A DNA stretch of 64,000 bases from Melioribacteraceae bacterium. GTDB taxonomy: Bacteria; Bacteroidota; Ignavibacteria; Ignavibacteriales; Melioribacteraceae. The translations under genes were made by a program, and so were the position numbers. The stretch is taken from the NCBI GenBank assembly GCA_021740785.1, contig JAIOZI010000002.1, positions 1 through 64,000 of the forward strand. The letters run 5' to 3'. Each line of letters begins with the position of its first letter. Position 1 is the first letter of the stretch. The notes below the pieces were generated by a model. That model saw nothing but the letters and a program-made list of their open reading frames with translations, made no database searches and was not told the DNA's origin. Below are positions 1 through 64,000 of the stretch, in pieces.

Positions 1-187
1 TTGAATCGCATCGGCTTAATATTCCAAATAGCATTACTACTGTATGATCCCAGCTTTTGAATGCCTTATAATAGTAGTCAGTCTTTTTGGCTTTTACTAA
101 CTGGATAAATGCCGATTTATCAATATATTTTAACAGTTGTCCGAATACCGGCTGTCCGACAAATTTTATTTCCTTATCTTTATTCAT
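1..187 (-). CDS. IS4-type transposase (DUF4372 N-terminus), cut by window edge
   Basis: The minus strand opens at ATG 185-187 and stays open to base 1, giving 62 codons. It begins MNKDKEIKFVGQPVFGQLLK and contains WDHTVVMLFGILSRCDS. This is the typical start of the Bacteroidota IS4-family transposases that carry a DUF4372 N-terminal domain. The catalytic DDE part lies outside the window, so it is not possible to say whether the element is intact. A small inverted repeat (GGGGGCTAC / GTAGCTCCC, 232-255) lies just upstream and could belong to the IS end. It marks the left end of the accessory region as mobile-element territory. Confidence 0.85.
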   Translation of the reverse strand, partial: MNKDKEIKFVGQPVFGQLLKYIDKSAFIQLVKAKKTDYYYKAFKSWDHTVVMLFGILSRCDS

Positions 188-273
188 GTCGTTTTTCCGT
201 TTGTTTTTGGTTAAACAAAATTACGACATCTGGGGGCTACTTTCTTTGTAGCTCCCTAAAATTTTTTTGTCGG

Positions 274-975
274 TTAGTAGTGATTCTTTATATATTTATT
301 CGCATTTTTTATCACCTCGTTTGTTGTCCATTTTTCATTATCAGAAAGAAAATTAAGTACAAAATCTTTGTCGATTTTTGAGAATTCCCTCATGACCCAA
401 CCAACGGCTGTTTTACAAAATCTCTCTTCTCTTTTTATCAATTCAACCGATAAAAGTCCTATTATTTCTTTGTAATGATCCATCGTTTTACTTTGTGCAA
501 ATGGAACTAAAGAGGCTCTTGCTTTCCACATGTTTTTAGTCGTATTCCATTTTTTTAATTCAGAAATAATTACCTTGGGGGAATTATCAATCATCGGTGT
601 TAAAATTCTAACACAAAGCCAATCGCACACATTCCAATCTGTGATTAATCTTTCATCGAACCAATAAGAAACCAGGTCAATTTTTTGTTTGTCATATTCA
701 TTATGCCAAAATAGTTGAAGATACAGAATTGCAGAAAGTTTATCTTCAGTATATTCTTGAGTCATCAAATCTGTAAGCAGTTTAATCTGGTCTGATTGTG
801 GTTTTTCTTTGATTCCAAATTCATCATTAGCTTTTTTAACTATCATTCTAATGTCCGGAATTCCTACACCTTTTGATTTAATGTCATGCTTAATATAATT
901 CTCTAACCATCTGGCTTTTTCCGGTTTTCCAATTGCGGTTATTTTGTTTTGAATATATATAGATATTTCTTTCAT
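274..975 (-). CDS. DNA alkylation repair protein, AlkD-like HEAT-repeat glycosylase
   Basis: The 233-aa product matches the length and all-helical, HEAT-like layout of the AlkD/DNA_alkylation family, which excises cationic 3-methyl- and 7-methylpurines from DNA. Recognisable parts are the central WNVCDWLCVRIL segment (family W-x-x-x-D, where the catalytic Asp lies), WKARASLVPF (equivalent of the family WR-R-RASL stretch) and the C-terminal GWVMREFSK repeat (family GW-LRE). There is no signal peptide, so it is cytoplasmic. It is a single-gene unit between the IS4 fragment and an attC-like site and is the cassette farthest from the putative attI end. Family assignment is firm; substrate range is not visible. 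Confidence 0.88.
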   Translation of the reverse strand: MKEISIYIQNKITAIGKPEKARWLENYIKHDIKSKGVGIPDIRMIVKKANDEFGIKEKPQSDQIKLLTDLMTQEYTEDKLSAILYLQLFWHNEYDKQKIDLVSYWFDERLITDWNVCDWLCVRILTPMIDNSPKVIISELKKWNTTKNMWKARASLVPFAQSKTMDHYKEIIGLLSVELIKREERFCKTAVGWVMREFSKIDKDFVLNFLSDNEKWTTNEVIKNANKYIKNHY

Positions 976-1014
976 ATTTACTCATAATGTTCAACCAAAT
1001 AGCATTACCGCCGA

Positions 1015-1140
1015 CTTTTAGTATTTAGAATTATAGCGGATTTCCAAGTGCTAATCTTTTTTTCATTATTAAAAATATCTAAATTTGCTTGCTTTAATTT
1101 TAGCACTCAAATAGCTATTATTTTTATATAATGTTAGCAG
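1015..1140 (-). repeat. attC-like inverted repeat
   Basis: Arms at 1029-1054 and 1100-1122 pair imperfectly (AATTATAGC..AAGTGCTAA against TTAGCACT..GCTATTATT). Outer bases TAATGTTAGCAG on the right resemble an R'' box. The site separates two unrelated minus-strand genes. It is more diverged than the GGCTATG-type sites further right. Confidence 0.5.
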
Positions 1141-1211
1141 CCGGCAGTTTTTGCATCTTGTTATAAAATTAAGGATTTAATTAGCTGTTTTTCAGCAGGT
1201 CATCTAATACA

Positions 1212-1733
1212 CTATCCATTGGATTCCCAAAGTTCAATCTTGTTGCCTTCCGTGTCCATAATATGTACAAATTTTCCAATACCATCGTAAGTTGTTATGG
1301 TGTCAAGTATCGTTACCCCGTTTTCTTTTAGTTTTTTTACAAGTCCTTCAATATTTTGAACTTGGTAGTTGATCATAAAATTCTTTTTGGATGGGGAGAA
1401 ATACTCATCTTCTTTTTTGAAAGGTTTCCATTGAAGAGAATTTATCTCATCAGGTCTGTTAATGTTTCTGGATTCAAAACTCGATGAACCCCAATCATTG
1501 ATTTCAATTCCTAAGTTTTTGGTGTACCATTCTTTCGTTTCCTCCGGGTTGTCTGAATAAAAGAAAATACCACCAATTCCCGTAACTTTAGGGATAGTGT
1601 CGTTGTTGGGATCTGTGCTTGTTGCTTCGTTTTTTTGTTTATTCATTTTATCTATTTCCTTATTTGATTTATTTGTTTGTTCGCAACTTATAATAATTAT
1701 TGCAATTGATACTATTGTTAATAATCTATTCAT
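1212..1733 (-). CDS. Exported lipoprotein with glyoxalase/VOC domain
   Basis: The 173-aa product starts with a lipoprotein signal ending IIIISC (Cys17), followed by a polar Asn/Lys/Thr-rich linker to about residue 48. A single vicinal-oxygen-chelate domain covers about 50-172. It opens VTGIGGIFFYSDNPEETKEW and closes GNKIELWE, the usual last strand with a metal-ligand-type Glu. Most VOC proteins are cytosolic, so a membrane-anchored periplasmic or surface copy is less common. VOC family members include glyoxalases, dioxygenases and antibiotic-binding proteins; nothing here singles out one. It is a single-gene cassette. Confidence 0.82.
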   Translation of the reverse strand: MNRLLTIVSIAIIIISCEQTNKSNKEIDKMNKQKNEATSTDPNNDTIPKVTGIGGIFFYSDNPEETKEWYTKNLGIEINDWGSSSFESRNINRPDEINSLQWKPFKKEDEYFSPSKKNFMINYQVQNIEGLVKKLKENGVTILDTITTYDGIGKFVHIMDTEGNKIELWESNG

Positions 1734-1824
1734 TTTACATTCTCCTTTTTTGTTGCCTTTTGTCTGCCGAATAACATTTTATTTATGGTTAGTGATTTTT
1801 TAAACTTAAGCGCAGTCAGTCAAA

Positions 1825-1905
1825 TCATTTCAATTCACTTAAAATTATTTGTGCTTCCTTCGATTGACTGGCGATGTAGTCGTCCACGGTTTTGAAGTTT
1901 GGCAT
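1825..1905 (-). pseudogene. Truncated DUF1801 gene (26-codon stub)
   Basis: The minus strand reads MPNFKTVDDYIASQSKEAQI (ATG at 1903-1905) and reaches a TGA at 1825 after 26 codons. The sequence is the recognisable N-terminus of DUF1801 (YdhG-like) proteins, which normally run over 100 residues. Everything after the first helix is missing, so this is a cassette remnant cut by deletion or recombination. The following bases (1770-1824) contain no attC-like arms apart from a GAATAACATTTTATTTATGG fragment. Confidence 0.72.
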
Positions 1906-1978
1906 CGATCCATTTTCCCTCATATTATCTCAAAGTTTAAATTAATATTTGGTGTAAATGATGTAACCTTTATATGTG

Positions 1979-2114
1979 CTGCAACGGTGCACTGTAAGAA
2001 ACGTAGCCGATTGCGGGTGATTTTCCTGTCAAACCAAGACAAGGCTGATGCAGGAGATAAAGCCCTAAATAAGTGCTTTCCTGGCTATGTTTTTTACAGA
2101 TTGTTGTGTGGCGG
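1979..2114 (-). repeat. attC-like inverted repeat
   Basis: Left end GCAACG (1981), right end TTGTTGTG (2101-2108). Inner arms CTGTAAGAAACGTAGCC (1992-2008) and GGCTATGTTTTTTACAG (2083-2099) pair over nearly their whole length. It lies 2 bp from the stop codon of the M28 peptidase gene, as expected for the 3' end of a cassette. Confidence 0.75.
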
Positions 2115-2116
2115 CT

Positions 2117-3280
2117 TTAGTCATACGATTCAATTATTTCTGTCAAAAAGTTAGATGTTTCTTTTAAAATATCAAGGCTTATATTCTCCTTCGTGTCATT
2201 CGGTGTATGGGTAATGTCTAAAACAGTTTCAGAAAGGTTAGAAGATGTAACTGCAATGCATGAAATGCCCTGAAATGCAAACATCGAATGGTCTCCTGCG
2301 TACCACTCCTCACCCTTTGTTACATGTTCATTACTTCTAATCCTATTTTCAATCCAATCCCGCATTTTGCTATCGAAATTGTATAATGACAGTGATGTTT
2401 TTGAATCTTTATGTCCGGGAGAATCAATATTGATTACCAGTTTAATGTTGTTGTTCTGTTGTTTAATATAATCTAAATACGTAAGTTGGCCTTTCACCCC
2501 ATAGTATTCTTCTCCGTTAAAGGGCACGAAATCTATGTCATATTCTCCGTCATAGTATTTTAAACGCTTCATTATTTCAATCATCACGAAAACTCCTGTT
2601 GCATTATCAAGTGCCCCCGGTGTTCCGTATTTTGAATCCAGATGGGCGCAAACAATGACTTTCCCTTTTTTTATGTTCGAACGTTTTGTAACAACTATCT
2701 GCTCTCCATTGGCTTCTTCGACGTTTGAGTTAATCTCTGTATAAACTTCACCCGAAAGTTTCAGTAATGTATCACTATCAGAAATTCCACAATAAGCCGA
2801 TGGTATATCAAAATTTCCATCCTCAAACAAAGGGAACGGCTCTAGTCCGCACATTGGATGCTTTTTAGTTAATGCCAGTATTGCTTTAGGCGAAGAATTT
2901 TCGAGCTTTTCAATGATTTTTTTGTGATTGTCAGGATAATAAAAAGGGAAGTTCTTGGGCATAAAGGGTTCTTTTGATATTTCCCCGTGCAGCAAAACTA
3001 TTTTGTTTGAAATTTCGGTTTCGTTCAATTCTTCTAAAGATTGGATTTTTAATAATTTACCTGTGCCAATAAAGCTTTTTGAGAAGGGGCTTGGAAAGAC
3101 TTCTACTTTCACATCACCAAACTGCACAAATGATGTTTGTTTATCCCAAGTCATACATTCAAAAGGCAGGGATGTTTTTTCTAATCCGGCTTTAACGGCT
3201 TCTTTTGTTATAAGTTCACAAACGATTTTATTGGCTTTTGTCCCAACAGGCCGTTCTCTAATAATGTCGTTAATATTCAT
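2117..3280 (-). CDS. M28-family zinc aminopeptidase
   Basis: The 387-aa product has the M28 (peptidase family M28, co-catalytic di-zinc) ligand set in order: H213 (AHLDS), D225 (GALDNATG), the E257-E258 pair (NGEEYYG), D286 (NIDSPG) and H358 (DITHTPND). The first 200 residues form the protease-associated part. No signal peptide is visible, so a cytoplasmic peptidase or amidohydrolase is likely, whereas many M28 enzymes are exported. It is a single cassette, with the stop directly abutting the attC-like site at 1979-2114. All expected ligands are present, so it should be active. Confidence 0.88.
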   Translation of the reverse strand: MNINDIIRERPVGTKANKIVCELITKEAVKAGLEKTSLPFECMTWDKQTSFVQFGDVKVEVFPSPFSKSFIGTGKLLKIQSLEELNETEISNKIVLLHGEISKEPFMPKNFPFYYPDNHKKIIEKLENSSPKAILALTKKHPMCGLEPFPLFEDGNFDIPSAYCGISDSDTLLKLSGEVYTEINSNVEEANGEQIVVTKRSNIKKGKVIVCAHLDSKYGTPGALDNATGVFVMIEIMKRLKYYDGEYDIDFVPFNGEEYYGVKGQLTYLDYIKQQNNNIKLVINIDSPGHKDSKTSLSLYNFDSKMRDWIENRIRSNEHVTKGEEWYAGDHSMFAFQGISCIAVTSSNLSETVLDITHTPNDTKENISLDILKETSNFLTEIIESYD

Positions 3281-3333
3281 CTTATTTTATTCTTTTTTAT
3301 GTCCCTTTTACTCTTTAACTGCCACACAACATC

Positions 3334-3360
3334 CCCAATAAACGCATTGAGTCTATTGGG
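3334..3360 (-). repeat. 27-bp near-palindrome, CCCAATA class boundary
   Basis: CCCAATA and TATTGGG flank AACGCATTGAGTC, giving a nearly perfect hairpin preceded by ACAAC at 3326-3330. The same core, CAATAAACGCATTG, recurs at 9852-9878 and 19277-19293, each time a short distance upstream of a minus-strand gene start. It is probably one class of cassette boundary in the array. Confidence 0.6.
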
Positions 3361-3389
3361 ATTTTATGCCCTGTGCTTTTTTCAATAAT

Positions 3390-4496
3390 TTATTTTACAA
3401 TCCAATTTTTAAATTGATCGTTGCTTAAACAAGGGATTAGATCCTCGCTAAAATATGGCTCTTGATGAACCCAAAACATATAATTGACATGAAGAAAATC
3501 CTTTGCAAAAGCATGTAATAAAGGAACAATATTTTCACGTCCAATTAATCCATCATCTAATTGCTCTTTATAATCTTGGTCTGCTCCTGTTTTCCCAATA
3601 TAATTACCATCTTGGATAGCAATTCCCAGCGGTACTGTATAATTGTTTTCATGCATCATTGCAATTGTATGGTTAAGTTGTCCCTTTCTTTGTACCATTA
3701 AATCTGGCCCTCCTAATCCCACACCTATTTCTTGTCCGTATTTATATATCGAATGTAAATATCCTTTATCTTCCCATGGCAACCATTCGCCAGGCATAAA
3801 ATTGGCGTATTGCATAGTAGTCGAATTTGGGAAAGCTTTTTTAAGCAAAAGCATGTTTTCTTTTAAACATTCAGTGTAGCGCTTGGGTGTGAAAGAAGTA
3901 TCAATATCTCCGTTTGCCCCAACAGCACTTTCCTGTAAATTTATACCTTCAATTTTACCATCAAATTTTTTTCCCAATGCTTTCATCAATAAGGCAAATT
4001 GATGTTGCACTTCCGGATTCCATCTTTTGGCTACCCATCCATCTGCAATACCTTCATCATTGTATGATAAGGTACAACCTCCATCAAATTCTTCCGTCAT
4101 CAAATAATCAGGAATAGCTTTGTATGTAGTATCAAAAGTTACGTCCTGAAACTGAATAAATAACCTTTTATCATGCGATAAAAGATAATTATAATCTTCA
4201 TAAATAATCGAAAAATCATAAACTCCCTTTTCGGGTTCTAATTGTCTCCATGAGTACATTATCTGAGCACCTACAATTCTCTTGACTTTCAGAAAGGGAT
4301 GGTTGTGGATTAGTTCTCTATCTCGCGCAAAATATATGAAGTGTTTAATACTATCCTTTTCCAAAGGGCAAGTTGCATCCAAATATTGTTTATACGCATC
4401 TACATATCGATTGGCTGGATTATCACTTTGTCCAAAAGCATTTATTGTTACAAAATATCCAAGTAGTATTATCGATAAAATTTTTTTATTTATCAT
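3390..4496 (-). CDS. Secreted glycoside-hydrolase-like TIM-barrel protein
   Basis: The 368-aa product has an N-terminal signal peptide (hydrophobic SIILLGYFVTINAFG, likely cleaved before QSDN). The body resembles TIM-barrel glycosidases: the YSWRQLEPEKGVYDFS segment matches the start-of-barrel motif of GH42/GH5-type clans. IEGINLQESAVG has a Glu where the acid/base could sit, and the VHQEPYF stretch near the C-terminus has another candidate. No carbohydrate-binding module or sorting domain is visible. Function is inferred from fold-like motifs only; substrate unknown. It is a single-gene cassette upstream of a CCCAATA-class boundary. Confidence 0.6.
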   Translation of the reverse strand: MINKKILSIILLGYFVTINAFGQSDNPANRYVDAYKQYLDATCPLEKDSIKHFIYFARDRELIHNHPFLKVKRIVGAQIMYSWRQLEPEKGVYDFSIIYEDYNYLLSHDKRLFIQFQDVTFDTTYKAIPDYLMTEEFDGGCTLSYNDEGIADGWVAKRWNPEVQHQFALLMKALGKKFDGKIEGINLQESAVGANGDIDTSFTPKRYTECLKENMLLLKKAFPNSTTMQYANFMPGEWLPWEDKGYLHSIYKYGQEIGVGLGGPDLMVQRKGQLNHTIAMMHENNYTVPLGIAIQDGNYIGKTGADQDYKEQLDDGLIGRENIVPLLHAFAKDFLHVNYMFWVHQEPYFSEDLIPCLSNDQFKNWIVK

Positions 4497-4547
4497 TATA
4501 TAGTTTTTTTTAAAATCTCATTTTACGTGGTTTTGTCAGCATTGGGC

Positions 4548-4700
4548 ATAACAGCCTTAGCTATGACAAGTGCGGAATTTCGAAGAAATTCACCGTTCGC
4601 AAACCGCAAAGTTATTTAAGAGCAATAAGACTCAAATTTACTCGTGTTCAGCCTGCATTATGCATCGACAATGATGTGCGGTCGTTATTTCCACACTGTT
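4548..4700 (-). repeat. Degenerate attC-like region
   Basis: ATAACAG followed by CTATGACAAGTGCGG (4548-4575) looks like the left half of an attC-like site, and ACTGTTAAC (4694-4702) fits a right end. The inner arms between them do not pair well. A local palindrome GAATTTC-GAA-GAAATTC lies at 4576-4592. It is best read as a decayed or chimeric site. Confidence 0.4.
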
Positions 4701-4703
4701 AAC

Positions 4704-5357
4704 TTATTTAATTTTTATTGCTTTTATAACTTCAGAAGGAAAAGTATTTTGGCTGATTGCCATATCTTGTTCAATGCTGAATCCCGCTTTGATCAAATTA
4801 TCTTTGAATGAAACAGGCCGGCATCCTGTTAAAAGATCAGGAAAATGTTTCGCTATCCAGAACCAAATTTTGTTAATTCTCTTTTTCCCAAATGAAAATG
4901 TTGATATAACTAAAACTCCTTTTGGTTTTAAAACTCTTCGAAATTCTTGTGCAATCCTATCGAAATGTTCCTGTGGCATTAAGTCCACCATAAAATTGTT
5001 AATGAGGATATCAAATGTGTTATCATCAAAATCAAGGTTTAATGCATCTCCTTCTCTTAATTCAAAATTATCGGACACTTTTTTCAATCTATTTCTTGCT
5101 TTGTTAAGCATATCGGGAGACAAATCTATTCCAATATTTTCCCCATTAGGATTTCCATTCACAATTTGTTCAAATACAACACCTGTCCCGCAAGCTACTT
5201 CCAAAATTCTTTTTCCATCCTCGATTTCCGCCAGATCGATTACCTTTTTCGCAGCTTTGCTTTCTGTAAGCCAACTCCAGAGATTATAAAACCAAACAAC
5301 GTTATTGTAGCTATTTTTTGTTTTAGTTTTGTCTAATTTCCGTTCTAATACATTCAT
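4704..5357 (-). CDS. Class I SAM-dependent methyltransferase (UbiE/PmtA-like)
   Basis: The 217-aa protein has the Rossmann methyltransferase signature. Motif I is ILEVACGTGVVFE (51-63), followed by the acidic strand-2 end NIGIDLSPDMLNKAR, then LREGDALNLDFDDNTFD and the post-motif FRRVLKPKGVLVIS. The arrangement is that of UbiE/phospholipid N-methyltransferase-like enzymes. The acceptor cannot be told from sequence. It is a single cassette with no signal or membrane segment, and all SAM-binding motifs are intact. An attC-like site precedes its start (5386-5502). Confidence 0.85.
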   Translation of the reverse strand: MNVLERKLDKTKTKNSYNNVVWFYNLWSWLTESKAAKKVIDLAEIEDGKRILEVACGTGVVFEQIVNGNPNGENIGIDLSPDMLNKARNRLKKVSDNFELREGDALNLDFDDNTFDILINNFMVDLMPQEHFDRIAQEFRRVLKPKGVLVISTFSFGKKRINKIWFWIAKHFPDLLTGCRPVSFKDNLIKAGFSIEQDMAISQNTFPSEVIKAIKIK

Positions 5358-5385
5358 AGTTTTCCTTTAACGGCAAATAGCATCT

Positions 5386-5502
5386 ACAATCAACGCATTG
5401 CACTGATTTACTGTTAGTAAAAAATAGTAGCCGATGTGTTGCATTTCCCTGTCAACTTGCAATGAAGTTAAAGTGGGCTACAACCCTTGAATTTACTACT
5501 GT
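5386..5502 (-). repeat. attC-like inverted repeat
   Basis: Arms TTAGTAAAAAATAGTAGCC (5414-5432) and GGGCTAC..TTTACTACTG (5474-5500) pair with small bulges. A diverged copy of the AACGCATTG core seen at the CCCAATA-class boundaries precedes them (5391-5400). It sits between the methyltransferase start and the AraC-type regulator stop. Confidence 0.55.
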
Positions 5503-5526
5503 CACGCCTATTTTGTATATACATTA

Positions 5527-6489
5527 TTACCTGCTTTTTTTATTCCACGATTTTATAGCGTGTAGATAGGCACTAGATTCTGAATAGCCTAAGATAAAAG
5601 CGACATCTTTGGTTTTCAAATGCTTTTCATTTATCAAATAATTAGAAAGCTCTTGTTTTATATTGTTTACTATAGCTCTGAATGACATGCTTTCATTCGT
5701 CAATTTTCGCTGAATCGTTCGGTGACTGTAAGGAAATTGCTTTTGAACCTGTTCAAAGTTAGGAATCTCTGGCGAACACATATTTAAAATCATGTTTCGC
5801 ACCTGGTACGAGAAAGTTTTTCCGGCTTCCCCATTTTCATTCAGCATAGTCATAAACTTTGGTAATAGAAGTTCAATTTCCCTGACTTTATTTTTATTTA
5901 TCTCCGTATTTACAATTTCCAACGGTAGGACGATTTGATAATGTGAATGATGCGTAACTTCTGCATTTAAGGCATTAGAATAAGGCTCATCATCAGCAAA
6001 TGGTAATCTGATTTTCGGAACGAAAGGATGAGGCAGCATTAGTTTTAATTCGCGAGAAATAATGCTTAAAACCATATCCAAAAAATGCCTTTTCAGTTGC
6101 ACATCTTCAATAGAGCTATCCAATTCTAATATATATTGTTGGGAATCTTTTACGACACTAGCCGAGACTAACGGAAATTTTTTATCTAGAAAATTTTGAA
6201 GAATAAAAACTCCTTGTTCAATACTTGAGGTATTCAAAGATATTTCCAGCACTAACCCCAAAGCACCTAAGTTGAGGTAGCAACCAAAATTCAACCCACA
6301 ATACTCGTTGTCTGTAGTTTTAACTATATGGTTAAAAACAGCCAGATACTCTTTGGCATCAACCATTTCGTTAGGATTATCAGTGTCCAAATCAGGATTT
6401 ACCAAAACGTTTCTTAAGGTCTCAGAATCTAGGTTTTGATACGCTGCGTAATCCTGTAAGCTGCCTAAATAAGGTGCAAAAACTTTCAT
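5527..6489 (-). CDS. AraC-family transcriptional regulator (OruR/ArgR-like N-domain)
   Basis: The 320-aa regulator has an N-terminal ligand domain of the kind found in the OruR/Arabinose_bd group (about 1-195, containing YCGLNFGCYLNLGALGLV) and a C-terminal AraC helix-turn-helix pair (about 230-320). Recognisable parts are FPYSHRTIQRKLTNESMSFR and the second helix region AFILGYSESSAYLHAIKSW, matching the family G-x-S-x-x-S-x-F-x-R-A-F-K-x-W motif. It is divergent from the membrane/SRPBCC gene at 6605, with about 115 bp between starts. This suggests the pair is one unit and that the regulator controls that neighbour, as is common for such arrangements. Confidence 0.87.
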   Translation of the reverse strand: MKVFAPYLGSLQDYAAYQNLDSETLRNVLVNPDLDTDNPNEMVDAKEYLAVFNHIVKTTDNEYCGLNFGCYLNLGALGLVLEISLNTSSIEQGVFILQNFLDKKFPLVSASVVKDSQQYILELDSSIEDVQLKRHFLDMVLSIISRELKLMLPHPFVPKIRLPFADDEPYSNALNAEVTHHSHYQIVLPLEIVNTEINKNKVREIELLLPKFMTMLNENGEAGKTFSYQVRNMILNMCSPEIPNFEQVQKQFPYSHRTIQRKLTNESMSFRAIVNNIKQELSNYLINEKHLKTKDVAFILGYSESSAYLHAIKSWNKKSR

Positions 6490-6604
6490 GTCTCAAAAGT
6501 AATGAAAATTGGCGTAAAATATCAATACAAATTGTTTGGATATGACTAATTTTACCTCATAAATCAATAACTAAGTGTTCCCTCATAAATCAAAGGCTAA
6601 ACGC

Positions 6605-7429
6605 ATGAATACATTACAAAAACATCTAACAGCTAATGCAGTATTTTCAACTTCATGTGGAATTATAGTATTAGCATTTCAAGAAAAAGTAGAGCAAATA
6701 TTTAATATTGAATCCAGTAACTCTTTCTTCGTACTTGGCATCCTACTCATATTATTCGCATTAACGATTGTAATTGAGATCAAAAAGCAACGAGCATTAC
6801 CCGTTCTATGGATTACTATTCAGGACATGCTATGGGTGATTGGGAGTATTATATTACTGTTATGGAATCCTTTTGATATCTCTATCGAAGGGAATATCAT
6901 AATCGGTATAGTCGCTTTTTTTGTTCTACAGTTCGGTATTGGTCAAGCTAGAGGACTTGCAAGAATTGATGAAAGGAATAGGAGAGGGGAAAAAGTATTC
7001 CAGTTTAAGAGAAAGGTTAAAGTCACTAAATCAATGGTTTGGGAAGTAATATCAGATATTGCCAACTATAACGAGGTAGCCCCAAACATTGATGGCTCTA
7101 AAGTAATCTCAGGAGAAAAACTAGGTATGATACGCTCGTGCTCACATGGCAAAGATAGCTGGACCGAAACCTGTACACTATGGGAAGAAGGAAAGCAATA
7201 TTCATTTGTGATAGATACCAAAGCACCTGATTATCCTTATCCACTGAAGTCTTTAAAAGGAACCTGGATCGTTGATGAGATTTCTTCCAATGAGAGTGAA
7301 ATCACAATGATTTTTGAGTTCGAATACAAAAAGGCTATTCAGAATATACTTGTGCATCCATTCATGAAATATTGGTTTACAAAAGTATGTAAAGAGTTAT
7401 TGGACAATTGGCAAAAATTGATTGAGTAA
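6605..7429 (+). CDS. Membrane protein with C-terminal SRPBCC (START-like) domain
   Basis: The ORF opens at 6575, but the likely start is the ATG at 6605 (MNTLQKHLTANAVFS), preceded by AAAGG; this gives 274 aa. The first half has about four hydrophobic segments (AVFSTSCGIIVLAF, FFVLGILLILFALTIVI, ALPVLWITIQDMLWVIGSII, IIIGIVAFFVLQFGIG). The second half (about 125-270) is a START/polyketide-cyclase-type fold: VFQFKRKVKVTKSMVWEVIS begins it and a C-terminal amphipathic helix ends it. It is the only intact gene on the + strand inside the array and is divergent from the AraC regulator. Ligand unknown. Confidence 0.75.
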   Translation: MNTLQKHLTANAVFSTSCGIIVLAFQEKVEQIFNIESSNSFFVLGILLILFALTIVIEIKKQRALPVLWITIQDMLWVIGSIILLLWNPFDISIEGNIIIGIVAFFVLQFGIGQARGLARIDERNRRGEKVFQFKRKVKVTKSMVWEVISDIANYNEVAPNIDGSKVISGEKLGMIRSCSHGKDSWTETCTLWEEGKQYSFVIDTKAPDYPYPLKSLKGTWIVDEISSNESEITMIFEFEYKKAIQNILVHPFMKYWFTKVCKELLDNWQKLIE

Positions 7430-7435
7430 TCTAGC

Positions 7436-7484
7436 GTTAATTGCAGGTATCGGTTTGCAATATTGTGTGTTGTAACCAGTTGAT
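7436..7484 (-). repeat. Short attC-like hairpin
   Basis: GCGTTAATTGCA and TGCAATATTGTGTGTTGTAAC flank a short loop. The right end carries the TGTTGT outer box typical of the array. At about 50 bp it is much shorter than most sites here. It separates the SRPBCC gene from the HigBA pair. Confidence 0.5.
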
Positions 7485-7495
7485 ATTTAGGTTAA

Positions 7496-7786
7496 TCAGC
7501 CAATTGTTAAGTTAACTCTTTTTCCAAATCCAATCTCAACAAGCCGGTATAGAGTCGATAACTGTATGTCACTATGTCCATTCTCAATTCTAGAAATAAA
7601 GCTTTTACGAGTCCCTGTTTTTTGAGCAAGTTGCTCTTGGGTCAAGTGAGCATCTTTTCTTGCTTCTCTTAAAATTTCACCAATCGCAAAGGCTTTTGCT
7701 TTTATTTCAAATTCAATTCGTTTTTCGGATCCAATCTTACCGTATCTTTTATCAAGATGTTCTTCAAATGTCATTATATCTTTCAT
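7496..7786 (-). CDS. HigA-type antitoxin, XRE helix-turn-helix
   Basis: The ORF is open from 7813, but the start at 7786 is preferred: MKDIMTFEEH follows a strong AAAGGTGA ribosome site 5 bases before ATG. This gives 96 aa. A Cro/CI-type helix-turn-helix occupies the C-terminal half (LTQEQLAQKTGTRKSFISRI). The start lies inside the 3' end of the upstream toxin gene (23-bp overlap), so the two are translationally coupled in toxin-first HigBA order. The antitoxin should neutralise the toxin and repress the pair's own promoter. Confidence 0.88.
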   Translation of the reverse strand: MKDIMTFEEHLDKRYGKIGSEKRIEFEIKAKAFAIGEILREARKDAHLTQEQLAQKTGTRKSFISRIENGHSDIQLSTLYRLVEIGFGKRVNLTIG

Positions 7787-8138
7787 TTTTGTCACCTTTC
7801 TGTTTATAATCAAAATACTCTTTCATTATCCGCATTGCTTTTTCAATTTCTTTTTTTGGTGTTTTCTGAGTTTTCTTTTGAAATCCATTGAATAACACCA
7901 CTAAATTACCTTTATCAAAACAGCAAAATATCCGATAGATGTTGCTTTCAAACTTAATACCTATCGCAAATAATCTATCATATCCAGCCATTGGTTCAAA
8001 GAACTTTTTGGGTATCTTATCAGCAACTGTTACAAGAAATAGCACATAATCAATCTTGTCTTTTGTTTTCTCCTTTTGTTTGTTGAAAAAATCCCAAAAA
8101 TATTCTCTGAAATATATCAATTGTCGTTTTTTATCCAT
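7764..8138 (-). CDS. HigB/RelE-type mRNA interferase toxin (Gp49-like)
   Basis: The 124-aa protein has the RelE/ParE fold signature of phage-Gp49-like HigB toxins: YDRLFAIGIKFESNIYRIFCCFDKG gives the central strands with Arg/Tyr residues, and VVLFNGFQKKTQKTPKKEIEKA the family L-x-x-F-x-K-K-T-x-K-T-P stretch. These toxins cleave mRNA on the ribosome. It is followed by and overlaps the XRE antitoxin. Toxin-antitoxin pairs are hallmarks of large integron arrays, where they stabilise neighbouring cassettes. Confidence 0.88.
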   Translation of the reverse strand: MDKKRQLIYFREYFWDFFNKQKEKTKDKIDYVLFLVTVADKIPKKFFEPMAGYDRLFAIGIKFESNIYRIFCCFDKGNLVVLFNGFQKKTQKTPKKEIEKAMRIMKEYFDYKQKGDKNERYNDI

Positions 8139-8236
8139 ATAATAAAGTTAACGAATAATGGAACAAAATCCAATTAGTCAAATCGAATATATTTACACGA
8201 ATATTTTTATTTTGCATGGTTTTTTGTTCAATTGGT

Positions 8237-8382
8237 TACAACGGTCTCGGCTATGAGTAGTCACATGGGTTAGCACTTAACTTTGAAGCCTGCCTGCAGC
8301 CAAGTACACACCAATCTGAAAATTCCCGCGGAATTTTCAGAAGTAGGCAAGAACAAACAATTACTTATAGCCATTGTTGGCA
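8237..8382 (-). repeat. attC-like inverted repeat
   Basis: Left end TACAACG (8237-8243), right end TTGTTGGC (8374-8381). Inner arms CTCGGCTATGAGTAGT and AATTACTTATAGCCATTG pair imperfectly. The site ends 10 bp from the stop codon of the glyoxalase-like gene. Confidence 0.72.
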
Positions 8383-8391
8383 GTAGTGTTT

Positions 8392-8787
8392 TTATAACTC
8401 TTCTACTAGTTCAATATTATTCCCGCAAGTATCGTTAAATACTGCATATTTCCACGTTCCCATTTTTGATGGTTTTACGCTGAATTCTACTCCAAGTTTT
8501 GTCAATTTTTCATATTCTGCGTCAACATTTTCAACATTGAATTGAGTATATGGAATTCCGGCTTCCATCAGTGCGTCTTGATAGATTTTACAAGGTTCAA
8601 AATGATTCGGTCCTGGTTCCAATAATAATTCTGGTCCGTCTTGAGCTTCTTTTGAAACTAAAGTCAGCCATCTATTTCCACCTTCTAATGGTTTGTCTTT
8701 CTTTATTATGAAACCAAGTATTTCCGTATAAAATTTTAAGGCTTTTTCTTGGTCTCGAACGGGAATGCTAATTAGTGTTACTTTCAT
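8392..8787 (-). CDS. Glyoxalase/bleomycin-resistance (VOC) family protein
   Basis: The 131-aa cytosolic single VOC domain begins MKVTLISIPVRDQEKALKFY and ends FNDTCGNNIELVEEL, with the usual terminal metal-ligand-type Glu near the end. VOC proteins of this length include glyoxalases, dioxygenases and drug-sequestering proteins. The QEKALKFYTEILGF stretch is the general family start, and no specific resistance signature is recognisable. It lies 48 bp downstream of an AraC-type gene on the same strand, with no attC-like site between, so the two form one unit. Confidence 0.85.
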   Translation of the reverse strand: MKVTLISIPVRDQEKALKFYTEILGFIIKKDKPLEGGNRWLTLVSKEAQDGPELLLEPGPNHFEPCKIYQDALMEAGIPYTQFNVENVDAEYEKLTKLGVEFSVKPSKMGTWKYAVFNDTCGNNIELVEEL

Positions 8788-8834
8788 TTAGTGTTCCTTT
8801 CATCTTTGAGAATTTTTTATTTGTTTTCCAAAGT

Positions 8835-9239
8835 TCAGAACTCTGAATCTAATTTGCTTCTTGAAAGTTGCTCATTTTTAAATTCACTTGGTGAATTTCC
8901 TGTTTTAGTTTTAAATAAAGTGCTAAACGAACCTAAACTTTCAAATCCAACAGCAAAACATGTTTCAGTTACCGACATTCCATTTTTCAAATGTTGTTTA
9001 GATTTTTCAATCCTCTTGTCTATTAAGTATTGTCTTAGAGTTAGTCCATAATGTTTTTTAAATAAGCGTAATAAATGGAACTTGGAAATAAAATGTAAAT
9101 GGGATAATAAATCCAAATTCAAATCAGTGTCATAGTTGTTGTCAATATAGTTCCGAACGCCAATTACAGTTTGTATTTGCTCTTGGTTGGAGTAAATAAT
9201 GTTGCTAATTCTATTTATTTCTCTTTCGTAAAATGTCAT
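8835..9239 (-). CDS. Short AraC-family regulator (DNA-binding domain only)
   Basis: The 134-aa protein consists almost entirely of the two-helix-turn-helix AraC DNA-binding domain: VRNYIDNNYDTDLNLDLLSH, then HLLRLFKKHYGLTLRQYLID, then VGFESLGSFSTLFKTKTGNSPSEFK, matching the family consensus. The N-terminal 25 residues are too short for a sensory domain. Co-directional with the glyoxalase-fold gene downstream, it probably regulates that gene. Short regulators of this type are often paired with VOC genes in Bacteroidota. Confidence 0.87.
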   Translation of the reverse strand: MTFYEREINRISNIIYSNQEQIQTVIGVRNYIDNNYDTDLNLDLLSHLHFISKFHLLRLFKKHYGLTLRQYLIDKRIEKSKQHLKNGMSVTETCFAVGFESLGSFSTLFKTKTGNSPSEFKNEQLSRSKLDSEF

Positions 9240-9261
9240 TATTTCGTTTTCCTACATTACT

Positions 9262-9396
9262 GCCAACGATTCTCGGCTATGGCAAGTGAGGGATTTCAAG
9301 GCACTTACCTTTCCAATTAGCTATTAATTTATTTTGTATAATTACCTTCATATTAGCTCTTTAGCCCGCATTTGCTATAGCCGATGTTGTAGCACG
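9262..9396 (-). repeat. attC-like inverted repeat
   Basis: Left end CCAACG (9263-9268), right end TGTTGT (9385-9390). Long inner arms CTCGGCTATGGCAAGTGAGGG (9272-9292) and CCCGCATTTGCTATAGCCG pair well. One arm overlaps the last codons and TAG stop of the gene at 9375-9830. Confidence 0.75.
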
Positions 9397-9830
9397 TTTT
9401 TATCCCTTTCCACTTTATTCACAAATCCAAAATTCTGGATAATTACAAAAGTTCCTACTAATCCTACAATGGAAGCAATCAAATCGTATGGATCGTAGAC
9501 GTTGTTCCCACCAAGATTATGAAATTTAAGTTCTTGAGAGATAACATAAATTGAGGCTACGCTAACTGCTAACGTATAGATGTATACATCCTTTAGATTA
9601 CCTAACTTCTGATTGAAATATTGACGTGCCTGTAAAAGAATTCCAGTTAATATAAGAGTTCCAATAATCGCTTCTATCAAGTTTGGAATAGAATAGGTCA
9701 CAATTTGAAAAATGTTATGCACATCGTTTTCCAAAATCCAAGATCTTAGATATAATTTATTCATAATAAAGACAAGGGTTGCTGTTCCGAATAGGTATCT
9801 AATATATTTTTTTATTGATATTTCTTTCAT
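9375..9830 (-). CDS. Four-helix membrane protein of unknown function
   Basis: The 151-aa product has four predicted hydrophobic segments (ATLVFIMNKLYL; IPNLIEAIIGTLILTGILL; IYTLAVSVASIYVIS; LIASIVGLVGTFVIIQNFGF). Charged residues sit at loop ends and there are no enzymatic motifs. No family is recognised. The last residues (LQHRL) and the stop codon are encoded by the attC-like site at 9262-9396, so the native C-terminus may have been altered when the cassette was formed. Upstream, 14 bp from the start codon, lies a CCCAATA-class boundary. Confidence 0.65.
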   Translation of the reverse strand: MKEISIKKYIRYLFGTATLVFIMNKLYLRSWILENDVHNIFQIVTYSIPNLIEAIIGTLILTGILLQARQYFNQKLGNLKDVYIYTLAVSVASIYVISQELKFHNLGGNNVYDPYDLIASIVGLVGTFVIIQNFGFVNKVERDKNVLQHRL

Positions 9831-9843
9831 TCTCTTAATGTGC

Positions 9844-9880
9844 TACAACGTCTCAATAAACGCATTGCGTCTATTGGGAA
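9844..9880 (-). repeat. CCCAATA-class boundary palindrome
   Basis: ACAACG (9845-9850) is followed by CTCAATAAACGCATTGCG and TCTATTGGG, forming a 27-bp near-perfect hairpin (9852-9878). It shares CAATAAACGCATTG with 3336-3349 and 19280-19293. It lies 14 bp upstream of the membrane-protein start. Confidence 0.6.
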
Positions 9881-10203
9881 TTTAATTTATCATCCGTTTA
9901 TGCCGCAAAATATCATAACACGTATGAAAAAACAAGAAATACTAGACAAATTTCAAAAACAGGCAGCAATTGATGTAATGGGTCAAATTATTACGTACTG
10001 ACTTATTTGGAATCGAATCTACTAATATCTGTAGATATATTTTTCATTTGTTTGTACAACGCTTCACAATTTGTAGTAAATAGCAAATAAAATAATGTAA
10101 TCCTTAATAAATATAGAAAGTACTTTGGGGGAAAAGGCACGACAGTTGGCGGTATGACCTTGGTCATTTACAACACAAAATTAATAAGTCGCTAAGCCTG
10201 TCA
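9881..10203 (+). other. Cassette debris without an intact gene
   Basis: No gene of normal length is visible. A 25-codon + strand ORF (9924-10001, MKKQEILDKFQKQAAIDVMG) begins with the same MKKQ as the recombinase remnant at 19356 and also follows a CCCAATA-class boundary, but the rest does not match it. On the minus strand, GCGTTGT at 10055-10061 is followed by a 14-codon ORF. CACGACAG..TATGACC / GGTCATTTACAACAC (10138-10176) is a short attC-like hairpin. The region looks like several truncated cassettes joined together. Confidence 0.4.
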
Positions 10204-10351
10204 CTAACCCATAACCTTGCCTGTTAAATATGCAATACTAATTCCAATTGGTGAGTTTTCAAATAATAGACGAAACTGGTTTTCGCTTGCTTTCAATTCT
10301 CGGACCTTATTTTCTAAATCTTCAAGGCTGGGTATATTTTTTTTTCTTCAT
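10204..10351 (-). pseudogene. Truncated PAS-domain sensor gene
   Basis: From 10204 the minus strand carries an open frame SLEDLENKVRELKASENQFR followed by LLFENSPIGISIAYLTGKVMG, a coiled-coil leading into the start of a PAS domain, then a stop. The upstream ATG (10349-10351) is out of frame. Removing one A from the 9-A run (10337-10345) would restore MKKKNIPSLED. The gene is therefore both frameshifted and cut after about 20 residues of PAS. It follows the sensor kinase stop by 21 bp, so it was probably a second sensor gene in the same unit. Confidence 0.7.
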
Positions 10352-10372
10352 AATTATTAATAGATGGAATAA

Positions 10373-12760
10373 TTAGTTACTTAAAGGAATGGTATAAATA
10401 AAACTACTCCCTTTCCCAACCTCACTTTCAACACGAATATCACCGCCTAGTTTTTCAATCATCTCTTTGCAAAGTAAAAGACCAAGTCCTGTACCTTCTT
10501 CTTTAGCAGTACCCCTTGTTGTAATGCTTTTGTCAATTGAAAAAAGTTTTTGAAGATTTTCTTCCTTGATGCCAACACCATTATCTTCAACAGTAAGCTC
10601 TACAAAATTTTCCAATAATTTAGATTTGACAATTATTTTACCGCCAATATTTGTGAATTTAATTGCATTTGAAATTAAGTTTCTAGTTATGGTTCTCAAC
10701 ATATTGATGTCTGCTTTAACATGAATATCACTGTTAATTAAACTTGTAAGTTTTATTCCCTTATTTAAAGCTGTCTGAGAGAGTAAAGAAATTGTTGGAG
10801 CTAAATATTCATTAAGATTGAGAGACTCAATATTAACTTCCATTTTTCCGGTTTGAAGTCTAGACCATGTTAATAAATCTTCAAGTAAAGAAAATGCATT
10901 ATTGCTTATATCATCAATGTTATTTATAAAAAATAATTTCTCTTCATCAGATAAAGTGTAAAATTCATTTGCGAGAATTTTGGAATAACCCAACAAACCT
11001 TGAAAGGGACTTTTTAGGTCGTGCGCTATAATAGAAAAGAATTTATCTTTTGTCTGGTTAGCTTCTTTTAATTCTTCAGAATATTTTTCCAATTTAACAT
11101 TGTTTCTTTTTCTTTCAATAACTTGAGCAATATTGGTTGATACAAATTTTAATAATTGTTTTTCATTTTCACCATAAGTTGTTGGATCATTATAATCCTG
11201 TACAACAATAACACCAATTATTTTATTAGAAACTTTAAGAGGAACTCCAAGCCATATCTCGGTTGGTTCCCCTATCATCTCTACTTCACCTTTTTCACTT
11301 AATTCAATATCAAGTTCAGCATCTATTAATTTTGCCTCTCCTGTTTTCAAAATATATTCGGTAAGACCTTTCCCAAATTTCTTAGGTTGAAATGGAGCAT
11401 CGAATTCATCAACCATATATGGAAAGGATATCATATCAGTATTTTCATCATAAATAGCAATATAAAAATTCTTTGCTTTCATTAATCTGCTTATTATTTC
11501 ATGAATTGATTTATAGAGAGCAGCCATATCAGTTGCAGCATAGGAAGATTCTGATATCTCAAAAAGTGCTTTTTGAATTCGATCAGCTAATTTTCTATCG
11601 GTAATATCTCTCCAAACGGTGTATAGAGTTTTTTCATTTTCATCATTTGTAATTACAGTCAGTAAAACTTCTACCGGGAAAACTGTTCCATCTGCTTTTT
11701 TATGGTCCCATTCAAAACGATGGCTCCCTTTCTCAAAAGCCATATTCATCATTTCATCTGCTTTTTCAAAAGATGGTTTTCCGTCGGGTTGAAATTCCGG
11801 GGATAATTCTGATGGATGAGTGTTTAATAATTCTTTTTTACTTTTGTAACGAAGCATTTCGACAGTAGCAAGGTTACAATCGACAAATTTTCCATTTGTA
11901 ATAATCAAAATAGCATCACCGGATTTTTCAAATAGATCTTTGTATTTTTTTTCTGACACCTTTAATAGATGTTCTTTTTGTTTTAACTCAGTAACATCTT
12001 TTGCAAATGCCCTCACAAATGGTGTACTTAATTCTTCGGACGATAAAGTATTATCATATTCAAATATTCTTTTTTCACCGGAGACAGTTTGAATTATCAT
12101 AAAACCATTTGCTTTCCCTCTGGATTTTATTTTTTTAAGATAGTCATCAAATTGATCTCTAACTTCTGGTGCAATAAATTGGCGTAGGTTCTTATCGATA
12201 ATGTCTTTTGTATCATAACCAAGAAGTTTCCCGGCGGCAGGATTTGCAGAGAGAATTTTTCCATCTAAATCGTGTGTACATAAAAAATCATTTATATTCT
12301 CGAATAAATCTTTGTAAACATCTAATCCGTTTGTAATTGTAGAAGACAAAATTAAATTCTCATCGCGTAATTTATCTTCTGCTTTTTTAATTCTAAGCAT
12401 AGCTGTTATTTGAGCAACTAATACATTGGGACTTACCGGCTTAGGAATAAATACTTCTGCGCCTGTGTCCAATGCTTTTATCTTACTTTCGGAATCGGTC
12501 ATTATAGCAGAAATAATTATGATAGGAATGTGTTTAATTTTATCGTCGGATTTTAGTTTTGTGCATACTTCAAAACCATCCATCTCGGGCATTAATAAAT
12601 CTAGTAGAATAACATCGGGAAGTATTTTCTGAGCAGATAATATTCCTTCTTCACCGCTTAGTGCTGTAAAGACTTTTGATTCAGGAAGGTCCTTTTTTAT
12701 AATTCTGTCTATTAAGAACAGGTTATCTTTATTATCATCTATTACTAGTATTTTGTTCAA
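10373..12760 (-). CDS. Hybrid sensor histidine kinase (REC-PAS-PAS-GAF-HisKA-HATPase)
   Basis: The 795-aa soluble protein has these domains in order. Receiver domain about 1-125 (phosphoacceptor D54 in LLDLLMPEMDG, K107 in FIPKPVS). PAS about 150-265 and 275-390 (DLFENINDFLCTHD; DLFEKSGDAILII). GAF about 400-550. HisKA with H580 in FFSIIAHDLKSPFQG. HATPase_c with N-box NLISNAIKF, G1 VEDNGVGI and G2 GTGLGLLL. All catalytic residues are present. The N-terminal receiver with no output domain suggests it is one step in a phosphorelay. No transmembrane segment is visible. At 2.4 kb it is by far the largest unit in the array. Confidence 0.92.
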   Translation of the reverse strand: MNKILVIDDNKDNLFLIDRIIKKDLPESKVFTALSGEEGILSAQKILPDVILLDLLMPEMDGFEVCTKLKSDDKIKHIPIIIISAIMTDSESKIKALDTGAEVFIPKPVSPNVLVAQITAMLRIKKAEDKLRDENLILSSTITNGLDVYKDLFENINDFLCTHDLDGKILSANPAAGKLLGYDTKDIIDKNLRQFIAPEVRDQFDDYLKKIKSRGKANGFMIIQTVSGEKRIFEYDNTLSSEELSTPFVRAFAKDVTELKQKEHLLKVSEKKYKDLFEKSGDAILIITNGKFVDCNLATVEMLRYKSKKELLNTHPSELSPEFQPDGKPSFEKADEMMNMAFEKGSHRFEWDHKKADGTVFPVEVLLTVITNDENEKTLYTVWRDITDRKLADRIQKALFEISESSYAATDMAALYKSIHEIISRLMKAKNFYIAIYDENTDMISFPYMVDEFDAPFQPKKFGKGLTEYILKTGEAKLIDAELDIELSEKGEVEMIGEPTEIWLGVPLKVSNKIIGVIVVQDYNDPTTYGENEKQLLKFVSTNIAQVIERKRNNVKLEKYSEELKEANQTKDKFFSIIAHDLKSPFQGLLGYSKILANEFYTLSDEEKLFFINNIDDISNNAFSLLEDLLTWSRLQTGKMEVNIESLNLNEYLAPTISLLSQTALNKGIKLTSLINSDIHVKADINMLRTITRNLISNAIKFTNIGGKIIVKSKLLENFVELTVEDNGVGIKEENLQKLFSIDKSITTRGTAKEEGTGLGLLLCKEMIEKLGGDIRVESEVGKGSSFIYTIPLSN

Positions 12761-12837
12761 ATATTGAATCCTTCCTTTGGTGCAAAATCATTCTCTCAAT
12801 TTAAAGATTCTTTAACTGAAACATACCCCTTACTTTC

Positions 12838-12974
12838 GCATAACGGTTCGCAAGTAAGCTGCGTGCGAGATTTTCACCTTGTTTCGTTATCCACCGTTGA
12901 ACAACTTTACTAAGATAGTATTTTGTCAGCAAACCACCAATACCCGCATGTAGCTTGACTTGCTGTTGCGTGCC
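12838..12974 (-). repeat. attC-like inverted repeat
   Basis: Left end GCATAACGG (12838-12846), right end TGTTGCGTG (12964-12972). Arms GCAAGTAAGCTGCGTGCGAG (12850-12869) and CCCGCATGTAGCTTGACTTGC pair almost completely. One of the clearest sites in the array. Confidence 0.77.
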
Positions 12975-12981
12975 GTACATA

Positions 12982-13509
12982 TTACTTTATAAATACTTTT
13001 ATTGGAAATATCATCGAAACTTTCTTTTTGTAATTTATATATTCTTCACCAAAATCCTTCAATAATCTTTTTTCTTCTGATAATTTCAAATAAATAATCG
13101 CAACGAAAAGAAAGATCAATAAACTTATCAAACCGATGATTGAATTTAAAAATATAACAATTGAGGTATATATTGAAAACGCTCCAAATACCATTGGATT
13201 TCTACTGTATCTATATGGTCCAATAGTCACCAATTTTTTAGTCTGAGGACTTATAGAAACGCCCAATCCATCAGCGGGGCCGCCTTTACCAACCATAAAT
13301 AAGAAAACATTTGACCATATCATAAAATATGCTCCAACTAGAAAAATCAATAATGAAATTATGTATCGAAGTATTGTAGAATTAATCAATACTCTATCAT
13401 CTAATAAGTAATCTAACTTGGATAATTCATACAATCCAAATGGAATCAATAAAAGAAAGATTGTAAACCCCAAAATGTATCCGATAATATATCTCATTGT
13501 TTCTCGCAT
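12982..13509 (-). CDS. Isoprenylcysteine/phospholipid methyltransferase-like membrane protein
   Basis: The frame is open from 13533, but the first codons are attC-like sequence. The likely start is ATG 13507-13509 (MRETMRYIIGY), giving 175 aa. Four to five hydrophobic segments are present, plus the ICMT/PEMT signature GPYRYSRNPMVFGAF followed downstream by the conserved SEEKRLLKDFGEEYINYKKK. This integral membrane methyltransferase family (isoprenylcysteine carboxyl or phosphatidylethanolamine N-methyltransferase-like) uses SAM; bacterial substrates vary. It is a single-gene cassette. Confidence 0.83.
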   Translation of the reverse strand: MRETMRYIIGYILGFTIFLLLIPFGLYELSKLDYLLDDRVLINSTILRYIISLLIFLVGAYFMIWSNVFLFMVGKGGPADGLGVSISPQTKKLVTIGPYRYSRNPMVFGAFSIYTSIVIFLNSIIGLISLLIFLFVAIIYLKLSEEKRLLKDFGEEYINYKKKVSMIFPIKVFIK

Positions 13510-13510
13510 G

Positions 13511-14124
13511 TTATTCAACTTCGTATGGCACACAACGTTTTATGGTATGGTGTTGTACGGGATTACGAGGCAATTTCCTATCAGTTTGGCTGCCGATTGG
13601 CTTCGAAATCCTCTGAACCGACCAAAGTGATCTCATCGAAACTAGACCCGTACCTGCCAGCCGGTTCATCAGCCGAAAGATGGCAGGCTGGTGCACTATA
13701 CCATGTGTATAATAACCAAATTCCATAAATTCATTCTGTCCTCTTTCTTTTTTAAAACTGAGGTCATAATGTCCGTCAATTTTCTTAATTTTCGACATGT
13801 CTGTTATAAATATCCTTGTGGTTTTTTGTGGAATTTCAATGTAATTTTCACTTTTATACCCATTGAGAACGATTTGAAATGAATCCAAAGTTTTTTCGGT
13901 TCGGTTTTCAATTTCATAATTTGAACTTACCGAATAGATTTTTGCTTTCTTTAGTTGAATAAAATCACTTTCACATTTTATACATTCCCTTGTTTCAAAA
14001 TTCCATGAGCCCCAGAATCTAAACATTTGTCAATTTTCCAGAAGTCCGATTTTTCTCTAAACAAATAAAGTTCTCCGATTAGCAAAGCTAGAACAGAGAC
14101 TATTATAATTATTAACCTTTTCAT
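13511..14124 (-). pseudogene. Frameshifted gene for a small membrane-anchored protein
   Basis: ATG 14122-14124 begins MKRLIIIIVSVLALLIGELY, one membrane anchor, and continues to WKIDKCLDSG. The frame then breaks in a four-G run (minus strand; 14010-14013). In the next frame the sequence continues GGSWNFETRECIKCESDF. Adding one G restores CLDSGGSWNFETREC, a motif I recall from small Bacteroidota hypothetical proteins. The 3' end is also odd: after about GQNEFMEFG the frame runs through the whole attC-like site (13530-13716) and ends only at 13511. The G-run indel could be a true mutation or a sequencing error. Function unknown. Confidence 0.72.
13530..13716 (-). repeat. Long attC-like inverted repeat with nested hairpin
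   Basis: Left end CACAACG (13531-13537). Arms TATGGTATGGTG (13541-13552) and CACTATACCATGTG (13694-13707) pair. It shares GGGATTACG..GGC.ATTTCCTATCA with the site at 18234-18366, so the two are related by descent. It is about 50 bp longer because of an internal region with CCTGCCA / TGGCAGG arms (13652-13687). Confidence 0.73.
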
Positions 14125-14152
14125 TTTACTGGTTTATGAGTATTCTAGTATT

Positions 14153-14440
14153 TTAAAACAGTAAATCATGCGTATCTTTATTATTTTCAAAATCAGTTTC
14201 GTTTTTGCTTTGAGCATCGTAACGATTATCAGAATCATTTTCGCTATTCATTAATTCATAATCTCCATTCAAATATAAATCCAAGTTTGTTGCATTTTTC
14301 TCGTAAAATTCCTCTGCTGAAATACCATCAATTACAAAAATTCTACGGAATTTCATTTTTCCACCGACAAAGTATGATTCCTTTATAAATTCACGTCCGT
14401 TTTTATCTCTATGATTTTTTTTCTTCTTTTTATTTTTCAC
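14153..14440 (-). CDS. Small hydrophilic protein of unknown function
   Basis: The 95-aa product has a very basic N-terminus (MKNKKKKKNHRDKNGREF) and an acidic, Asn/Asp-rich C-terminus. The middle (FRRIFVIDGISAEEFYEKNA) may form a small folded core. No domain is recognised and there is no signal or membrane segment. It lies 28 bp upstream of the frameshifted gene on the same strand without an attC-like site between, so the two form one unit. Codon pattern is ordinary for the array, but coding status rests on the open frame and context only. Confidence 0.55.
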   Translation of the reverse strand: MKNKKKKKNHRDKNGREFIKESYFVGGKMKFRRIFVIDGISAEEFYEKNATNLDLYLNGDYELMNSENDSDNRYDAQSKNETDFENNKDTHDLLF

Positions 14441-14486
14441 TTACCCTAAACCTTAATTTAGTTTCTTTACAGGTTCTTGTATGCGG

Positions 14487-14546
14487 CACAACGGTTTTAC
14501 TATGAGCAGTAGCGTTTTATAGCTATTGCTTATAGCTGTTGTTAGA
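14487..14546 (-). repeat. Compact attC-like inverted repeat
   Basis: CACAACGG at the left and TGTTGTTAG at the right flank arms TATGAGCAGTAGC and GCTATTGCTTATAGC. At about 60 bp it has the size of a classical short attC site. Confidence 0.73.
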
Positions 14547-14572
14547 AACAGTAAGACCAATTCCTCTTTTAA

Positions 14573-15640
14573 TTACAGATACTTCTTAAGCAATTTTTTC
14601 AATTCTTCTTTCTTAGGCAAATATAATTTGTATTCTTTTGCAAATATTTGATTATTGTCTTCAGGCAAAGTGTACTCAATTACAAAATCATCTTTTTCTT
14701 TACAGAGTAAAATACCGATAGTTGGATTTTCTTCTTCTAATGCAATTTCTCTATCATAATAATTTATATACATCTGCATTTGACCAATATCGCCGTGAGT
14801 AATTTTCCCAATCTTTGTATCAATTAGAACAAAACACTTTAATAAACGATTGTAAAAAACAAGGTCGATTCTGAAATGGTCAACTCCAGATGAAAACCTC
14901 TGCTGACGTGCTACAAACGAAAATCCTTTACCCAACTCTAATAGGAACTTTTCTATATTATTAATAATAGCTGCTTCCAATTCGCTCTCAGAATATTTTG
15001 ACGATTCTTCAAGACCAAGAAACTCTAAAACATACGGATCTTTTAAAGCATCGTTAATATTTTCTACAATCTGACCTTTTTCCGCTAATGTTTTGACGTC
15101 ATTTTTATCTTTGCTTAAAAGCAATCTATCAAATAAGGAACTATTTATTTGTCGGTTAAGTTCGCGCACAGACCAATTATTTTCAGCAGTTTCAATTAGA
15201 TAAAAATTACGTTCATCTTCATTTTTTACACTTAAAAGTCTCACAAAATGAGTCCATGTTAATTTTGCAAATGCTAACTGCAATTTTAGATTAGGAGAAT
15301 TTGCAGAAAGTGACGGCACAATTGAATTTTTAAATTTGGCAATCGCTGATTGCCAATTTGCAAATGTTGTATAGAATTGCCTAATTAACCTTAAATTTCT
15401 ATAAGAATATCCTTTCCCAAAAGCTTTTGTTAAATCTTTAGATAACCTTTTTAGCAGCTCCGTTCCATATTCAGCTCTTTCTTTGCCACCTTGTTCGTAC
15501 TCAATAATATGTCTACCGATATGCCAATAGGTAATTACAATTGTTTGATTTATTTCCCGAACAATTTTTGAACGAGAATCTTTTAATAACAATTCGATTG
15601 AAGATACTAAGACATTGTATTTGGTTATTTCATTCTTCAT
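14573..15640 (-). CDS. DUF1016 (YhcG-type) PD-(D/E)xK nuclease-fold protein
   Basis: The frame opens at 15679, but ATG 15638-15640 (MKNEITKYN) is the more usual start, giving 355 aa. Residues about 10-165 form the DUF1016 N-terminal domain (YWHIGRHIIEYEQGG; YRNLRLIRQFYTTF). About 200-345 is a PD-(D/E)xK domain: FRIDLVFYNRLLKCFVLIDTK has the spaced Asp and the D-x-K, where most relatives have E-x-K. The family is often found beside restriction systems and in accessory DNA and is thought to be a nuclease; its target is unknown. It is a single cassette with a full set of fold motifs. Confidence 0.86.
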   Translation of the reverse strand: MKNEITKYNVLVSSIELLLKDSRSKIVREINQTIVITYWHIGRHIIEYEQGGKERAEYGTELLKRLSKDLTKAFGKGYSYRNLRLIRQFYTTFANWQSAIAKFKNSIVPSLSANSPNLKLQLAFAKLTWTHFVRLLSVKNEDERNFYLIETAENNWSVRELNRQINSSLFDRLLLSKDKNDVKTLAEKGQIVENINDALKDPYVLEFLGLEESSKYSESELEAAIINNIEKFLLELGKGFSFVARQQRFSSGVDHFRIDLVFYNRLLKCFVLIDTKIGKITHGDIGQMQMYINYYDREIALEEENPTIGILLCKEKDDFVIEYTLPEDNNQIFAKEYKLYLPKKEELKKLLKKYL

Positions 15641-15805
15641 TGTGTTGTCAAATTCGCCTGTTTTCTCAATTATATACAATTACTACTCTGTATTCATCTG
15701 GATACAAATTTATTCAATCTTTTCTATTCATGAAAGGTTCAATTCAAAATTCTACAGGAAAACTTATGACTTCTAAAATGCTCTGAATCTGTTCTAAAAA
15801 TGCAT

Positions 15806-15937
15806 CACAACGGTTGGCAATATGGCCAGTGGCGGTTTGCGGGCTTCGTTACTATCCACCGTTCCAAACCTTGATGCGGGGCAGGATGCTTCAAACTTCC
15901 ACAGTCCCCGCCATTGGCTATATTGCGTGTTGGCTGC
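15806..15937 (-). repeat. attC-like inverted repeat
   Basis: Left end ACAACGGTT (15807-15815), right end GTGTTGGC (15927-15934). Arms GGCAATATGGCCAGTGGCGG (15816-15835) and CCCCGCCATTGGCTATATTGC (15906-15926) pair almost perfectly. With 12838-12974 it is the best example of the site class. Confidence 0.78.
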
Positions 15938-15945
15938 TGGCATTT

Positions 15946-17259
15946 CTACTTAGTTTGTTCATTTACTACATTCTCACATTGTTTCAATAAATCAATCTGT
16001 TTCTCCATTGGTAAATCGTTAAAATCAGGTACATTTGAACCAATCACTTTTACAGGTCCATTGCTCGTTATTATATATCCTGGGTCGCCTTCAATTTCTA
16101 ACAGTTTAAATTGACTACCGCAATTACTACAGAATATCTTTGACATCTCATGTGGTGGTTCCCAGTTTCTTATTGTACCACAAATACATGTCAAATCAAT
16201 AGTTTCTTCAGATTCAATTAATCCTTGTTTAATAAAGAAATAGTACTCGTTATTTCTCGTTTTCAAATCTTGAGAAATCTTATCAGATATACAACTTAGT
16301 GATTCGGATAAGCTATAGTATGTGTCATTTATAAATGCTGTTTTTAAAGCCTTATCAATGGATGGGAGATAGACTTTAACAAAGAATCTCATAGCTACTT
16401 CTAATAATTCATATTTAAGCTCACTGAAATTTTCAGTACTAGGTAAATATGGACTTATATCATCTTTAAAAATCACTTCTGAATCGTTTGAACTAGTAAA
16501 AAAAGTTGAAACATATCCGATGTGTGTAAACTCAGATGAGAAACTAAAAAGGTCTTTGATTTTATTTTTAAAATCTGTTTCGGTTGATAAGCTTAATTCG
16601 GAAAACAGGAAATCAACTTTATTCCCAAATGATTTCTCTGAGCATTTTGTGATATGCGACTCATTTCCCCGAATCCGTTTGTTATTTGATAAGTTATTAA
16701 ACTCATTTAGTGAATTATCAATCTCGGAGTTGAATAATGCTTGTCGAATTGATTTTGTAACGAATCTATTGAAACTATGTAGTGAAGTCAACACATGAAA
16801 ATTTATCTCCTTAGAATCTAATTTAATCAATTGATATGCATCTGATACCAAACTGTCTATGAACTGTCTTGATGCAGTTACCAAATTACTAAAGTCAAGA
16901 AATGTTTTCTTTAATTCAAGCACATTTTCTAAAGTAATGTTTTGTCTGTCATCGGGCTGTGTGTTTGAAATAAATTTATCAATAATGCTTATGTCATTTG
17001 AAATAATTCGTGGAAGAATTTTCCTAAAATAATAAGGTGATTTAGAATTATCCTTGAAATTATTAGTAACAAGTTCGTCATTTTTAAATTTTAACTCAAT
17101 CTGCTTTTCTAAATCCGATAGGTTTTCAATTCCCCAAATAAACGAATCATTTAGAAACTTGATATTATTTCCAAGTACTTCATAATTATTTAATGCAGCA
17201 GATGATTTTCTTTGAGATAAATTTTCCGCAATATTTTTTAATATGTCAATTTCATTCAT
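15946..17259 (-). CDS. Unknown 437-aa protein with C-terminal zinc ribbon
   Basis: I do not recognise the family. The first 330 residues look mostly helical, with long polar segments and no membrane span. FSFSSEFTHIGYVSTFF (about residue 250) recalls HEPN-like S-x-F-x-H motifs, but this is weak. About residues 350-385 carry C-x-C (TCICG) and C-x-x-C (FCSNCGSQF) 19 residues apart, a zinc-ribbon arrangement. It is a single-gene cassette between two clear attC-like sites. Given its neighbours (TIR, DUF1016), a defence role is possible, but nothing in the sequence proves it. Confidence 0.6.
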   Translation of the reverse strand: MNEIDILKNIAENLSQRKSSAALNNYEVLGNNIKFLNDSFIWGIENLSDLEKQIELKFKNDELVTNNFKDNSKSPYYFRKILPRIISNDISIIDKFISNTQPDDRQNITLENVLELKKTFLDFSNLVTASRQFIDSLVSDAYQLIKLDSKEINFHVLTSLHSFNRFVTKSIRQALFNSEIDNSLNEFNNLSNNKRIRGNESHITKCSEKSFGNKVDFLFSELSLSTETDFKNKIKDLFSFSSEFTHIGYVSTFFTSSNDSEVIFKDDISPYLPSTENFSELKYELLEVAMRFFVKVYLPSIDKALKTAFINDTYYSLSESLSCISDKISQDLKTRNNEYYFFIKQGLIESEETIDLTCICGTIRNWEPPHEMSKIFCSNCGSQFKLLEIEGDPGYIITSNGPVKVIGSNVPDFNDLPMEKQIDLLKQCENVVNEQTK

Positions 17260-17290
17260 AGCTTAATTATTTGCACTTGGTTTCTAATGC

Positions 17291-17430
17291 TTGCAACAAA
17301 CGGAAAGCTGTATGCTCCGTGCAGGATTAAAGGGACGTGTGTTCGCTCATCCCCCGTTACAAAATTTTGCTAAAGCCGACCACCTCAGACGCTGTAAGCC
17401 CGCCCGCATAGAGTATTACAGCATGCTATG
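17291..17430 (-). repeat. attC-like inverted repeat
   Basis: GCAACAAACGG at the left; arms GCTGTATGCTCCGTGCAGG and CCCGCATAGAGTATTACAGC (17403-17422) pair with two bulges. The right end merges with the stop codon of the gene at 17426-18190. Confidence 0.67.
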
Positions 17431-18190
17431 CAAAGTATTTATTTTCTCGGTCTAAACTTAATTTGAAATTATTTCCCTCTTCACTAGAAAATGAAACTCC
17501 TGGTTTATCTAGTACCATTTTGAAACTATCCTTATATTTCCTACTCAAGTTATCCTTATAGTTTATTCTTATTTCAATATTTATATAGTTAATTAGTCTT
17601 TCAAATATTTCAAATGGACGAATATTGAGATTATAGTGATAAAGAATTATAGTTAATGAAAACATCTCTTTTATTGATGTAGGAAGATTTAGATTTATTG
17701 AGGTATCATCATCTCTTATAGGAATTGAATAATCAAAATAATATTTCTGTTTGCTTTCAAAAGGAAAGTTACTTCGTTTTATAATTTTATTATCTTTTTT
17801 TTCTTCTATACAACAAGATTTATCCGAAATGTCAAAATTCATACTTATATCATTTTCTTTAAATTCATTTGCTAAAATTTTAAAATACTCTTGAAATTTA
17901 ATAGGATAATATAATTCAATGACAATATCTTTAGCAACACCTTGACCAATATTCCTCAGCTGTAAAAATAATTCGGGGCTATCAGAACTATTTACAATCC
18001 ATTTCAAATCTGAAATTTCTTTTATAACATTAAAAGTGCTATTTACTGGTAATATGAACGGCTCATAAATCTTTAACCGCTGTTTTTTCATTTCAACTAA
18101 CGTGAAGTAAATTACTATTAAAGTCAAGACGGTTGACACAGCAACAATCAATTCAATTAGCAACTTATGTTCCAATAACCATTCATTCAT
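17426..18190 (-). CDS. Membrane-anchored protein of unknown function
   Basis: The 254-aa product has a single N-terminal transmembrane helix (LLIELIVAVSTVLTLIVIYF, about 11-30) followed by EMKKQRLKIYEPFI, then a beta-rich soluble part (about 60-250) with no recognised domain. The N-terminal helix followed by a basic stretch suggests N-out, C-in topology, with the bulk in the cytoplasm. Bacterial anti-phage loci often contain small membrane proteins of this shape, but no partner is present in the same unit. The stop codon lies at the edge of the attC-like site. Confidence 0.6.
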   Translation of the reverse strand: MNEWLLEHKLLIELIVAVSTVLTLIVIYFTLVEMKKQRLKIYEPFILPVNSTFNVIKEISDLKWIVNSSDSPELFLQLRNIGQGVAKDIVIELYYPIKFQEYFKILANEFKENDISMNFDISDKSCCIEEKKDNKIIKRSNFPFESKQKYYFDYSIPIRDDDTSINLNLPTSIKEMFSLTIILYHYNLNIRPFEIFERLINYINIEIRINYKDNLSRKYKDSFKMVLDKPGVSFSSEEGNNFKLSLDRENKYFA

Positions 18191-18233
18191 TTTTTGTATT
18201 TTATTAAGTTTTGAACTCTTTCTAAATATTTTG

Positions 18234-18366
18234 CATAACGATTAATGGTATGGTGTCGTGCGGGATTACGGGGCGATTTCCTATCAATTTACACCGACTT
18301 TTTTTACGAGCTACAAACGCTCGCAAACCTCAGAAACCCGTATGTACTATACCATGTGTGAGTAAA
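18234..18366 (-). repeat. attC-like inverted repeat
   Basis: GCATAACG (18234-18241) at the left; arms ATGGTATGGTGTCGTGCGGG and CCCGTATGTACTATACCATG (18337-18356) pair. CGAGC / GCTCG makes a smaller hairpin inside. It is related in sequence to 13530-13716 and lies 12 bp from the TIR gene's stop. Confidence 0.75.
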
Positions 18367-18377
18367 AGTTATTTTTG

Positions 18378-19250
18378 TCATAATGTGTCTGCTATGCTTT
18401 TTATGTCAACAAATATACCTACAGCAATTAATTCCTTACAAATTTTCATTTTCCAAGCACCAGCATTATCATAATTTTCATATAGTATCCCTTGTAAATC
18501 AGAAGGTATTTCTGTATCACCCTTTTTTAATAATCTTACTCTTTCCTTTCCTAATTGGCCAATAAAATATCCTATTTCTAGAATTACATTTTGTCGAGCT
18601 CTTGTTGAGCCATCTTCAAGTTTATCATCTGGTGATAATAACGCAATTGCATAATTTGATCCAGTTGATTCATCAACTAATTTATCTATGATCGTACGCC
18701 CTTTATCAGCTTGCTCATGCAGAACAATATTATTAACTCCAGCTCGGGTAAGTAATAATTGAACTTCTGTCTTTAGTTCATTATCATGACCGTGTACAAT
18801 AAAAACAGTATCTCCAGTTACTTTTTTTATTTGATTATTTTCTATCTCTGGGTTTGCATTAACAATCTCCTGTAAAACTTCTTGAAAATATTCAATAAAC
18901 TGGTTATTAAAATCATGAATTGAGTCATTTATATCACCATGAGAAACATAAGTTAAATTCATGGGCAAATTATATCCCTTTTCTCCTTGTTCTCCAATCG
19001 TTTTATATAAATCATAAACTAATGACTTCGCATCTTCAAATTTTGTTGGTAAACTCCAACTACTTGTATTTTCATCAAGCCAATTTTCCCATTTTTCTCT
19101 CTCTTTTTCATAGAAATTATAAATCGGATTATCTTTTATCTCATTTTCTAAATGCTCAAATAAATGAGCAACTTCACTTCCAAAAGTTTGCATATTAGCT
19201 CTTTGAATATTTCTAAGGAAGAAACTAATTAAATCAGGTTTTAGTGCCAT
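18378..19250 (-). CDS. TIR-like (CAP12/Pycsar-type) effector protein
   Basis: The 290-aa product has a helical N-terminal region (1-145) and a C-terminal TIR-like domain of the pfam10137 kind. Landmarks are VFIVHGHDNELKTEV (149-163), LHEQADKGRTIIDKL, RARQNVILEIGYFIGQLG and the closing DNAGAWKMKICKEL. Family members degrade NAD or bind nucleotides in anti-phage signalling. In family members I recall TIIEKFE; here Asp189 replaces the Glu of that motif, which might affect catalysis. No cyclase or other sensor gene is adjacent. It is the cassette nearest the putative attI end, the position normally best expressed in an integron. Confidence 0.86.
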   Translation of the reverse strand: MALKPDLISFFLRNIQRANMQTFGSEVAHLFEHLENEIKDNPIYNFYEKEREKWENWLDENTSSWSLPTKFEDAKSLVYDLYKTIGEQGEKGYNLPMNLTYVSHGDINDSIHDFNNQFIEYFQEVLQEIVNANPEIENNQIKKVTGDTVFIVHGHDNELKTEVQLLLTRAGVNNIVLHEQADKGRTIIDKLVDESTGSNYAIALLSPDDKLEDGSTRARQNVILEIGYFIGQLGKERVRLLKKGDTEIPSDLQGILYENYDNAGAWKMKICKELIAVGIFVDIKSIADTL

Positions 19251-19270
19251 GTGTATATTTTATAATTTGT

Positions 19271-19330
19271 GCCACGTCCCAATAAACGCATTGCTATTAT
19301 TACGACTACGTGTTAATTTTATATTCGTTT
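19271..19330 (-). other. Candidate attI / first boundary of the array
   Basis: GCCACGTCCCAATAAACGCATTGC lies between the first minus-strand cassette gene (start 19250) and the divergent recombinase remnant (start 19356), where an integron attI site belongs. It shares CCCAATAAACGCATTG with internal boundaries at 3334 and 9852, but here the right arm is lost (TATTATTACG instead of TATTGGG). Confidence 0.4.
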
Positions 19331-19336
19331 GTTACG

Positions 19337-19367
19337 AAAAATTACTTTATTATATATGAAAAAACAA
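19337..19367 (-). promoter_or_regulatory. Candidate cassette promoter (Pc position)
   Basis: On the minus strand TTG (19367-19365), 20 bases, then TAATTTTT (19344-19337) resembles the Bacteroidota -33 TTG / -7 TAxxTTTG pattern with one mismatch. It starts inside the recombinase remnant and points at the first cassette, as integron Pc promoters do. Sequence evidence alone is weak in such AT-rich DNA. Confidence 0.3.
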
Positions 19368-19475
19368 CATGTTATTGACAAGGTTATAAGTCTACTCAAA
19401 ATTGCAAATTATTCTGAGCAGACTGCCAGTAATTACGTATCGGCAATTAAGTTATACATGGAGTTTGATAAGTAA
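19356..19475 (+). pseudogene. N-terminal remnant of a tyrosine recombinase (integrase-like)
   Basis: A 39-codon + strand ORF begins MKKQHVIDKVISLLKI and continues ANYSEQTASNYVSAIKLYME before a TAA. The pattern L-x-x-x-NYS-x-x-T-x-x-x-Y-x-x-x-I-x-x-x-x-x-F is that of the SAM-like core-binding domain at the start of tyrosine recombinases, including integron integrases (compare IntI1: [20 protein letters not shown]). The catalytic domain is absent. Position and divergent direction relative to the cassettes match intI. The resemblance is by eye over about 35 residues. Confidence 0.5.
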
Positions 19476-19566
19476 ATCAATTTTAAAACGCAGCCAATTT
19501 ACTCAATTAACAAAATTAAAAGTCCGGCAGAAAGGATTAATATTTAAGGTGAATTATTAGCAATCG

Positions 19567-20832
19567 ATGAAAAATTACTTCTATAAATGCTCCGCTTGTA
19601 ATAAAAAATTTTCTTCACCTGAAATTGAAGACAACCTTGTTTATCTTTGTCCCGGTTGCGGCAAAGCCGAGACCAACAAACCACTTGAAGGTGTTCTGAC
19701 GATTGAATACGATTATGATGAAATTAGCCGCGAATATAATTCCGAATTATTTCAAAAGTTGTCGCCCGGTAGTTTTTGGAATTACTCAAAACTTTTCCCG
19801 CTTAACATTGATTACCGTGATGTAAAAATCGAAACATTGCTGCAAAAATTTATTCTCCCTTCAAATCCTATTCAGACAATTAATTTCGAAGGGAATGAAA
19901 TCCTAATATTTGATGACACACGAAACCCAACATTATCATATAAAGACCGAGCATCGGTGCTTGTAGTTTTGAAAGCGATTGAGTTGGGGATTGATGTTAT
20001 AAGTACTGCATCTACCGGTAATGCCGGAAGTTCTCTTGCGGGTATATGCGCAAAAGCCGGTTTGAAGAGTAAGATATTTGTTCCCCGGTCTATACCGAAA
20101 TCGAAATTAATTCAGTTGCAGTCGTACGGCGCAGAAATTTTTTTAGTCGATGGCTCTTATGACGAAGCATTTGATCTATGCGTGGAAGTTTCGAATTATC
20201 ATAGATGGTACAACCGCAACACTGCTTACAATCCGCTTACAATCGAAGGGAAAAAATCCGCCGCCTTCGACACTTACATTAGTCTTAACCGCAATCTGCC
20301 GGAAATAATTTTTGTGCCCGTTGGTGATGGTGTTATTATTTCAGGATTATACAAAGGTTTTCTCGAATTGTTAAAACTGGATTTGATTGATAGAATTCCT
20401 AAACTTATTGCTGTTCAAGCCGAAGGTAGTGATGCGCTTGCAAGGTTTAATTCCACGGGGAAGTTTGTTTTTCAAGAGGCGCATTCAATTGCCGACAGCA
20501 TTTGCGCAGGCGCTCCGCGAAATTTATATATGGCTGATCGCGCTGTTCGTGAATCCGGCGGCAAGGTAATTACAGTAAGCGATGACCAAATTTTGAAATC
20601 ACAGGAACTTATATCTAAACAGTTCGGATATTTAGTGGAACCTTCATGTGTTGCATCGTTTGCCGGGTATCGAAAATATTTTGATGAAGAAACTCACTTG
20701 AAAGAGAATGCAATGTTGATGCTGACCGGTAACGGGTTGAAGGATTTTGAGAGTTTAACAAAGTGGAATACTGAGCCGGATGCTGAGAGTCCGGAAGAAT
20801 GGAAAAATATTTTATTAAAATCAGACAAATAA
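19567..20832 (+). CDS. Threonine-synthase-like PLP enzyme with zinc-ribbon N-terminus
   Basis: The 421-aa fold-type II PLP enzyme has an N-terminal zinc ribbon with C8, C11, C28 and C31 (KCSACNKK; YLCPGCGK), as in many threonine synthases. PLP Lys126 is in NPTLSYKDRASV, the phosphate-binding loop is STGNAGSSLAG, and a C-terminal LTGNGLKD stretch is present. The first three features fit ThrC. However, the gene is separated by only 3 bp from a xanthine-dehydrogenase-type operon, so it may instead be an ammonia-lyase or synthase of purine catabolism. No other thr biosynthesis genes are in the window. Fold and cofactor are sure; the reaction is not. Confidence 0.82.
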   Translation: MKNYFYKCSACNKKFSSPEIEDNLVYLCPGCGKAETNKPLEGVLTIEYDYDEISREYNSELFQKLSPGSFWNYSKLFPLNIDYRDVKIETLLQKFILPSNPIQTINFEGNEILIFDDTRNPTLSYKDRASVLVVLKAIELGIDVISTASTGNAGSSLAGICAKAGLKSKIFVPRSIPKSKLIQLQSYGAEIFLVDGSYDEAFDLCVEVSNYHRWYNRNTAYNPLTIEGKKSAAFDTYISLNRNLPEIIFVPVGDGVIISGLYKGFLELLKLDLIDRIPKLIAVQAEGSDALARFNSTGKFVFQEAHSIADSICAGAPRNLYMADRAVRESGGKVITVSDDQILKSQELISKQFGYLVEPSCVASFAGYRKYFDEETHLKENAMLMLTGNGLKDFESLTKWNTEPDAESPEEWKNILLKSDK

Positions 20833-20835
20833 ATT

Positions 20836-23121
20836 ATGAAACCGGAACCGTTTGAAATAAGAATTGATGCCGCCGAAAAATTAGAAGGTACAGCCGAATA
20901 CATCCGTGATATGAAAGTACCCGGCATGTGGTACGGCAAAACAATTAGAAGCATACACGCAAACGCCGAAATTGTCAACATACAATTTGATCCCCATTAT
21001 GATTGGTCGAAACTCACGTATGTTACGGCGGAGGAGGTGCCGTATAATGTTGTAGCGATGCTTGAAACCGACATGCCGTTTCTTGCTGAAAAGAAAGTTA
21101 ATTATTACGGCGAACCGATTTTATTATTAGCTGCAGAAAACTCCGAATTGTTGAAAGAGGCAGAGGAGCATATCCAAATTGAATACAGAAAACTGCCCGC
21201 ACTTTTTGATATGAAGAAATCTGCTGAGAGCGAGATAAAAATATTCAAAGAGAATAATACATTTAAGGAAATCAAAATACAAAAAGGGGATTTGAACAAA
21301 GCAGCCGCGGATGCTGATTTTATAATTGAGATGGAAGCGGAGACAGGTTATCAAGAGCATCTTTATTTGGAACCTCAGGGAATTATTGCTATCCCGAAAG
21401 ATGAAAAAATTGAAATTCACGGTTCGATGCAGTGCCCGTATTATATAAAGAATGCATTGAATAAAATGTTTAATGAAAAAATTCATGTCACGGTTATTCA
21501 ATCGGTAACCGGAGGAGCATTTGGAGGTAAGGAAGATTATCCGTCGCTGCTTGCGGGTCATGCAGCTCTGCTTGCTAATAAATGTAAACATCCTGTTGCA
21601 ATGTTTTATGATAGGGAAGAGGATGTTCAGTTCACAACAAAGCGTCATCCATCATATCATAAAGACAAAGCTTTCGTTACGAAGGAAGGGAAGATACTCG
21701 GACTCGATCTGAATGTTATTTTGGATGGCGGCGCGTACTGTACTTTGTCGCAGGTAGTTTTAGCGCGTGCGGCGCTTACGGCGGCAGGTTGTTATTTTAT
21801 TCCTAATATTACGATCAACGCAAAGGCGGTAGCAACAAACACGCCTCCCAACGGTGCGTTCAGAGGGTTCGGCGGTCCGCAGGCAATTTTTGCATTAGAG
21901 ATGCTTATTGAAAAAATTGCAAATGAATTAAAAATGAATCCAGCCGATGTACGAAAAATAAATCTGATTAAGGAGGGCGAGACAACAGCTACAAGTCAAA
22001 TTTTAAAATACAGTGTCTCCGCTCACGAAACAGTTGATGATGTTATTCAAAGGAGCGATTACCAGAATAAGCATAAAAAGTATGCAGAACATAACAAGAG
22101 GATTCTCGAAAAAATATTAAATGATGAATACCCGAAAGAGAATTCTGATCAAAAATTAAAAGGTATTGGAGTCAGCGCATTTCAACATGGTGCGGGATTT
22201 ACAGGTACCGGTGAAAATGTGATTAAAGGTAAGATTAGAGTTGAGATAAATAATGAAGGAAAACCTGTAATATTTTCAGCGCAGACGGAAATGGGTCAGG
22301 GTGAACAAACTGCCTTTCAAATAATTTTGGCGAAGTCATTAAACATAAACGTTGATGATGTAATCATGTCTGAAGTAAATACGGATCTCGTTCCAAATTC
22401 AGGTCCAACGGTTGCATCACGCTCTACGATGATCGTCGGAAGTTTATTGGTTGATGCCGGAAAGGAGATTATTAATCAACTAACTGATTTGCTGAATTCG
22501 GAAAATCCCGGGTGGAAATATGAAGAGGGGAGTTTTATAAATAACGGAAGTGAAATTTCATTTATTGATGCGTCGAAAAAACTTGCGGGATTAAAAATTG
22601 AAAAGCAGTATGAACATCCTCCGATAATAAAATTCGACGATATTAATTGGATCGGTGATGCTTACCCTGTATTTTCTTGGGCGGCTTCGGTCGCAGAAGT
22701 AGAAGTTGACCCGGTTACGTTTGAAATCAAAGTTACGAAGTATTACACGACGCATGATATCGGTAAAGCTATTAATAAAGATCAAGCGGAAGCACAGATT
22801 CAAGGCGGGTCATTGCAGGGTATCGGTTATGCTATTTATGAAAAAGTAAAAATAGAAAACGAGCATTATGATATAAAAGGTTTCGCGGATTACATAATTC
22901 CTACTCCAACGGAAATGCCCGTATTTGATGTAAAAATAATGGAGAATCCATATCCATACGGTCCCTTTGGAGCAAAAGGTCTCGGGGAACTTCCTTTAGT
23001 TGGCGGCGCTCCGGCTGTGTTGTCGGCGCTGTGGATGATTTTCGGTAAGGAGTTTAATAAGATCCCGGTAATGCCGGAAGACTTACTCGTTTTATTTAAT
23101 TCGAATCAAAAAGTTGGATAG
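20836..23121 (+). CDS. Xanthine dehydrogenase-type molybdopterin subunit
   Basis: The 761-aa large subunit has an aldehyde-oxidase/xanthine-dehydrogenase a/b hammerhead at about 15-120, then Mo-binding domains. GGAFGGKE (about 225-232) carries the Glu equivalent to bovine Glu802. AFRGFGGPQ (about 340) carries the Arg equivalent to Arg880. The catalytic Glu lies in KGLGELPLVGG (about 715). Keeping both purine-binding residues argues for a purine hydroxylase rather than an aldehyde or CO dehydrogenase. Also visible is EMGQGEQTA (Mo-cofactor contact). It is co-operonic with the [2Fe-2S] and FAD subunits downstream. No signal peptide, so cytoplasmic. No XdhC-type maturation gene is in the window. 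Confidence 0.9.
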   Translation: MKPEPFEIRIDAAEKLEGTAEYIRDMKVPGMWYGKTIRSIHANAEIVNIQFDPHYDWSKLTYVTAEEVPYNVVAMLETDMPFLAEKKVNYYGEPILLLAAENSELLKEAEEHIQIEYRKLPALFDMKKSAESEIKIFKENNTFKEIKIQKGDLNKAAADADFIIEMEAETGYQEHLYLEPQGIIAIPKDEKIEIHGSMQCPYYIKNALNKMFNEKIHVTVIQSVTGGAFGGKEDYPSLLAGHAALLANKCKHPVAMFYDREEDVQFTTKRHPSYHKDKAFVTKEGKILGLDLNVILDGGAYCTLSQVVLARAALTAAGCYFIPNITINAKAVATNTPPNGAFRGFGGPQAIFALEMLIEKIANELKMNPADVRKINLIKEGETTATSQILKYSVSAHETVDDVIQRSDYQNKHKKYAEHNKRILEKILNDEYPKENSDQKLKGIGVSAFQHGAGFTGTGENVIKGKIRVEINNEGKPVIFSAQTEMGQGEQTAFQIILAKSLNINVDDVIMSEVNTDLVPNSGPTVASRSTMIVGSLLVDAGKEIINQLTDLLNSENPGWKYEEGSFINNGSEISFIDASKKLAGLKIEKQYEHPPIIKFDDINWIGDAYPVFSWAASVAEVEVDPVTFEIKVTKYYTTHDIGKAINKDQAEAQIQGGSLQGIGYAIYEKVKIENEHYDIKGFADYIIPTPTEMPVFDVKIMENPYPYGPFGAKGLGELPLVGGAPAVLSALWMIFGKEFNKIPVMPEDLLVLFNSNQKVG

Positions 23122-23125
23122 AAAA

Positions 23126-23641
23126 ATGAATTTTGAATTCCTTGTTAACGGAAAAAATGTTTCGGTAGATGTCAATCCCAAAAAGAGTTTGTTGAATATT
23201 CTGCGTGATGAACTCAACATGTTAAGTGTTAAAGAAGGATGTGGCAAGGGAGAGTGCGGCGCATGCACGGTATTGATGAACGGCAAGCGTGTTAACTCGT
23301 GTTTGGTTCCGGCGTTTCAATTAAACGGTGCGGTGATTTATACAATCGAAGGAATAATGGATTGGCAGAGTTACAAAGCTATGGAGAAAGCATACATTGA
23401 ATTCGGATCGGTACAGTGCGGGTTTTGTATGTCGGGATTCTTAATTTCAACACTCTCACTCATGAATGAAAACGATAATAAAATTAGCGAAGATGAAATG
23501 AAATGGAAATTAGGCGGAAACATCTGCCGGTGTACAGGTTACACAAAAATTATTGAAGCTGTAGATTTTTTAAGCAAACAAAATGAATTGATGAGTAAAG
23601 TAAAACGTGATTTTTCAAACGCATTCATAGAAAAAATATGA
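23126..23641 (+). CDS. [2Fe-2S] subunit of the xanthine dehydrogenase-type enzyme
   Basis: ATG 23126 (MNFEFLVNGKNV) is chosen over the upstream in-frame TTG at 23114; this gives 171 aa, the usual 155-175. The first cluster is the plant-ferredoxin type: GCGKGECGACTVLMNG with a fourth Cys in VNSC. The second cluster is the helical type: QCGFCMSG and GNICRCTGYTKI. All eight cysteines are present. It transfers electrons from the Mo centre to FAD. It starts 4 bp after the large-subunit stop and overlaps the FAD gene by 4 bp (ATGA), so translation is coupled. Confidence 0.92.
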   Translation: MNFEFLVNGKNVSVDVNPKKSLLNILRDELNMLSVKEGCGKGECGACTVLMNGKRVNSCLVPAFQLNGAVIYTIEGIMDWQSYKAMEKAYIEFGSVQCGFCMSGFLISTLSLMNENDNKISEDEMKWKLGGNICRCTGYTKIIEAVDFLSKQNELMSKVKRDFSNAFIEKI

Positions 23642-24486
23642 AAGTTTATAATCCCCTAAATATTCGTGAATTGGATAATCTAATATCCGGAAATGTAGAA
23701 AAGTTCACCTATGTAGCAGGTTCAACAGATCTTATGGTTAATGAAAACCGTTGGTCGGAAGCTCATAATCTTGTTGATATAAGCAGAACAGATGAACTGA
23801 TTAATACTTTTTCTATTGATGGAAATGGCATATTAATTGGATCGGCAAAACCGTTTTCGGATATTATTAATCAACAAATTATAAGAGAAAAATTCCCGCT
23901 GCTGGTGGAAGCATGCAGACAAATCGGTTCGGTGCAGATTCAAAACCGCGCTACATTCGGAGGCAATATTGCTAATGCTTCTCCCGCCGGCGATACGCTT
24001 CCTGTGCTGAGCGTTCTTGATGCCCGGATTTATTTAGGTCCCGAAGAAGACGGCAAGTTCAGGATTGCAAAAGTTGAGGATGTGATGATTGGTCCCGGAC
24101 AAAACAGTCTGCAGAATAATTCCTACATCGCATACATTTATATTCCATTCCCGGACTCAGAGAATCATAGATGGTATTATCGAAAAGTCGGACAAAGATT
24201 TGCACTGGCTATAAGTAAATTATCATTAGCGCTTACTGCTGAAATGAGTGACAAAAAAGTCAATGAGATTAAAATTTGTGCCGGCAGTGTTGCGCCGCAG
24301 GTAAAGCGTGCCTACAAAACCGAGGAATTTCTTACCGGTAAAGAGTTGACAAATAAAATAATAGATCAATCACGTGAATTAATCATTAATGAAATTAAGC
24401 CGATTACCGATATCCGCTCAAATTCGAAATACCGCAGTAAAATTACCGGCGAAGTTTTGAGAGAAGCGCTGCATAGTTTGATCTAA
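23638..24486 (+). CDS. FAD-binding subunit of the xanthine dehydrogenase-type enzyme
   Basis: The 282-aa subunit has the vanillyl-alcohol-oxidase-type FAD fold of CoxM/XdhB proteins: AGSTDLMV near residue 28 binds the pyrophosphate. RATFGGNIANASPAGDTLPVL (about 101-121) is the diagnostic TIGGN-type flavin loop. The C-terminal CO_deh_flav_C domain ends ITGEVLREAL. It is the last gene of the four-gene operon, overlapping the [2Fe-2S] gene by ATGA. The electron acceptor (NAD or other) is not evident. After it, no strong terminator hairpin is visible in the next 100 bp. Confidence 0.9.
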   Translation: MKVYNPLNIRELDNLISGNVEKFTYVAGSTDLMVNENRWSEAHNLVDISRTDELINTFSIDGNGILIGSAKPFSDIINQQIIREKFPLLVEACRQIGSVQIQNRATFGGNIANASPAGDTLPVLSVLDARIYLGPEEDGKFRIAKVEDVMIGPGQNSLQNNSYIAYIYIPFPDSENHRWYYRKVGQRFALAISKLSLALTAEMSDKKVNEIKICAGSVAPQVKRAYKTEEFLTGKELTNKIIDQSRELIINEIKPITDIRSNSKYRSKITGEVLREALHSLI

Positions 24487-24768
24487 TTATTTTGCTGCAT
24501 TACTACATAAAGAGTATTCACAGATTCTGCGCATCACTTCGTTGCACCCAGAAAGGCAATGATAAGAAAGACAAACTGCCAACCTGAATATTTTCAACGA
24601 TTGGTGACACAGTATGAATCAAAATAATTTTTAAATGCGGATCAATTCGAGTTATGAATCAGACTCTAGGTCATTTGAAGTTAAGATCAGTTTGTATTAT
24701 TTTTAATATCAATACAAATCAACCGAATATAATTCTTTTATTATACTGTCCGGTTAATGTTCTTTTCG
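24487..24768. other. Intergenic stretch with one weak hairpin
   Basis: No gene is visible. TTTGTATT / AATACAAA arms (24690-24717) form a small AT-rich hairpin. The rest is plain low-GC spacer leading into the 225-bp repeat element. Confidence 0.5.
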
Positions 24769-24993
24769 TTTAACCCAGATTTTCCATTGGAAAATCTGCC
24801 CTTCGGGCCGACAATTTGTAAGTTGAAAAATATCAAATACTTAGCCATATAGCAATTTTGGAATTCGTTATTTGAGTAAAATATTTTTCTTACAAATTGT
24901 CGGGGTTAATCCCGCAACATAAAATGTTTTAATAAAACATTTTATGAGCGGCAACGGCAAAAAATTCATTTACAATGGATTTTTTGGGTTTAA
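24769..24993 (+). repeat. 225-bp multi-hairpin repeat element, copy 1
   Basis: The element is bounded by TTTAACCCA and TGGGTTTAA and has about 25 bp of imperfect terminal inverted repeat. Inside are a perfect palindrome GATTTTCCATTGGAAAATC; CCGACAATTTGTAAG paired with CTTACAAATTGTCGG about 100 bp away; the palindromic GGGGTTAATCCC; and ATAAAATGTT / AACATTTTAT arms. A near-identical copy lies inverted at 47657-47882. There is no ORF, so it is a MITE-like or structured-RNA element. It ends 40 bp before the start codon of the M23 peptidase gene. Confidence 0.82.
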
Positions 24994-25033
24994 TAATCTA
25001 TTTGCATGGTGTAATCTTTTAGTGAGGTAAGTT

Positions 25034-26785
25034 ATGAAACTTGCTAAGCTCTCTCTGCTGATTATGTTTATTTTTTCATCAACTCAATTTGCTCAATTCA
25101 ATAAATCCGAAGTCGAAAGCGGTGAAATGATTAAGCAATCTAACACGCCATGTTTAACTGAGGAACAGCGGCGGGAAATTCATGAATCGAATAATAAAAC
25201 AATTACCCGGTTAATAAAGGAAGGAAAGATTAATCCCTCCAGTTTCAATTCACCAAAAGCAGGTTCATTTTCCTGGCCGCTTAAAGCATCTGCAGATGTT
25301 GATGATCTGAGTTATTGTGCGGTCTCCAATTTCGTAGATCACAATTCCTCGTATCCCGATCAACTTCTTGATTACAACGGCGGAACCAGAACTTATGATA
25401 CGGACGCCGGTTATAATCATCAAGGAACCGACATTTCCCCGTGGCCATTCCCCTGGTATAAAATGGATCATGATCAAATAGAAGTTATAGCTGTAATGGA
25501 TGGAATGATAATCGGTAAGGAAGATGGGCATTACGACAGAAACTGTTCGATGAGTGATTCTGTTTGGAATGCCGTTTATGTCCTTCACGATAACGGCGCT
25601 GAAGTTTGGTATGGACACTTAAAAGAGAATTCGCTTACAACTAAATTAATAGGGGAGAGAGTTTCAGCAGGTGAATATCTAGGAATTGTCGGCAGTTCCG
25701 GATCATCGACAGGTCCACACTTACATTTGGAGGTTTATGATTCTACCGATGTATTAATCGATCCGTGGTCAGGTTTGTCAAATCCAACAATTACAGAATC
25801 ATGGTGGATTGATCAACCGCTCTATTATGATTCAAAGGTAAATAAGCTTGCAACACATTCTGCATGGCCTGAATTCCCGGCATGCCCTCAGCAGGAAATC
25901 CCTCATTTCAGTGATGAGTTTGATCCGGGAGATAGTTTATACTTAGCTTCATATTACCAGGATTTGATGGCAGGTCAGTTAAATGAATTCAGCGTTGTTG
26001 ATCCAAATGGAGCAACAGTCTCTTCCTGGAATTATTCAATATCTGAGCAGCATTTATCCGCAGCTTTTCTCCAATTTTCTATTGGTCTTCCATCCGATTA
26101 TAGACCCGGAACCTGGCAAGTAAGATTAACTTATGAAGGTACAACATATACACATGATTTTACGGAGATTGAGCCTGTACCGGTTGAACTTGTATCTTTC
26201 ACCGGAACTGTAAACGATTTTCAAGTACTACTTAAATGGCAGACGGCAACTGAAATTAATAATTACGGATTTTTTATCGAGCGAAAATCAGTTCCGATCA
26301 AAAATAAATTTTCATCTAATGACGAGAAAATTTTTGAATGGGAGGAAATAGGTTTTGTAGAGGGACATGGAAACAGTAATTCATACAAAGAATATTCATT
26401 CACTGATTATCCTGAAATCAGCGGCGCTTATCTTTACCGTCTGAAGCAAACTGATCTCGACGGTAAATTTGAATATTCTGAGGAAATTATTGTGGAAACA
26501 TGGGAAATTTTTTCGCTAGCGGATGGATATAAACTCGAACAAAATTTTCCCAATCCTTTTAATCCCACAACCAAAATTATTTATCAAATCCCGAATAATG
26601 GGAAAGTAGTAATAAAATTGTACGACATACTCGGCAGTGTAATTCAAACACTTGTTGATGAGAATATGAGTAAGGGAAGGTATGTAGTTCCTTTTGACGG
26701 AAGCAATTTTCCCAGTGGAGTTTATATTTACAGAATTACATCAGGAGAATTTACGGCAAGCAAGAAGCTAGTATTACTAAAGTAA
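25034..26785 (+). CDS. Secreted M23-type peptidase with T9SS sorting domain
   Basis: The 583-aa protein starts with a signal peptide (LSLLIMFIFSSTQFAQ). An M23/LytM-type peptidase domain lies at about 120-250: NHQGTDIS (first His and Asp ligands), WYGHLKENS and GPHLHLEVYD (H-x-H). The core motifs of zinc endopeptidases that cut peptidoglycan cross-links are present. After about 390 comes the fibronectin-like region common in this phylum (VELVSFTG..LKWQTATEIN). The last 85 residues are a type IX sorting domain (NFPNPFNPTTKI to ASKKLVLLK). It is predicted to be exported and attached to or released from the cell surface. Its 5' region lies right after the 225-bp repeat. Confidence 0.9.
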   Translation: MKLAKLSLLIMFIFSSTQFAQFNKSEVESGEMIKQSNTPCLTEEQRREIHESNNKTITRLIKEGKINPSSFNSPKAGSFSWPLKASADVDDLSYCAVSNFVDHNSSYPDQLLDYNGGTRTYDTDAGYNHQGTDISPWPFPWYKMDHDQIEVIAVMDGMIIGKEDGHYDRNCSMSDSVWNAVYVLHDNGAEVWYGHLKENSLTTKLIGERVSAGEYLGIVGSSGSSTGPHLHLEVYDSTDVLIDPWSGLSNPTITESWWIDQPLYYDSKVNKLATHSAWPEFPACPQQEIPHFSDEFDPGDSLYLASYYQDLMAGQLNEFSVVDPNGATVSSWNYSISEQHLSAAFLQFSIGLPSDYRPGTWQVRLTYEGTTYTHDFTEIEPVPVELVSFTGTVNDFQVLLKWQTATEINNYGFFIERKSVPIKNKFSSNDEKIFEWEEIGFVEGHGNSNSYKEYSFTDYPEISGAYLYRLKQTDLDGKFEYSEEIIVETWEIFSLADGYKLEQNFPNPFNPTTKIIYQIPNNGKVVIKLYDILGSVIQTLVDENMSKGRYVVPFDGSNFPSGVYIYRITSGEFTASKKLVLLK

Positions 26786-27474
26786 ATCGCAGATAACACT
26801 GATTTATTGAATGACGCAAATTAACTGGGGAAGAATTCCCGGAAGAAATCCGTCATCCGATTTATATAAACTATAATCTAAAATCCTTCAAGTTGCTAAC
26901 GCGCTAATCTTCAAATCCGCTAATTCGAAAATTCACAAATCCGACAATCCGTTATCCATTAACCCATCCATGTTTTCATCCATTTATCCACTAATTCGAA
27001 TCCTCGTTTGGGCTGAAGCCCGAGGGCGGTTGTTTTTCTTAAAATCTCCGCCATAAATGGCGGCGCTATTGAGCGGCAATAATCACCGGATTTAAGTGCC
27101 GGATTTATCTTCCGGAGGTAAAACCTATTGTCAGAAAATACATTTGTTCACTAATTCATTGAAGCCGCTAATGCGCTAACTCGAAAATACGCCAACCTGT
27201 CCCGGCGAAGTGTTTTTTACGAAGACGGATTCGTCAATTCACCAATTCGCCAATTCGTTAATTCGCAAATTCGCCAATTCGAAAAATTCCCTAATAGTTA
27301 TTCAGGTCGGATGAATTGAATATTGACCATCAATGAAAGATGAACCCACATTGCTTTTTTCCTTACTTCTTAATTCTTTAGTCTTATTTCTTTGTCTTTC
27401 ATTCGTTGCTCTCTGCCCTTTGTCCTGAACCCTTCACCCTTGACCGTTCACCCTTAACCATTCATCGTTCCCTC
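26786..27474. repeat. Non-coding stretch with 8-bp periodic repeats and REP-like hairpins
   Basis: No gene is seen. From 26893 to 27003 and 27157-27180 the sequence falls into degenerate 8-mers (tccgctaa, ttcgaaaa, ttcacaaa, tccgacaa...). At 27237-27284 there are six units close to ATTCGCCA. Between them (27005-27120) lie hairpins GGGCTGAAGCCC, CCGCCATAAATGGCGG and CCGGATTT..CTTCCGG. A pyrimidine-rich CCCTTCACCCTTGACCG tract follows at 27429-27460. Confidence 0.7.
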
Positions 27475-27792
27475 TTACAATTTCCCTTCTCTGTACAAAC
27501 GCTGAGTTTTTATTCTTTGAAGCTGTCGCTCAATTATAAGATCGGCAATTGCGGCTGGTTTATCAAGGATGGTTTTATCTGCGAATACTTTACTTACTTT
27601 CGATTCACTGATATCAATTCTGTAAAGGTTGTTGAGAAATCTCTGGTAATTTCCACTCATCATTTGCTTAACACGTAATCTTAGAAAAGACCTTATTTCT
27701 TCAAGGTCACTTTTCTGTGGAAGTGAATCGGTTTGAATAGAAAAATCATTCTCCAATTTTTCTATCAGCTTTATGTTATCATCAGTATTCAT
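27475..27792 (-). CDS. Conserved hypothetical helical protein
   Basis: The 105-aa mostly helical, soluble protein has no recognised catalytic motif. It contains EIRSFLRLRVKQMMSG and YRIDISESKVSKVF, and ends with a basic helix IERQLQRIKTQRLYREGKL. The even coding pattern and lack of overlap with other genes support it as real. I recall similar short proteins in Bacteroidota genomes but cannot name a family. It lies upstream of nothing on its strand and 109 bp after the start-proximal end of the ABC gene pair's last gene. Confidence 0.6.
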   Translation of the reverse strand: MNTDDNIKLIEKLENDFSIQTDSLPQKSDLEEIRSFLRLRVKQMMSGNYQRFLNNLYRIDISESKVSKVFADKTILDKPAAIADLIIERQLQRIKTQRLYREGKL

Positions 27793-27900
27793 AAAAGAAG
27801 AAATATATGAAGGAAATGCATTGAGACTTTATGATACTAAAAATATTTTAGCGTTTCCATAAAGTCTCAAAGTTTCCGAAATTATTTAACTGCCGTTTTA

Positions 27901-29169
27901 TCAGTATTTGTATTTGATCCACTTAACAACTTCCGACCACTTCGGCTTTTTACCGGTTCTCAATAGTCCAACACGATAAATTTTTCCTGCTATTGGGAAT
28001 ATTGCAAAGATGGTTCCAACATTAACAATGAATGCAACTATAAATTGCCATACCGGTACATCAACAAGTGTGAATCTTGCCGGCATTACAATTATTGAAG
28101 CGAATGGAAACATCGATGAAATTTCTGCCATCGGGTTTGATGGATTTTTCATCAGTGATAACGCTATGAAAAACGGTATCATTATTAGCAGCATTACAGG
28201 CCACATTCCGGATTGTGCTTCCTGCGGATTTTCAAATATTGCTCCGACCGTAGCAAATAATCCGAGGAATATTACGAGTCCGAGAAAGTAATTAAATAAC
28301 AAGAATAAAATCTGGTTAAAAGAAATATTGAAAAGTAATTCTTCCGGAAGTGACAGCCATGCAGTAGAGATAACAACCATAATCGGGCTTAACCAAATAG
28401 CCATCTGTAAAACTCCAGTTATTGATGATCCGACAATCTTCCCGGTCATCAATTCTCTACTGTTAACAGAGGAAAGAAGTATCTCGACAATTCTATTCTG
28501 CTTTTCTTCCATAACAGATTGCATGACCATTTGTCCCATCATCAGCAAACTTATGTAAAGCAAAAAGGTAAAGAGATAGGAGAGCACCATATTGCCGTAA
28601 CCTTCTTCTTTTATTTCTTCCTCTTCGGAAATTTTATAACTCTTAAAATCTACTCCTTTTCGTATGTAGGATATTTCATCGGAAGACAACTGTTTATCCG
28701 CGAAATAATTTGCAACCAGTATTTTATTTATCGTTCCGCTTAACTTTTCGGAAACGGTAATATTTTTAGGTGTTTTGGAATAGAATTCAATCTCTTTGTT
28801 TTCCATTGCCGTATCGGAAACGTAAATAATACCGTTCAACTTTTCACTTAAAAGATCGGGTTTCTTAGCATCGAGGTACTCGTTGAATTGTTCACGGTTC
28901 ATAGTATTATAAGTTACTTTGTAGTAACCGTTTTTTATGAATTCCAAATTTTGGAATTCCTGCTGGAATGCAGATTCCATTTCAATTGAATCGGTAATAA
29001 ATTCAATTGTCGTATCCTGGTCACCTTCATAAGTTGCAATAAAAGCCTGCACACCGATAATTCCGAACATTAACACCGGGATCAAAACAGTCATCAAAAT
29101 GAAAGTTTTTGAAAATAATTTCTCTTTCAATTCTCTTTTGATAATTGCGGCTATCCTGTAATTAAACAT
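27901..29169 (-). CDS. ABC-2 type (NatB-like) transporter permease
   Basis: The 422-aa permease has one membrane helix at about 19-38 (TFILMTVLIPVLMFGIIGV), a large extracytoplasmic domain to about 190, then five to six helices. A conserved QSVMEEKQNRIVEILLSSVN loop followed by LMTGKIVG is diagnostic for the ABC-2/NatB and YhaP exporters. It overlaps the ATPase gene upstream by 8 bp, so it forms a two-gene export system with it. Substrate (Na+, drug, lipid or other) cannot be inferred. No separate binding protein is adjacent, consistent with an exporter. Confidence 0.9.
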   Translation of the reverse strand: MFNYRIAAIIKRELKEKLFSKTFILMTVLIPVLMFGIIGVQAFIATYEGDQDTTIEFITDSIEMESAFQQEFQNLEFIKNGYYKVTYNTMNREQFNEYLDAKKPDLLSEKLNGIIYVSDTAMENKEIEFYSKTPKNITVSEKLSGTINKILVANYFADKQLSSDEISYIRKGVDFKSYKISEEEEIKEEGYGNMVLSYLFTFLLYISLLMMGQMVMQSVMEEKQNRIVEILLSSVNSRELMTGKIVGSSITGVLQMAIWLSPIMVVISTAWLSLPEELLFNISFNQILFLLFNYFLGLVIFLGLFATVGAIFENPQEAQSGMWPVMLLIMIPFFIALSLMKNPSNPMAEISSMFPFASIIVMPARFTLVDVPVWQFIVAFIVNVGTIFAIFPIAGKIYRVGLLRTGKKPKWSEVVKWIKYKY

Positions 29170-30097
29170 GACTAACCTCCTGTGTTAATTCCTCGATCGG
29201 TTTACCTGCAAGTTGAATGAAAATTTCATGCAGGGATATATCATTCGCGTCAAATTTCTTAAGCGTAACATTTCTATCGACCAAAAGTTTCAATAATTCT
29301 TGAGTCTGATTAGCATTCTTTACACGAATGCCGGTAGTATTACCGAAATCTTCGATCTTCTCAACAATCGGATGCCCGTTCAAGAATGAAATATCCCCTT
29401 CGTAGTTGATGCTAACATTCTGCTGTGCGTACTCATGTTTAATCTTCTGCATTGATCCGTTGAGAATAATTTTCCCGTTATCAATCATTGCAACATGATC
29501 ACACATCTTCTCGGCGAAATCCATTAGGTGAGTTGAGAAAATAATCACCTTGCCTTCTTTTTTCTTTTCGAGAATTATTGTTTTTAAAAGATTAGTGTTG
29601 ATGGGATCAAGTCCGGAAAACGGTTCATCCAGTATCAGAAAGTCGGGATCATGCAGAACCGTTGCAATAAACTGAATCTTTTGCTGATTACCTTTTGAAA
29701 GGTCTTCAATTTTCGAAAGTTTTCTATCCAAAAGATCGAATCTCTTTAGATATTTCAGCGCTTCTTTTTCTAATTTTTTGCCCGATTTTCCCTTAACCTC
29801 AGCAAAAAATAATAATGTATCCAGGACTTTCATCTTTTTGTAAAGCCCGCGTTCTTCAGGCAGATAACCTACCATACTTTTGAAAGAATCATCCACAGGT
29901 TTACCGCGAAAAAGAATTTCACCGGAATCTTGCAGATAAATTCCCATTATCGTTCTGAGTGTTGTGGTTTTCCCGGCTCCGTTCCTTCCGATCAATCCGA
30001 AGATTGAACCATCTGGAACTTCAAAGCTGGCATTATCAACCGCAACAATTTTGTCAAAAGTTTTAGTTAGATTCTTAACTTCTAGTGCAGACATCAT
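29162..30097 (-). CDS. ABC transporter ATP-binding protein (NatA-like)
   Basis: The 311-aa ATPase has Walker A GLIGRNGAGKTTT (about 35-47), Q-loop replaced by VGYLPEERGLYKKM (NatA-type), signature LSKGNQQKI, Walker B FLILDEPFSGLDP and H-loop IIFSTHLMD. The C-terminal 80 residues are the regulatory extension of this subfamily (DUF4162-like). Two in-frame ATGs at 30097 and 30094; the second has the better spacing from GGGGAG. It is coupled to the permease by an 8-bp overlap. Confidence 0.93.
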   Translation of the reverse strand: MMSALEVKNLTKTFDKIVAVDNASFEVPDGSIFGLIGRNGAGKTTTLRTIMGIYLQDSGEILFRGKPVDDSFKSMVGYLPEERGLYKKMKVLDTLLFFAEVKGKSGKKLEKEALKYLKRFDLLDRKLSKIEDLSKGNQQKIQFIATVLHDPDFLILDEPFSGLDPINTNLLKTIILEKKKEGKVIIFSTHLMDFAEKMCDHVAMIDNGKIILNGSMQKIKHEYAQQNVSINYEGDISFLNGHPIVEKIEDFGNTTGIRVKNANQTQELLKLLVDRNVTLKKFDANDISLHEIFIQLAGKPIEELTQEVSHV

Positions 30098-30130
30098 ACT
30101 CCCCGTTTGTTATAAAAAACTAAATTGGTG

Positions 30131-30802
30131 TTAATTGATATAAGCAATCACGCCCAAATGAATTGTCAACAGATCGGTTTTCGATTGTTGAATATCATAA
30201 AAAACATTTCCTGCGCCGTCCTCTGTAATTGATCCGCGTTTTAAGTATTCGGTTTCGCTGCCCCAGAGATAACGCCCTTTTAAATCAAGGAATAAAGTCC
30301 GGTCGCGATTAAGTGAAACAAGTATTCCGCCGCCAGCTCCGTAACTCCATGAGAAATCATCAAGGTTTACCGAGCTTAATACATCAGATCCGCTGCCGGC
30401 ATCTTTAACGGTTGATTCGGTAAAAAAGTAATTTCCGCCGAAGAGCCCGTCTATGTAAGGACGAACATCACCGGAGAAAGGCGAGACCTTGAATAATAAA
30501 TGAAAATTAAAAAGATTGTTGGTTGTTTGAACATCTACGGCAACCCTGCTGATAGTATTGCTGAGTGGCTGTGTGTAATTTTCAATTCCATAGATTAGAT
30601 ACCCGATATTCATACCAACCGAGAATGGTCTTGCTTTAGAAGGCGCCCAAATAGTAGCTTCTCCGCTCAAACCGTAAGCATTGTTATTTACAAATTCTCC
30701 AAACTCAGCTTGAGGTATACCCAATGTAATGCTTCCGCCGACTGCCTGTGCCAATGAAATTGAGCTTAATAAAAATAAAATGATCAGTATTTTTTTTAGC
30801 AT
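30131..30802 (-). CDS. Outer-membrane beta-barrel protein
   Basis: The 223-aa product is counted from ATG 30802 (MLKKILIILFLLSSISLAQA), a typical signal peptide. An upstream in-frame codon at 30814 gives only four extra residues. The mature part alternates hydrophobic and polar residues with strands such as GGSITLGIP, FSVGMNIGYLIYG, FNFHLLFKVSP and SWSYGAGGGILVSL. The C-terminal strand ends LLTIHLGVIAYIN, with an aromatic close to the end, as in OmpA/OprF-like 8-stranded barrels. No ligand is evident. It is 34 bp downstream of the ABC ATPase start on the same strand, probably separately expressed. Confidence 0.8.
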   Translation of the reverse strand: MLKKILIILFLLSSISLAQAVGGSITLGIPQAEFGEFVNNNAYGLSGEATIWAPSKARPFSVGMNIGYLIYGIENYTQPLSNTISRVAVDVQTTNNLFNFHLLFKVSPFSGDVRPYIDGLFGGNYFFTESTVKDAGSGSDVLSSVNLDDFSWSYGAGGGILVSLNRDRTLFLDLKGRYLWGSETEYLKRGSITEDGAGNVFYDIQQSKTDLLTIHLGVIAYIN

Positions 30803-30886
30803 ACAGATTTCCACAAATTATTTTAAACATTCTGTAAATATATGGATTAACAAATTTATAAAACAGCCAATGATAAGACGTTTCGT

Positions 30887-31492
30887 TTATTGAAATGTTA
30901 CGCCGGTTTTTGATAAAGCTTTTTGAAGGATGGAATTAAACTTATCGAGTGAAATTTCTCTGGCTCCGAACATTTTAAGATGATTTGTAATAAATTGAAC
31001 ATCAAGGAGTACAAATCCTCTTTTGTTAAGATGTTGAATCAATTTAATTAATGCAGCTTTTGAAGATTGCGAAATATAGCTGAACATTGACTCCCCGAAA
31101 AATGCTCCGCGGTAAGTTATTCCGTATAAACCGCCTGCAAGCTTTTTATCCTTATAAACTTCAACGGAATGCAGATTATCGGAGTCGATGAGTGATTTAT
31201 AAGCGTCAATAAGTTGATCGGAAATCCATGTGCGGTCGCGGTCGGCACAGGCTCTAATAATTTCCAATTGGTTGAGATCGTATCGGTATTCAAAACCGCT
31301 TTCCTTCATAACTTTACGAAGTGAACGTGGGAAGTTATAATCATCGAGCGGAATGATGGTTCTGATCTCGGGCATGTACCAATGTACTTCGCCCGAATCA
31401 TTAGCCATCGGAAAAGCTCCTTTTGTGTAAAGAAAGAGCATGATTTGGGGCTTGAGGAGTTCATCGGGATTTATTTCATCTCGAAAACTCAT
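30887..31492 (-). CDS. aat: Leucyl/phenylalanyl-tRNA--protein transferase
   Basis: The 201-aa transferase adds Leu or Phe to N-terminal Arg/Lys of proteins, feeding the N-degron pathway. The family N-terminal pattern F-x-x-G-x-F-P-M-A is seen as LFLYTKGAFPMAND with W..P following (VHWYMPEIRTIIPLD). The catalytic-core stretch SVEVYKDKKLAGGLYGITYRG is followed by FFGESMFSYISQSSKAAL and by LLDVQFITNHLKMFGAREIS, matching the family L-x-D-x-Q-x-x-x-x-H-x-x-x-x-G-A. It is complete. It overlaps the stop of the CBS gene, so the two are co-transcribed. Confidence 0.93.
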   Translation of the reverse strand: MSFRDEINPDELLKPQIMLFLYTKGAFPMANDSGEVHWYMPEIRTIIPLDDYNFPRSLRKVMKESGFEYRYDLNQLEIIRACADRDRTWISDQLIDAYKSLIDSDNLHSVEVYKDKKLAGGLYGITYRGAFFGESMFSYISQSSKAALIKLIQHLNKRGFVLLDVQFITNHLKMFGAREISLDKFNSILQKALSKTGVTFQ

Positions 31493-31920
31493 TAAGCGGA
31501 ATAGATGTAATTGTTCAATACTTCTATTGTCTCGGCTTTCGTCAATAGATCTAATTCCAGTAAATCTCTAATTGAAACAATCCCCAGCAGTTTGTCATTT
31601 TCAGCAATTATTAAATGTCTGATTTTTGCTTTTTTCATTTTCTGCAGACATTCTTCATGTGATTCCGAAAGTGTACCGAGGATAAGCTCTTTAGTCATAA
31701 CCTCATCAACTTTTGTTTCGTAAGTGTTTAATCCCTTTGATATTACTCTTCGCACAAGATCCCTTTCGGAAAAGACGCCGACTAATTTCCCTTCACCGGT
31801 GAGTACAGGCACCAAACCGATATTGTGTTCGGCGAGATAATCTATTACTTCTCTTACTGTAACGCCGGATTTTACAGTATAAAGTTTTCGTGATTCCAGA
31901 ATTTCTTTTATTGATTTCAT
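31492..31920 (-). CDS. CBS-domain protein
   Basis: ATG 31918-31920 (MKSIKEILESRKLYTV) is the natural start; the upstream in-frame stretch to 32007 lacks family similarity and overlaps the divergent transporter gene. This gives 142 aa made of two CBS motifs: EVIDYLAEHNIGLVPVLTGE with GVFSERDLVRRV, and CLQKMKKAKIRHLIIAEN with GIVSIRDLLE. Such stand-alone pairs bind adenine nucleotides or NAD and act as energy sensors. The stop overlaps the start of aat. The partner protein is unknown. Confidence 0.9.
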   Translation of the reverse strand: MKSIKEILESRKLYTVKSGVTVREVIDYLAEHNIGLVPVLTGEGKLVGVFSERDLVRRVISKGLNTYETKVDEVMTKELILGTLSESHEECLQKMKKAKIRHLIIAENDKLLGIVSIRDLLELDLLTKAETIEVLNNYIYSA

Positions 31921-32012
31921 TAGTATACCTCTAGATAATGGCTGGATTATTTGTCCCGTTTGAATGTAATAATTATTCATGATTGATTTCAAGAGAAAAA
32001 TTAACAAAATTC

Positions 32013-32936
32013 ATGTTTCACAATAATAATTTGAGGTACGGCATAATTACTCCCGGAAGAAAATCGATTTACTTTTCACTTTGTGCAGTTTTGTTTTGGT
32101 CAACAGCAGCTACCGCATTCAAACTGAGTCTAGCCGGGATGAATTACGTACAGTTACTATTTTATGCGTCTGCTGCAAGTGCAATTGTGTTATTCATTAT
32201 CTCAGTTAATAATTCAAGAAGTGAATTAAAAAATCTCTTTAAGGGAGAAAAATTATGGCTGAATTTACTTCTGGGATTATTAAATCCTTTCGGATATTAC
32301 ATTATTCTGCTGAAAGCCTATTCACTTTTGCCTGCACAGGAAGCACAGCCTCTTAATTATACATGGCCGATTGCAATCTCGATATTTTCGGCAATATTTC
32401 TCAGGCAGAAACTCACATTTAAAATATTATCAGGTTTGATAATTGCTTTTTTCGGTGTAATCGTTATTGCAACAAGAGGCAGTCTGTTTTCATTTGAATT
32501 TCATAATCTATTCGGCACTTCACTGGCTGTCGGGAGTTCAGTTGTTTGGGCTTCTTTTTGGATGATTAAATTATTCGACAAACGTGATGATTCGGTAAAA
32601 CTATTCGGCGCATTTTTTTTCGGCGCAATATATTCGGGGATTTACATTCTAATTTTCGACTCGTTTGTGTTGGAATCGTACATCTATTTGTTCGGGGCGC
32701 TTTATGTCGGATTATTTGAAATGGGAATAACATTTTACCTCTGGATGCGGGGTTTGCAGTTAAGTCCGAACAAAGCAAAGACATCAACGCTGGCTTACCT
32801 GTCGCCATTTGTTTCGATGTTACTTATTGCACTTATTTTAGGGGAAGATATTTATACATCTTCAATTGTTGGGCTATTATTAATTGTTAGCGGAATACTT
32901 TTTCAAAGAATTCCCGATCCAAAAAAAGCTGTATAG
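32013..32936 (+). CDS. EamA/DMT-family transporter
   Basis: A longer frame starts at TTG 31983, but ATG 32013 (MFHNNNLRYGI) avoids most of the overlap with upstream DNA and leaves a short cytoplasmic lead before helix 1 (FSLCAVLFWSTAATAFKLSL). The 307-aa product has ten hydrophobic helices in two EamA halves. The second repeat has GTSLAVGSSVVWASFWMI and the family P..E-loop (QLSPNKAKTSTLAYLSPFVS..LGEDI). It probably exports or imports a small metabolite such as an amino acid. Divergent from the CBS-aat pair. Confidence 0.88.
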   Translation: MFHNNNLRYGIITPGRKSIYFSLCAVLFWSTAATAFKLSLAGMNYVQLLFYASAASAIVLFIISVNNSRSELKNLFKGEKLWLNLLLGLLNPFGYYIILLKAYSLLPAQEAQPLNYTWPIAISIFSAIFLRQKLTFKILSGLIIAFFGVIVIATRGSLFSFEFHNLFGTSLAVGSSVVWASFWMIKLFDKRDDSVKLFGAFFFGAIYSGIYILIFDSFVLESYIYLFGALYVGLFEMGITFYLWMRGLQLSPNKAKTSTLAYLSPFVSMLLIALILGEDIYTSSIVGLLLIVSGILFQRIPDPKKAV

Positions 32937-32991
32937 ATTAGAATTTATTATTAGTTTTTTAATTTAGATAAATCATAAAAATGGAGGAGCA

Positions 32992-33981
32992 ATGCCCTAC
33001 ACTGCTGCCAAAGACCGGTATACTAAAATCCCTTACAAAAGATGCGGAAAAAGCGGAATAAAACTGCCGATTATCTCATTGGGATTATGGCATAACTTCG
33101 GAGATGTTGATGTTTATGAAAATTCCCGTAAAATGTTATTGACTGCATTCGATAATGGAATAACTCATTTTGATTTAGCAAATAATTACGGACCTTCACC
33201 GGGTTCAGCGGAAGAAACATTCGGTAAGGTAATGGAAAAAGATTTGAAACCGTACCGTGATCATTTGATTATTTCAAGCAAAGCCGGTTATTGGATGTGG
33301 GACGGACCTTATGGTGAATGGGGATCGAGAAAGTATTTAATTTCAAGCTGCGATCAGAGTTTGAAAAGAATGGGATTAGATTATGTTGACATTTTTTATC
33401 ATCATCGTCCCGATTATGAGACTCCACTCGAAGAATCGATGATGGCGTTAGACCAAATAGTTAGAAGCGGTAAAGCATTATATGCCGGAATATCAAATTA
33501 TCCTGCTGATCGTACTGCGGAAGCGGCAAAAATTATGAGAGAATTGGGCACGCCGTTACTTATTCATCAACCCAAATACAGCATGTTCGAGCGATGGATT
33601 GAACCTGAACTTATATCTACACTTGCTAGTGTAGGAATGGGTGCAATTGTATTTTCACCTTTAGCACAAGGATTACTTACTGATAAATATATTGACGGTA
33701 TTCCGGATAACTCACGCGCTGCAAAATCATCCGGATTTTTACAAGTAGATGAAATCACTGAAGAAAGAATTAATAAAGTAAAAGCGTTGAAAGAAATAGC
33801 AGCAGAGCGGGGACAGTCGATTGCACAGTTGGCTATTTCGTGGGTGCTTAGGCATGATGAGGTTACTTCAGCGTTAATAGGCGCAAGCAAGGTTGAACAT
33901 GTTCTTGAATTGATAAGGGTGCAGGATAAACTGGAGTTTACCGAAGATGAACTGATAAAAATTGACGAAATTCTGAAATAA
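32992..33981 (+). CDS. Aldo/keto reductase, YghZ (L-glyceraldehyde 3-phosphate reductase) type
   Basis: The 329-aa cytosolic NADPH-dependent reductase has the AKR catalytic tetrad as FDLANNYG (Asp, Tyr), ISSKAGYW (Lys) and FYHHRPD (His). Its start, YKRCGKSGIKLPIISLGLWHNFG, is that of the YghZ/AKR14 subgroup, which reduces L-glyceraldehyde 3-phosphate and methylglyoxal. The length is typical. SD: GGAGG at 32983-32987. It starts 55 bp after the EamA stop, so they may be co-transcribed. A catalytic residue check shows nothing missing. Confidence 0.9.
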   Translation: MPYTAAKDRYTKIPYKRCGKSGIKLPIISLGLWHNFGDVDVYENSRKMLLTAFDNGITHFDLANNYGPSPGSAEETFGKVMEKDLKPYRDHLIISSKAGYWMWDGPYGEWGSRKYLISSCDQSLKRMGLDYVDIFYHHRPDYETPLEESMMALDQIVRSGKALYAGISNYPADRTAEAAKIMRELGTPLLIHQPKYSMFERWIEPELISTLASVGMGAIVFSPLAQGLLTDKYIDGIPDNSRAAKSSGFLQVDEITEERINKVKALKEIAAERGQSIAQLAISWVLRHDEVTSALIGASKVEHVLELIRVQDKLEFTEDELIKIDEILK

Positions 33982-34115
33982 TTACGTTGAAGGGTGTGCC
34001 GGTTATTCCGCGGCACACTTCATTTTTTTTTATTCATAAAATTCCTCACCTCGCAAAAACTAAATTGAAGTTGTTAGTTTGTCATCAAGTAGATTTGTTC
34101 TAGGAAATAATGGTG

Positions 34116-34144
34116 TTGCCATAATGCACACAATGTGCTATAAT
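34116..34144 (+). promoter_or_regulatory. Sigma-70-like promoter with palindromic operator
   Basis: TTGCCA (34116-34121), a 17-bp spacer, and TATAAT (34139-34144). The spacer ends in the palindrome GCACA-CAA-TGTGC (34126-34138), which would be well placed for a repressor. The start codon of the downstream gene (34150) lies 6 bases after the -10 box, so the mRNA could be leaderless. Confidence 0.5.
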
Positions 34145-34149
34145 GAACC

Positions 34150-34407
34150 ATGAAATCATTCGAGTGGAATTATGAGAAAAATCAACAACTAAAAAAAGAA
34201 AGAAATGTTTCTTTTGAAGATATTCTTTTCTATCTCGAAAAAGGAAAACTGGTTGGGGATGTGCCTCATCCGAATAAACAGAAATATCCGAATCAAAGAA
34301 TATTTCTTATAGATGTGAAGGGATATATTTATATTGTGCCTTACGTTGAGAATGATGTTATTATTATCAAAACTATTATTCCCAGTCGGAAAGAAACTAA
34401 AAAATAA
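34150..34407 (+). CDS. BrnT-like toxin
   Basis: The 85-aa protein starts with the BrnT pattern F-E-W-x-x-x-K-N (FEWNYEKNQQLKKERNVSFE), continues with a short beta part (RIFLIDVKGYIYIVPYVE) and ends IIKTIIPSRKETKK, as in BrnT proteins, which are RelE-fold ribonuclease toxins. The gene directly follows a strong promoter with a palindromic operator and is followed 13 bp later by a ribbon-helix-helix gene, the standard brnT-brnA order. BrnA-type antitoxins autoregulate by binding such operators. Confidence 0.83.
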   Translation: MKSFEWNYEKNQQLKKERNVSFEDILFYLEKGKLVGDVPHPNKQKYPNQRIFLIDVKGYIYIVPYVENDVIIIKTIIPSRKETKK

Positions 34408-34420
34408 CTAGGAAAGAGCA

Positions 34421-34708
34421 ATGAAGAAAAAATTTGATAAAGATGAAAAGGATCTGCTGAATAAATTGAATAATGGTGAACTTCAATCTAAAGTAGATAT
34501 TGAGAAGCGCCGTAAAGAGTTGAGCGCATATGCTAGAAATGCTTTAAGAAAAGATAAAAGAGTTAATATTAGAATATCAGAGAGAGATCTCCTTGAAATT
34601 CAGAGAAGAGCGTATGAAGACGGACTTCCATATCAGACTCTCATTGCCAGCATTTTGCACAAATTTGTTAATGGGAAACTGGTTGATCAATCAACCGGGA
34701 TTAGATGA
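34421..34708 (+). CDS. BrnA-like ribbon-helix-helix antitoxin
   Basis: The 95-aa protein has an acidic, helical N-terminal half (toxin-binding part) and a C-terminal ribbon-helix-helix: KRVNIRISERDLLEIQRRAYEDGLPYQTLIASILHKFVNG. The basic strand KDKRVNIRIS fits DNA contact, and the G-x-P-Y-Q-x-L-I pattern is that of CopG/BrnA-type antitoxins. It is 13 bp downstream of the toxin gene with GGAAAG as ribosome site. Predicted to neutralise the toxin and repress the promoter at 34116-34144. Confidence 0.84.
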   Translation: MKKKFDKDEKDLLNKLNNGELQSKVDIEKRRKELSAYARNALRKDKRVNIRISERDLLEIQRRAYEDGLPYQTLIASILHKFVNGKLVDQSTGIR

Positions 34709-34729
34709 TTTCTGCTTAAGAGGCTGTAG

Positions 34730-35674
34730 TTAAATCGTGAAGGTTTGTCCGATTTCATCTAGCCCGAGTTTTACGTTATAGTTTACAACTGATTTTTTAA
34801 GCCAATTTGTCGGTTCATGAAACGGCTCTTTACCCTGCTGAAATGTTTTGCAATGCATCGGGATAAAGAATTTAGCATTAATGTCGTCTGCCATTCTCAA
34901 AGCTTCTTCCGGGTTGCAGTGAGCCCGTTTCCATGGATTGTATGCCCCGATGGGCATTAGTGCAATATCAACACTTTCATTTTTTATTCTATTTAATTTA
35001 TCAGTATCGGCAGTGTCACCGCCGAATAATATTTTTTTGTTGTTATAATTTATTAGATAAGCATTGTAGCTTCTTCCGTCTTTCATGAATCCGCGTGATC
35101 TATCCTTTTCCCATGGAAAACGCCATCCGAAATGTTTTACTTCCAACGCTTTGAAATGAATATCATTTACAACTGCTTCTTCCTCCCAATCCAAAACGGT
35201 GATTGATTTCCACGGAAGATCTTCAAAAACATCTTTTGTAAGGTACGCAGTTATTATATCAATTTGGTCGGGATATTTTTTTGATATCGCTTTCAACGTA
35301 GGGTAATCGCAGTGATCCATGTGAGCATGCGAAAGCAATACAATATCCGGTTTGGGGATTTCATCGATTGTTAGTGCAGGAGGAGTTAAACGGGTCGGAC
35401 CGATACTCGTGCCCATCAAATAAACTCCAACACGATTAAATAATACCGGATCAGTAATAATCCATTTCCCGTAAAAATTTATTAATACTGTTGAATGACC
35501 TATCCACGAAATACTAATCTCGTTGTCTTTCCATTCATTTGGATTTGGTTTGTAATTTAATGAATATGCTGAACCGGCTTTTATATCATTTTCTTTAAAC
35601 GCAGCGGGAATGAAAAGTGTACCGATTGCCGTTAGTAATCCGTTTTTTAAAAATTTTCTTCTATCTGTTTTCAT
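34730..35674 (-). CDS. Exported metallo-beta-lactamase-fold hydrolase (NAPE-PLD/UlaG-like)
   Basis: The 314-aa protein has an N-terminal RRKFLK twin-arginine-like signal (KTDRRKFLKNGLLTAIGTLF), so it may be exported folded by Tat. The MBL core has LSHAHMDHCDYP (H-x-H-x-D-H), further ligands in ALEVKHFGWRF and LFGGDTADTDK, and the terminal IPMHCKTF. The layout is that of the NAPE-PLD/RomA/YtnP-like group acting on phosphodiesters or lactones. Its product is not predictable. It is convergent with the BrnTA pair with a 21-bp gap. Confidence 0.87.
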   Translation of the reverse strand: MKTDRRKFLKNGLLTAIGTLFIPAAFKENDIKAGSAYSLNYKPNPNEWKDNEISISWIGHSTVLINFYGKWIITDPVLFNRVGVYLMGTSIGPTRLTPPALTIDEIPKPDIVLLSHAHMDHCDYPTLKAISKKYPDQIDIITAYLTKDVFEDLPWKSITVLDWEEEAVVNDIHFKALEVKHFGWRFPWEKDRSRGFMKDGRSYNAYLINYNNKKILFGGDTADTDKLNRIKNESVDIALMPIGAYNPWKRAHCNPEEALRMADDINAKFFIPMHCKTFQQGKEPFHEPTNWLKKSVVNYNVKLGLDEIGQTFTI

Positions 35675-35719
35675 AATAAACGGAACAATAAAATTTCTGA
35701 AAAGATTCCATAATAATTA

Positions 35720-35900
35720 TAAATCGAAATCAATCAATCACCCAATCACCCAATCAATCAATCAACCAACCAATCAATCACCCGATCAATCAATCAATCA
35801 ATCAACCAACCAATCAATCACCCGATCAATCAATCAATCAATCAACTAACCCAATAACTGATTAACTAAATAACTGAATAACCCAATAACTCAATAACCA
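35720..35900. repeat. Tetranucleotide (AATC) microsatellite-like tract
   Basis: From 35725 to 35850 the + strand is almost entirely AATC and ACCC/ACCA variants. A unit of about 60 bp (ending CAATCAATCACCCGATC) is repeated twice at 35746-35785 and 35804-35830. A shorter CCCAATAACTGAATAAC tail follows. It lies between two minus-strand genes and holds no gene; an ORF in it is a product of the repeat. Confidence 0.8.
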
Positions 35901-35912
35901 ATCCCAAACAGC

Positions 35913-36371
35913 TCAATCCAGAACTACTCTGTTAGAAAGTTCATTCACATCATCAGGTTTAATAGGAAAATATTTTGAGAGAATATTCCCGACACGCTCA
36001 ATACCTAAAATTATCCCTTCAGAAAAATGACCATCCTTAAATTTCGACTGCATCTCGTTTCTAACTTCATCCCAGGTATCTTGCGACACTTGCTCGTTAA
36101 TCCCGCTGTCGGCTAAAATATAAAATGCTCTCTCTTTTAGAAGGACATAAATTATAATTCCGGTTTTATCCCGTGTGTTCTGCATGTTTAATTTATAGAA
36201 TTCAGCTTCCGCCAGTTCTCTTATCGATTTCCTTTTTTGTAATGGCGGTTTTGTTTCTTTAATGCTGACTCTAATTTCACCCGCAGTAATTTTCTCCATC
36301 TCTTTTATCTTTTTTGATACCCGGAGAAAATCGTCGTCGGAAAAAAAGTGATATACCAAATCGTTTTTCAT
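35913..36371 (-). CDS. TPM-domain protein
   Basis: The 152-aa protein is a TPM (pfam04536) domain without the usual signal peptide or C-terminal membrane tail. It has EKITAGEIRVSI at the first strand and FYKLNMQNTRDKTGIIIYVLL in the middle. DSGINEQVSQDTWDEV follows, with the conserved Asp-Gly-type metal loop, then FSEGIILGIERVGNILSKYFP. TPM domains act in membrane stress (YgcG, Psb32, CLPP-linked quality control) or as acid phosphatases. The related Bacteroidota form often sits beside LemA; no LemA gene is nearby here. Confidence 0.85.
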   Translation of the reverse strand: MKNDLVYHFFSDDDFLRVSKKIKEMEKITAGEIRVSIKETKPPLQKRKSIRELAEAEFYKLNMQNTRDKTGIIIYVLLKERAFYILADSGINEQVSQDTWDEVRNEMQSKFKDGHFSEGIILGIERVGNILSKYFPIKPDDVNELSNRVVLD

Positions 36372-36552
36372 AGTTCACCAAATTTTTGAACAAAGATATA
36401 CTTTAATGAAATCAGATTCAAAAAAAATGAATTGTAAACTGAAAATTCCAAACTGAATTTTGTCGAAACGCCGGTCTTGCTTTTATTTAATTATCTTTTA
36501 GATTAGATTTGTTTCAAACGTTAGTAAATTTTTTCCTAAAACGGAGGTATGT

Positions 36553-37944
36553 ATGTTTCCAATGAAAACTTATGTTGAACGAAGAAGAAGACTTAAAGAA
36601 CTCGTAGGAAAGGGAATTGTAATTATTCCAGGTAATGAAGAAGCTCCTATGAATTATCCAGCTAATACATATCAATACCGTCAAGACAGCACATTTTTAT
36701 ATTATTTTGGTTTGGATGCGGCTGGATTAAATGGAATAATTGATATTGAAAATGATTCAGATATGCTGTTCGGTGATGACTTCTCAATTGACGATATCGT
36801 TTGGATGGGTCCCCAGCCTGCATTAAAAGACGAAGCAAAGAAAGTTGGCGTTGAGAAAACGGAGCCAAAAGTTGATCTTGAAGCTTATGTAAAAAATGCA
36901 ATTAGAAAAGGGAGAGACGTTCATTTTCTGCCGCAATATAGATTTGATACAATGCTGATGTTGGAAGATATTCTCGGAATTAAAGCAGCAAGTCTGAATA
37001 ATTATGCTTCCGAAAAATTGATAAAGGCAGTGATCTCTCAAAGATCAATTAAGACGGATGAAGAAGTTGCAGAAATAGAAAATGCAGTTGCCGTAAGTTA
37101 TGAAATGAATACCTCGGCGATGCGGGCAATTAAACCCGGGATGGTTGAAAGAGAAATATTTGGAATGGTTGAAGGAATTGCTTTATCGAAAGGAAGGGGC
37201 GTTTCTTTCCCAATAATTTTTTCAATTCACGGCGAAACTCTTCATAACCATCATCACGAAAATTTAATGAAGGATGGTGATATTGTTGTTCTTGACAGCG
37301 GTGCGGAATCTCTGCTTCATTACGCAAGTGATATTACACGAACGTTTCCCGTTAACGGTAAATTCAGCGATAAACAAAAAGACGTTTACCAGGTTGTTCT
37401 TGATTCTCAAATGCAGGCTATTGATTTAGTGAAACCCGGCAAGAAATTTAAAGAAATTCATCTGCATTCATGTAAGGTAATTGCAGAAGGATTGAAAAAT
37501 CTCGGTCTAATGAAAGGTGATGTTGATGCTGCAGTTGATGCAGGCGCACATGCGCTTTTTATGCCTCATGGATTGGGACACATGATGGGACTCGATGTTC
37601 ATGATATGGAAGGTCTTGGCGAAAAGTATGTCGGTTATGATGAAGAAACAAAACGCAGTGATCAATTCGGACTCGCATATTTAAGATTGGGCAGAGAATT
37701 ACAAACCGGTTTTGTTTTCACTGTTGAACCGGGGATTTATTTTATTCCTCAATTGATTGATATGTGGAAAAATGAAAATAAGCATGCCGACTTTTTGAAT
37801 TATGAAAAAATTGAAGAATACAAAAGTTTTGGTGGAATTAGAATTGAAGATGATGTATTGGTTACTTCGGACGGATACAAAGTATTGGGAGATAAACCTA
37901 TTCCTAAAACTGTTGAAGATGTTGAAACAGTTTGTAATTCTTAA
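36553..37944 (+). CDS. pepP: Aminopeptidase P family protein (M24B)
   Basis: The 463-aa aminopeptidase cleaves N-terminal Xaa-Pro bonds. N-terminal creatinase-like domain about 1-175; catalytic pita-bread domain about 176-460. The metal ligands are complete: D in VLDSGAESL, D in ASDITRTFP, H in HGLGHMMGLDVHD, E in TVEPGIYF and E in GIRIEDDVLV. SD GGAGG lies 6 bases before ATG 36553. It is followed by gpmA on the same strand (57 bp gap). Confidence 0.92.
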   Translation: MFPMKTYVERRRRLKELVGKGIVIIPGNEEAPMNYPANTYQYRQDSTFLYYFGLDAAGLNGIIDIENDSDMLFGDDFSIDDIVWMGPQPALKDEAKKVGVEKTEPKVDLEAYVKNAIRKGRDVHFLPQYRFDTMLMLEDILGIKAASLNNYASEKLIKAVISQRSIKTDEEVAEIENAVAVSYEMNTSAMRAIKPGMVEREIFGMVEGIALSKGRGVSFPIIFSIHGETLHNHHHENLMKDGDIVVLDSGAESLLHYASDITRTFPVNGKFSDKQKDVYQVVLDSQMQAIDLVKPGKKFKEIHLHSCKVIAEGLKNLGLMKGDVDAAVDAGAHALFMPHGLGHMMGLDVHDMEGLGEKYVGYDEETKRSDQFGLAYLRLGRELQTGFVFTVEPGIYFIPQLIDMWKNENKHADFLNYEKIEEYKSFGGIRIEDDVLVTSDGYKVLGDKPIPKTVEDVETVCNS

Positions 37945-38001
37945 TGAATTGGAATGGCTAAAAACAAATTTTATCGAAAATAAAGATAGAGGTTTATAAT
38001 T

Positions 38002-38748
38002 ATGTACAAAGTAGTATTGTTGAGACACGGTGAAAGTGTCTGGAACAAAGAAAATTTGTTCACAGGCTGGACAGATGTTGATCTCTCTGAAAAAGGAATT
38101 GCAGAAGCACATGAAGGCGGAAAACAGTTGCACGAAGGCGGATTTACTTTTGATATCGCTTTTACTTCAGTATTAAAAAGAGCAATTCGTACTCTTGATA
38201 TCGCCTTGTATGAATTGGATTTGATGTGGATTCCAGTTGTAAAATCCTGGCGGTTAAATGAAAGGCATTACGGTGCGCTGCAAGGATTGAACAAAGCCGA
38301 GACGGCAGAAAAGTACGGCAAAGATCAGGTTTTGGAATGGAGAAGAAGTTACGACACACCGCCGCCTGCATTAACCGAAGATGATGACCGGTATCCAGGT
38401 AAGGATCCGCGTTATGCAGATCTTGCAAAGGAAGATATTCCTTTAACAGAAAGTTTAAAGCTGACTGTTGATAGATTCTTACCTTACTGGCACGATACAA
38501 TTGCGCCGACTATTAAGAGCGGTAAGAAAGTAATTATTGCAGCTCACGGGAACAGTCTGCGTGCACTAGTAAAATATTTGGATGAAATAAGCGAAGAAGA
38601 AATTGTCGGCTTAAATATTCCTACCGGTGTTCCTTTGGTTTATGAGTTAGATGAAAACTTAAAACCTATTAAACATTATTACCTTGGAGATCAAGAGAAA
38701 ATAGCTGCTGCAATTAATACCGTTGCAAAGCAGACTGAGAAGAAATAA
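38002..38748 (+). CDS. gpmA: 2,3-bisphosphoglycerate-dependent phosphoglycerate mutase
   Basis: The 248-aa glycolytic mutase has the phosphohistidine motif [10 protein letters not shown] (RHG, His about 10). [15 protein letters not shown] follows, then [27 protein letters not shown] and the second histidine in [15 protein letters not shown]. It fits GpmA in length and motifs and needs 2,3-bisphosphoglycerate. A terminator hairpin follows at 38761. Confidence 0.95.
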
Positions 38749-38760
38749 TTTTCTAATATA

Positions 38761-38792
38761 ATCCCGGTAAAATTTTTTCCGGGATTTTTTTT
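38761..38792 (+). terminator. Rho-independent terminator after gpmA
   Basis: ATCCCGG and CCGGGAT arms separated by a T-rich loop are followed by a run of eight T residues. It lies 13 bp after the gpmA stop. Confidence 0.85.
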
Positions 38793-38857
38793 GAGGTAGC
38801 CAGTAGCTCCAGAAAAAATAAAAGATTCCGGTAGTATTTCTTTTAACTTTCCTCCGT

Positions 38858-39148
38858 TCATTCGTAAGAGCGAGATTTCCAATTATCAAATATCGTTGAA
38901 CTGCGGCATCTTCTCCCTACATACCAGGCAAATCGTTTTGTATAGAACGGATTATCTGCAAGAAAGTCTAAACGTTCCTGTGTCACACTTTTACAGTTCC
39001 GGCATTTGATTCGATGTATTTCCAATTCAATGTATTCCCGTTTATCTCCGCAGGATAAATCCCGAACTCGTCTAATTTTTTTGTCATAATAACTTTTAGA
39101 TGCTTGAAAACATTTTGGGCATATTGTATTTTTTTGGACTCGCTTCAT
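38858..39148 (-). pseudogene. ISL3-family transposase remnant
   Basis: A 96-codon minus-strand ORF keeps the zinc-binding N-terminus of ISL3 transposases: CPKCFQASKSYYDK, then VRDLSCGDKREYIELEIHRI, KCRNCKSVTQERLDFLADNP and FYTKRFAWYVGRRCRSSTI. The sequence then switches to unrelated residues (FDNWKSRSYE) and stops. Full ISL3 transposases are about 400-430 aa with a C-terminal DDE domain, so more than 300 residues are missing. It is an IS relic. Confidence 0.85.
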
Positions 39149-39349
39149 TGTAATTATTAGTGATTTTTGATCTCCAAAAATCCCTTTAACTTTTTGGTAT
39201 GGTAAGTAGCCTGGAAATTTGTATGAGTCGGTAAGTTTTCAATTTTTTTCATTACATATCAAAACTATTTTTTGTCACAATATAATGCCTTTCACTCTTT
39301 ATTTATTAACTATTGCCAATTTTTTGCTTATTTTTTACCCACTCGATAA
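39149..39349. other. IS-flanking non-coding DNA
   Basis: AT-rich spacer between the ISL3 remnant and the 5'-truncated sorting-domain gene. No ORF, promoter or hairpin is clear. It probably contains the IS end and the former insertion point. Confidence 0.4.
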
Positions 39350-39868
39350 GGAGAAGATCCTCATAATATATATAAACTCTGTTTTGATGAATATGAAATC
39401 GGCTGGCTTGTTGGAAGCGAAGGTGAGATAAGGAAATGTTATAGTTTGGGAGCCGGATGGATGACTGTAGATTCCCCGGTAACGGAAGATTTACTTGCCG
39501 CCGATTTTTTAAATTCGAAAAATGCCTGGGCAGTGGGGAATAATGGTACAATAATTAAGTACGGAAAGATTTCAACAACAGTAGATGAAATTAATGATGT
39601 GCCGTCTTCTTATTTGTTGAGTCAAAACTATCCCAACCCGTTTAATCCTGTTACAAACATTTCGTATCACAATCCGGAAGCCGGCAAAGTAAACATAACA
39701 GTATTTGATATTCTGGGAAGAAGAATCAAAACTTTGATAGATGAATATGTGAGTCCGGGAAAATATGAACTTCAGTTTGACGCGGGCGAACTTTCAAGTG
39801 GTGTTTATATTTATCGAATTACGGCAGGTAAGTTTTCGGCTAGTAAGAAATTTGTATTGATGAAATGA
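39350..39868 (+). pseudogene. 5'-truncated beta-propeller protein with T9SS sorting domain
   Basis: The + strand frame is open from 39350 (no ATG; upstream TAA at 39347) to the stop at 39868. The first part carries two propeller-like W-x-V-G repeats, GWLVGSEGEI and AWAVGNNGTIIKYG, as in BNR/Ycf48-like propellers. The last 80 residues are a type IX secretion sorting domain: NYPNPFNPVTNISY, IRR-type DILGRRIKTL and YIYRITAGKFSASKKF. The missing N-terminus, including signal peptide, would be hundreds of residues. The break lies next to the ISL3 remnant, which suggests the insertion cut it. Confidence 0.78.
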
Positions 39869-39924
39869 TTGCCAAGGGAAACATGGATGTAAAATCAATG
39901 CGCCCTTGTCCTACTCTACGATTG

Positions 39925-40000
39925 TACAACTTAAATTTATTGAGCGGGCAGGTTTATCCCGTTAAAACCGGGCTGCTCGCTCAAATTGTCAAGTTGAAAT
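39925..40000. repeat. Long imperfect hairpin
   Basis: CAACTTAAATTTATTGAGCG and CAGG on one side pair with CTGCTCGCTCAAATTGTCAAGTTG on the other around a short CCCG/CGGG stem. The design resembles the 225-bp element (arms with a GC core inside long AT arms) but the sequence differs. It lies after the sorting-domain gene. Confidence 0.6.
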
Positions 40001-40051
40001 CTAAAAAACCGCTACATTATGGTTCAAGTTTTATAATACTACTTTAAAACT

Positions 40052-41407
40052 CTAACCTGCTAGATTCATTATCTTCTCTACTTTAAGGCGTCTTTCTTCG
40101 AGAATTGTTTCTAATTCATCGGTGTAGAAAAATTTGTCCTTACCGAATGCAGGTTTCAAATCCGTTAACCAAGTTGCATTCTTATCATACTTTGCAAAGA
40201 AGGGGCGCTTAACCCAGTCGGCATTTCTGCCCTGTATAAAGTTGAGCATATACACTTTTTCACCGTTAATTGTGGTAACGCCTTCAATTGCAACTTTACC
40301 GGGTGTTGCCGACATTGACGGACCTCTAACAGTTCTATGCAAACCGGAAAGTTTCTTGTAAGCATCTCTAAAAATCTGAAATGCTTCACCTAGCGGAACT
40401 TCAAAATATTCTTTGGCTCCCGTATTTCTTTCGATGAACATATAATAAGGAATCATGCCCTGTTTCACCTGCTCTTTCCACATCTTTTCCCAAATGGCTG
40501 AATCATTATTAATATGTTTAATCAAAGGTGATTGAGTTCTGATCTCAGCGCCGGTGTTTCTAATTCTTCTTACAGCTTCTTTGGAAACATCGGTACTCAA
40601 TTCAACCCAATGATTATAATGACTCATTATTGCCAAGTGCTTGCCGGCTTTTATAACTTTTTCGAATAACTGAAGTACGCCATCGGCATCTTTATCGGTG
40701 ACATATTTGTAAGGCCAATAAGCAATTGATTTTGTCCCGATCCTGATGTTCCTGATATGATCAAACTCAGGCTGCAGCAATGGTTCGATGTATACTTTTA
40801 GTTTATCAAGAGTCATAACCATCGGATCACCGCCAGTAAATAAAACATCAGTAATTTCGCGATGTTTTTTAAGATAACCCTGAAAACGGTTTGATTCATC
40901 GGTTGCAAATTTTAAGTCGTTTAAACCAACAAACTGAGCCCATCTGAAACAAAAGGTACAGTATGCGTGGCAAGTTTGTCCTGCGGATGGAAATATGAGA
41001 GCGGTTTCGCGATATTTGTGCTGAACTCCAGGAATCATTTCATCATCATCAAACGGTATGTTTGCGGTCATTTGACCCGCGGGATGAGGATTCAATTCGT
41101 AACGGATTTCGTTAGCAATAGATTTGATTTCGGTTGATGAAGCATCTCGTCTTATTGCATCTGCCATCTTATTAAAATGTTCCTTTTTCAACATTCCTTT
41201 TTGTGTAAAAGTAAGTTGAAACATCGGATCATTCGGTACATTATCCCAGTCTATCAGTTCTTCAACAACGTAATTATTTGTCCTAAAAGGTAATACTGTT
41301 GCAACAACTTTAGTTGCAAATCTATCCTCTTCTGATAGTTTGTTTAATTCGGGTAATTTGTCCAGATGGCGTACACCATATAACTTCATTTTTTTTCTTT
41401 CGATCAT
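40052..41407 (-). CDS. KamA-family radical SAM protein (lysine 2,3-aminomutase-like)
   Basis: The 451-aa radical SAM enzyme has C-x-x-x-C-x-x-C as CHAYCTFCFRW (about residues 141-148) for the [4Fe-4S] cluster. VLFTGGDPMVM follows as the SAM-binding GGD/GDP motif, and IGTKSIAYWPYKYV in the barrel. The usual KamA C-terminal PLP-lysine region is likely in GKVAIEG-VTTINGEKV. KamA enzymes convert lysine to beta-lysine for osmolyte synthesis or degradation; EpmB (EF-P modification) is shorter, so KamA fits better. No neighbouring lysine-degradation genes are visible. Confidence 0.87.
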   Translation of the reverse strand: MIERKKMKLYGVRHLDKLPELNKLSEEDRFATKVVATVLPFRTNNYVVEELIDWDNVPNDPMFQLTFTQKGMLKKEHFNKMADAIRRDASSTEIKSIANEIRYELNPHPAGQMTANIPFDDDEMIPGVQHKYRETALIFPSAGQTCHAYCTFCFRWAQFVGLNDLKFATDESNRFQGYLKKHREITDVLFTGGDPMVMTLDKLKVYIEPLLQPEFDHIRNIRIGTKSIAYWPYKYVTDKDADGVLQLFEKVIKAGKHLAIMSHYNHWVELSTDVSKEAVRRIRNTGAEIRTQSPLIKHINNDSAIWEKMWKEQVKQGMIPYYMFIERNTGAKEYFEVPLGEAFQIFRDAYKKLSGLHRTVRGPSMSATPGKVAIEGVTTINGEKVYMLNFIQGRNADWVKRPFFAKYDKNATWLTDLKPAFGKDKFFYTDELETILEERRLKVEKIMNLAG

Positions 41408-41610
41408 AGTACGCTTTCCTCCATATTAACGATTTCATACCTGATTTAACTTATCCCAGATAAGTATAGTTTCTAATATTTTGATGATTGAAAAGGAGAA
41501 GAGGAAAAATCCTCTATCATGACCAGGTAACTAAAAAATACAATTTTTTTTGAAAGAAGCAAGCATTATCGGAGTAAAACTTTGTAGAAGATATCTTAAA
41601 GGAAACGAGA

Positions 41611-41638
41611 TAAAAAAAGCGGCAAATACCGCTTTATT
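41611..41638 (-). terminator. Rho-independent terminator overlapping a stop codon
   Basis: On the minus strand AAAGCGG and CCGCTTT form a 7-bp stem around a TATTTG loop, followed by seven T residues. The 5' arm begins 2 bases after the TAA of the 54-aa gene, so the upstream gene ends right at its terminator. Confidence 0.82.
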
Positions 41639-41798
41639 TTAATTCCGTAACTTTGCTAATATCATCCACTTTTACGAATTTTTCAAGGAATTTGTAGCTC
41701 CCGGATTTCGATTTAACAGTCTTAATAAATTTAACATTTACTAAGGCTGATTTTGATTTCGATTTAGATTTATCAGCAAATGATTGTTGTTTTGCCAT
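41634..41798 (-). CDS. Small basic 54-aa protein, DUF4295-like
   Basis: ATG 41796-41798 with AGGAGT 8 bases upstream, reading MAKQQSFADKSKSKSKSA then VKFIKTVKSKSGSYKFLEKF. The basic, Lys/Ser-rich N-terminus and the following motif resemble the DUF4295 group in Bacteroidota (MAKK.., VIKMVKSPKTGAYTFKEE), small proteins linked to the ribosome. The gene has its own ribosome site and terminator and so is monocistronic. The resemblance to DUF4295 is by eye; the length is right. Confidence 0.7.
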   Translation of the reverse strand: MAKQQSFADKSKSKSKSALVNVKFIKTVKSKSGSYKFLEKFVKVDDISKVTELK

Positions 41799-41937
41799 TT
41801 TGATTTACTCCTACTTTTTAGCCTCAAAATTTAATCAAATTATTCATCAATTGAAATTGTTTCTGAAAATTTTTTTTATTGGGATTAATTGATAAAGCTA
41901 ATGCCTTGCCGGTTGCAATGATTATCAGGCGATAGAT

Positions 41938-42405
41938 TTAAATTAAGTCCGCAAATTCACCGGATATCAATTCAACTAAATCAATAGGAGAAATTTCAAT
42001 TTGAACTCCTTTCAATCCAGCACTAACAAATATTTTATCAAAAAGCTGCGCAGTTTCATCAATGAATGTCGGATACTCCTTTTTCATTCCAATTGGTGAG
42101 CAGCCGCCTCTAATGTAGCCGGTTAAATTGAATATGTCATTTACTTTGACCAATTCAATCTTTTTACTTTCACTTACCGCTGCAGCTTTCTTTAGATTTA
42201 ATTCAAAATTTCCCGGTATGCAAAAAACAAAGATTTGGTGATTGCTGTTTTGGGCTACCAGACTTTTAAAAACAACCTCGGGAGCGGCGTTGATTTTATG
42301 TGCGACAGAGACTGCATCTATCTCATTGTAATTGTAATTATATTCAATTACTCTATGAGGTATTTTTACCGATTCTAAAATTCTAACAGCGTTGGTTTTT
42401 GTCAT
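41938..42405 (-). CDS. ybaK: YbaK/EbsC-type aminoacyl-tRNA deacylase
   Basis: The 155-aa protein is of the Cys-tRNA(Pro)/YbaK editing family, which hydrolyses mischarged tRNA. The catalytic Lys is in VVFKSLVAQ (about residue 46), and GGCSPIGMKKEYPTFIDE (about 105-122) is the family signature G-G-x-S-P-x-G-x-x-K-x-x-P-x-x-x-D. It is 8 bp downstream of the Prc-type protease stop, both on the minus strand, so gene order gives it a separate or read-through transcript. It is complete. Confidence 0.93.
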   Translation of the reverse strand: MTKTNAVRILESVKIPHRVIEYNYNYNEIDAVSVAHKINAAPEVVFKSLVAQNSNHQIFVFCIPGNFELNLKKAAAVSESKKIELVKVNDIFNLTGYIRGGCSPIGMKKEYPTFIDETAQLFDKIFVSAGLKGVQIEISPIDLVELISGEFADLI

Positions 42406-42413
42406 CTATTTAA

Positions 42414-44486
42414 TTAACTGTAGCCTTGCAGAATTAAATCAGCCAGGATACGAGCGCTTTCTTCCAGCTCAAAATCATCAATTTTTGATTCGGTCGTTCC
42501 AACTTCGCCTTTTTCTTTCAACTTAAGCTCAGCTAATTTCTGTCTTTCTTCATCGCGCGCTTCTTTTCTTTTTTCACGCTCATCACGTTCGGTTTTTCTA
42601 ATATCTTCATTCAGGGAAAATTCTTTTCTATTTCTTGCTTCTTTATACTCTTCGATATCCTCCAGCCGGAATTCGTATTCAATACTTTTTTTCATTCTTT
42701 CGTTATGTCTTTTGAGGAGTTCGGGAATGAACTCGTCAATGTCTGAAATCCTTTTAAAATTTGATGACCGGATAGTATCCCATGGCAGTGCACTTGTACG
42801 TGAACTTTCTCCGTATTCATGTGAGCCCAAAACAGTCGGGAATGTGATATCCGGAACGACTCCTTTGTGCTGCGTGCTGCTGCCGTTTATCCTGTAATAC
42901 TTTGCAACGGTAAGTTTCAGTTCGCCAAGTTTATTCTTTGTTGATGGTACCAGCCTCTTTAGATTAATTAAATTCTGAACCGTTCCCTTGCCGAAAGTTT
43001 GCTCTCCGATAACAATCCCTCTTCCGTAATCTTGTATTGCACCGGAGAAAATTTCCGATGCCGAAGCGCTGTATCGGTTAACAATCACGGCTAATGGACC
43101 ATCATAAACAACGGATGGATTTGAATCTTCTCCGACTTCAATCGACCCATCAGTATTTCTCACCTGAACAACCGGACCGGTTTCGATAAACAGACCTGTT
43201 AAATCAATTGCTTCCTGAAGCGAACCGCCCCCGTTATTACGAAGATCAATTATAAGTCCGTCAATATTTTCTTTCTTCAAATCCGAGATTAATTTTTTAA
43301 CATCACGAGTCGTACTTTTATAATCGGTTTCTCCCTTACGCTGTGCATCAAAATCAATGTAAAATGAAGGCAGATCTATTAAGCCCAATTTAAAATTATA
43401 TTCATCCTGTTCAATATCAAGAATATCACTTTTGGCTGCCCGCTCCTCAAGCTTAACTTTATCGCGTACAATCTTAATTAAATCAGGCTGCATATCAGGT
43501 GTCATTTCAGGTCTTAGTACAGACAGCCGGACGGTTGTTCCTTTTTTACCTCTAATCAATTGTACAACATCATCCAAACGCCAGCCGATTACATCAATTA
43601 ATTCACCGTCATCACCCTGACCTACTCCGACAATTCGATCATCCTCAAAAAGCTGTTCGCTTTTTTCCGCAGGTCCTCCAGCGATTATTTGCGCTACCTT
43701 TGTATAATCATTATCGGATGTAAGTTGTGCGCCGATTCCTTCCAGAGACAGACTCATATCAATCTGGAAATTTTCCGATGTAATAGGTGAGAAGTAACTC
43801 GTGTGCGGATCTACCACATAACCGAATGCATTCATATATATTTGGAAAACATCTTCAGTATTGTACTGTAAAATCACCTTATGAAACCTGTGATACCGGT
43901 TCTCGAGAGTTTCAACAATTTTGTCCCACTCCTTGCCTGCAAGTTTGAGATTTAGTGCATCATTCTTTACTCTTTTCCTCCAAATTTCATTCAGCTCTTC
44001 AATAGACTTCGCCCATTCGGCTTCATCTCTATCCGGTGTGTAGGTTTCAGCTAAAGTAAAATCAAATTCAGATTTCAGCTGGTTGTCAACATATTTTATT
44101 CTTTCATTCAATCTAGTTTTGAAAACATTAAAAATATCATAGGCAGGCTCTAGTTCACCTGTCAGTAAATATGTGTCGAACTCATTTCTATATTTTTCGA
44201 ACGATTCAACATCTTTTTTAAGAAAGTAAAGTTTATTGTTATCAAGTACGTTGATGTACTGATCATAAATTTCTTGGGAAAGAGAATCATTCAACTCTGC
44301 GCGACGGTAATGGTAACGGGATAATAACCTTGTGATAATTTGATTAATCTTCACATGCTGTTCATCAGGAAGAATTACTTTTGTAGAATCAATCTCTTTG
44401 TTTTGAGCCGCCAGTTCTTCGGGTGTTTGAGCTTTACATTGAACAAAAGAGAGCAATACAAAAATTACAATAAAGAAGTTTTTCAT
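42414..44486 (-). CDS. prc: C-terminal processing (tail-specific) peptidase, S41 family
   Basis: The 690-aa periplasmic protease has a signal sequence (MKNFFIVIFVLLSFVQCKAQ; the Cys could also be a lipidation site). An N-terminal helical region to about 220 is followed by a PDZ domain about 240-330 (SLEGIGAQLTSDN..) and the S41 core. GLIIDLRNNGGGSLQEAIDL precedes the Ser in VNRYSASASEIFSGA, with the Lys in EQTFGKGTVQN. The C-terminal extension from about 580 is strongly charged (EKRKEARDEERQK) and may be coiled. It resembles Prc/Tsp of the long type, which trims envelope proteins such as penicillin-binding proteins. Confidence 0.93.
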   Translation of the reverse strand: MKNFFIVIFVLLSFVQCKAQTPEELAAQNKEIDSTKVILPDEQHVKINQIITRLLSRYHYRRAELNDSLSQEIYDQYINVLDNNKLYFLKKDVESFEKYRNEFDTYLLTGELEPAYDIFNVFKTRLNERIKYVDNQLKSEFDFTLAETYTPDRDEAEWAKSIEELNEIWRKRVKNDALNLKLAGKEWDKIVETLENRYHRFHKVILQYNTEDVFQIYMNAFGYVVDPHTSYFSPITSENFQIDMSLSLEGIGAQLTSDNDYTKVAQIIAGGPAEKSEQLFEDDRIVGVGQGDDGELIDVIGWRLDDVVQLIRGKKGTTVRLSVLRPEMTPDMQPDLIKIVRDKVKLEERAAKSDILDIEQDEYNFKLGLIDLPSFYIDFDAQRKGETDYKSTTRDVKKLISDLKKENIDGLIIDLRNNGGGSLQEAIDLTGLFIETGPVVQVRNTDGSIEVGEDSNPSVVYDGPLAVIVNRYSASASEIFSGAIQDYGRGIVIGEQTFGKGTVQNLINLKRLVPSTKNKLGELKLTVAKYYRINGSSTQHKGVVPDITFPTVLGSHEYGESSRTSALPWDTIRSSNFKRISDIDEFIPELLKRHNERMKKSIEYEFRLEDIEEYKEARNRKEFSLNEDIRKTERDEREKRKEARDEERQKLAELKLKEKGEVGTTESKIDDFELEESARILADLILQGYS

Positions 44487-44599
44487 TAGAGAACCTGTCC
44501 TATTTTGATATTTCTAAATAATACAATAAGATAAGAGAATAGTTTCAGAAAATTAATGTATTTTTTTGTAGAATAAATAACAAAAAGTCGGTAGGTAAC

Positions 44600-44953
44600 T
44601 TGGATATTGAAGAATTAAGAAATTATTGTCTCCGGAAAAAAGGTGTAAGCGAAGATTTTCCATTCGATGAAGACACTCTCGTTTTTAAAGTAATGAACAA
44701 AATATTTTGTCTTACAAGTTTAACTCCCCCTTTTACCATCAATCTAAAATGTGATCCTGAGCGAGCCGTTGAGTTGCGGGAGAAATACGAAGAGGTTCAA
44801 CCTGGATTTCACATGAATAAAACTCATTGGAATACGGTCGATATGGAGGGAACACTGAATGACAAATTCATAATGGAATTAATTGATCATTCATACAATA
44901 TGGTAGTAGCCGGGTTGACAAAAAAGAATAAAGAGTATTTAAAAAAATTATAA
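44600..44953 (+). CDS. MmcQ/YjbR-family protein
   Basis: The 117-aa protein is a CyaY-like MmcQ/YjbR (DUF419) domain: LRNYCLRKKGVSEDFPFD at the N-terminus, DTLVFKVMNKIFCL, NLKCDPERAVELREKY and HMNKTHWNTV follow in order. The start is a TTG at 44600 after GTAGGT; no ATG lies in frame nearby. It is 13 bp upstream of a flavin-reductase-like gene. Function in vivo is unknown; some relatives are double-stranded-DNA-binding or repair-linked. Confidence 0.88.
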   Translation: MDIEELRNYCLRKKGVSEDFPFDEDTLVFKVMNKIFCLTSLTPPFTINLKCDPERAVELREKYEEVQPGFHMNKTHWNTVDMEGTLNDKFIMELIDHSYNMVVAGLTKKNKEYLKKL

Positions 44954-44966
44954 CACGGGAATTGTA

Positions 44967-45488
44967 ATGAAAAAGATTGATGTTGAAAAATTTGTTGTAA
45001 GACCGCATTACTTGTGGAACAATGAATGGATGCTTCTTACTTCCGGAGATATTAACGAAAAATTTAATACAATGACCGTTGCATGGGGAAGTATCGGTAC
45101 AATGTGGAATAAACCCTTTGTGCAGGTGGTTGTTAGACCCACGCGCTATACGTTTGAATTCACTGAAAAAAATGACTCATTTACATTAACGGCATTCCCG
45201 GAAAAATATAAATCAGCTTTAAAGTTACTCGGAACAAAATCCGGAAGGGATGTTGATAAGATTAGGGAAGCCGGTTTATCTCCTATAAAATCACAAATTG
45301 TAAGTGCTCCCACTTTTTATGAAGCGGAACTTTCAATTGAGTGCATAAAAATTTATTGGGATGACTTCAAACCTGAGAATTTTTTGAAAAGCTGGATTGA
45401 TAAAAATTATCCCATCAAAGATTATCACCGGGTTTACTTCGGTGAGATTGTACATATAAGGGGCGAAGAAAAATTCCAAAATTTTTAA
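44967..45488 (+). CDS. Flavin reductase-like domain protein
   Basis: The 173-aa FMN-binding split-barrel protein has AWGSIGTMWNKPFVQVVVRP (about 37-56), which includes the conserved W-G-x-x-x-x-x-W-x-x-P of the flavin_reductase group acting as a dimer. FTEKNDSFTLTAFPEKYKSA follows, and then LKLLGTKSGRDVDKI, family-typical. It reduces free or bound flavin with NAD(P)H or binds FMN as a cofactor. Its neighbour (44600) is co-directional with 13 bp spacing. Confidence 0.87.
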   Translation: MKKIDVEKFVVRPHYLWNNEWMLLTSGDINEKFNTMTVAWGSIGTMWNKPFVQVVVRPTRYTFEFTEKNDSFTLTAFPEKYKSALKLLGTKSGRDVDKIREAGLSPIKSQIVSAPTFYEAELSIECIKIYWDDFKPENFLKSWIDKNYPIKDYHRVYFGEIVHIRGEEKFQNF

Positions 45489-45629
45489 GCTGTGCTGATT
45501 TCTTTTGAGGTTTTCAAAAATATTTATTAGTTTCAACAACAATTGACAGGCGATGTGGGTTTGTTATGAAAATTCAATTCAATAATTACACTTCTTGGTT
45601 TAACTCCCTTCAAAATATTAGGAGCTAAT

Positions 45630-46538
45630 ATGTCACACAAAAAGAAAAATCACAAAGAGAATGACAAATCGGCAAAGAGTGAAAAGGTCGAAGAACAAAA
45701 CTCAAAAGAGAAAGAAAAGAAAGTAAAAGAGAACAAAGAAAAGTCCCACTACAATAAAAAGGGAAAATTAAAGGGTAAGTTTTATGAAGAAGAATTGGCA
45801 AGGCTTCAGATTGAACTTGTAAAATTGCAGGAGTGGATAAAGCACAAGGGATTGAAAGTTGTAATTATTTTCGAGGGACGAGATGCAGCCGGTAAGGGCG
45901 GTGTAATTAAGCGGATTACACAATCGCTCAATCCTCGTGTGTGCCGGGTAGTTGCATTAGGTACACCAACCGAAAGAGAAAAAACACAATGGTATTTTCA
46001 AAGATATGTTCCGCATCTACCTGCTGCCGGTGAAATGGTTCTGTTCGATAGAAGCTGGTACAACCGTGCTGGAGTTGAACGTGTAATGGGTTTCTGCACG
46101 GAAGAAGAATACCAGGAATTTTTAAGATCATGCCCGATGTACGAGCGCATGCTGATACGTTCGGGAATAATACTTTTAAAATATTGGTTTTCAGTAAGTG
46201 ATGAAGAACAGGAGAGAAGATTCCAGGCAAGAATAAAAGATCCGACCAAAAACTGGAAACTGAGTCCAATGGATCTGCAATCCCGCGCTCGTTGGGTTGA
46301 TTACTCGAAAGCAAAGGACGAAATGTTCGCCTATACCGATACAAAACAATGTCCGTGGTGTGTTGTTGAAGCTGATGATAAGAAGAAAGCCAGGCTGAAT
46401 ACAATTAGACATTTGTTGGAAATGATTCCTTATAAAGAAACCAAGCACGAAAAAATTGAGCTGCCCGAGAGACAATCGGATGTTGGTTATGTAAGACCAC
46501 CTATGGAGGAGCAGACGTTTGTGAAGGATCTTTATTGA
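45630..46538 (+). CDS. ppk2: Polyphosphate kinase 2
   Basis: The 302-aa PPK2-type kinase transfers phosphate between polyphosphate and nucleotides. The first 45 residues are an unusual Lys/Glu-rich tail (KKKNHKENDKSAKSEK). Then the Walker A loop IIFEGRDAAGKGGVIKR, FQRYVPHLPAAGEMVLFD, and lid residues DRSWYNRAGVERVMGF with the RSWYNRAGVE signature. SDEEQERRFQARIKDPTKNWKLS follows and the protein ends with the family YVRPPMEEQTFV. It is complete and probably class I (length, full catalytic set). Confidence 0.93.
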   Translation: MSHKKKNHKENDKSAKSEKVEEQNSKEKEKKVKENKEKSHYNKKGKLKGKFYEEELARLQIELVKLQEWIKHKGLKVVIIFEGRDAAGKGGVIKRITQSLNPRVCRVVALGTPTEREKTQWYFQRYVPHLPAAGEMVLFDRSWYNRAGVERVMGFCTEEEYQEFLRSCPMYERMLIRSGIILLKYWFSVSDEEQERRFQARIKDPTKNWKLSPMDLQSRARWVDYSKAKDEMFAYTDTKQCPWCVVEADDKKKARLNTIRHLLEMIPYKETKHEKIELPERQSDVGYVRPPMEEQTFVKDLY

Positions 46539-46830
46539 TCTAGTTTTCAGTTATCGTTGATCAGTATAGGGTTATCGGTTTTCTGTTTATGGGTAATTAT
46601 GTTGGTCAGTTATTATGGTATTAAGATCGGGCTGGATTGAATATTGACTATCACCTACGCTAAAGCTACGGCAATTAAAACTGACGATTGACTATTAAAA
46701 ACACGGTAGTAAAGCAGTGGGTATGAATCTGGATGTAAGTAATTCAGTTATTTTGGGATTAAGAATAAGATTAAGAGCAAGATTGATTTCTTAATCATAC
46801 TCATAATCTTAATCTGTTTTCTTCAGAATC

Positions 46831-47341
46831 CGCAAATCCAAGCATAGTTATTAAGTTATTGGGTTATTGTGTTATTAAGAAGAAAAGATATGATAGAGCA
46901 TAGGGAAGAGAGCATAGAGGGTAAACGGTTAAGGGTGAAAGGTAAAGGACAAAAAGCAAAAATATCTAACAACCTTCACTCCACAAATCCAACCATCCAT
47001 CAATCCAAAATCCACCAACCCAAAAGTTTCGAATGCGTCAATCCGTTAATCCGATAACCTGCCTGCGGCAGGCAGGTTCGTAAATCCGCAAATCCAAGCA
47101 TAGTTATTAAGTTATTGGGTTATTGTGTTATTAAGAAGAAAAGATATGATAGAGCATAGGGCAAAGCGCATAGAGGGTAAACGGTTAAGAGTGAAAGGTA
47201 AAGGACAAAAAGCAAAAAAATCTAACAACCTTCAATCCACAAATCCAACCATCCACCAATCCAACTATCCACCAATCCAAAAGTTTCGAATGCGTCAATC
47301 CGCAAATCCGATGACCTGCCTGCGGCAGGCAGGTTCGTAAA
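46831..47341. repeat. 257-bp tandem duplication in intergenic DNA
   Basis: CGCAAATCCAAGCATAG starts at 46831 and again at 47088, and the next 250 bp are nearly identical (AGAAAAGATATGATAGAGC, AGGGTAAACGGTTAAG, then CCAATCCA repeats). Each unit ends with the palindrome CCTGCCTGCGGCAGGCAGG (47059-47077 and 47316-47334). Small ORFs here are not conserved between units. The flanks 46539-46830 hold no gene. Confidence 0.85.
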
Positions 47342-47400
47342 TCCGCAAATTCGTAAAATTACAAATTCGCAAATTCGAAAGTCCAATCAAAACATCTTTC
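47333..47400. repeat. 8-bp periodic tract
   Basis: In strict 8-bp register: GTTCGTAA, ATCCGCAA, ATTCGTAA, AATTACAA, ATTCGCAA, ATTCGAAA. This matches the tract at 27237-27284. No coding potential. 47400-47656 holds no gene. Confidence 0.72.
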
Positions 47401-47656
47401 TCGCAACGGCGCAAAGAACGCTGAGCAATGATAGGTCATAAGATTATCCGTCATCCATCATCCGGAGTGTTTTTTGCGACATCCCGATGTATTTTATCGG
47501 ATACTAATCTGTAAGCGGTTCATTAGAATTGATAATTTAAAAGTGAGCAACCACAGAATCTCTACCGAATAACAATAGAAACTCCAAGGAATAACCAAAT
47601 CGCCCTAAAATAACTGCGAATAACCACCAATAACAAAAATCCATTTCCAAGAACAA

Positions 47657-47882
47657 TTAAACCCAAAAAATTCATTGGAAATAAATTTTTTGCCGTTGGC
47701 TGCTCATAAAATGTTTTATTAAAACATTTTATGTTGCGGGATTAACCCCGACAATTTGTAAGAAAAATATTTTATTCAAATAACGAATTCCAAAATTTCT
47801 ATATGGCTAAGTATTTGATACTTCTCAACTTACAAATTGTCGGCCCGAAGGGCAGATTTTCCAATGGAAAATCTGGGTTAAA
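47657..47882 (-). repeat. 225-bp multi-hairpin repeat element, copy 2
   Basis: Near-identical, inverted copy of 24769-24993, with the same terminal repeats and the same palindromes (ATAAAATGTT / AACATTTTAT; GCGGGATTAACCCC; GATTTTCCAATGGAAAATC). Differences are scattered substitutions and small indels, mainly in the central 60 bp and in the outer 25 bp. It lies between the tandem duplication and the ahcY terminator. Confidence 0.82.
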
Positions 47883-47943
47883 TGACTTTGAACAATATTT
47901 ACGACAATCAATGTCTATGAATGATTCAAATGACATTAAATAA

Positions 47944-47977
47944 AAAAACCCGGCATCTAAAATAGAAACCGGGCTTT
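47944..47977 (-). terminator. Rho-independent terminator of the metK-ahcY operon
   Basis: On the minus strand AAGCCCGG and CCGGGTT form the stem with a 14-base loop, followed by TTTTTTT. It lies 22 bp after the ahcY stop. Confidence 0.85.
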
Positions 47978-47998
47978 AATTTTATCAGTCAACCGGAA

Positions 47999-49276
47999 TT
48001 ATGTTCCGGCGCTGTAATCATCCATGTATACTTTTTGTTCTTTTGTCAGCCTGTCGATTTTATAACCCATAGTTTTCAATTTGATTCCGGCAATTTCCTG
48101 ATCTTGTTCAAAAGGAATGTCAATTACTTCAGGATCCAAACGGATACCTTCTTTATCGTATTGTGCAAGTCTTATTTGCGACATAAATTGATTTGCAAAA
48201 GACATATCCATTACTTCGGAAGGATGACCTTCGGCGGCGGCAAGATTTACGAGTCTGCCCTGAGCCAACAAGTAAACTCTTCTCCCGTCTTTCATTGTAT
48301 ATTCTTCGTTGTTTGCTCTAACGGTACGTTTTGATTTTTTCAATTTTTCAAGATCTTCAATATTTATCTCACAGTCATAATGACCGGTATTACAGATAAT
48401 CGCACCGTCTCTCATTTTGTCAAAATGTTTTTTGATGATAATATCTTTTACGCCGGTAGCTGTTATAAAAATATCTCCAATCTTTGCGGCTTGATCCATC
48501 GGCATAACCGTGAAACCTTCAAGAGTAGCTTTTAGAGCGGCGGTAGGTTTTACTTCGGTTACAATTACATTAGCGCCCATACCGGCAGCCCTCATTGCAA
48601 CTCCGCGTCCGCAATGACCGAAACCAGCAACTACAAAATTCTTACCTGCGAGCAGAACTGAAGTAGCTCTCAAAATACCGTCAATTGAAGATTGCCCGGT
48701 ACCGTAAACGTTATCGAAATCCCATTTTGTTTCAGCGTCGTTAACTGCAACAACAGGATAGAGTAATTTTTTATCAGCCGCCATTGCACGAAGCCTGTGA
48801 ACGCCGGTTGTTGTTTCTTCCGTTCCGCCGATAATATTTTCTGCTAATTTTCTGTGCTTGTTGTGTACGGTAAAAATTAAATCAGCGCCGTCATCCAATG
48901 TTAGGTTAGGTTTCATATCAAGAGTTCTGTCTATCGACCAATAAAACTCTTTAACATTCTGACCATGCCATGCATAAATTTCAGTTCCGTTCTTTGCCAA
49001 CGCAGCGGCAATATCATCCTGTGTTGAAAGAGGATTACAACCGCTCCAGCTTATTTGTGCACCGGCAGATCTTAAAGTTTCAACAAGCACAGCAGTTTCC
49101 TTTGTTACATGAAGGCAGCCGGCAATTTTAAAACCTTTCAAAGGTTTGGTCTTGGAATACTTTTCACGCAAAGCCATCATCACCGGCATTCTAGACTCAG
49201 CCCACTCAATTCTTTTTCTACCATCATCAGCAAGTTTAATATCACGAACTTTGTATTTCCCTTTTTTATAATCCAT
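47999..49276 (-). CDS. ahcY: Adenosylhomocysteinase
   Basis: The 425-aa NAD-dependent hydrolase splits S-adenosylhomocysteine to adenosine and homocysteine. Substrate-site residues are in CLHVTKETAVLVETL and DDGADL; catalytic DxxTKxxWD-like region is VNDAETKWDFDNVYGTGQS. NAD binding is GKNFVVAGFGHCGRGVAMRA. The C-terminal SYAYKIDRLTKEQ-type tail that contacts the other subunit's NAD is seen as KTMGYKIDRLTKEQ ending in DDYSAGT. The length is that of the short bacterial/archaeal form. It lies 19 bp after metK. Confidence 0.95.
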   Translation of the reverse strand: MDYKKGKYKVRDIKLADDGRKRIEWAESRMPVMMALREKYSKTKPLKGFKIAGCLHVTKETAVLVETLRSAGAQISWSGCNPLSTQDDIAAALAKNGTEIYAWHGQNVKEFYWSIDRTLDMKPNLTLDDGADLIFTVHNKHRKLAENIIGGTEETTTGVHRLRAMAADKKLLYPVVAVNDAETKWDFDNVYGTGQSSIDGILRATSVLLAGKNFVVAGFGHCGRGVAMRAAGMGANVIVTEVKPTAALKATLEGFTVMPMDQAAKIGDIFITATGVKDIIIKKHFDKMRDGAIICNTGHYDCEINIEDLEKLKKSKRTVRANNEEYTMKDGRRVYLLAQGRLVNLAAAEGHPSEVMDMSFANQFMSQIRLAQYDKEGIRLDPEVIDIPFEQDQEIAGIKLKTMGYKIDRLTKEQKVYMDDYSAGT

Positions 49277-49295
49277 TATTTTTACTAACTCCTTT

Positions 49296-50441
49296 TTATC
49301 TTATATATTTTTTAAATGTATCAACTAAATCCAATTGCTCCCAAGTAAATTCTTTTTCTTTTCTACCGAAGTGACCGTAAGAAGAAGTTTTTTGGAAAAT
49401 CGGCTGGCGTAATTTTAACCGTTTGATAATGCCGTTTGGTGTAAGGTCAACTTCCTTTTCAATCATTTTGGAAATTTCTGCATCAGGAATAACACCGGTT
49501 CCTTTTGTATCTACATAAATTGAAACCGGATCTTTAACGCCAATAGCATAACTTACTTGAACAAGGCATTCTTTTGCAAGCTTAGCTGCGACGACATTTT
49601 TTGCAATATGCCGGGCAGCATAAGTTGCACTTCGGTCAACTTTGGAAGGATCTTTGCCCGAGAACGCCCCGCCTCCGTGGGGAGCCCATCCGCCGTAGGT
49701 GTCAACAATAATTTTTCGTCCGGTTAAACCACTGTCTCCATGCGGTCCGCCGATCTCAAATCTACCGGTAGGATTCACAAAATATTTTGTATTCTTATCC
49801 AAATATTTTGCCGGGATAACTTTTTTAATTACTTGTTCAATTACGTCTTTCTTGATCTTTGATTGTTTTACTTTTGCATCGTGTTGGGTTGATATCACAA
49901 CTGCATCAACTCTTAGAGGTTTATGATTTTCGTCATATTCAATAGTAACCTGTGATTTGGAATCAGGTCTTAAGTAAGGCATGCTGCTGTTTTTCTTTTT
50001 CCTGATATCAGCCAGCTTCTTAACGAGTTTGTGTGCGTACATAATCGGCATCGGCATGTATTCGGGAGTTTGATCGCAAGCATAACCAAACATGATTCCC
50101 TGATCTCCTGCCCCGCCGGTATCAACGCCCATTGCAATATCGGATGATTGTGAATGTATTGCGTTCAGCACGCCGCATGATTCGGAATCAAATTTATATT
50201 CCGCTTTCGTATAACCAATTTTGCGAATAGTATCGCGTACAATAGTTTCAACATCGATGTATGAGTTAGTTGTAACTTCACCGCCGACGACAACTAAACC
50301 GGTCGTTACAAAAGTCTCGCAAGCGACCCTGGCGTTTGGATCTTCCGCGAAAATTGCATCCAAAACACCGTCTGATATTGCATCACAGACTTTATCGGGA
50401 TGACCTTCGGAAACAGATTCTGAAGTGAATAAGTATGACAT
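49296..50441 (-). CDS. metK: S-adenosylmethionine synthetase
   Basis: The 381-aa enzyme makes SAM from ATP and methionine. The motifs are complete: [17 protein letters not shown] (ATP and metal site), [12 protein letters not shown] (the methionine-loop hexapeptide), [15 protein letters not shown] (P-loop) and [17 protein letters not shown] (G-rich K+ site). No SAM riboswitch is visible upstream. It lies between a nucleotidyltransferase gene (22 bp) and ahcY (19 bp) as part of a SAM-cycle operon. Confidence 0.97.
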
Positions 50442-50463
50442 TTATTCTCCAGTATATTATTAA

Positions 50464-51441
50464 TTAATAAAATTCAATTTCGGACGAGTCGCCCGCATTT
50501 AATTTTTTATAGTTGCCCTTTATTACCGCATTGCTGCCGATTATTGAATCGCTCAGCATTGATTTATAAACTTTCGCGCCTGAGCTTATTATAGAGTTTT
50601 TTACGATTGAATCCTCGATAACACAATCATCAGAGATTGTAGCATACGGACCGAGAACAGAATTTTTTACCGTCGCAGTTTCAGCAATAAAAACAGGGTG
50701 ATTAATTACAACGTTTTCAACTTTTCTGTTAGTTCCGTTTTTATCAAGTAAATATCTATTAGTTGAAAGAAGAGTCTCGGGCTTACCACAATCGTACCAG
50801 CCTTCAACCGGGAAGGTTGTAACCTTTTCACCTTTATCAATCATTATCTGCAATGCATCGGTAAGTTGAAGCTCGCCTTTTGTTCGGATATCTTTTTCTA
50901 TAAGTTCATTAAGACTTTCAACAAGTAGCTTTTGATTCCTGATATAATACAAACCGACTAGAGCAAGTTTCGATATCGGTTCTTTCGGTTTCTCTACTAA
51001 CCTTTCAATCGCTCCGTCTTTCATTACTGCTACACCGAACCGACTTGGATCTGCAACTTCCTTAACTCCAAGAGCTGTCTTTTTAACTTCGAGTACACTT
51101 TTAATATCAACATCAAAAACAGTGTCACCGAGAATTATAAAAATTTCATCGTCATCAAAAGTAGGAACTGCAGTATATATTGCATGACCAAGTCCGAGCA
51201 TTTCTTCCTGAACTACGAAATCGGATTTAATTGAAGGGTAATTATCCTGAACATATTTTTGAATCATATCACCCAGATACCCAACAACAAAGGTAGCTTT
51301 GTGGATTCCGTCGTCTAAAAGTTTGTCTAGAATATGTCCGAGAATTGCTTTGCCGCCAACGTTCAACAATACTTTTGGTAATGAATATGTATGAGGTTTG
51401 AGTCTTGTTCCGAACCCAGCAACAGGAATAACTGCTCGCAT
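50464..51441 (-). CDS. Sugar-1-phosphate nucleotidyltransferase
   Basis: The 325-aa protein has an N-terminal nucleotidyltransferase domain (1-230): VIPVAGFGTRLKPHTYSLPK (the G-x-G-T-R-L-x-P-x-T signature) and GDTVFDVD with the metal-binding Asp. The C-terminal part (about 245-325) forms a short left-handed helix with I/V-x-x-x-x-x-V repeats (VVINHPVFIAETATVKNSVL). This resembles RfbA/GlmU-type thymidylyl- or uridylyltransferases; the sugar is unknown. It is the first gene of the operon with metK and ahcY, an unusual partner. Confidence 0.88.
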   Translation of the reverse strand: MRAVIPVAGFGTRLKPHTYSLPKVLLNVGGKAILGHILDKLLDDGIHKATFVVGYLGDMIQKYVQDNYPSIKSDFVVQEEMLGLGHAIYTAVPTFDDDEIFIILGDTVFDVDIKSVLEVKKTALGVKEVADPSRFGVAVMKDGAIERLVEKPKEPISKLALVGLYYIRNQKLLVESLNELIEKDIRTKGELQLTDALQIMIDKGEKVTTFPVEGWYDCGKPETLLSTNRYLLDKNGTNRKVENVVINHPVFIAETATVKNSVLGPYATISDDCVIEDSIVKNSIISSGAKVYKSMLSDSIIGSNAVIKGNYKKLNAGDSSEIEFY

Positions 51442-51547
51442 AAATTTGCCTTATTTTTTCAATATAAATTGCTAAATTACAGAAAACCTTTTCTATTATC
51501 AAATTAATGTATCTTCAAAAAAAATAATGATTTAGAGCGATCGAACA

Positions 51548-52495
51548 ATGAACATTAAAAACAGAGTTACCGAACTGTTCGGAATCAAATACCCGGTAAT
51601 ACAAGCCGGTATGGTTTGGGTTTCCGGGTGGAAATTAGCATCGGCTGTTTCTAATAAAGGCGGACTCGGTTTAATCGGCGCCGGTTCAATGAAACCGGAC
51701 CTGCTCCATGAGCACATCAGAAAATGTGAAGCTGCAACAAATCAACCGTTTGGAATAAACCTGCCGTTGTTAAGAAAAGATGCCGAAGATTTGGCGAATG
51801 TTATAATCGATAATAATATTAAAATTGTTTTTTCGTCGGCTGGTAATCCTGCCAAATTTATTGAAAAATTCAAATCACATAATATCACCGTTGTTCATGT
51901 TGTCCCTTCAATTAAACATGCATTAAAAGCTGAGTCTGTTGGATGTGATGCAGTTGTTGCCGAGGGAGTTGAAGCGGGCGGACATAATGGTATTGATGAG
52001 TTAACAACATTCACTCTTGTTCCTCAAGTTGTTGATGCAGTTCACATTCCCGTTATTGCCGCGGGAGGAATTGCAGATGGAAGAGGAATTGCTGCAGCAC
52101 TCGCACTTGGAGCCGAAGGAGTTCAGATCGGAACACGTTTCGCGGTAACTGAAGAATCTTCGGCACATATTAATTATAAGAACCGTGTTTGTAATGCCGG
52201 CGACCGTGATACAACCTTAGTATTGAAAAAAATCGGAATGGCTAGAATGCTGAAGAATGAATTCAGCAGAAGAGTTCAAACCGCCGAGGCTAATGGTGCA
52301 GATGAAACAATACTGACTGAATTGCTCGGAGAAAAACGTGAACGGCTGGGAATTTTTGAAGGTGATGAAAATGAAGGTATGATGGAAGCCGGACAAGGAT
52401 CGGGAGTAATTACCGAAATTCTTACTGTTGATCAGGTCTTTGATTTATTGATCGACGGTTTTAATGAATCAATTAATAAAATATTCCACCGGTAA
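51548..52495 (+). CDS. Nitronate monooxygenase-family FMN protein
   Basis: The 315-aa TIM-barrel flavoprotein has QAGMVWVSGWKLASAVSN at the N-terminus, DAVVAEGVEAGGHNGIDEL with the catalytic-type His, VIAAGGIADGRGIAAALALG for phosphate binding and GVQIGTRFAVTEESSAH. It belongs to the NMO/2-nitropropane dioxygenase-FabK group; the C-terminal part lacks obvious FabK-specific features. It oxidises alkyl nitronates or reduces enoyl-ACP; not separable here. Divergent from the operon on the other side. Confidence 0.88.
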   Translation: MNIKNRVTELFGIKYPVIQAGMVWVSGWKLASAVSNKGGLGLIGAGSMKPDLLHEHIRKCEAATNQPFGINLPLLRKDAEDLANVIIDNNIKIVFSSAGNPAKFIEKFKSHNITVVHVVPSIKHALKAESVGCDAVVAEGVEAGGHNGIDELTTFTLVPQVVDAVHIPVIAAGGIADGRGIAAALALGAEGVQIGTRFAVTEESSAHINYKNRVCNAGDRDTTLVLKKIGMARMLKNEFSRRVQTAEANGADETILTELLGEKRERLGIFEGDENEGMMEAGQGSGVITEILTVDQVFDLLIDGFNESINKIFHR

Positions 52496-52649
52496 ATGTC
52501 GATTTTAAAATAACGGAGTGTATGATATAGATAACACCAAGTGTCCGAAATTTATTGTAGTTTTCAGCATTAAAAATATTCTTTATCTTTTCTAAGAAAG
52601 TTTTATTAAATTTAATTCCAAACTGCATCATTGATAAATTTCTAAGTTT

Positions 52650-53363
52650 ATGAACGATACTACAAATAGTAATACACTTGATTTCACATTTAAATTTGTC
52701 TTCGATGACAAAAGCGAAAAGGTGTTTGATGTTCATATCGAACCCAAAACCCTTTCTTTATTACGAAGCGATGATTCTACACCTCCTGAATGGACTAAGC
52801 TGGATAATTTCAAATGTTCACATTGCCCGTTGAATTCTGATGAATTTAAGTACTGTCCTGTTGCGGTTAACCTGAAAGATATTATTAATTTTTTTAGTGA
52901 TACACCTTCATATGAAAAAGTGAATATTGAAGTTGTTGCTGAAGAGAGAACGTATAAAAAATATACATCTATTCAATCAGGTGTAAGCAGTTTGATTGGA
53001 GTATTAATGGTAACCAGCGGCTGCCCCGTCATGGGAAAATTAAAACCGCTGATAAGATTTCATCTTCCGTTTGCTTCTATTGAGGAAACGGAATTCAGAG
53101 CGTTCGCTTTTTATCTTATCAAACAATTTATCAAACTGAAGAAAGGTGATGAACCTGATTGGAGTATGAAAGGACTTGTAAAAATATATGAGGATATTCA
53201 TAAACTCAATCAGAATGTTTGTGAAAAAATTGCCGACCTTGAAGCTCAAGACGCAAGTATTAATGCGGTTGTTGTTCTCAATAACTTTGCCGATTCGGTT
53301 ACGTTTACAATTGATGAAGACGATATCGCCCACCTCGAGGAATTATTTAAAGATTTTGCTTAA
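52650..53363 (+). CDS. Conserved protein with CxxC motif (DUF6901-like)
   Basis: The 237-aa soluble protein has FKFVFDDKSEKVFDVHI at the start and FKCSHCPLNSDEFKYCPVA (about 52-71) with C-x-x-C..C, a potential metal or redox site. GVSSLIGVLMVTSGCPVMGKL precedes a long helical region to the end. The pattern is one I recall from a domain-of-unknown-function family (DUF6901); I give the name with low confidence. Possible metal binding; role unknown. Confidence 0.65.
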   Translation: MNDTTNSNTLDFTFKFVFDDKSEKVFDVHIEPKTLSLLRSDDSTPPEWTKLDNFKCSHCPLNSDEFKYCPVAVNLKDIINFFSDTPSYEKVNIEVVAEERTYKKYTSIQSGVSSLIGVLMVTSGCPVMGKLKPLIRFHLPFASIEETEFRAFAFYLIKQFIKLKKGDEPDWSMKGLVKIYEDIHKLNQNVCEKIADLEAQDASINAVVVLNNFADSVTFTIDEDDIAHLEELFKDFA

Positions 53364-53514
53364 TTCTTTAGACTTAACCCACTTTTAAGACAGTTATCGA
53401 ATTTCTTTCGTATATTTAATGTTCTTGATTCAACACACTGGCTGGCAAACTAACTTATTGTTGTAAAACCAAATAGTTCGTCCAATATTGTAAAACGGAA
53501 TTTATTTTACTATC

Positions 53515-54660
53515 ATGAAAAAAATATGTGTTTTAGGATCGACAGGCTCTATAGGCGTTAATACGCTGCAGGTAATTGATGAGTTCCCGGGTGAATTTGA
53601 GGTAGTCGGATTAACGGTTAACAACAATATAACCTTGCTGGAAAAGCAGATTGAAAAGTATCATCCGAAAATGGTAGTAGTTAGAGATTCTCGAAAGGCT
53701 CGTGATCTTAAAAAAAAAATGGGGAATAGATGTGAAGTTCTGACGGGAGATGAAGGATTAATCGAGATTACTAAAAATCTCGATTATGATATTTTGTTGT
53801 CGTCGTTGGTTGGATTTGCAGGACTTTCTCCAACAATAGAAGGAATTAAGAGAAATAAAAGAATTGCTCTTGCTAATAAAGAAACTTTAGTTGCTGCCGG
53901 ACAAATAATTGAACAGTTGATGAAAAAGCATGATGCAGAAATTATACCTGTTGATAGTGAACACAGTGCTATCTTTCAATGTTTAGTTGGTGAAAAGAAT
54001 GATGAAATTCTTAAATTGATTTTAACTGCTTCCGGCGGACCTTTTTTAAGTAAAAGTTTAGATGAATTTAATAAAATCACGGTTGAGCAGGCGCTGGCTC
54101 ATCCGAATTGGAAAATGGGTAACAAAATTACAATTGATTCAGCAACTATGATGAACAAAGGATTGGAAGTGATTGAAGCTCACTGGCTTTTTAATCTGCC
54201 TCCCGAGAAGATTGATGTAATAGTGCATCCTCAATCGATAATTCATTCATTTGTTGAATTTATTGACGGATCAATTAAAGCGCAATTAAGTCTGCCGGAT
54301 ATGAAACTCCCCATTCAATACGCGTTATCATATCCACATAGATTTGACAGCAATTTTGTTGAAACGAAGCTGCATGAAATTCAAAATCTCAGTTTTCAAC
54401 AGCCCGATTTAAATAAATTTAGATGCCTTCAACTTGCATACGATGCTCTTGATTTGGGCGGTAACGCAGCGTGTGCCTTAAATGCAGCAAATGAAATTGC
54501 GGTAAATAATTTTTTGGAAAGAAAAATCAGTTTTGATAGAATCCCGGATTTGATAGAAGAAGCTCTTAATAAAGCCGAACATGTTTCCGATCCGGATTTG
54601 GAAACAATTTTTGAAACTGATCGTCAAACAAGATTATTAGTACAAAATATTTTGAATTGA
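53515..54660 (+). CDS. dxr: 1-deoxy-D-xylulose 5-phosphate reductoisomerase
   Basis: The 381-aa enzyme makes MEP in the isoprenoid pathway. GSTGSIGVNTLQVI binds NADPH; RIALANKETLVAAG and PVDSEHSAIFQCL hold catalytic/metal Asp and Glu; MMNKGLEVIEAHWLF is the MNKG substrate loop. The C-terminal four-helix domain is complete. It is followed after 14 bp by rseP, the usual isoprenoid-envelope gene order (dxr-rseP). Confidence 0.96.
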   Translation: MKKICVLGSTGSIGVNTLQVIDEFPGEFEVVGLTVNNNITLLEKQIEKYHPKMVVVRDSRKARDLKKKMGNRCEVLTGDEGLIEITKNLDYDILLSSLVGFAGLSPTIEGIKRNKRIALANKETLVAAGQIIEQLMKKHDAEIIPVDSEHSAIFQCLVGEKNDEILKLILTASGGPFLSKSLDEFNKITVEQALAHPNWKMGNKITIDSATMMNKGLEVIEAHWLFNLPPEKIDVIVHPQSIIHSFVEFIDGSIKAQLSLPDMKLPIQYALSYPHRFDSNFVETKLHEIQNLSFQQPDLNKFRCLQLAYDALDLGGNAACALNAANEIAVNNFLERKISFDRIPDLIEEALNKAEHVSDPDLETIFETDRQTRLLVQNILN

Positions 54661-54674
54661 TTTAGAAGGGGAAT

Positions 54675-56030
54675 ATGGATTATATAATTTATTTTATAAT
54701 CACTATTGGTATTTTAGTTTTTGTGCATGAATTCGGGCATTTCGCGGCTGCAAAATTATCAGGGATGCGTGCCGATGTATTTGCCATTGGTTTTGGAAAA
54801 AGACTTTTTGGTTATAACAAGATCAACGGTTTTACAATGGGCGATCTCCCAAAAGATTTCGATACACAAGGGCATACTGATTATAGATTATGTTTACTGC
54901 CGCTCGGCGGTTATGTTAAAATTGCAGGAATGGTTGATGAAAGTTTCGATACGGAATTTGCAAACTCGGAACCAAAACCATACGAGTTCAGGGCAAAGCC
55001 TACCTATAAAAAACTCTTCGTTATTACCGCAGGCGTAATGATGAATCTCACACTTACTGTTTTAATTTTCTGGGGGATGAATTATTTCCAAGGGAAACAG
55101 ATAATCGATACAACGGAAATTGGATATATCGAGCAAACTTCTGTTGCGGCGGAGATGGGATTTGAAACAGGGGATAAAGTTATTTCAATCAATGATAAGG
55201 AGATTAACAATTGGGATGATGTTGTAAATATTTTTCTAAATCAAAATCTCGGAACTACTTTCCCGGTTACAGTTAAAAGAAATAATGAAATTATTCAATT
55301 GATGGTAGATGGTACTGTTATACCGAAAGCATCTCAGCAAACTTTCTTTCTGCCGTTCGGTAATACGCGTCCATTTGTTAGCGAGGTTATGAAGAATTCA
55401 CCGGCGGAAGAGGCAGGCATTCAATCAGGAGACATGTTTATATCGATTGAAAATGAGAAGGTTAATAATGTACATGATGTTGCAAGAATTGTTTCGGCAA
55501 ACCCGGAAAATAAATTAAACGTTGTTGTATTACGCGGTGAGGATACTGTAAAAACATCAGTTTCACCGGGAATGGAAGGTAAGATAGGTGTATATCATTA
55601 CGATACGTATGTCGGTCCGATTGTCTATAAAACTTATGGATTCTTCGATTCATTTTATAACAGTTTGGCGAATGTTGCAAACTACACATATGTAACATTT
55701 AGTATGTTGGAAAATGTTATCCGCGGAAATATTGAATTCAGCAGCGCATTCGGCGGACCTGTAAAAATCGCTCAGATAGCCGTCAGATCAGCCGATAGCG
55801 GGATTTCCTCTTTTTTGTATTTTCTTGCGGCTTTAAGTTTAAGTCTGGCAATTATAAACATTCTGCCATTCCCTGTGCTAGACGGCGGACACTTTGTAAT
55901 AATATTAGTTGAAGGAATTTTGAGAAGAGAACTTCCTATTAAAATTAAAATTGCAATTCAAAATTTCGGATTTGTAGTTTTACTTCTGCTTATGGCATTT
56001 ATAATTTATAAAGATATTGTAAGTTTTTGA
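54675..56030 (+). CDS. rseP: RseP/site-2 family intramembrane metalloprotease
   Basis: The 451-aa membrane protease has HEFGHFAAAKLSG (H-E-x-x-H zinc site in the first helix), PDZ-like domains in the periplasm (about 155-310), and the distal NILPFPVLDGGHF with the LDG motif (third zinc ligand). It performs regulated intramembrane proteolysis, e.g. of anti-sigma factors. A candidate target, a membrane anti-sigma gene at 57204, lies 1.2 kb away. A terminator follows at 56038. Confidence 0.94.
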   Translation: MDYIIYFIITIGILVFVHEFGHFAAAKLSGMRADVFAIGFGKRLFGYNKINGFTMGDLPKDFDTQGHTDYRLCLLPLGGYVKIAGMVDESFDTEFANSEPKPYEFRAKPTYKKLFVITAGVMMNLTLTVLIFWGMNYFQGKQIIDTTEIGYIEQTSVAAEMGFETGDKVISINDKEINNWDDVVNIFLNQNLGTTFPVTVKRNNEIIQLMVDGTVIPKASQQTFFLPFGNTRPFVSEVMKNSPAEEAGIQSGDMFISIENEKVNNVHDVARIVSANPENKLNVVVLRGEDTVKTSVSPGMEGKIGVYHYDTYVGPIVYKTYGFFDSFYNSLANVANYTYVTFSMLENVIRGNIEFSSAFGGPVKIAQIAVRSADSGISSFLYFLAALSLSLAIINILPFPVLDGGHFVIILVEGILRRELPIKIKIAIQNFGFVVLLLLMAFIIYKDIVSF

Positions 56031-56037
56031 TGATAAT

Positions 56038-56067
56038 AAAAAGGAGTTCACTTCGAACTCCTTTTTT
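56038..56067. terminator. Bidirectional terminator after rseP
   Basis: AAAAGGAGTTC and GAACTCCTTTT pair perfectly around ACTTC, with A runs on one side and T runs on the other. It lies between the convergent rseP and TonB-C gene. Confidence 0.9.
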
Positions 56068-56120
56068 GTTGGGGCTGACCGTAAATCATTTAATCCCCCC
56101 GGTTAAATGACAATCTGATT

Positions 56121-56489
56121 TTAACTCAACTTAAACATTACCGGGATAGTCACTTCGGCTTTTACTTTTTTCCCATCCTTTTCGCCCGGAGTAAATTTAG
56201 TTTTCATAATTGCGGCTTCTGCTGCATCATCTAATGCTTTGCCTGCACTCTTAATAACTTCCGTTGAAATTACTTCTCCCTTTTCTGAAACGACAGCTTT
56301 CACTATTACCTTGCCTTCAATTCCCTCTTTAACAGCGCTTTCCGGGTAAACTACATTTTTCATAATTGCTTTAATTCCCCCAACCGGAAACGGCTGCTTA
56401 TCCAGATCATCCTGTGCCGATGATATATTGCTTGCAGCTATCATTACTAAAAGTACAACCGCAAGAATTGATTTGATACGTTTTAACAT
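56121..56489 (-). CDS. TonB C-terminal domain protein
   Basis: The 122-aa product has an N-terminal signal or anchor (IKSILAVVLLVMIAASNISS) and a TonB_C domain: FPVGGIKAIMKNVVYPESAVKEGIEGKV, then VVSEKGEVIS, and the closing AIMKTKFTPGEKDGKKVKAEVTIPVMFKLS. It lacks the Pro-rich spacer of real TonB, so it may be a periplasmic adaptor rather than an energy transducer. Its gene follows a longer related gene after 11 bp in the same operon. Confidence 0.86.
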   Translation of the reverse strand: MLKRIKSILAVVLLVMIAASNISSAQDDLDKQPFPVGGIKAIMKNVVYPESAVKEGIEGKVIVKAVVSEKGEVISTEVIKSAGKALDDAAEAAIMKTKFTPGEKDGKKVKAEVTIPVMFKLS

Positions 56490-56500
56490 ATTGCTTCTCC

Positions 56501-57196
56501 TTATTTTAATTGGAATTTAATTGGAATTGCTATCTGAGTTTTTACCGGGATCCCATCCTTTTTACCCGGTGTAAACTTAACTTTTGACACAGCTTCAATC
56601 GCAGCGGAATCGAGTGCGGGGTGAGAACTTTTTAGTATTACTAGTTTATCAACATTCCCTTCTTCATTGATAAATACATTCAAAAAAACCTTTCCTTCAA
56701 TTCCAGCTTTTTTTGCCTCTTCCGGGTAAATTACGTTTTTTGCAATTTCATTTATTCCACCGATTGGTTCTGGCAGTTTCTCTACGGAGGTAAGGTACTC
56801 GCTTCCGGGGTAATTCCACCGTAGCTGACTTTTGACATTCATGCCCTTTCTTTTTGCCGGTGTGAATTTTTCGTCTTCTAATTCATTAATGATAAGCCGG
56901 TTTACTTCATCAGTTTTTCCGCTTTCAATAATTATTATCTTATCCAATTCACCCGTTTCACTGATAAGCAGGTTAGCCTTAAAATCAGAATCTTTTAATT
57001 CATCAACATTTTCGAGTGCGAGTTTAAGTTTTTCCGCAAATGATATCCCATCTTCAGATTCAATAAATGATGCTGCAATCTCAACATTATCCGCAGTGTA
57101 GTAATCGCTAATATTTATGACTTTATCACTGCTGTTTTCATCTCCGCAGCTAACAAACAAAATGATAATTGATAAAATCATTATAAATTTTTTCAT
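56501..57196 (-). CDS. Lipoprotein with TonB C-terminal domain
   Basis: The 231-aa product is a lipoprotein (signal ends IIILFVSC, Cys17). The middle has a degenerate TonB_C-like stretch (LISETGELDKIIII..FTPAKRKGMNVKSQ) and the C-terminus (140-231) a full TonB_C domain: PIGGINEIAKNVIYPEEA, INEEGNVDKLVILKS, FTPGKKDGIPVKTQIAIPIKF. It belongs to the sigma/anti-sigma operon, next to a shorter relative, suggesting duplication. Location is periplasm or inner leaflet. Confidence 0.86.
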   Translation of the reverse strand: MKKFIMILSIIILFVSCGDENSSDKVINISDYYTADNVEIAASFIESEDGISFAEKLKLALENVDELKDSDFKANLLISETGELDKIIIIESGKTDEVNRLIINELEDEKFTPAKRKGMNVKSQLRWNYPGSEYLTSVEKLPEPIGGINEIAKNVIYPEEAKKAGIEGKVFLNVFINEEGNVDKLVILKSSHPALDSAAIEAVSKVKFTPGKKDGIPVKTQIAIPIKFQLK

Positions 57197-57203
57197 GATA
57201 ACC

Positions 57204-57665
57204 TCAGATGTTTGCTTTTATTATTATTTCATTATTTTCATTTTTCACGTTCGCAGCAGGCAGACTATTATACAATAGTTCAATTAATTTTTCCTGCTGT
57301 GAAACTTGAACCGCGGTTTGATTTAATTTCTGCTGGTAAGAGTTAGCTTGAACAAAAAAGAATATGGTAACAATTATTAGAATTAAAGCTGCCGCATACG
57401 AAAACATCGGGAAGAAATTTCTGTTTAATAGTCTGTCGGTGAATTTTGGCTTAACATTTTTTATTGATGTGAAAATTCTTTCTTCAAGTTCATGAGGAAA
57501 CTCAACCTTGGTTTCCCTTACAGCACTTTCTATCTGACTCACTTTTTTGAAATATTCTCTTGCTTCCTCATCTCTTGAAAGAGTTGAAAATAAGAATGAC
57601 TCACTTTCCCGATCAAGCTCTCCGTCAAAATATTCATTAATTAATTCTGTTTTTGCAGTGTCCAT
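57204..57665 (-). CDS. Membrane anti-sigma factor
   Basis: The 153-aa protein has an N-terminal cytosolic part similar to zinc-less anti-sigma domains (LINEYFDGELDRESESFLFS.., about 1-75), a single membrane helix (FFPMFSYAAALILIIVTIFFF, about 86-106) and a short periplasmic tail rich in Gln. It starts 14 bp after the sigma factor gene and lies ahead of two TonB-C genes. It should sequester the sigma factor until proteolysis releases it, and RseP-type proteolysis is a plausible route. Confidence 0.82.
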   Translation of the reverse strand: MDTAKTELINEYFDGELDRESESFLFSTLSRDEEAREYFKKVSQIESAVRETKVEFPHELEERIFTSIKNVKPKFTDRLLNRNFFPMFSYAAALILIIVTIFFFVQANSYQQKLNQTAVQVSQQEKLIELLYNSLPAANVKNENNEIIIKANI

Positions 57666-57678
57666 TATTCCCTCGAGA

Positions 57679-58206
57679 TTACTTTTTAACTTTTTTCGAA
57701 ATTCTTGTTATTAATTTTTGTCTCACTTTATATAAACGGCTCTTAACCAGGTTGACATCAATGTTCATAATTCCCGCGATCTCATCATAATGAAGCCCGC
57801 TGTATTCTTTAAGTAAAAAAACTTCTTTCTGTTCAACCGGCATTTCATTCAGTTCATTTAGTATCATTTCTTTCAATTCCTTCAATTCAATTTCATACTG
57901 AAGATCATCATTCGATATCACATCAATCTCGTTACTATCGCTGACATTAAATTGATCTACTTTTGATTTTTTTCCCCGGTAATAAGTGTAAACTTCGTTC
58001 CGCGCTGTTGTGAAAAGCCAATACACAATGCTGTTTTTATTTTGAATATTTTTCATGTTCTCATAAAGCTTCAAGAAAACGGATTGAACAATATCCTCAG
58101 TCGTCATACGGTCTGATACCATTCGCAGCACAAAGTTGAAAATTCTAGCTTTGTTCTTGTTGTAAATCAAAGTAAAGTCAATTATGTCTGTCTGAGGATT
58201 TCTCAC
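57679..58206 (-). CDS. ECF sigma factor
   Basis: The 175-aa sigma-70 family protein has region 2 at about 15-85 (ARIFNFVLRMVSDRMTTEDIVQSVFLKLY, TARNEVYTYYRGKK) and region 4 at about 120-168 (MPVEQKEVFLLKEYSGLHYDEIAGIM). These are separated by an acidic linker (NDDLQYEIELKELKEM). It starts the operon with the membrane anti-sigma factor. It probably directs genes for cell-surface stress; targets are not visible. Confidence 0.92.
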   Translation of the reverse strand: MRNPQTDIIDFTLIYNKNKARIFNFVLRMVSDRMTTEDIVQSVFLKLYENMKNIQNKNSIVYWLFTTARNEVYTYYRGKKSKVDQFNVSDSNEIDVISNDDLQYEIELKELKEMILNELNEMPVEQKEVFLLKEYSGLHYDEIAGIMNIDVNLVKSRLYKVRQKLITRISKKVKK

Positions 58207-58269
58207 TTCTGCTCATCTTTAATCTAATAGATGATTGAATTTAAGAAATGTTGCTGCATAAATAAAAAA

Positions 58270-58824
58270 TTATTTTGCAGATATTACAACAGCATCCTGT
58301 AATCGGATCATACTTTCGGGTATGTTTTGAGAATTATTAAGAATAACAAGGGTTGATTCGTAGATTTTTGATTTTAACGGGAAAACAATTGTACGGGCGG
58401 GATTGCCTTTCTTATTAAGATATTCGAATTCCACTGTATTCCTGTTTCCGATAATTTTAGAGGCGGGTTCTTTGATTAGCTTAAAATTATTTTGACCGGC
58501 TTTCCTCATCAGCATCAATAAATCGGCTGCAGATTGTAAGTCCGGGTTTTCATCAGCGGATAAATTATTCTTTACGATATTTACTGCATTAAATGATAAG
58601 CTGGCATTAAGCTCATTATTGATCAGCCAAATTTCCGCCAATTTATTTTCGTTGTCTTCAGCTTCATACCAATTATTTGGAATGTTGACGCTAATATTTG
58701 AGAAATTTGATTTGGCAATACTATTTGAAAGGATATTCGCGAGGTTTTCTGAAGAGTATCTAGTTGAAGAGCATGAGAGAGTGATTAAAGATAATACAGT
58801 GATGAGCAAATTTCTTTTTATCAT
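58270..58824 (-). CDS. Lipoprotein of unknown function
   Basis: ATG 58824 (MIKRNLLITVLSLITLSCSS) is used because it directly gives the lipoprotein signal; an upstream in-frame ATG at 58866 adds 14 non-signal residues. This gives 184 aa. Lipobox ITLSC (Cys18). The mature part has SIAKSNFSNISVNIPNNWYE and a mixed alpha/beta core ending SMIRLQDAVV; no named family. It lies 63 bp upstream of the sigma gene start, same strand. Confidence 0.7.
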   Translation of the reverse strand: MIKRNLLITVLSLITLSCSSTRYSSENLANILSNSIAKSNFSNISVNIPNNWYEAEDNENKLAEIWLINNELNASLSFNAVNIVKNNLSADENPDLQSAADLLMLMRKAGQNNFKLIKEPASKIIGNRNTVEFEYLNKKGNPARTIVFPLKSKIYESTLVILNNSQNIPESMIRLQDAVVISAK

Positions 58825-58895
58825 TAGGAAACCAAATGAGATTAATTGATTCCCAAAGTTAAACAAGAAGGAATGAAAATAAAATTATATGTTGT

Positions 58896-59939
58896 TTATT
58901 TATCCCGCTCAAATCTCAGTTCTTCAAGTGTAAGTATCAAACTGATTCTATGTGAATCATCGAGTCTGCTTAGTTCTGTTTCATTAAATCGTGCGAAAGA
59001 ATAATCGATATTAAGTTTTGGAAGTTTTATTCCGGCTCCTACCGTAAACTGTTTAACATCGGTATATCCGGCACGAATTGAGAATAAATTTTGATATGTA
59101 TATTCGAATCCTGCTTTTGCATCAAAACTAACAGGACCGACATTAAAAGTTGAAGCAAATTGCCGGTTCTCAAACCTAATATCCAAATCGAGCGCGGGTA
59201 AAAATCTGCCACCCCAAAATTCAATTCCGTAAGTGGCTCCAATTTTTGTTGTTGGTGAAATCAGTTCATTTCTCCCGGTACTCCAGGCGACCAGGGTTGT
59301 GGTTACGTCCTGAACATTTGCACCGAGGTAAAGATTTTCCATCGGCATGTAAACTGCTCCGATATCAAAGCCGATGCCTGTTGCGCTGAATTCGGCAATG
59401 TCGCGCTGAATTACCTTTACATTTGCGCCCCAATAAAAATCAGATGATTGTCTTTTTGCAAATGTTAAATAAATTGCCCAATCGGTGTTGCTGAATTCCG
59501 TAATACGTGAATAATCCAAACCCCAGTTAGGGTGATTGAGATCAAAAATTTGCTGTCCTGTAGATCTATCTATTTGAGCTTCCCGAGTATCCGGTATCCC
59601 TTCAATGCTTAACCTGATCACACTCAAACCGAAGCTCATATCTTTGCCGTAAGGAATAGCAACCGCACCGTAATTATAATTAATTATATCTCCGAAATGT
59701 TCTTCATGCATCAAAGCAATTTGAGGGTAATCAATACGGGCTAAACCTGCGGGATTCCAATAGCCGGAAGTTACATCATTTGATACAGCTGTATGTGCGC
59801 TGCCCATACCGAGCGCGCGTCCTCCGACACCAATTGCTAAGAATTCACCGGCATATTTACCGATTACTGTCTGTGCATTATTTGTTGCCGCGGTTAATAG
59901 AATTATTATGTAAAAAAGTGTTTGGATTCGTCTTATCAT
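58896..59939 (-). CDS. PorV/PorQ-family outer-membrane protein
   Basis: ATG 59937-59939 (MIRRIQTLFYIIILLT) gives a signal peptide; the longer frame to 60008 adds non-signal residues. This leaves 347 aa. The conserved start VGGRALGMGSAHTAVSNDVTSGYWNPAGLAR is the PorV/UPF0164 signature (T9SS outer-membrane shuttle component), and the rest is beta-barrel with aromatic strand ends, closing RISLILTLEELRFERD. PorV carries sorting-domain proteins in type IX secretion; several such cargo genes are in the window. The copy could also be a FadL-like paralogue. Confidence 0.85.
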   Translation of the reverse strand: MIRRIQTLFYIIILLTAATNNAQTVIGKYAGEFLAIGVGGRALGMGSAHTAVSNDVTSGYWNPAGLARIDYPQIALMHEEHFGDIINYNYGAVAIPYGKDMSFGLSVIRLSIEGIPDTREAQIDRSTGQQIFDLNHPNWGLDYSRITEFSNTDWAIYLTFAKRQSSDFYWGANVKVIQRDIAEFSATGIGFDIGAVYMPMENLYLGANVQDVTTTLVAWSTGRNELISPTTKIGATYGIEFWGGRFLPALDLDIRFENRQFASTFNVGPVSFDAKAGFEYTYQNLFSIRAGYTDVKQFTVGAGIKLPKLNIDYSFARFNETELSRLDDSHRISLILTLEELRFERDK

Positions 59940-60090
59940 TTTAGTTTCTATTTTGTAATCAAATTTCAAAATGAAAATTGCCAAAATAGCCCTTAAAATC
60001 AAGGGCAATTTTTAGTTGATAAATAATTTCGGAAATTCTGAGGAATTTGGAACGAGGTCCGGTTATTTTATCCCGAACCTCTTATAAAAT

Positions 60091-60993
60091 TTAGAAGGTA
60101 AAAGTTACACCGAATTTAATTGTTTCCATTGTAACCGGGGCTTCCGTTTCGAAAGGCCAATTCATCTGTTCTCTTTTTAAAACATGAAATCCGTATGTGA
60201 ATCCGCTTTTCAATAATAGGTAAACGATAGGTCCGGCTATCGGACTCGAATCAATAACTTCCTCAACAAAATAATCGATTGCACCATTACCGGCGCTTTC
60301 GATCACAAAGCTTCCGAGATGATACCAAACCATGTGCCGCGGAAAAATGACATCGGCAGAATATGATGCGTTTAATGAAAGCAATTGTGCAAATTGAAAC
60401 TTGATGCCGGTTTCATTAGTTGTTCCGAACCTAAAATTATTATTAAATCTTTCCAGTGTGTTGAGATCATTTGCCATAGCAGATACGCCGTGAAATGCAA
60501 TCATCTCTGTGGAATTATAATCAACAACATCCAATTTGGTCCAGGCTATTCCGCTTTCAAAATAAGGGATGAAAGCAATTCCGCCGAATTCATATCCGTA
60601 TCCTTTACGAAAACCCAAACCCATCCGCCAGGATTTGGTTTCAAATTCATCAACCTCAATTTTATCGTTGAGGTCTTTGGATGTAAATGATACGAATACA
60701 AATTTATCATCAATCTCAATTATTGGCTCTTCCCAATTATCATAATCAGCATATCCGACTTTTATTTCCGCCATACCAATTTTACCGAAACCGGCAAATA
60801 AATTTTTGTTTTTTACTTGGGTCAACCCGTAATTAAATTCAATAAAAGGGTGCGAGCCGGAATACCAATCCCAGATGTTAACATTCCAGTCGTCCCAGTC
60901 ATCGGAATGAATATTAAAATTTACTTGCGAATTAATTTGTGAGGTTAAACCTAAGAGGATGAAAATGCAAAGTATGATTGATTTTTTAAGCAT
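60091..60993 (-). CDS. Outer-membrane beta-barrel protein of unknown function
   Basis: The 300-aa protein has a signal peptide (IILCIFILLGLTSQINSQ). The body is beta-rich with regular strands (FIEFNYGLTQVKN, GFGKIGMAEIKVGY, WRMGLGFRKGYGYEFG) and ends with an aromatic-final strand TIKFGVTFTF, consistent with an outer-membrane barrel. It contains DDWDDWNVNIWDW, a very acidic, Trp-rich stretch near the N-terminus. It is 150 bp from the PorV-type gene on the same strand. Confidence 0.74.
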   Translation of the reverse strand: MLKKSIILCIFILLGLTSQINSQVNFNIHSDDWDDWNVNIWDWYSGSHPFIEFNYGLTQVKNKNLFAGFGKIGMAEIKVGYADYDNWEEPIIEIDDKFVFVSFTSKDLNDKIEVDEFETKSWRMGLGFRKGYGYEFGGIAFIPYFESGIAWTKLDVVDYNSTEMIAFHGVSAMANDLNTLERFNNNFRFGTTNETGIKFQFAQLLSLNASYSADVIFPRHMVWYHLGSFVIESAGNGAIDYFVEEVIDSSPIAGPIVYLLLKSGFTYGFHVLKREQMNWPFETEAPVTMETIKFGVTFTF

Positions 60994-61076
60994 CGGAACT
61001 CCATCTCAATTATTATTATCAGGAAATTAGACGAATTCCAGTGCAATAATGTTACAGCAAATTAAAAAAATTATAT

Positions 61077-61478
61077 CTAATCTTTCTTTGAATGTTTCTC
61101 GTATTCGTTGACCAGTGTATCCATCAAAACATCATTCTGAACAGGTTTTGTTAAAAATTGATTAACACCTGCATTGTAAGCATTGTCTTTATCTCTTTGA
61201 AAAGCATGTGCAGATAATCCGACGATAGGAAGATCCTTATATTTCGGCATTTCTCTCAATTCTCTTGTAAGTTGAAGACCATCTTTCTTCCCGCGTAAAG
61301 AAATATCCATTAGTATGATATCGAAATCTTGTTCTTTCAATTTTTCGTAAAAAGTATCGGATGAATCACAAATTTCCAATTTGAATTTTCTTTTTAAGAA
61401 AATCTGAAGAAATTTTTGATTTTCATAATCGTCTTCAACAACAAGTAATTTTGGTTTCTTTTCTGTATCTTCTGCCAT
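61077..61478 (-). CDS. Single-domain response regulator
   Basis: The 133-aa protein is a CheY-like receiver: acidic E15, D16, D17 in VVEDDYEN, phosphoacceptor D58 (IILMDISLRG), T/S88 region in IVGLSAHAF and K111 in FLTKPVQND. No DNA-binding output is present. It fits partners of the multi-domain histidine kinases found in this group, such as the one at 10373-12760, though linkage is only by type. Confidence 0.9.
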   Translation of the reverse strand: MAEDTEKKPKLLVVEDDYENQKFLQIFLKRKFKLEICDSSDTFYEKLKEQDFDIILMDISLRGKKDGLQLTRELREMPKYKDLPIVGLSAHAFQRDKDNAYNAGVNQFLTKPVQNDVLMDTLVNEYEKHSKKD

Positions 61479-61579
61479 TTGAAAATCCTATCTATTGTAA
61501 TTGCAACAATGCAAGATATTGATTTAAGTCGACAAAAAAAATGTATATAAATAAATATTTTTCTTTGTGATGAATAAAG

Positions 61580-62185
61580 ATGATGAAAAAAAATGAGCTT
61601 TTCAAATATTTATTTCCATTAATTGTAACTTTTCTGCTGCAGTTTGCATTTAATGCATGCTCATGTAAAACTTGTGGAATGAGCGATTCGGAAATTGAAA
61701 TTCCGGATTCTATCAGAATTACAGCCGCCGAATTTATTAAAAGTAAAACTGGTGATGAGTTTTATTCGGATTACATCTCATTTGATGCCGAGGCGAGCAA
61801 ACGTGCGGTTGATGGTTATTTGATTTATTTCACTATGCGGGATCTGGAGAGAGATTTTATCGATGAGCGTATATATTTTTTTATGAATAATGACGGAATT
61901 GTTTTGGAGAATTATTCTATTTACGGTATCCCGGATTGTATATCTGATGAAACGAAATGCACTTTCAACCTGGATGAAAATTCGGTTATGGAAATAGCGG
62001 AACTTAATAACTTGTCGAAAGGAATTGATGAGTGGGATTTAAATTTCGAATGGTCGGAAGAGTTTGATATGTATTTGTGGACCGTCAATTCGATACTGGT
62101 CGCGGATGGAAAGATTGGCGAAGAAATGTTGATTGATCCGAGTGATGGTAAGATCATTGCTCACCGGGAATGGAAGATTAAATGA
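61580..62185 (+). CDS. Lipoprotein of unknown function
   Basis: The 201-aa protein (alternative start ATG 61583) has a lipoprotein signal (LIVTFLLQFAFNACSC; lipobox FNAC). The mature part contains CSCKTCGM (three Cys near the anchor) and DEWDLNFEWSEEFDMYLWTVN. No domain is recognised. The acidic composition suggests a surface or periplasmic protein. It is co-directional with the short membrane gene at 62277. Confidence 0.65.
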   Translation: MMKKNELFKYLFPLIVTFLLQFAFNACSCKTCGMSDSEIEIPDSIRITAAEFIKSKTGDEFYSDYISFDAEASKRAVDGYLIYFTMRDLERDFIDERIYFFMNNDGIVLENYSIYGIPDCISDETKCTFNLDENSVMEIAELNNLSKGIDEWDLNFEWSEEFDMYLWTVNSILVADGKIGEEMLIDPSDGKIIAHREWKIK

Positions 62186-62276
62186 TTTTTCTCCAACTTT
62201 CGATTCGTACAAAGTTCATAGTTTAACTGAAAAAAAACAGAAAATATTCAAGTATTATTAACGGGGGATTGATTTC

Positions 62277-62480
62277 ATGCTTACATTTATTATGTGGCTT
62301 ATTTTATTATTTTTATGCTGGCCCTTAGCATTAGCCGCACTTATTCTTTATCCGATTATCTGGTTGCTTCTGCTCCCGTTTAAAATTATAGGGATCAGTG
62401 TTAATTTCATTTTCGAATTCATTCGGTCAATTATAACATTACCTTTTAGAATATTACGCGGTCCTTCGGCAATAAAATAA
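62277..62480 (+). CDS. Small membrane protein
   Basis: The 67-aa product is mostly two hydrophobic stretches (MWLILLFLCWPLALAALILYPIIWLLLL; ISVNFIFEFIRSIITL) with few charged residues and a basic end (FRILRGPSAIK). It has no recognised family. SD GGGGG lies 9 bases before ATG 62277. Small size lowers confidence, but the ribosome site and hydrophobic design look real. Confidence 0.6.
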   Translation: MLTFIMWLILLFLCWPLALAALILYPIIWLLLLPFKIIGISVNFIFEFIRSIITLPFRILRGPSAIK

Positions 62481-62597
62481 AAACGATATCATGTTTCATT
62501 TGTGTTTTCTGCAATCGATTGGCGATTAATTTTTTCTGTCAAGATAATAACACACATGAATTGTAAAATTAGTTAACTTTGCACTGAACTCTTAAGA

Positions 62598-63449
62598 ATG
62601 AAAATGAAAAACAAAGAGATACTGACATATTTAATCGATTTGATTGATGACGATACTAGAGAAGTGCGAGATCAAGTTATGAAAGAATTAACTAATTACG
62701 GTATTTCTCTCGAGCTCGATTTGGCGGCAGTCTCAAATAATTTTGATATCACCGAAAATGATTTAATAAAACCGATAATTGAAAAAAATCGTAAGATGTG
62801 GCTGCTGCAAAACTGGAATAGCTGGCAGGAAATTGAAGATGATTCCGGAAAATTGGAAGCAGCAATGAATATCATCGCTAAATACCAGTCCGGGCTTCAT
62901 CTTAAAAATGAATTGGCGCTACAATTGGATGAACTAACGGAAGATTTTAAGAAAGTTTATCCTGCCGGTAATGAAGTGGATTTAGCCGATTTTCTATTTC
63001 TTGAAAGTGGTTACTCCGGTGAAAAGAAAAATTATTACGATCCGCTTAACAGCAACATCATTTATGTTTTGAAGGAAAAGAAAGGCATCCCGATAAGTTT
63101 GGCAATTATTTATATGCTTGTTGGTAATAGATTAGGATTTGAAATCGAAGGGTGTAATTTCCCCGGTCATTTTCTCTCGAAAATTGAATACGGCGGTAAA
63201 ACTGTTTTAGTCGACTGCTTTAATAACGGCAGAAGAATATTCCCGGCAGATTTAAAGAATTTGGCTGAAGATTCTTTCGAAGCAATAAATTATATAGTAT
63301 CGATGAATACATCCGCATTGGTAATTGTAAGACGTGTTCTTAATAATATTGTGAATGCATACAAATATGAAAAGGATGCGGAGAACAGCAGTTTCTTTGA
63401 AGAGCTTTTAAAGAATACGAGTTGGGAAACAAAAACCTTCTCAGCTTAA
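62598..63449 (+). CDS. SirB1/transglutaminase-like-core protein
   Basis: The 283-aa protein has the SirB1/DUF (Transglut_core2) fold: ADFLFLESGYSGEKKNYYDP, VLKEKKGIPISLAIIYMLVG and GCNFPGHFLSKIE are the diagnostic segments, as in the SirB1-N-terminal family. The catalytic Cys of real transglutaminases is absent in this family. The first 90 residues are helical. Its stop overlaps the SDR gene by 9 bp on the opposite strand. Confidence 0.87.
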   Translation: MKMKNKEILTYLIDLIDDDTREVRDQVMKELTNYGISLELDLAAVSNNFDITENDLIKPIIEKNRKMWLLQNWNSWQEIEDDSGKLEAAMNIIAKYQSGLHLKNELALQLDELTEDFKKVYPAGNEVDLADFLFLESGYSGEKKNYYDPLNSNIIYVLKEKKGIPISLAIIYMLVGNRLGFEIEGCNFPGHFLSKIEYGGKTVLVDCFNNGRRIFPADLKNLAEDSFEAINYIVSMNTSALVIVRRVLNNIVNAYKYEKDAENSSFFEELLKNTSWETKTFSA

Positions 63450-64000
63450 TTTTTTAGCAAACATTTCATAAATAAATCCCGGCAGCGCACCAATTATTTT
63501 AGACCCGATAACCGTAGGAAGGGGAAATTGAATTACGCTCTTTTCTTTTTTAATTCCTTTTAGAATTATTTCAGCAGCTTTGCCGGCATCCATAATGAAA
63601 GGCATATCAAAGTCGTTTTTATCTGTCATGGGAGTTTTTACAAAACCCGGTTTTATAGTGATGACTTTTATTCCATGCGGTCGTAATTCAACCCGCAATC
63701 CTTCTAAAAATATTGTTGCCGCCGCTTTACTGGCACAGTAAAATCCGCTCCCGGAATATCCCCGGTTGTCTGCCATGCTTGATAAGCCCGCAACCACTCC
63801 GCTTTTTCTTTTTAAAAATTCCGGCAACAATTTTTCCACCCAGTAAATAATTCCCATCACATTTACACCAAAAGTTTTTTCTGCTGCTTCTGAATTAAAC
63901 TCATCAACATTCATCCTTATTCCTATCCCGGAATTAAGAATAGCAATATCAACATGCCCGAATTCGGAAATCACCTTATCAAAAGCCCGCTCAACTTCGT
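63441..64000 (-). CDS. Short-chain dehydrogenase, cut by window edge
   Basis: The frame is open to base 64000; the GTG at 63974 is an internal Val (upstream codons continue EVERAFDK), so the true start lies beyond the edge. The visible 186 residues carry the SDR core: VDIAILNSGIG (N-x-x-x-G), catalytic Ser in VAGLSSMAD, YCASKAA (Y-x-x-S-K) and IKTIKPGFVKTPM. The nucleotide-binding N-terminus is off-window. The nature of the substrate is not visible. Confidence 0.87.
   Translation of the reverse strand, partial: EVERAFDKVISEFGHVDIAILNSGIGIRMNVDEFNSEAAEKTFGVNVMGIIYWVEKLLPEFLKRKSGVVAGLSSMADNRGYSGSGFYCASKAAATIFLEGLRVELRPHGIKVITIKPGFVKTPMTDKNDFDMPFIMDAGKAAEIILKGIKKEKSVIQFPLPTVIGSKIIGALPGFIYEMFAKKLS

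Follow-up and report, generated by a model that had tools for sequence, protein, structure and literature searches.

The hairpin-rich sequence found twice in the window (the whole stretch of 64,000 nucleotides that was analyzed) is most probably a MITE, present in about 100 copies in its source genome and moved in trans by IS1380-family transposases. It is short and non-coding, has terminal inverted repeats and a target duplication, occurs in many copies and shares its ends with insertion sequences. It lies mostly between genes and takes no preferred orientation. An earlier note on this DNA had left the choice between a MITE-like element, an RNA and a recombination target. The first of these options has strong support: insertions left target duplications, two empty sites were found, copies are numerous and a family of insertion sequences has matching ends.

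Boundaries, copies and insertion sites

The element consists of a 216-bp core, CCC...GGG, between target-site duplications of 5 bp that follow the pattern NTWAN. The core of copy 1, on the forward strand, measures 215 bp (24774 to 24988) and is flanked by TTTAA on the left (24769 to 24773) and on the right (24989 to 24993), so that the interval proposed earlier, 24769 to 24993, comprises exactly the core and both duplications. Copy 2 is inverted, with a 216-bp core on the reverse strand (47662 to 47877) between duplications at 47657 to 47661 (TTAAA on the forward strand, which is TTTAA in the orientation of the element) and 47878 to 47882. By sequence comparison, the two copies are 96% identical. 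The left end reads CCCAGATTTTCCAT... and the right end CCCAAAAAATTCAT...; CCCA starts both ends and hairpins come next, and perfect end-to-end identity is short. The terminal arms of copy 2 are complementary at 77% across 26 nt, target duplication included. The terminus had been given as TTTAACCCA; a shared end does exist there, but its TTTAA part is target duplication, and the terminus proper is CCCA(A/G)A. Other features that the earlier note had described, namely, terminal inverted repeats, hairpins, a CCGACAATTTGTAAG/CTTACAAATTGTCGG stem and a lack of coding sequence, were each recovered, with no open reading frame of at least 60 amino acids within the element. The neighboring gene 45 bp downstream of copy 1 (25034 to 26785, forward strand), which is outside the element, encodes a secreted M23 peptidase that carries a C-terminal tail for type IX secretion. 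Just upstream of copy 2, positions 46827 to 47350 hold a tandem duplication with a spacing of 256 to 257 bp, 95 to 96% identity and CCTGCCTGCGGCAGGCAGGT palindromes.

Two inverted copies, as first described, are indeed what the window contains, but the genome total is about 100. An interior 21-mer had 98 matches in the genome, against 0 for the reversed control, and the left end had 136, against 6. Many matches lie at the ends of contigs, where a repeat that interrupts assembly would be expected to fall. Mean pairwise identity among the copies of the source genome is 91%. Most copies have unrelated flanks and a NTWAN duplication of their own: the search for copies and target duplications that had been suggested returned, in a scripted count over the source genome, exact 5-bp duplications like those of copy 1 at 54 of 65 near-full-length copies. 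They include TTTAA, TTAAA, ATAAA, ATTAA, CTAAA and ATTAG, with T at position 2 in 53 of the 54 and A at position 4 in all 54. Two empty sites were found, both of them paralogous stretches inside the one genome. The joined flanks of the copies on contigs C3 and C109 match contig C11 at 87 to 89% over 222 to 223 bp, where ATTAG occurs once and the element is absent. For the copy on C54, the joined flanks match, at 94% over 123 bp, a stretch in which TTTAA occurs once.

Among scorable copies, 57 of 59 are intergenic, whereas positions drawn at random in the same flanks are intergenic in 27% of cases. Orientation relative to neighboring genes is random, both at 3′ ends (31/29) and at 5′ ends (25/23). 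By simple open reading frame calls, several insertions fall at gene ends, no more than a few bases from the stop codon; since NTWAN can include TAA, the stop codon would survive such insertions. The element would bring only ends that a transposase recognizes; its insertion into AT-rich NTWAN sites, which doubles those 5 bp, is shown by the duplications and empty sites.

Several partial forms were also seen in the source genome. Three 27-bp remnants, CCCAGATTTTCCAATGAATTTTTTGG(G/A), hold the outer ends only, with TTAAA on each side (C37:86867-86893, C94:38734-38760 and C4:19390-19416), and perhaps arose by deletion between TTTCCAATG repeats of the two terminal hairpins. Short palindromes composed of the left terminal hairpin, flanked by CCC on one side and GGG on the other (CCCAGATTTTCCATTGGAAAATCTGGG), occur at C78:42926-42962 and C58:14225. 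At C3:8651-9014, ~228 bp of other DNA interrupts a copy between element positions 104 and 108.

The family is wider than the source genome. At an E value of 0.001 or better, the element matched 15 of 79 genomes of the bacterial family, in up to 13 of its 35 genera, the weakest of these matches being short and some due to chance. Among named genomes, the right-end 20-mer occurs chiefly in the Ignavibacteria MAG X2_MaxBin.003 and also in other Ignavibacteriales and in Bacteroidetes-labelled MAGs. X2_MaxBin.003 has 29 two-ended copies of 104 to 279 bp, 20 of them with exact NTWAN duplications; they show many differing internal deletions, as well as whole hairpins swapped at the same place. Related elements with NTWAN duplications of their own are present in other named Ignavibacteriales MAGs. 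Matches to the 20-mer in Heimdallarchaeota, Chloroflexi and Dokdonia came without the remainder of the element and were set aside. In genome G001, a diverged 160-bp element lies between TTTAA repeats (L148, 1506 to 1665), and at its right end (CCCTAATTATGCAATAG) it is similar to the terminus of an IS1380 element of genome G096 (CCCAAATTATGCAATAG).

IS1380-family insertion sequences as candidate movers

Insertion sequences of the IS1380 family in the same order have ends of the same kind as those of the element, matching at about 18 to 20 of 21 positions against a consensus partly drawn after the termini were known. The clearest case is in genome G074 (L156:1365-2850), where an IS1380 element with termini CCCAAAATTGTC is flanked on both sides by ATAAT; its transposase scores 265.8 bits against an IS1380 equivalog cut-off of 180. 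This was the only hit, among the sequence gathered, in a scan for element-like end pairs 0.5 to 4 kb apart with matching NTWAN. The IS1380 termini of genome G090 are CCCAGATATTTC and CCCAGATTTTGC. At some IS1380 loci with matching termini (e.g., in G090, G063, G131 and G096), the flanking 5 bp differ between the two sides. We take ISEcp1 to be a member of the IS1380 family. Its left inverted repeat is CCTAGATTCTACGT and its duplication 5 bp (PMC7864471), a length common to ISEcp1, the G074 insertion sequence and the element. Altogether, ISEcp1 (PMC7864471) and the G074 insertion sequence resemble the element in termini of the form CC(C/T)A(G/A)ATT... and in an AT-rich 5-bp duplication. The element differs from the G074 insertion sequence in having no transposase gene, in length (216 versus 1,486 bp) and in its internal hairpins, none of which was seen in the insertion sequence.

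Neither the source genome nor the copy-rich X2_MaxBin.003 yielded an intact IS1380 transposase. A Pfam IS1380 search of the source genome gave no match, and a closer query and a clade profile recovered one transposase fossil (C16:10014-10328, about 485 to 799 of locus L009; E value, 5e-23) with two TAG stops; the same search found no fragment in X2_MaxBin.003. A copy of the element lies about 700 bp from the fossil. Multicopy insertion sequences are often lost from short-read assemblies. In genome G002, contigs C18, C22 and C64 start with IS1380 transposase C termini, which suggests that assembly broke up a multicopy IS1380 element there. Because the source genome retains just a broken fragment, mobilization in trans can only be inferred, and the missing transposase gene is the main weakness of the IS1380 partner assignment.

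The same MITE might instead owe its movement to a transposase of another family, its IS1380-like ends being convergent. We consider this unlikely. It would accord with the lack of intact IS1380 genes in the two most copy-rich genomes and with the 5-bp AT-rich duplications likewise described for Tn3-family miniature elements (PMC4133298). However, Tn3-family inverted repeats start with GGGG (PMC7864471) and the element starts with CCC, the sole complete element found with matching ends and a NTWAN duplication is an IS1380 element, and the fossil transposase of the source genome is IS1380 as well. Transposases of the IS1380 family are thus very probably the movers of the element and, supplied in trans, would move it as double-stranded DNA.

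Two further candidates were dropped. A left end at C52:16942 of the source genome, considered as a possible autonomous element, stands upstream of a frame that by eye appears to encode a PAS-domain sensor. Descent of the element from a transposase gene was considered on the basis of a 29-bp interior match to an IS1380 transposase gene in genome G033, but a match of similar strength occurs in an unrelated gene of genome G041.

Hairpin architecture and covariation

The element folds far better than expected from its composition, with a folding-energy z-score of −8.0 per strand and none of 200 shuffles equally good. On the forward strand of copy 1, a terminal hairpin, H1 (AGATTTTCC-ATT-GGAAAATCT; 24777 to 24797), stands beside the left terminus and has two compensatory pairs across genera. 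It is followed by H2 (GCCC-TTC-GGGC; 24798 to 24808), which reads GCGC...GCGC in one relative, and by H3 (24809 to 24902), a long-range stem of CGACAATTTGTAAG and CTTACAAATTGTCG with 5 compensatory pairs and an AT-rich, little conserved interior. An internal GGG-TTAAT-CCC motif (24903 to 24913; GGGGTTAACCCC in relatives) leads into H5 (24912 to 24951), a hairpin closed by CCGC...GCGG with 9 compensatory pairs, at whose site relatives carry other hairpins in place of the H5 sequence. H7, the right terminal hairpin (AAAAAATTCAT...ATGGATTTTTT), spans 24959 to 24985.

The earlier note had taken the preservation of hairpin positions between diverging copies to reflect either selection on structure or recency and had proposed aligning copies for covarying bases. 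Across genera, the hairpins are conserved and do show covariation. In a structure-free alignment of eight representative elements (from the source genome and six relatives), 18 of 58 consensus pairs show two-sided change with pairing kept (31 cells over the 8 lineages), whereas shuffled alignments gave a mean of 8.1 and reached 18 in 0 of 500 trials. When the partner was slid by 1 to 3 columns, there were at most 5 such pairs; selection of the representatives was manual, and the structure was derived from the same alignment, which this sliding control covers only in part. A hand-picked set of arms, biased by that choice, agrees with the 18-pair result. In contrast, the copies of the source genome decay uncompensated. 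Among 64 of them, 277 cells are broken by a single change and 17 are compensatory; without one subfamily pair, the latter number 12, and shuffling gives 6.4 on average and 15 at most. Divergence among these copies is 4.6% at paired and 8.4% at unpaired positions. Since compensation is strong across genera but no more than chance among the copies of the source genome, the fold is tied to the spreading lineage: constraint or regeneration acts there rather than on individual copies once they are resident.

We can only suggest why. The multi-hairpin fold may be kept because the element depends on it for transposition or replication, or it may be kept through template switching at hairpins; resident copies would then decay freely, internal deletion included. 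Hairpin-directed template switching is a known mutational process for quasi-palindromes. If it perfected imperfect palindromes here, covariation would arise without selection and the fold would be a by-product, an explanation compatible with a MITE that we regard as quite possible although we lean against it. The exchange of whole hairpins at the same site in X2_MaxBin.003 is what such switching would produce, but a high rate on every copy would give an excess of compensation within the source genome, and none was seen. Slightly more doubtful, in our judgment, is a structure-dependent MITE family in which amplification in trans requires the fold as well as the ends and in which the internal GGG-NTWAN-CCC junction records an origin as a fused dimer. 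The fold might then act, for instance, while the DNA is single-stranded at the replication fork, or it might serve as a scaffold joining the two ends. The GGG-TTAAT-CCC motif has the form of two element ends with one common NTWAN target, which suggests a fused dimer. Separate halves (CCC-A-GGG and CCC-B-GGG) were sought and none found, the candidates being full elements with an internal junction identical to the outer duplication. That the deletions are varied and mostly not amplified is consistent with amplification depending on the interior, though frequent deletion in hairpin DNA would look alike.

A deep fold with cross-genus covariation, in a copy 45 bp from a peptidase gene, might also be expected of a structured RNA, either a small RNA or a 5′-untranslated-region element, spread by duplication and retained at each site for what it does there. 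This we judge very improbable, given that orientation to neighboring genes is random and that compensation among the copies of the source genome (17 cells against 277 broken) falls in the shuffled range once the one subfamily pair is removed; target duplications and empty sites, moreover, require no RNA function. Rfam gave no match in the window at curated thresholds, the best weak match having an E value of 0.07 and 22 bits against 140, and the RNA or 5′-untranslated-region option raised earlier is unsupported. That a simple spacer or recombination target had merely been duplicated, as the two inverted copies in the window could suggest and as the earlier note would have concluded from only two copies with no target duplication and no compensatory changes, has virtually no chance of being right, since none of those three holds and some 100 copies, most with unrelated flanks and their own NTWAN duplication, along with the empty sites, exclude it.

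Known systems and significance

The element is a known kind, a MITE, with an unusual structural constraint. Foldable MITEs with ends shared with insertion sequences have been described already (PMC11578231, PMC4133298). MITEPye1 of Paracoccus yeei (PMC11578231) and the Tn3-derived TIMEs (PMC4133298) resemble the element in being non-coding and in having direct repeats and termini shared with an insertion sequence or transposon, and MITEPye1 is likewise foldable (PMC11578231). They differ in their partners (IS1182 and Tn3, respectively) and in their low copy number (1 to 3; usually single), and the accessible text reports no covariation for them, unlike the element (PMC11578231, PMC4133298). 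By description alone, the element is also like bcr1 of the Bacillus cereus group, which is short (about 150 bp), occurs in as many as 130 copies, folds with conserved stem-loops and is associated with a TTTAT motif (PMC6542083, PMC2267715). The mobility of bcr1 resembles site-specific recombination and is described as linked to a repeated TTTAT rather than to an insertion sequence with matching ends (PMC6542083); bcr1 belongs to another phylum. In a literature search made mostly outside subscription papers and partly on incomplete texts, no MITE tied to IS1380 and none in Ignavibacter came up, a silence that is weak evidence of novelty.

Retention of a fold across genera through matched base changes is unusual for such an element. 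The element family accounts for many contig breaks in the source assembly, and it extends MITEs to IS1380 partners. Folding of bacterial MITEs has often been noted, while the importance of the fold has rarely been tested. Here, one family spread over several genera makes covariation measurable. It is strong when lineages are compared and absent when resident copies are, and this contrast separates structure that serves spreading from structure that serves the host.
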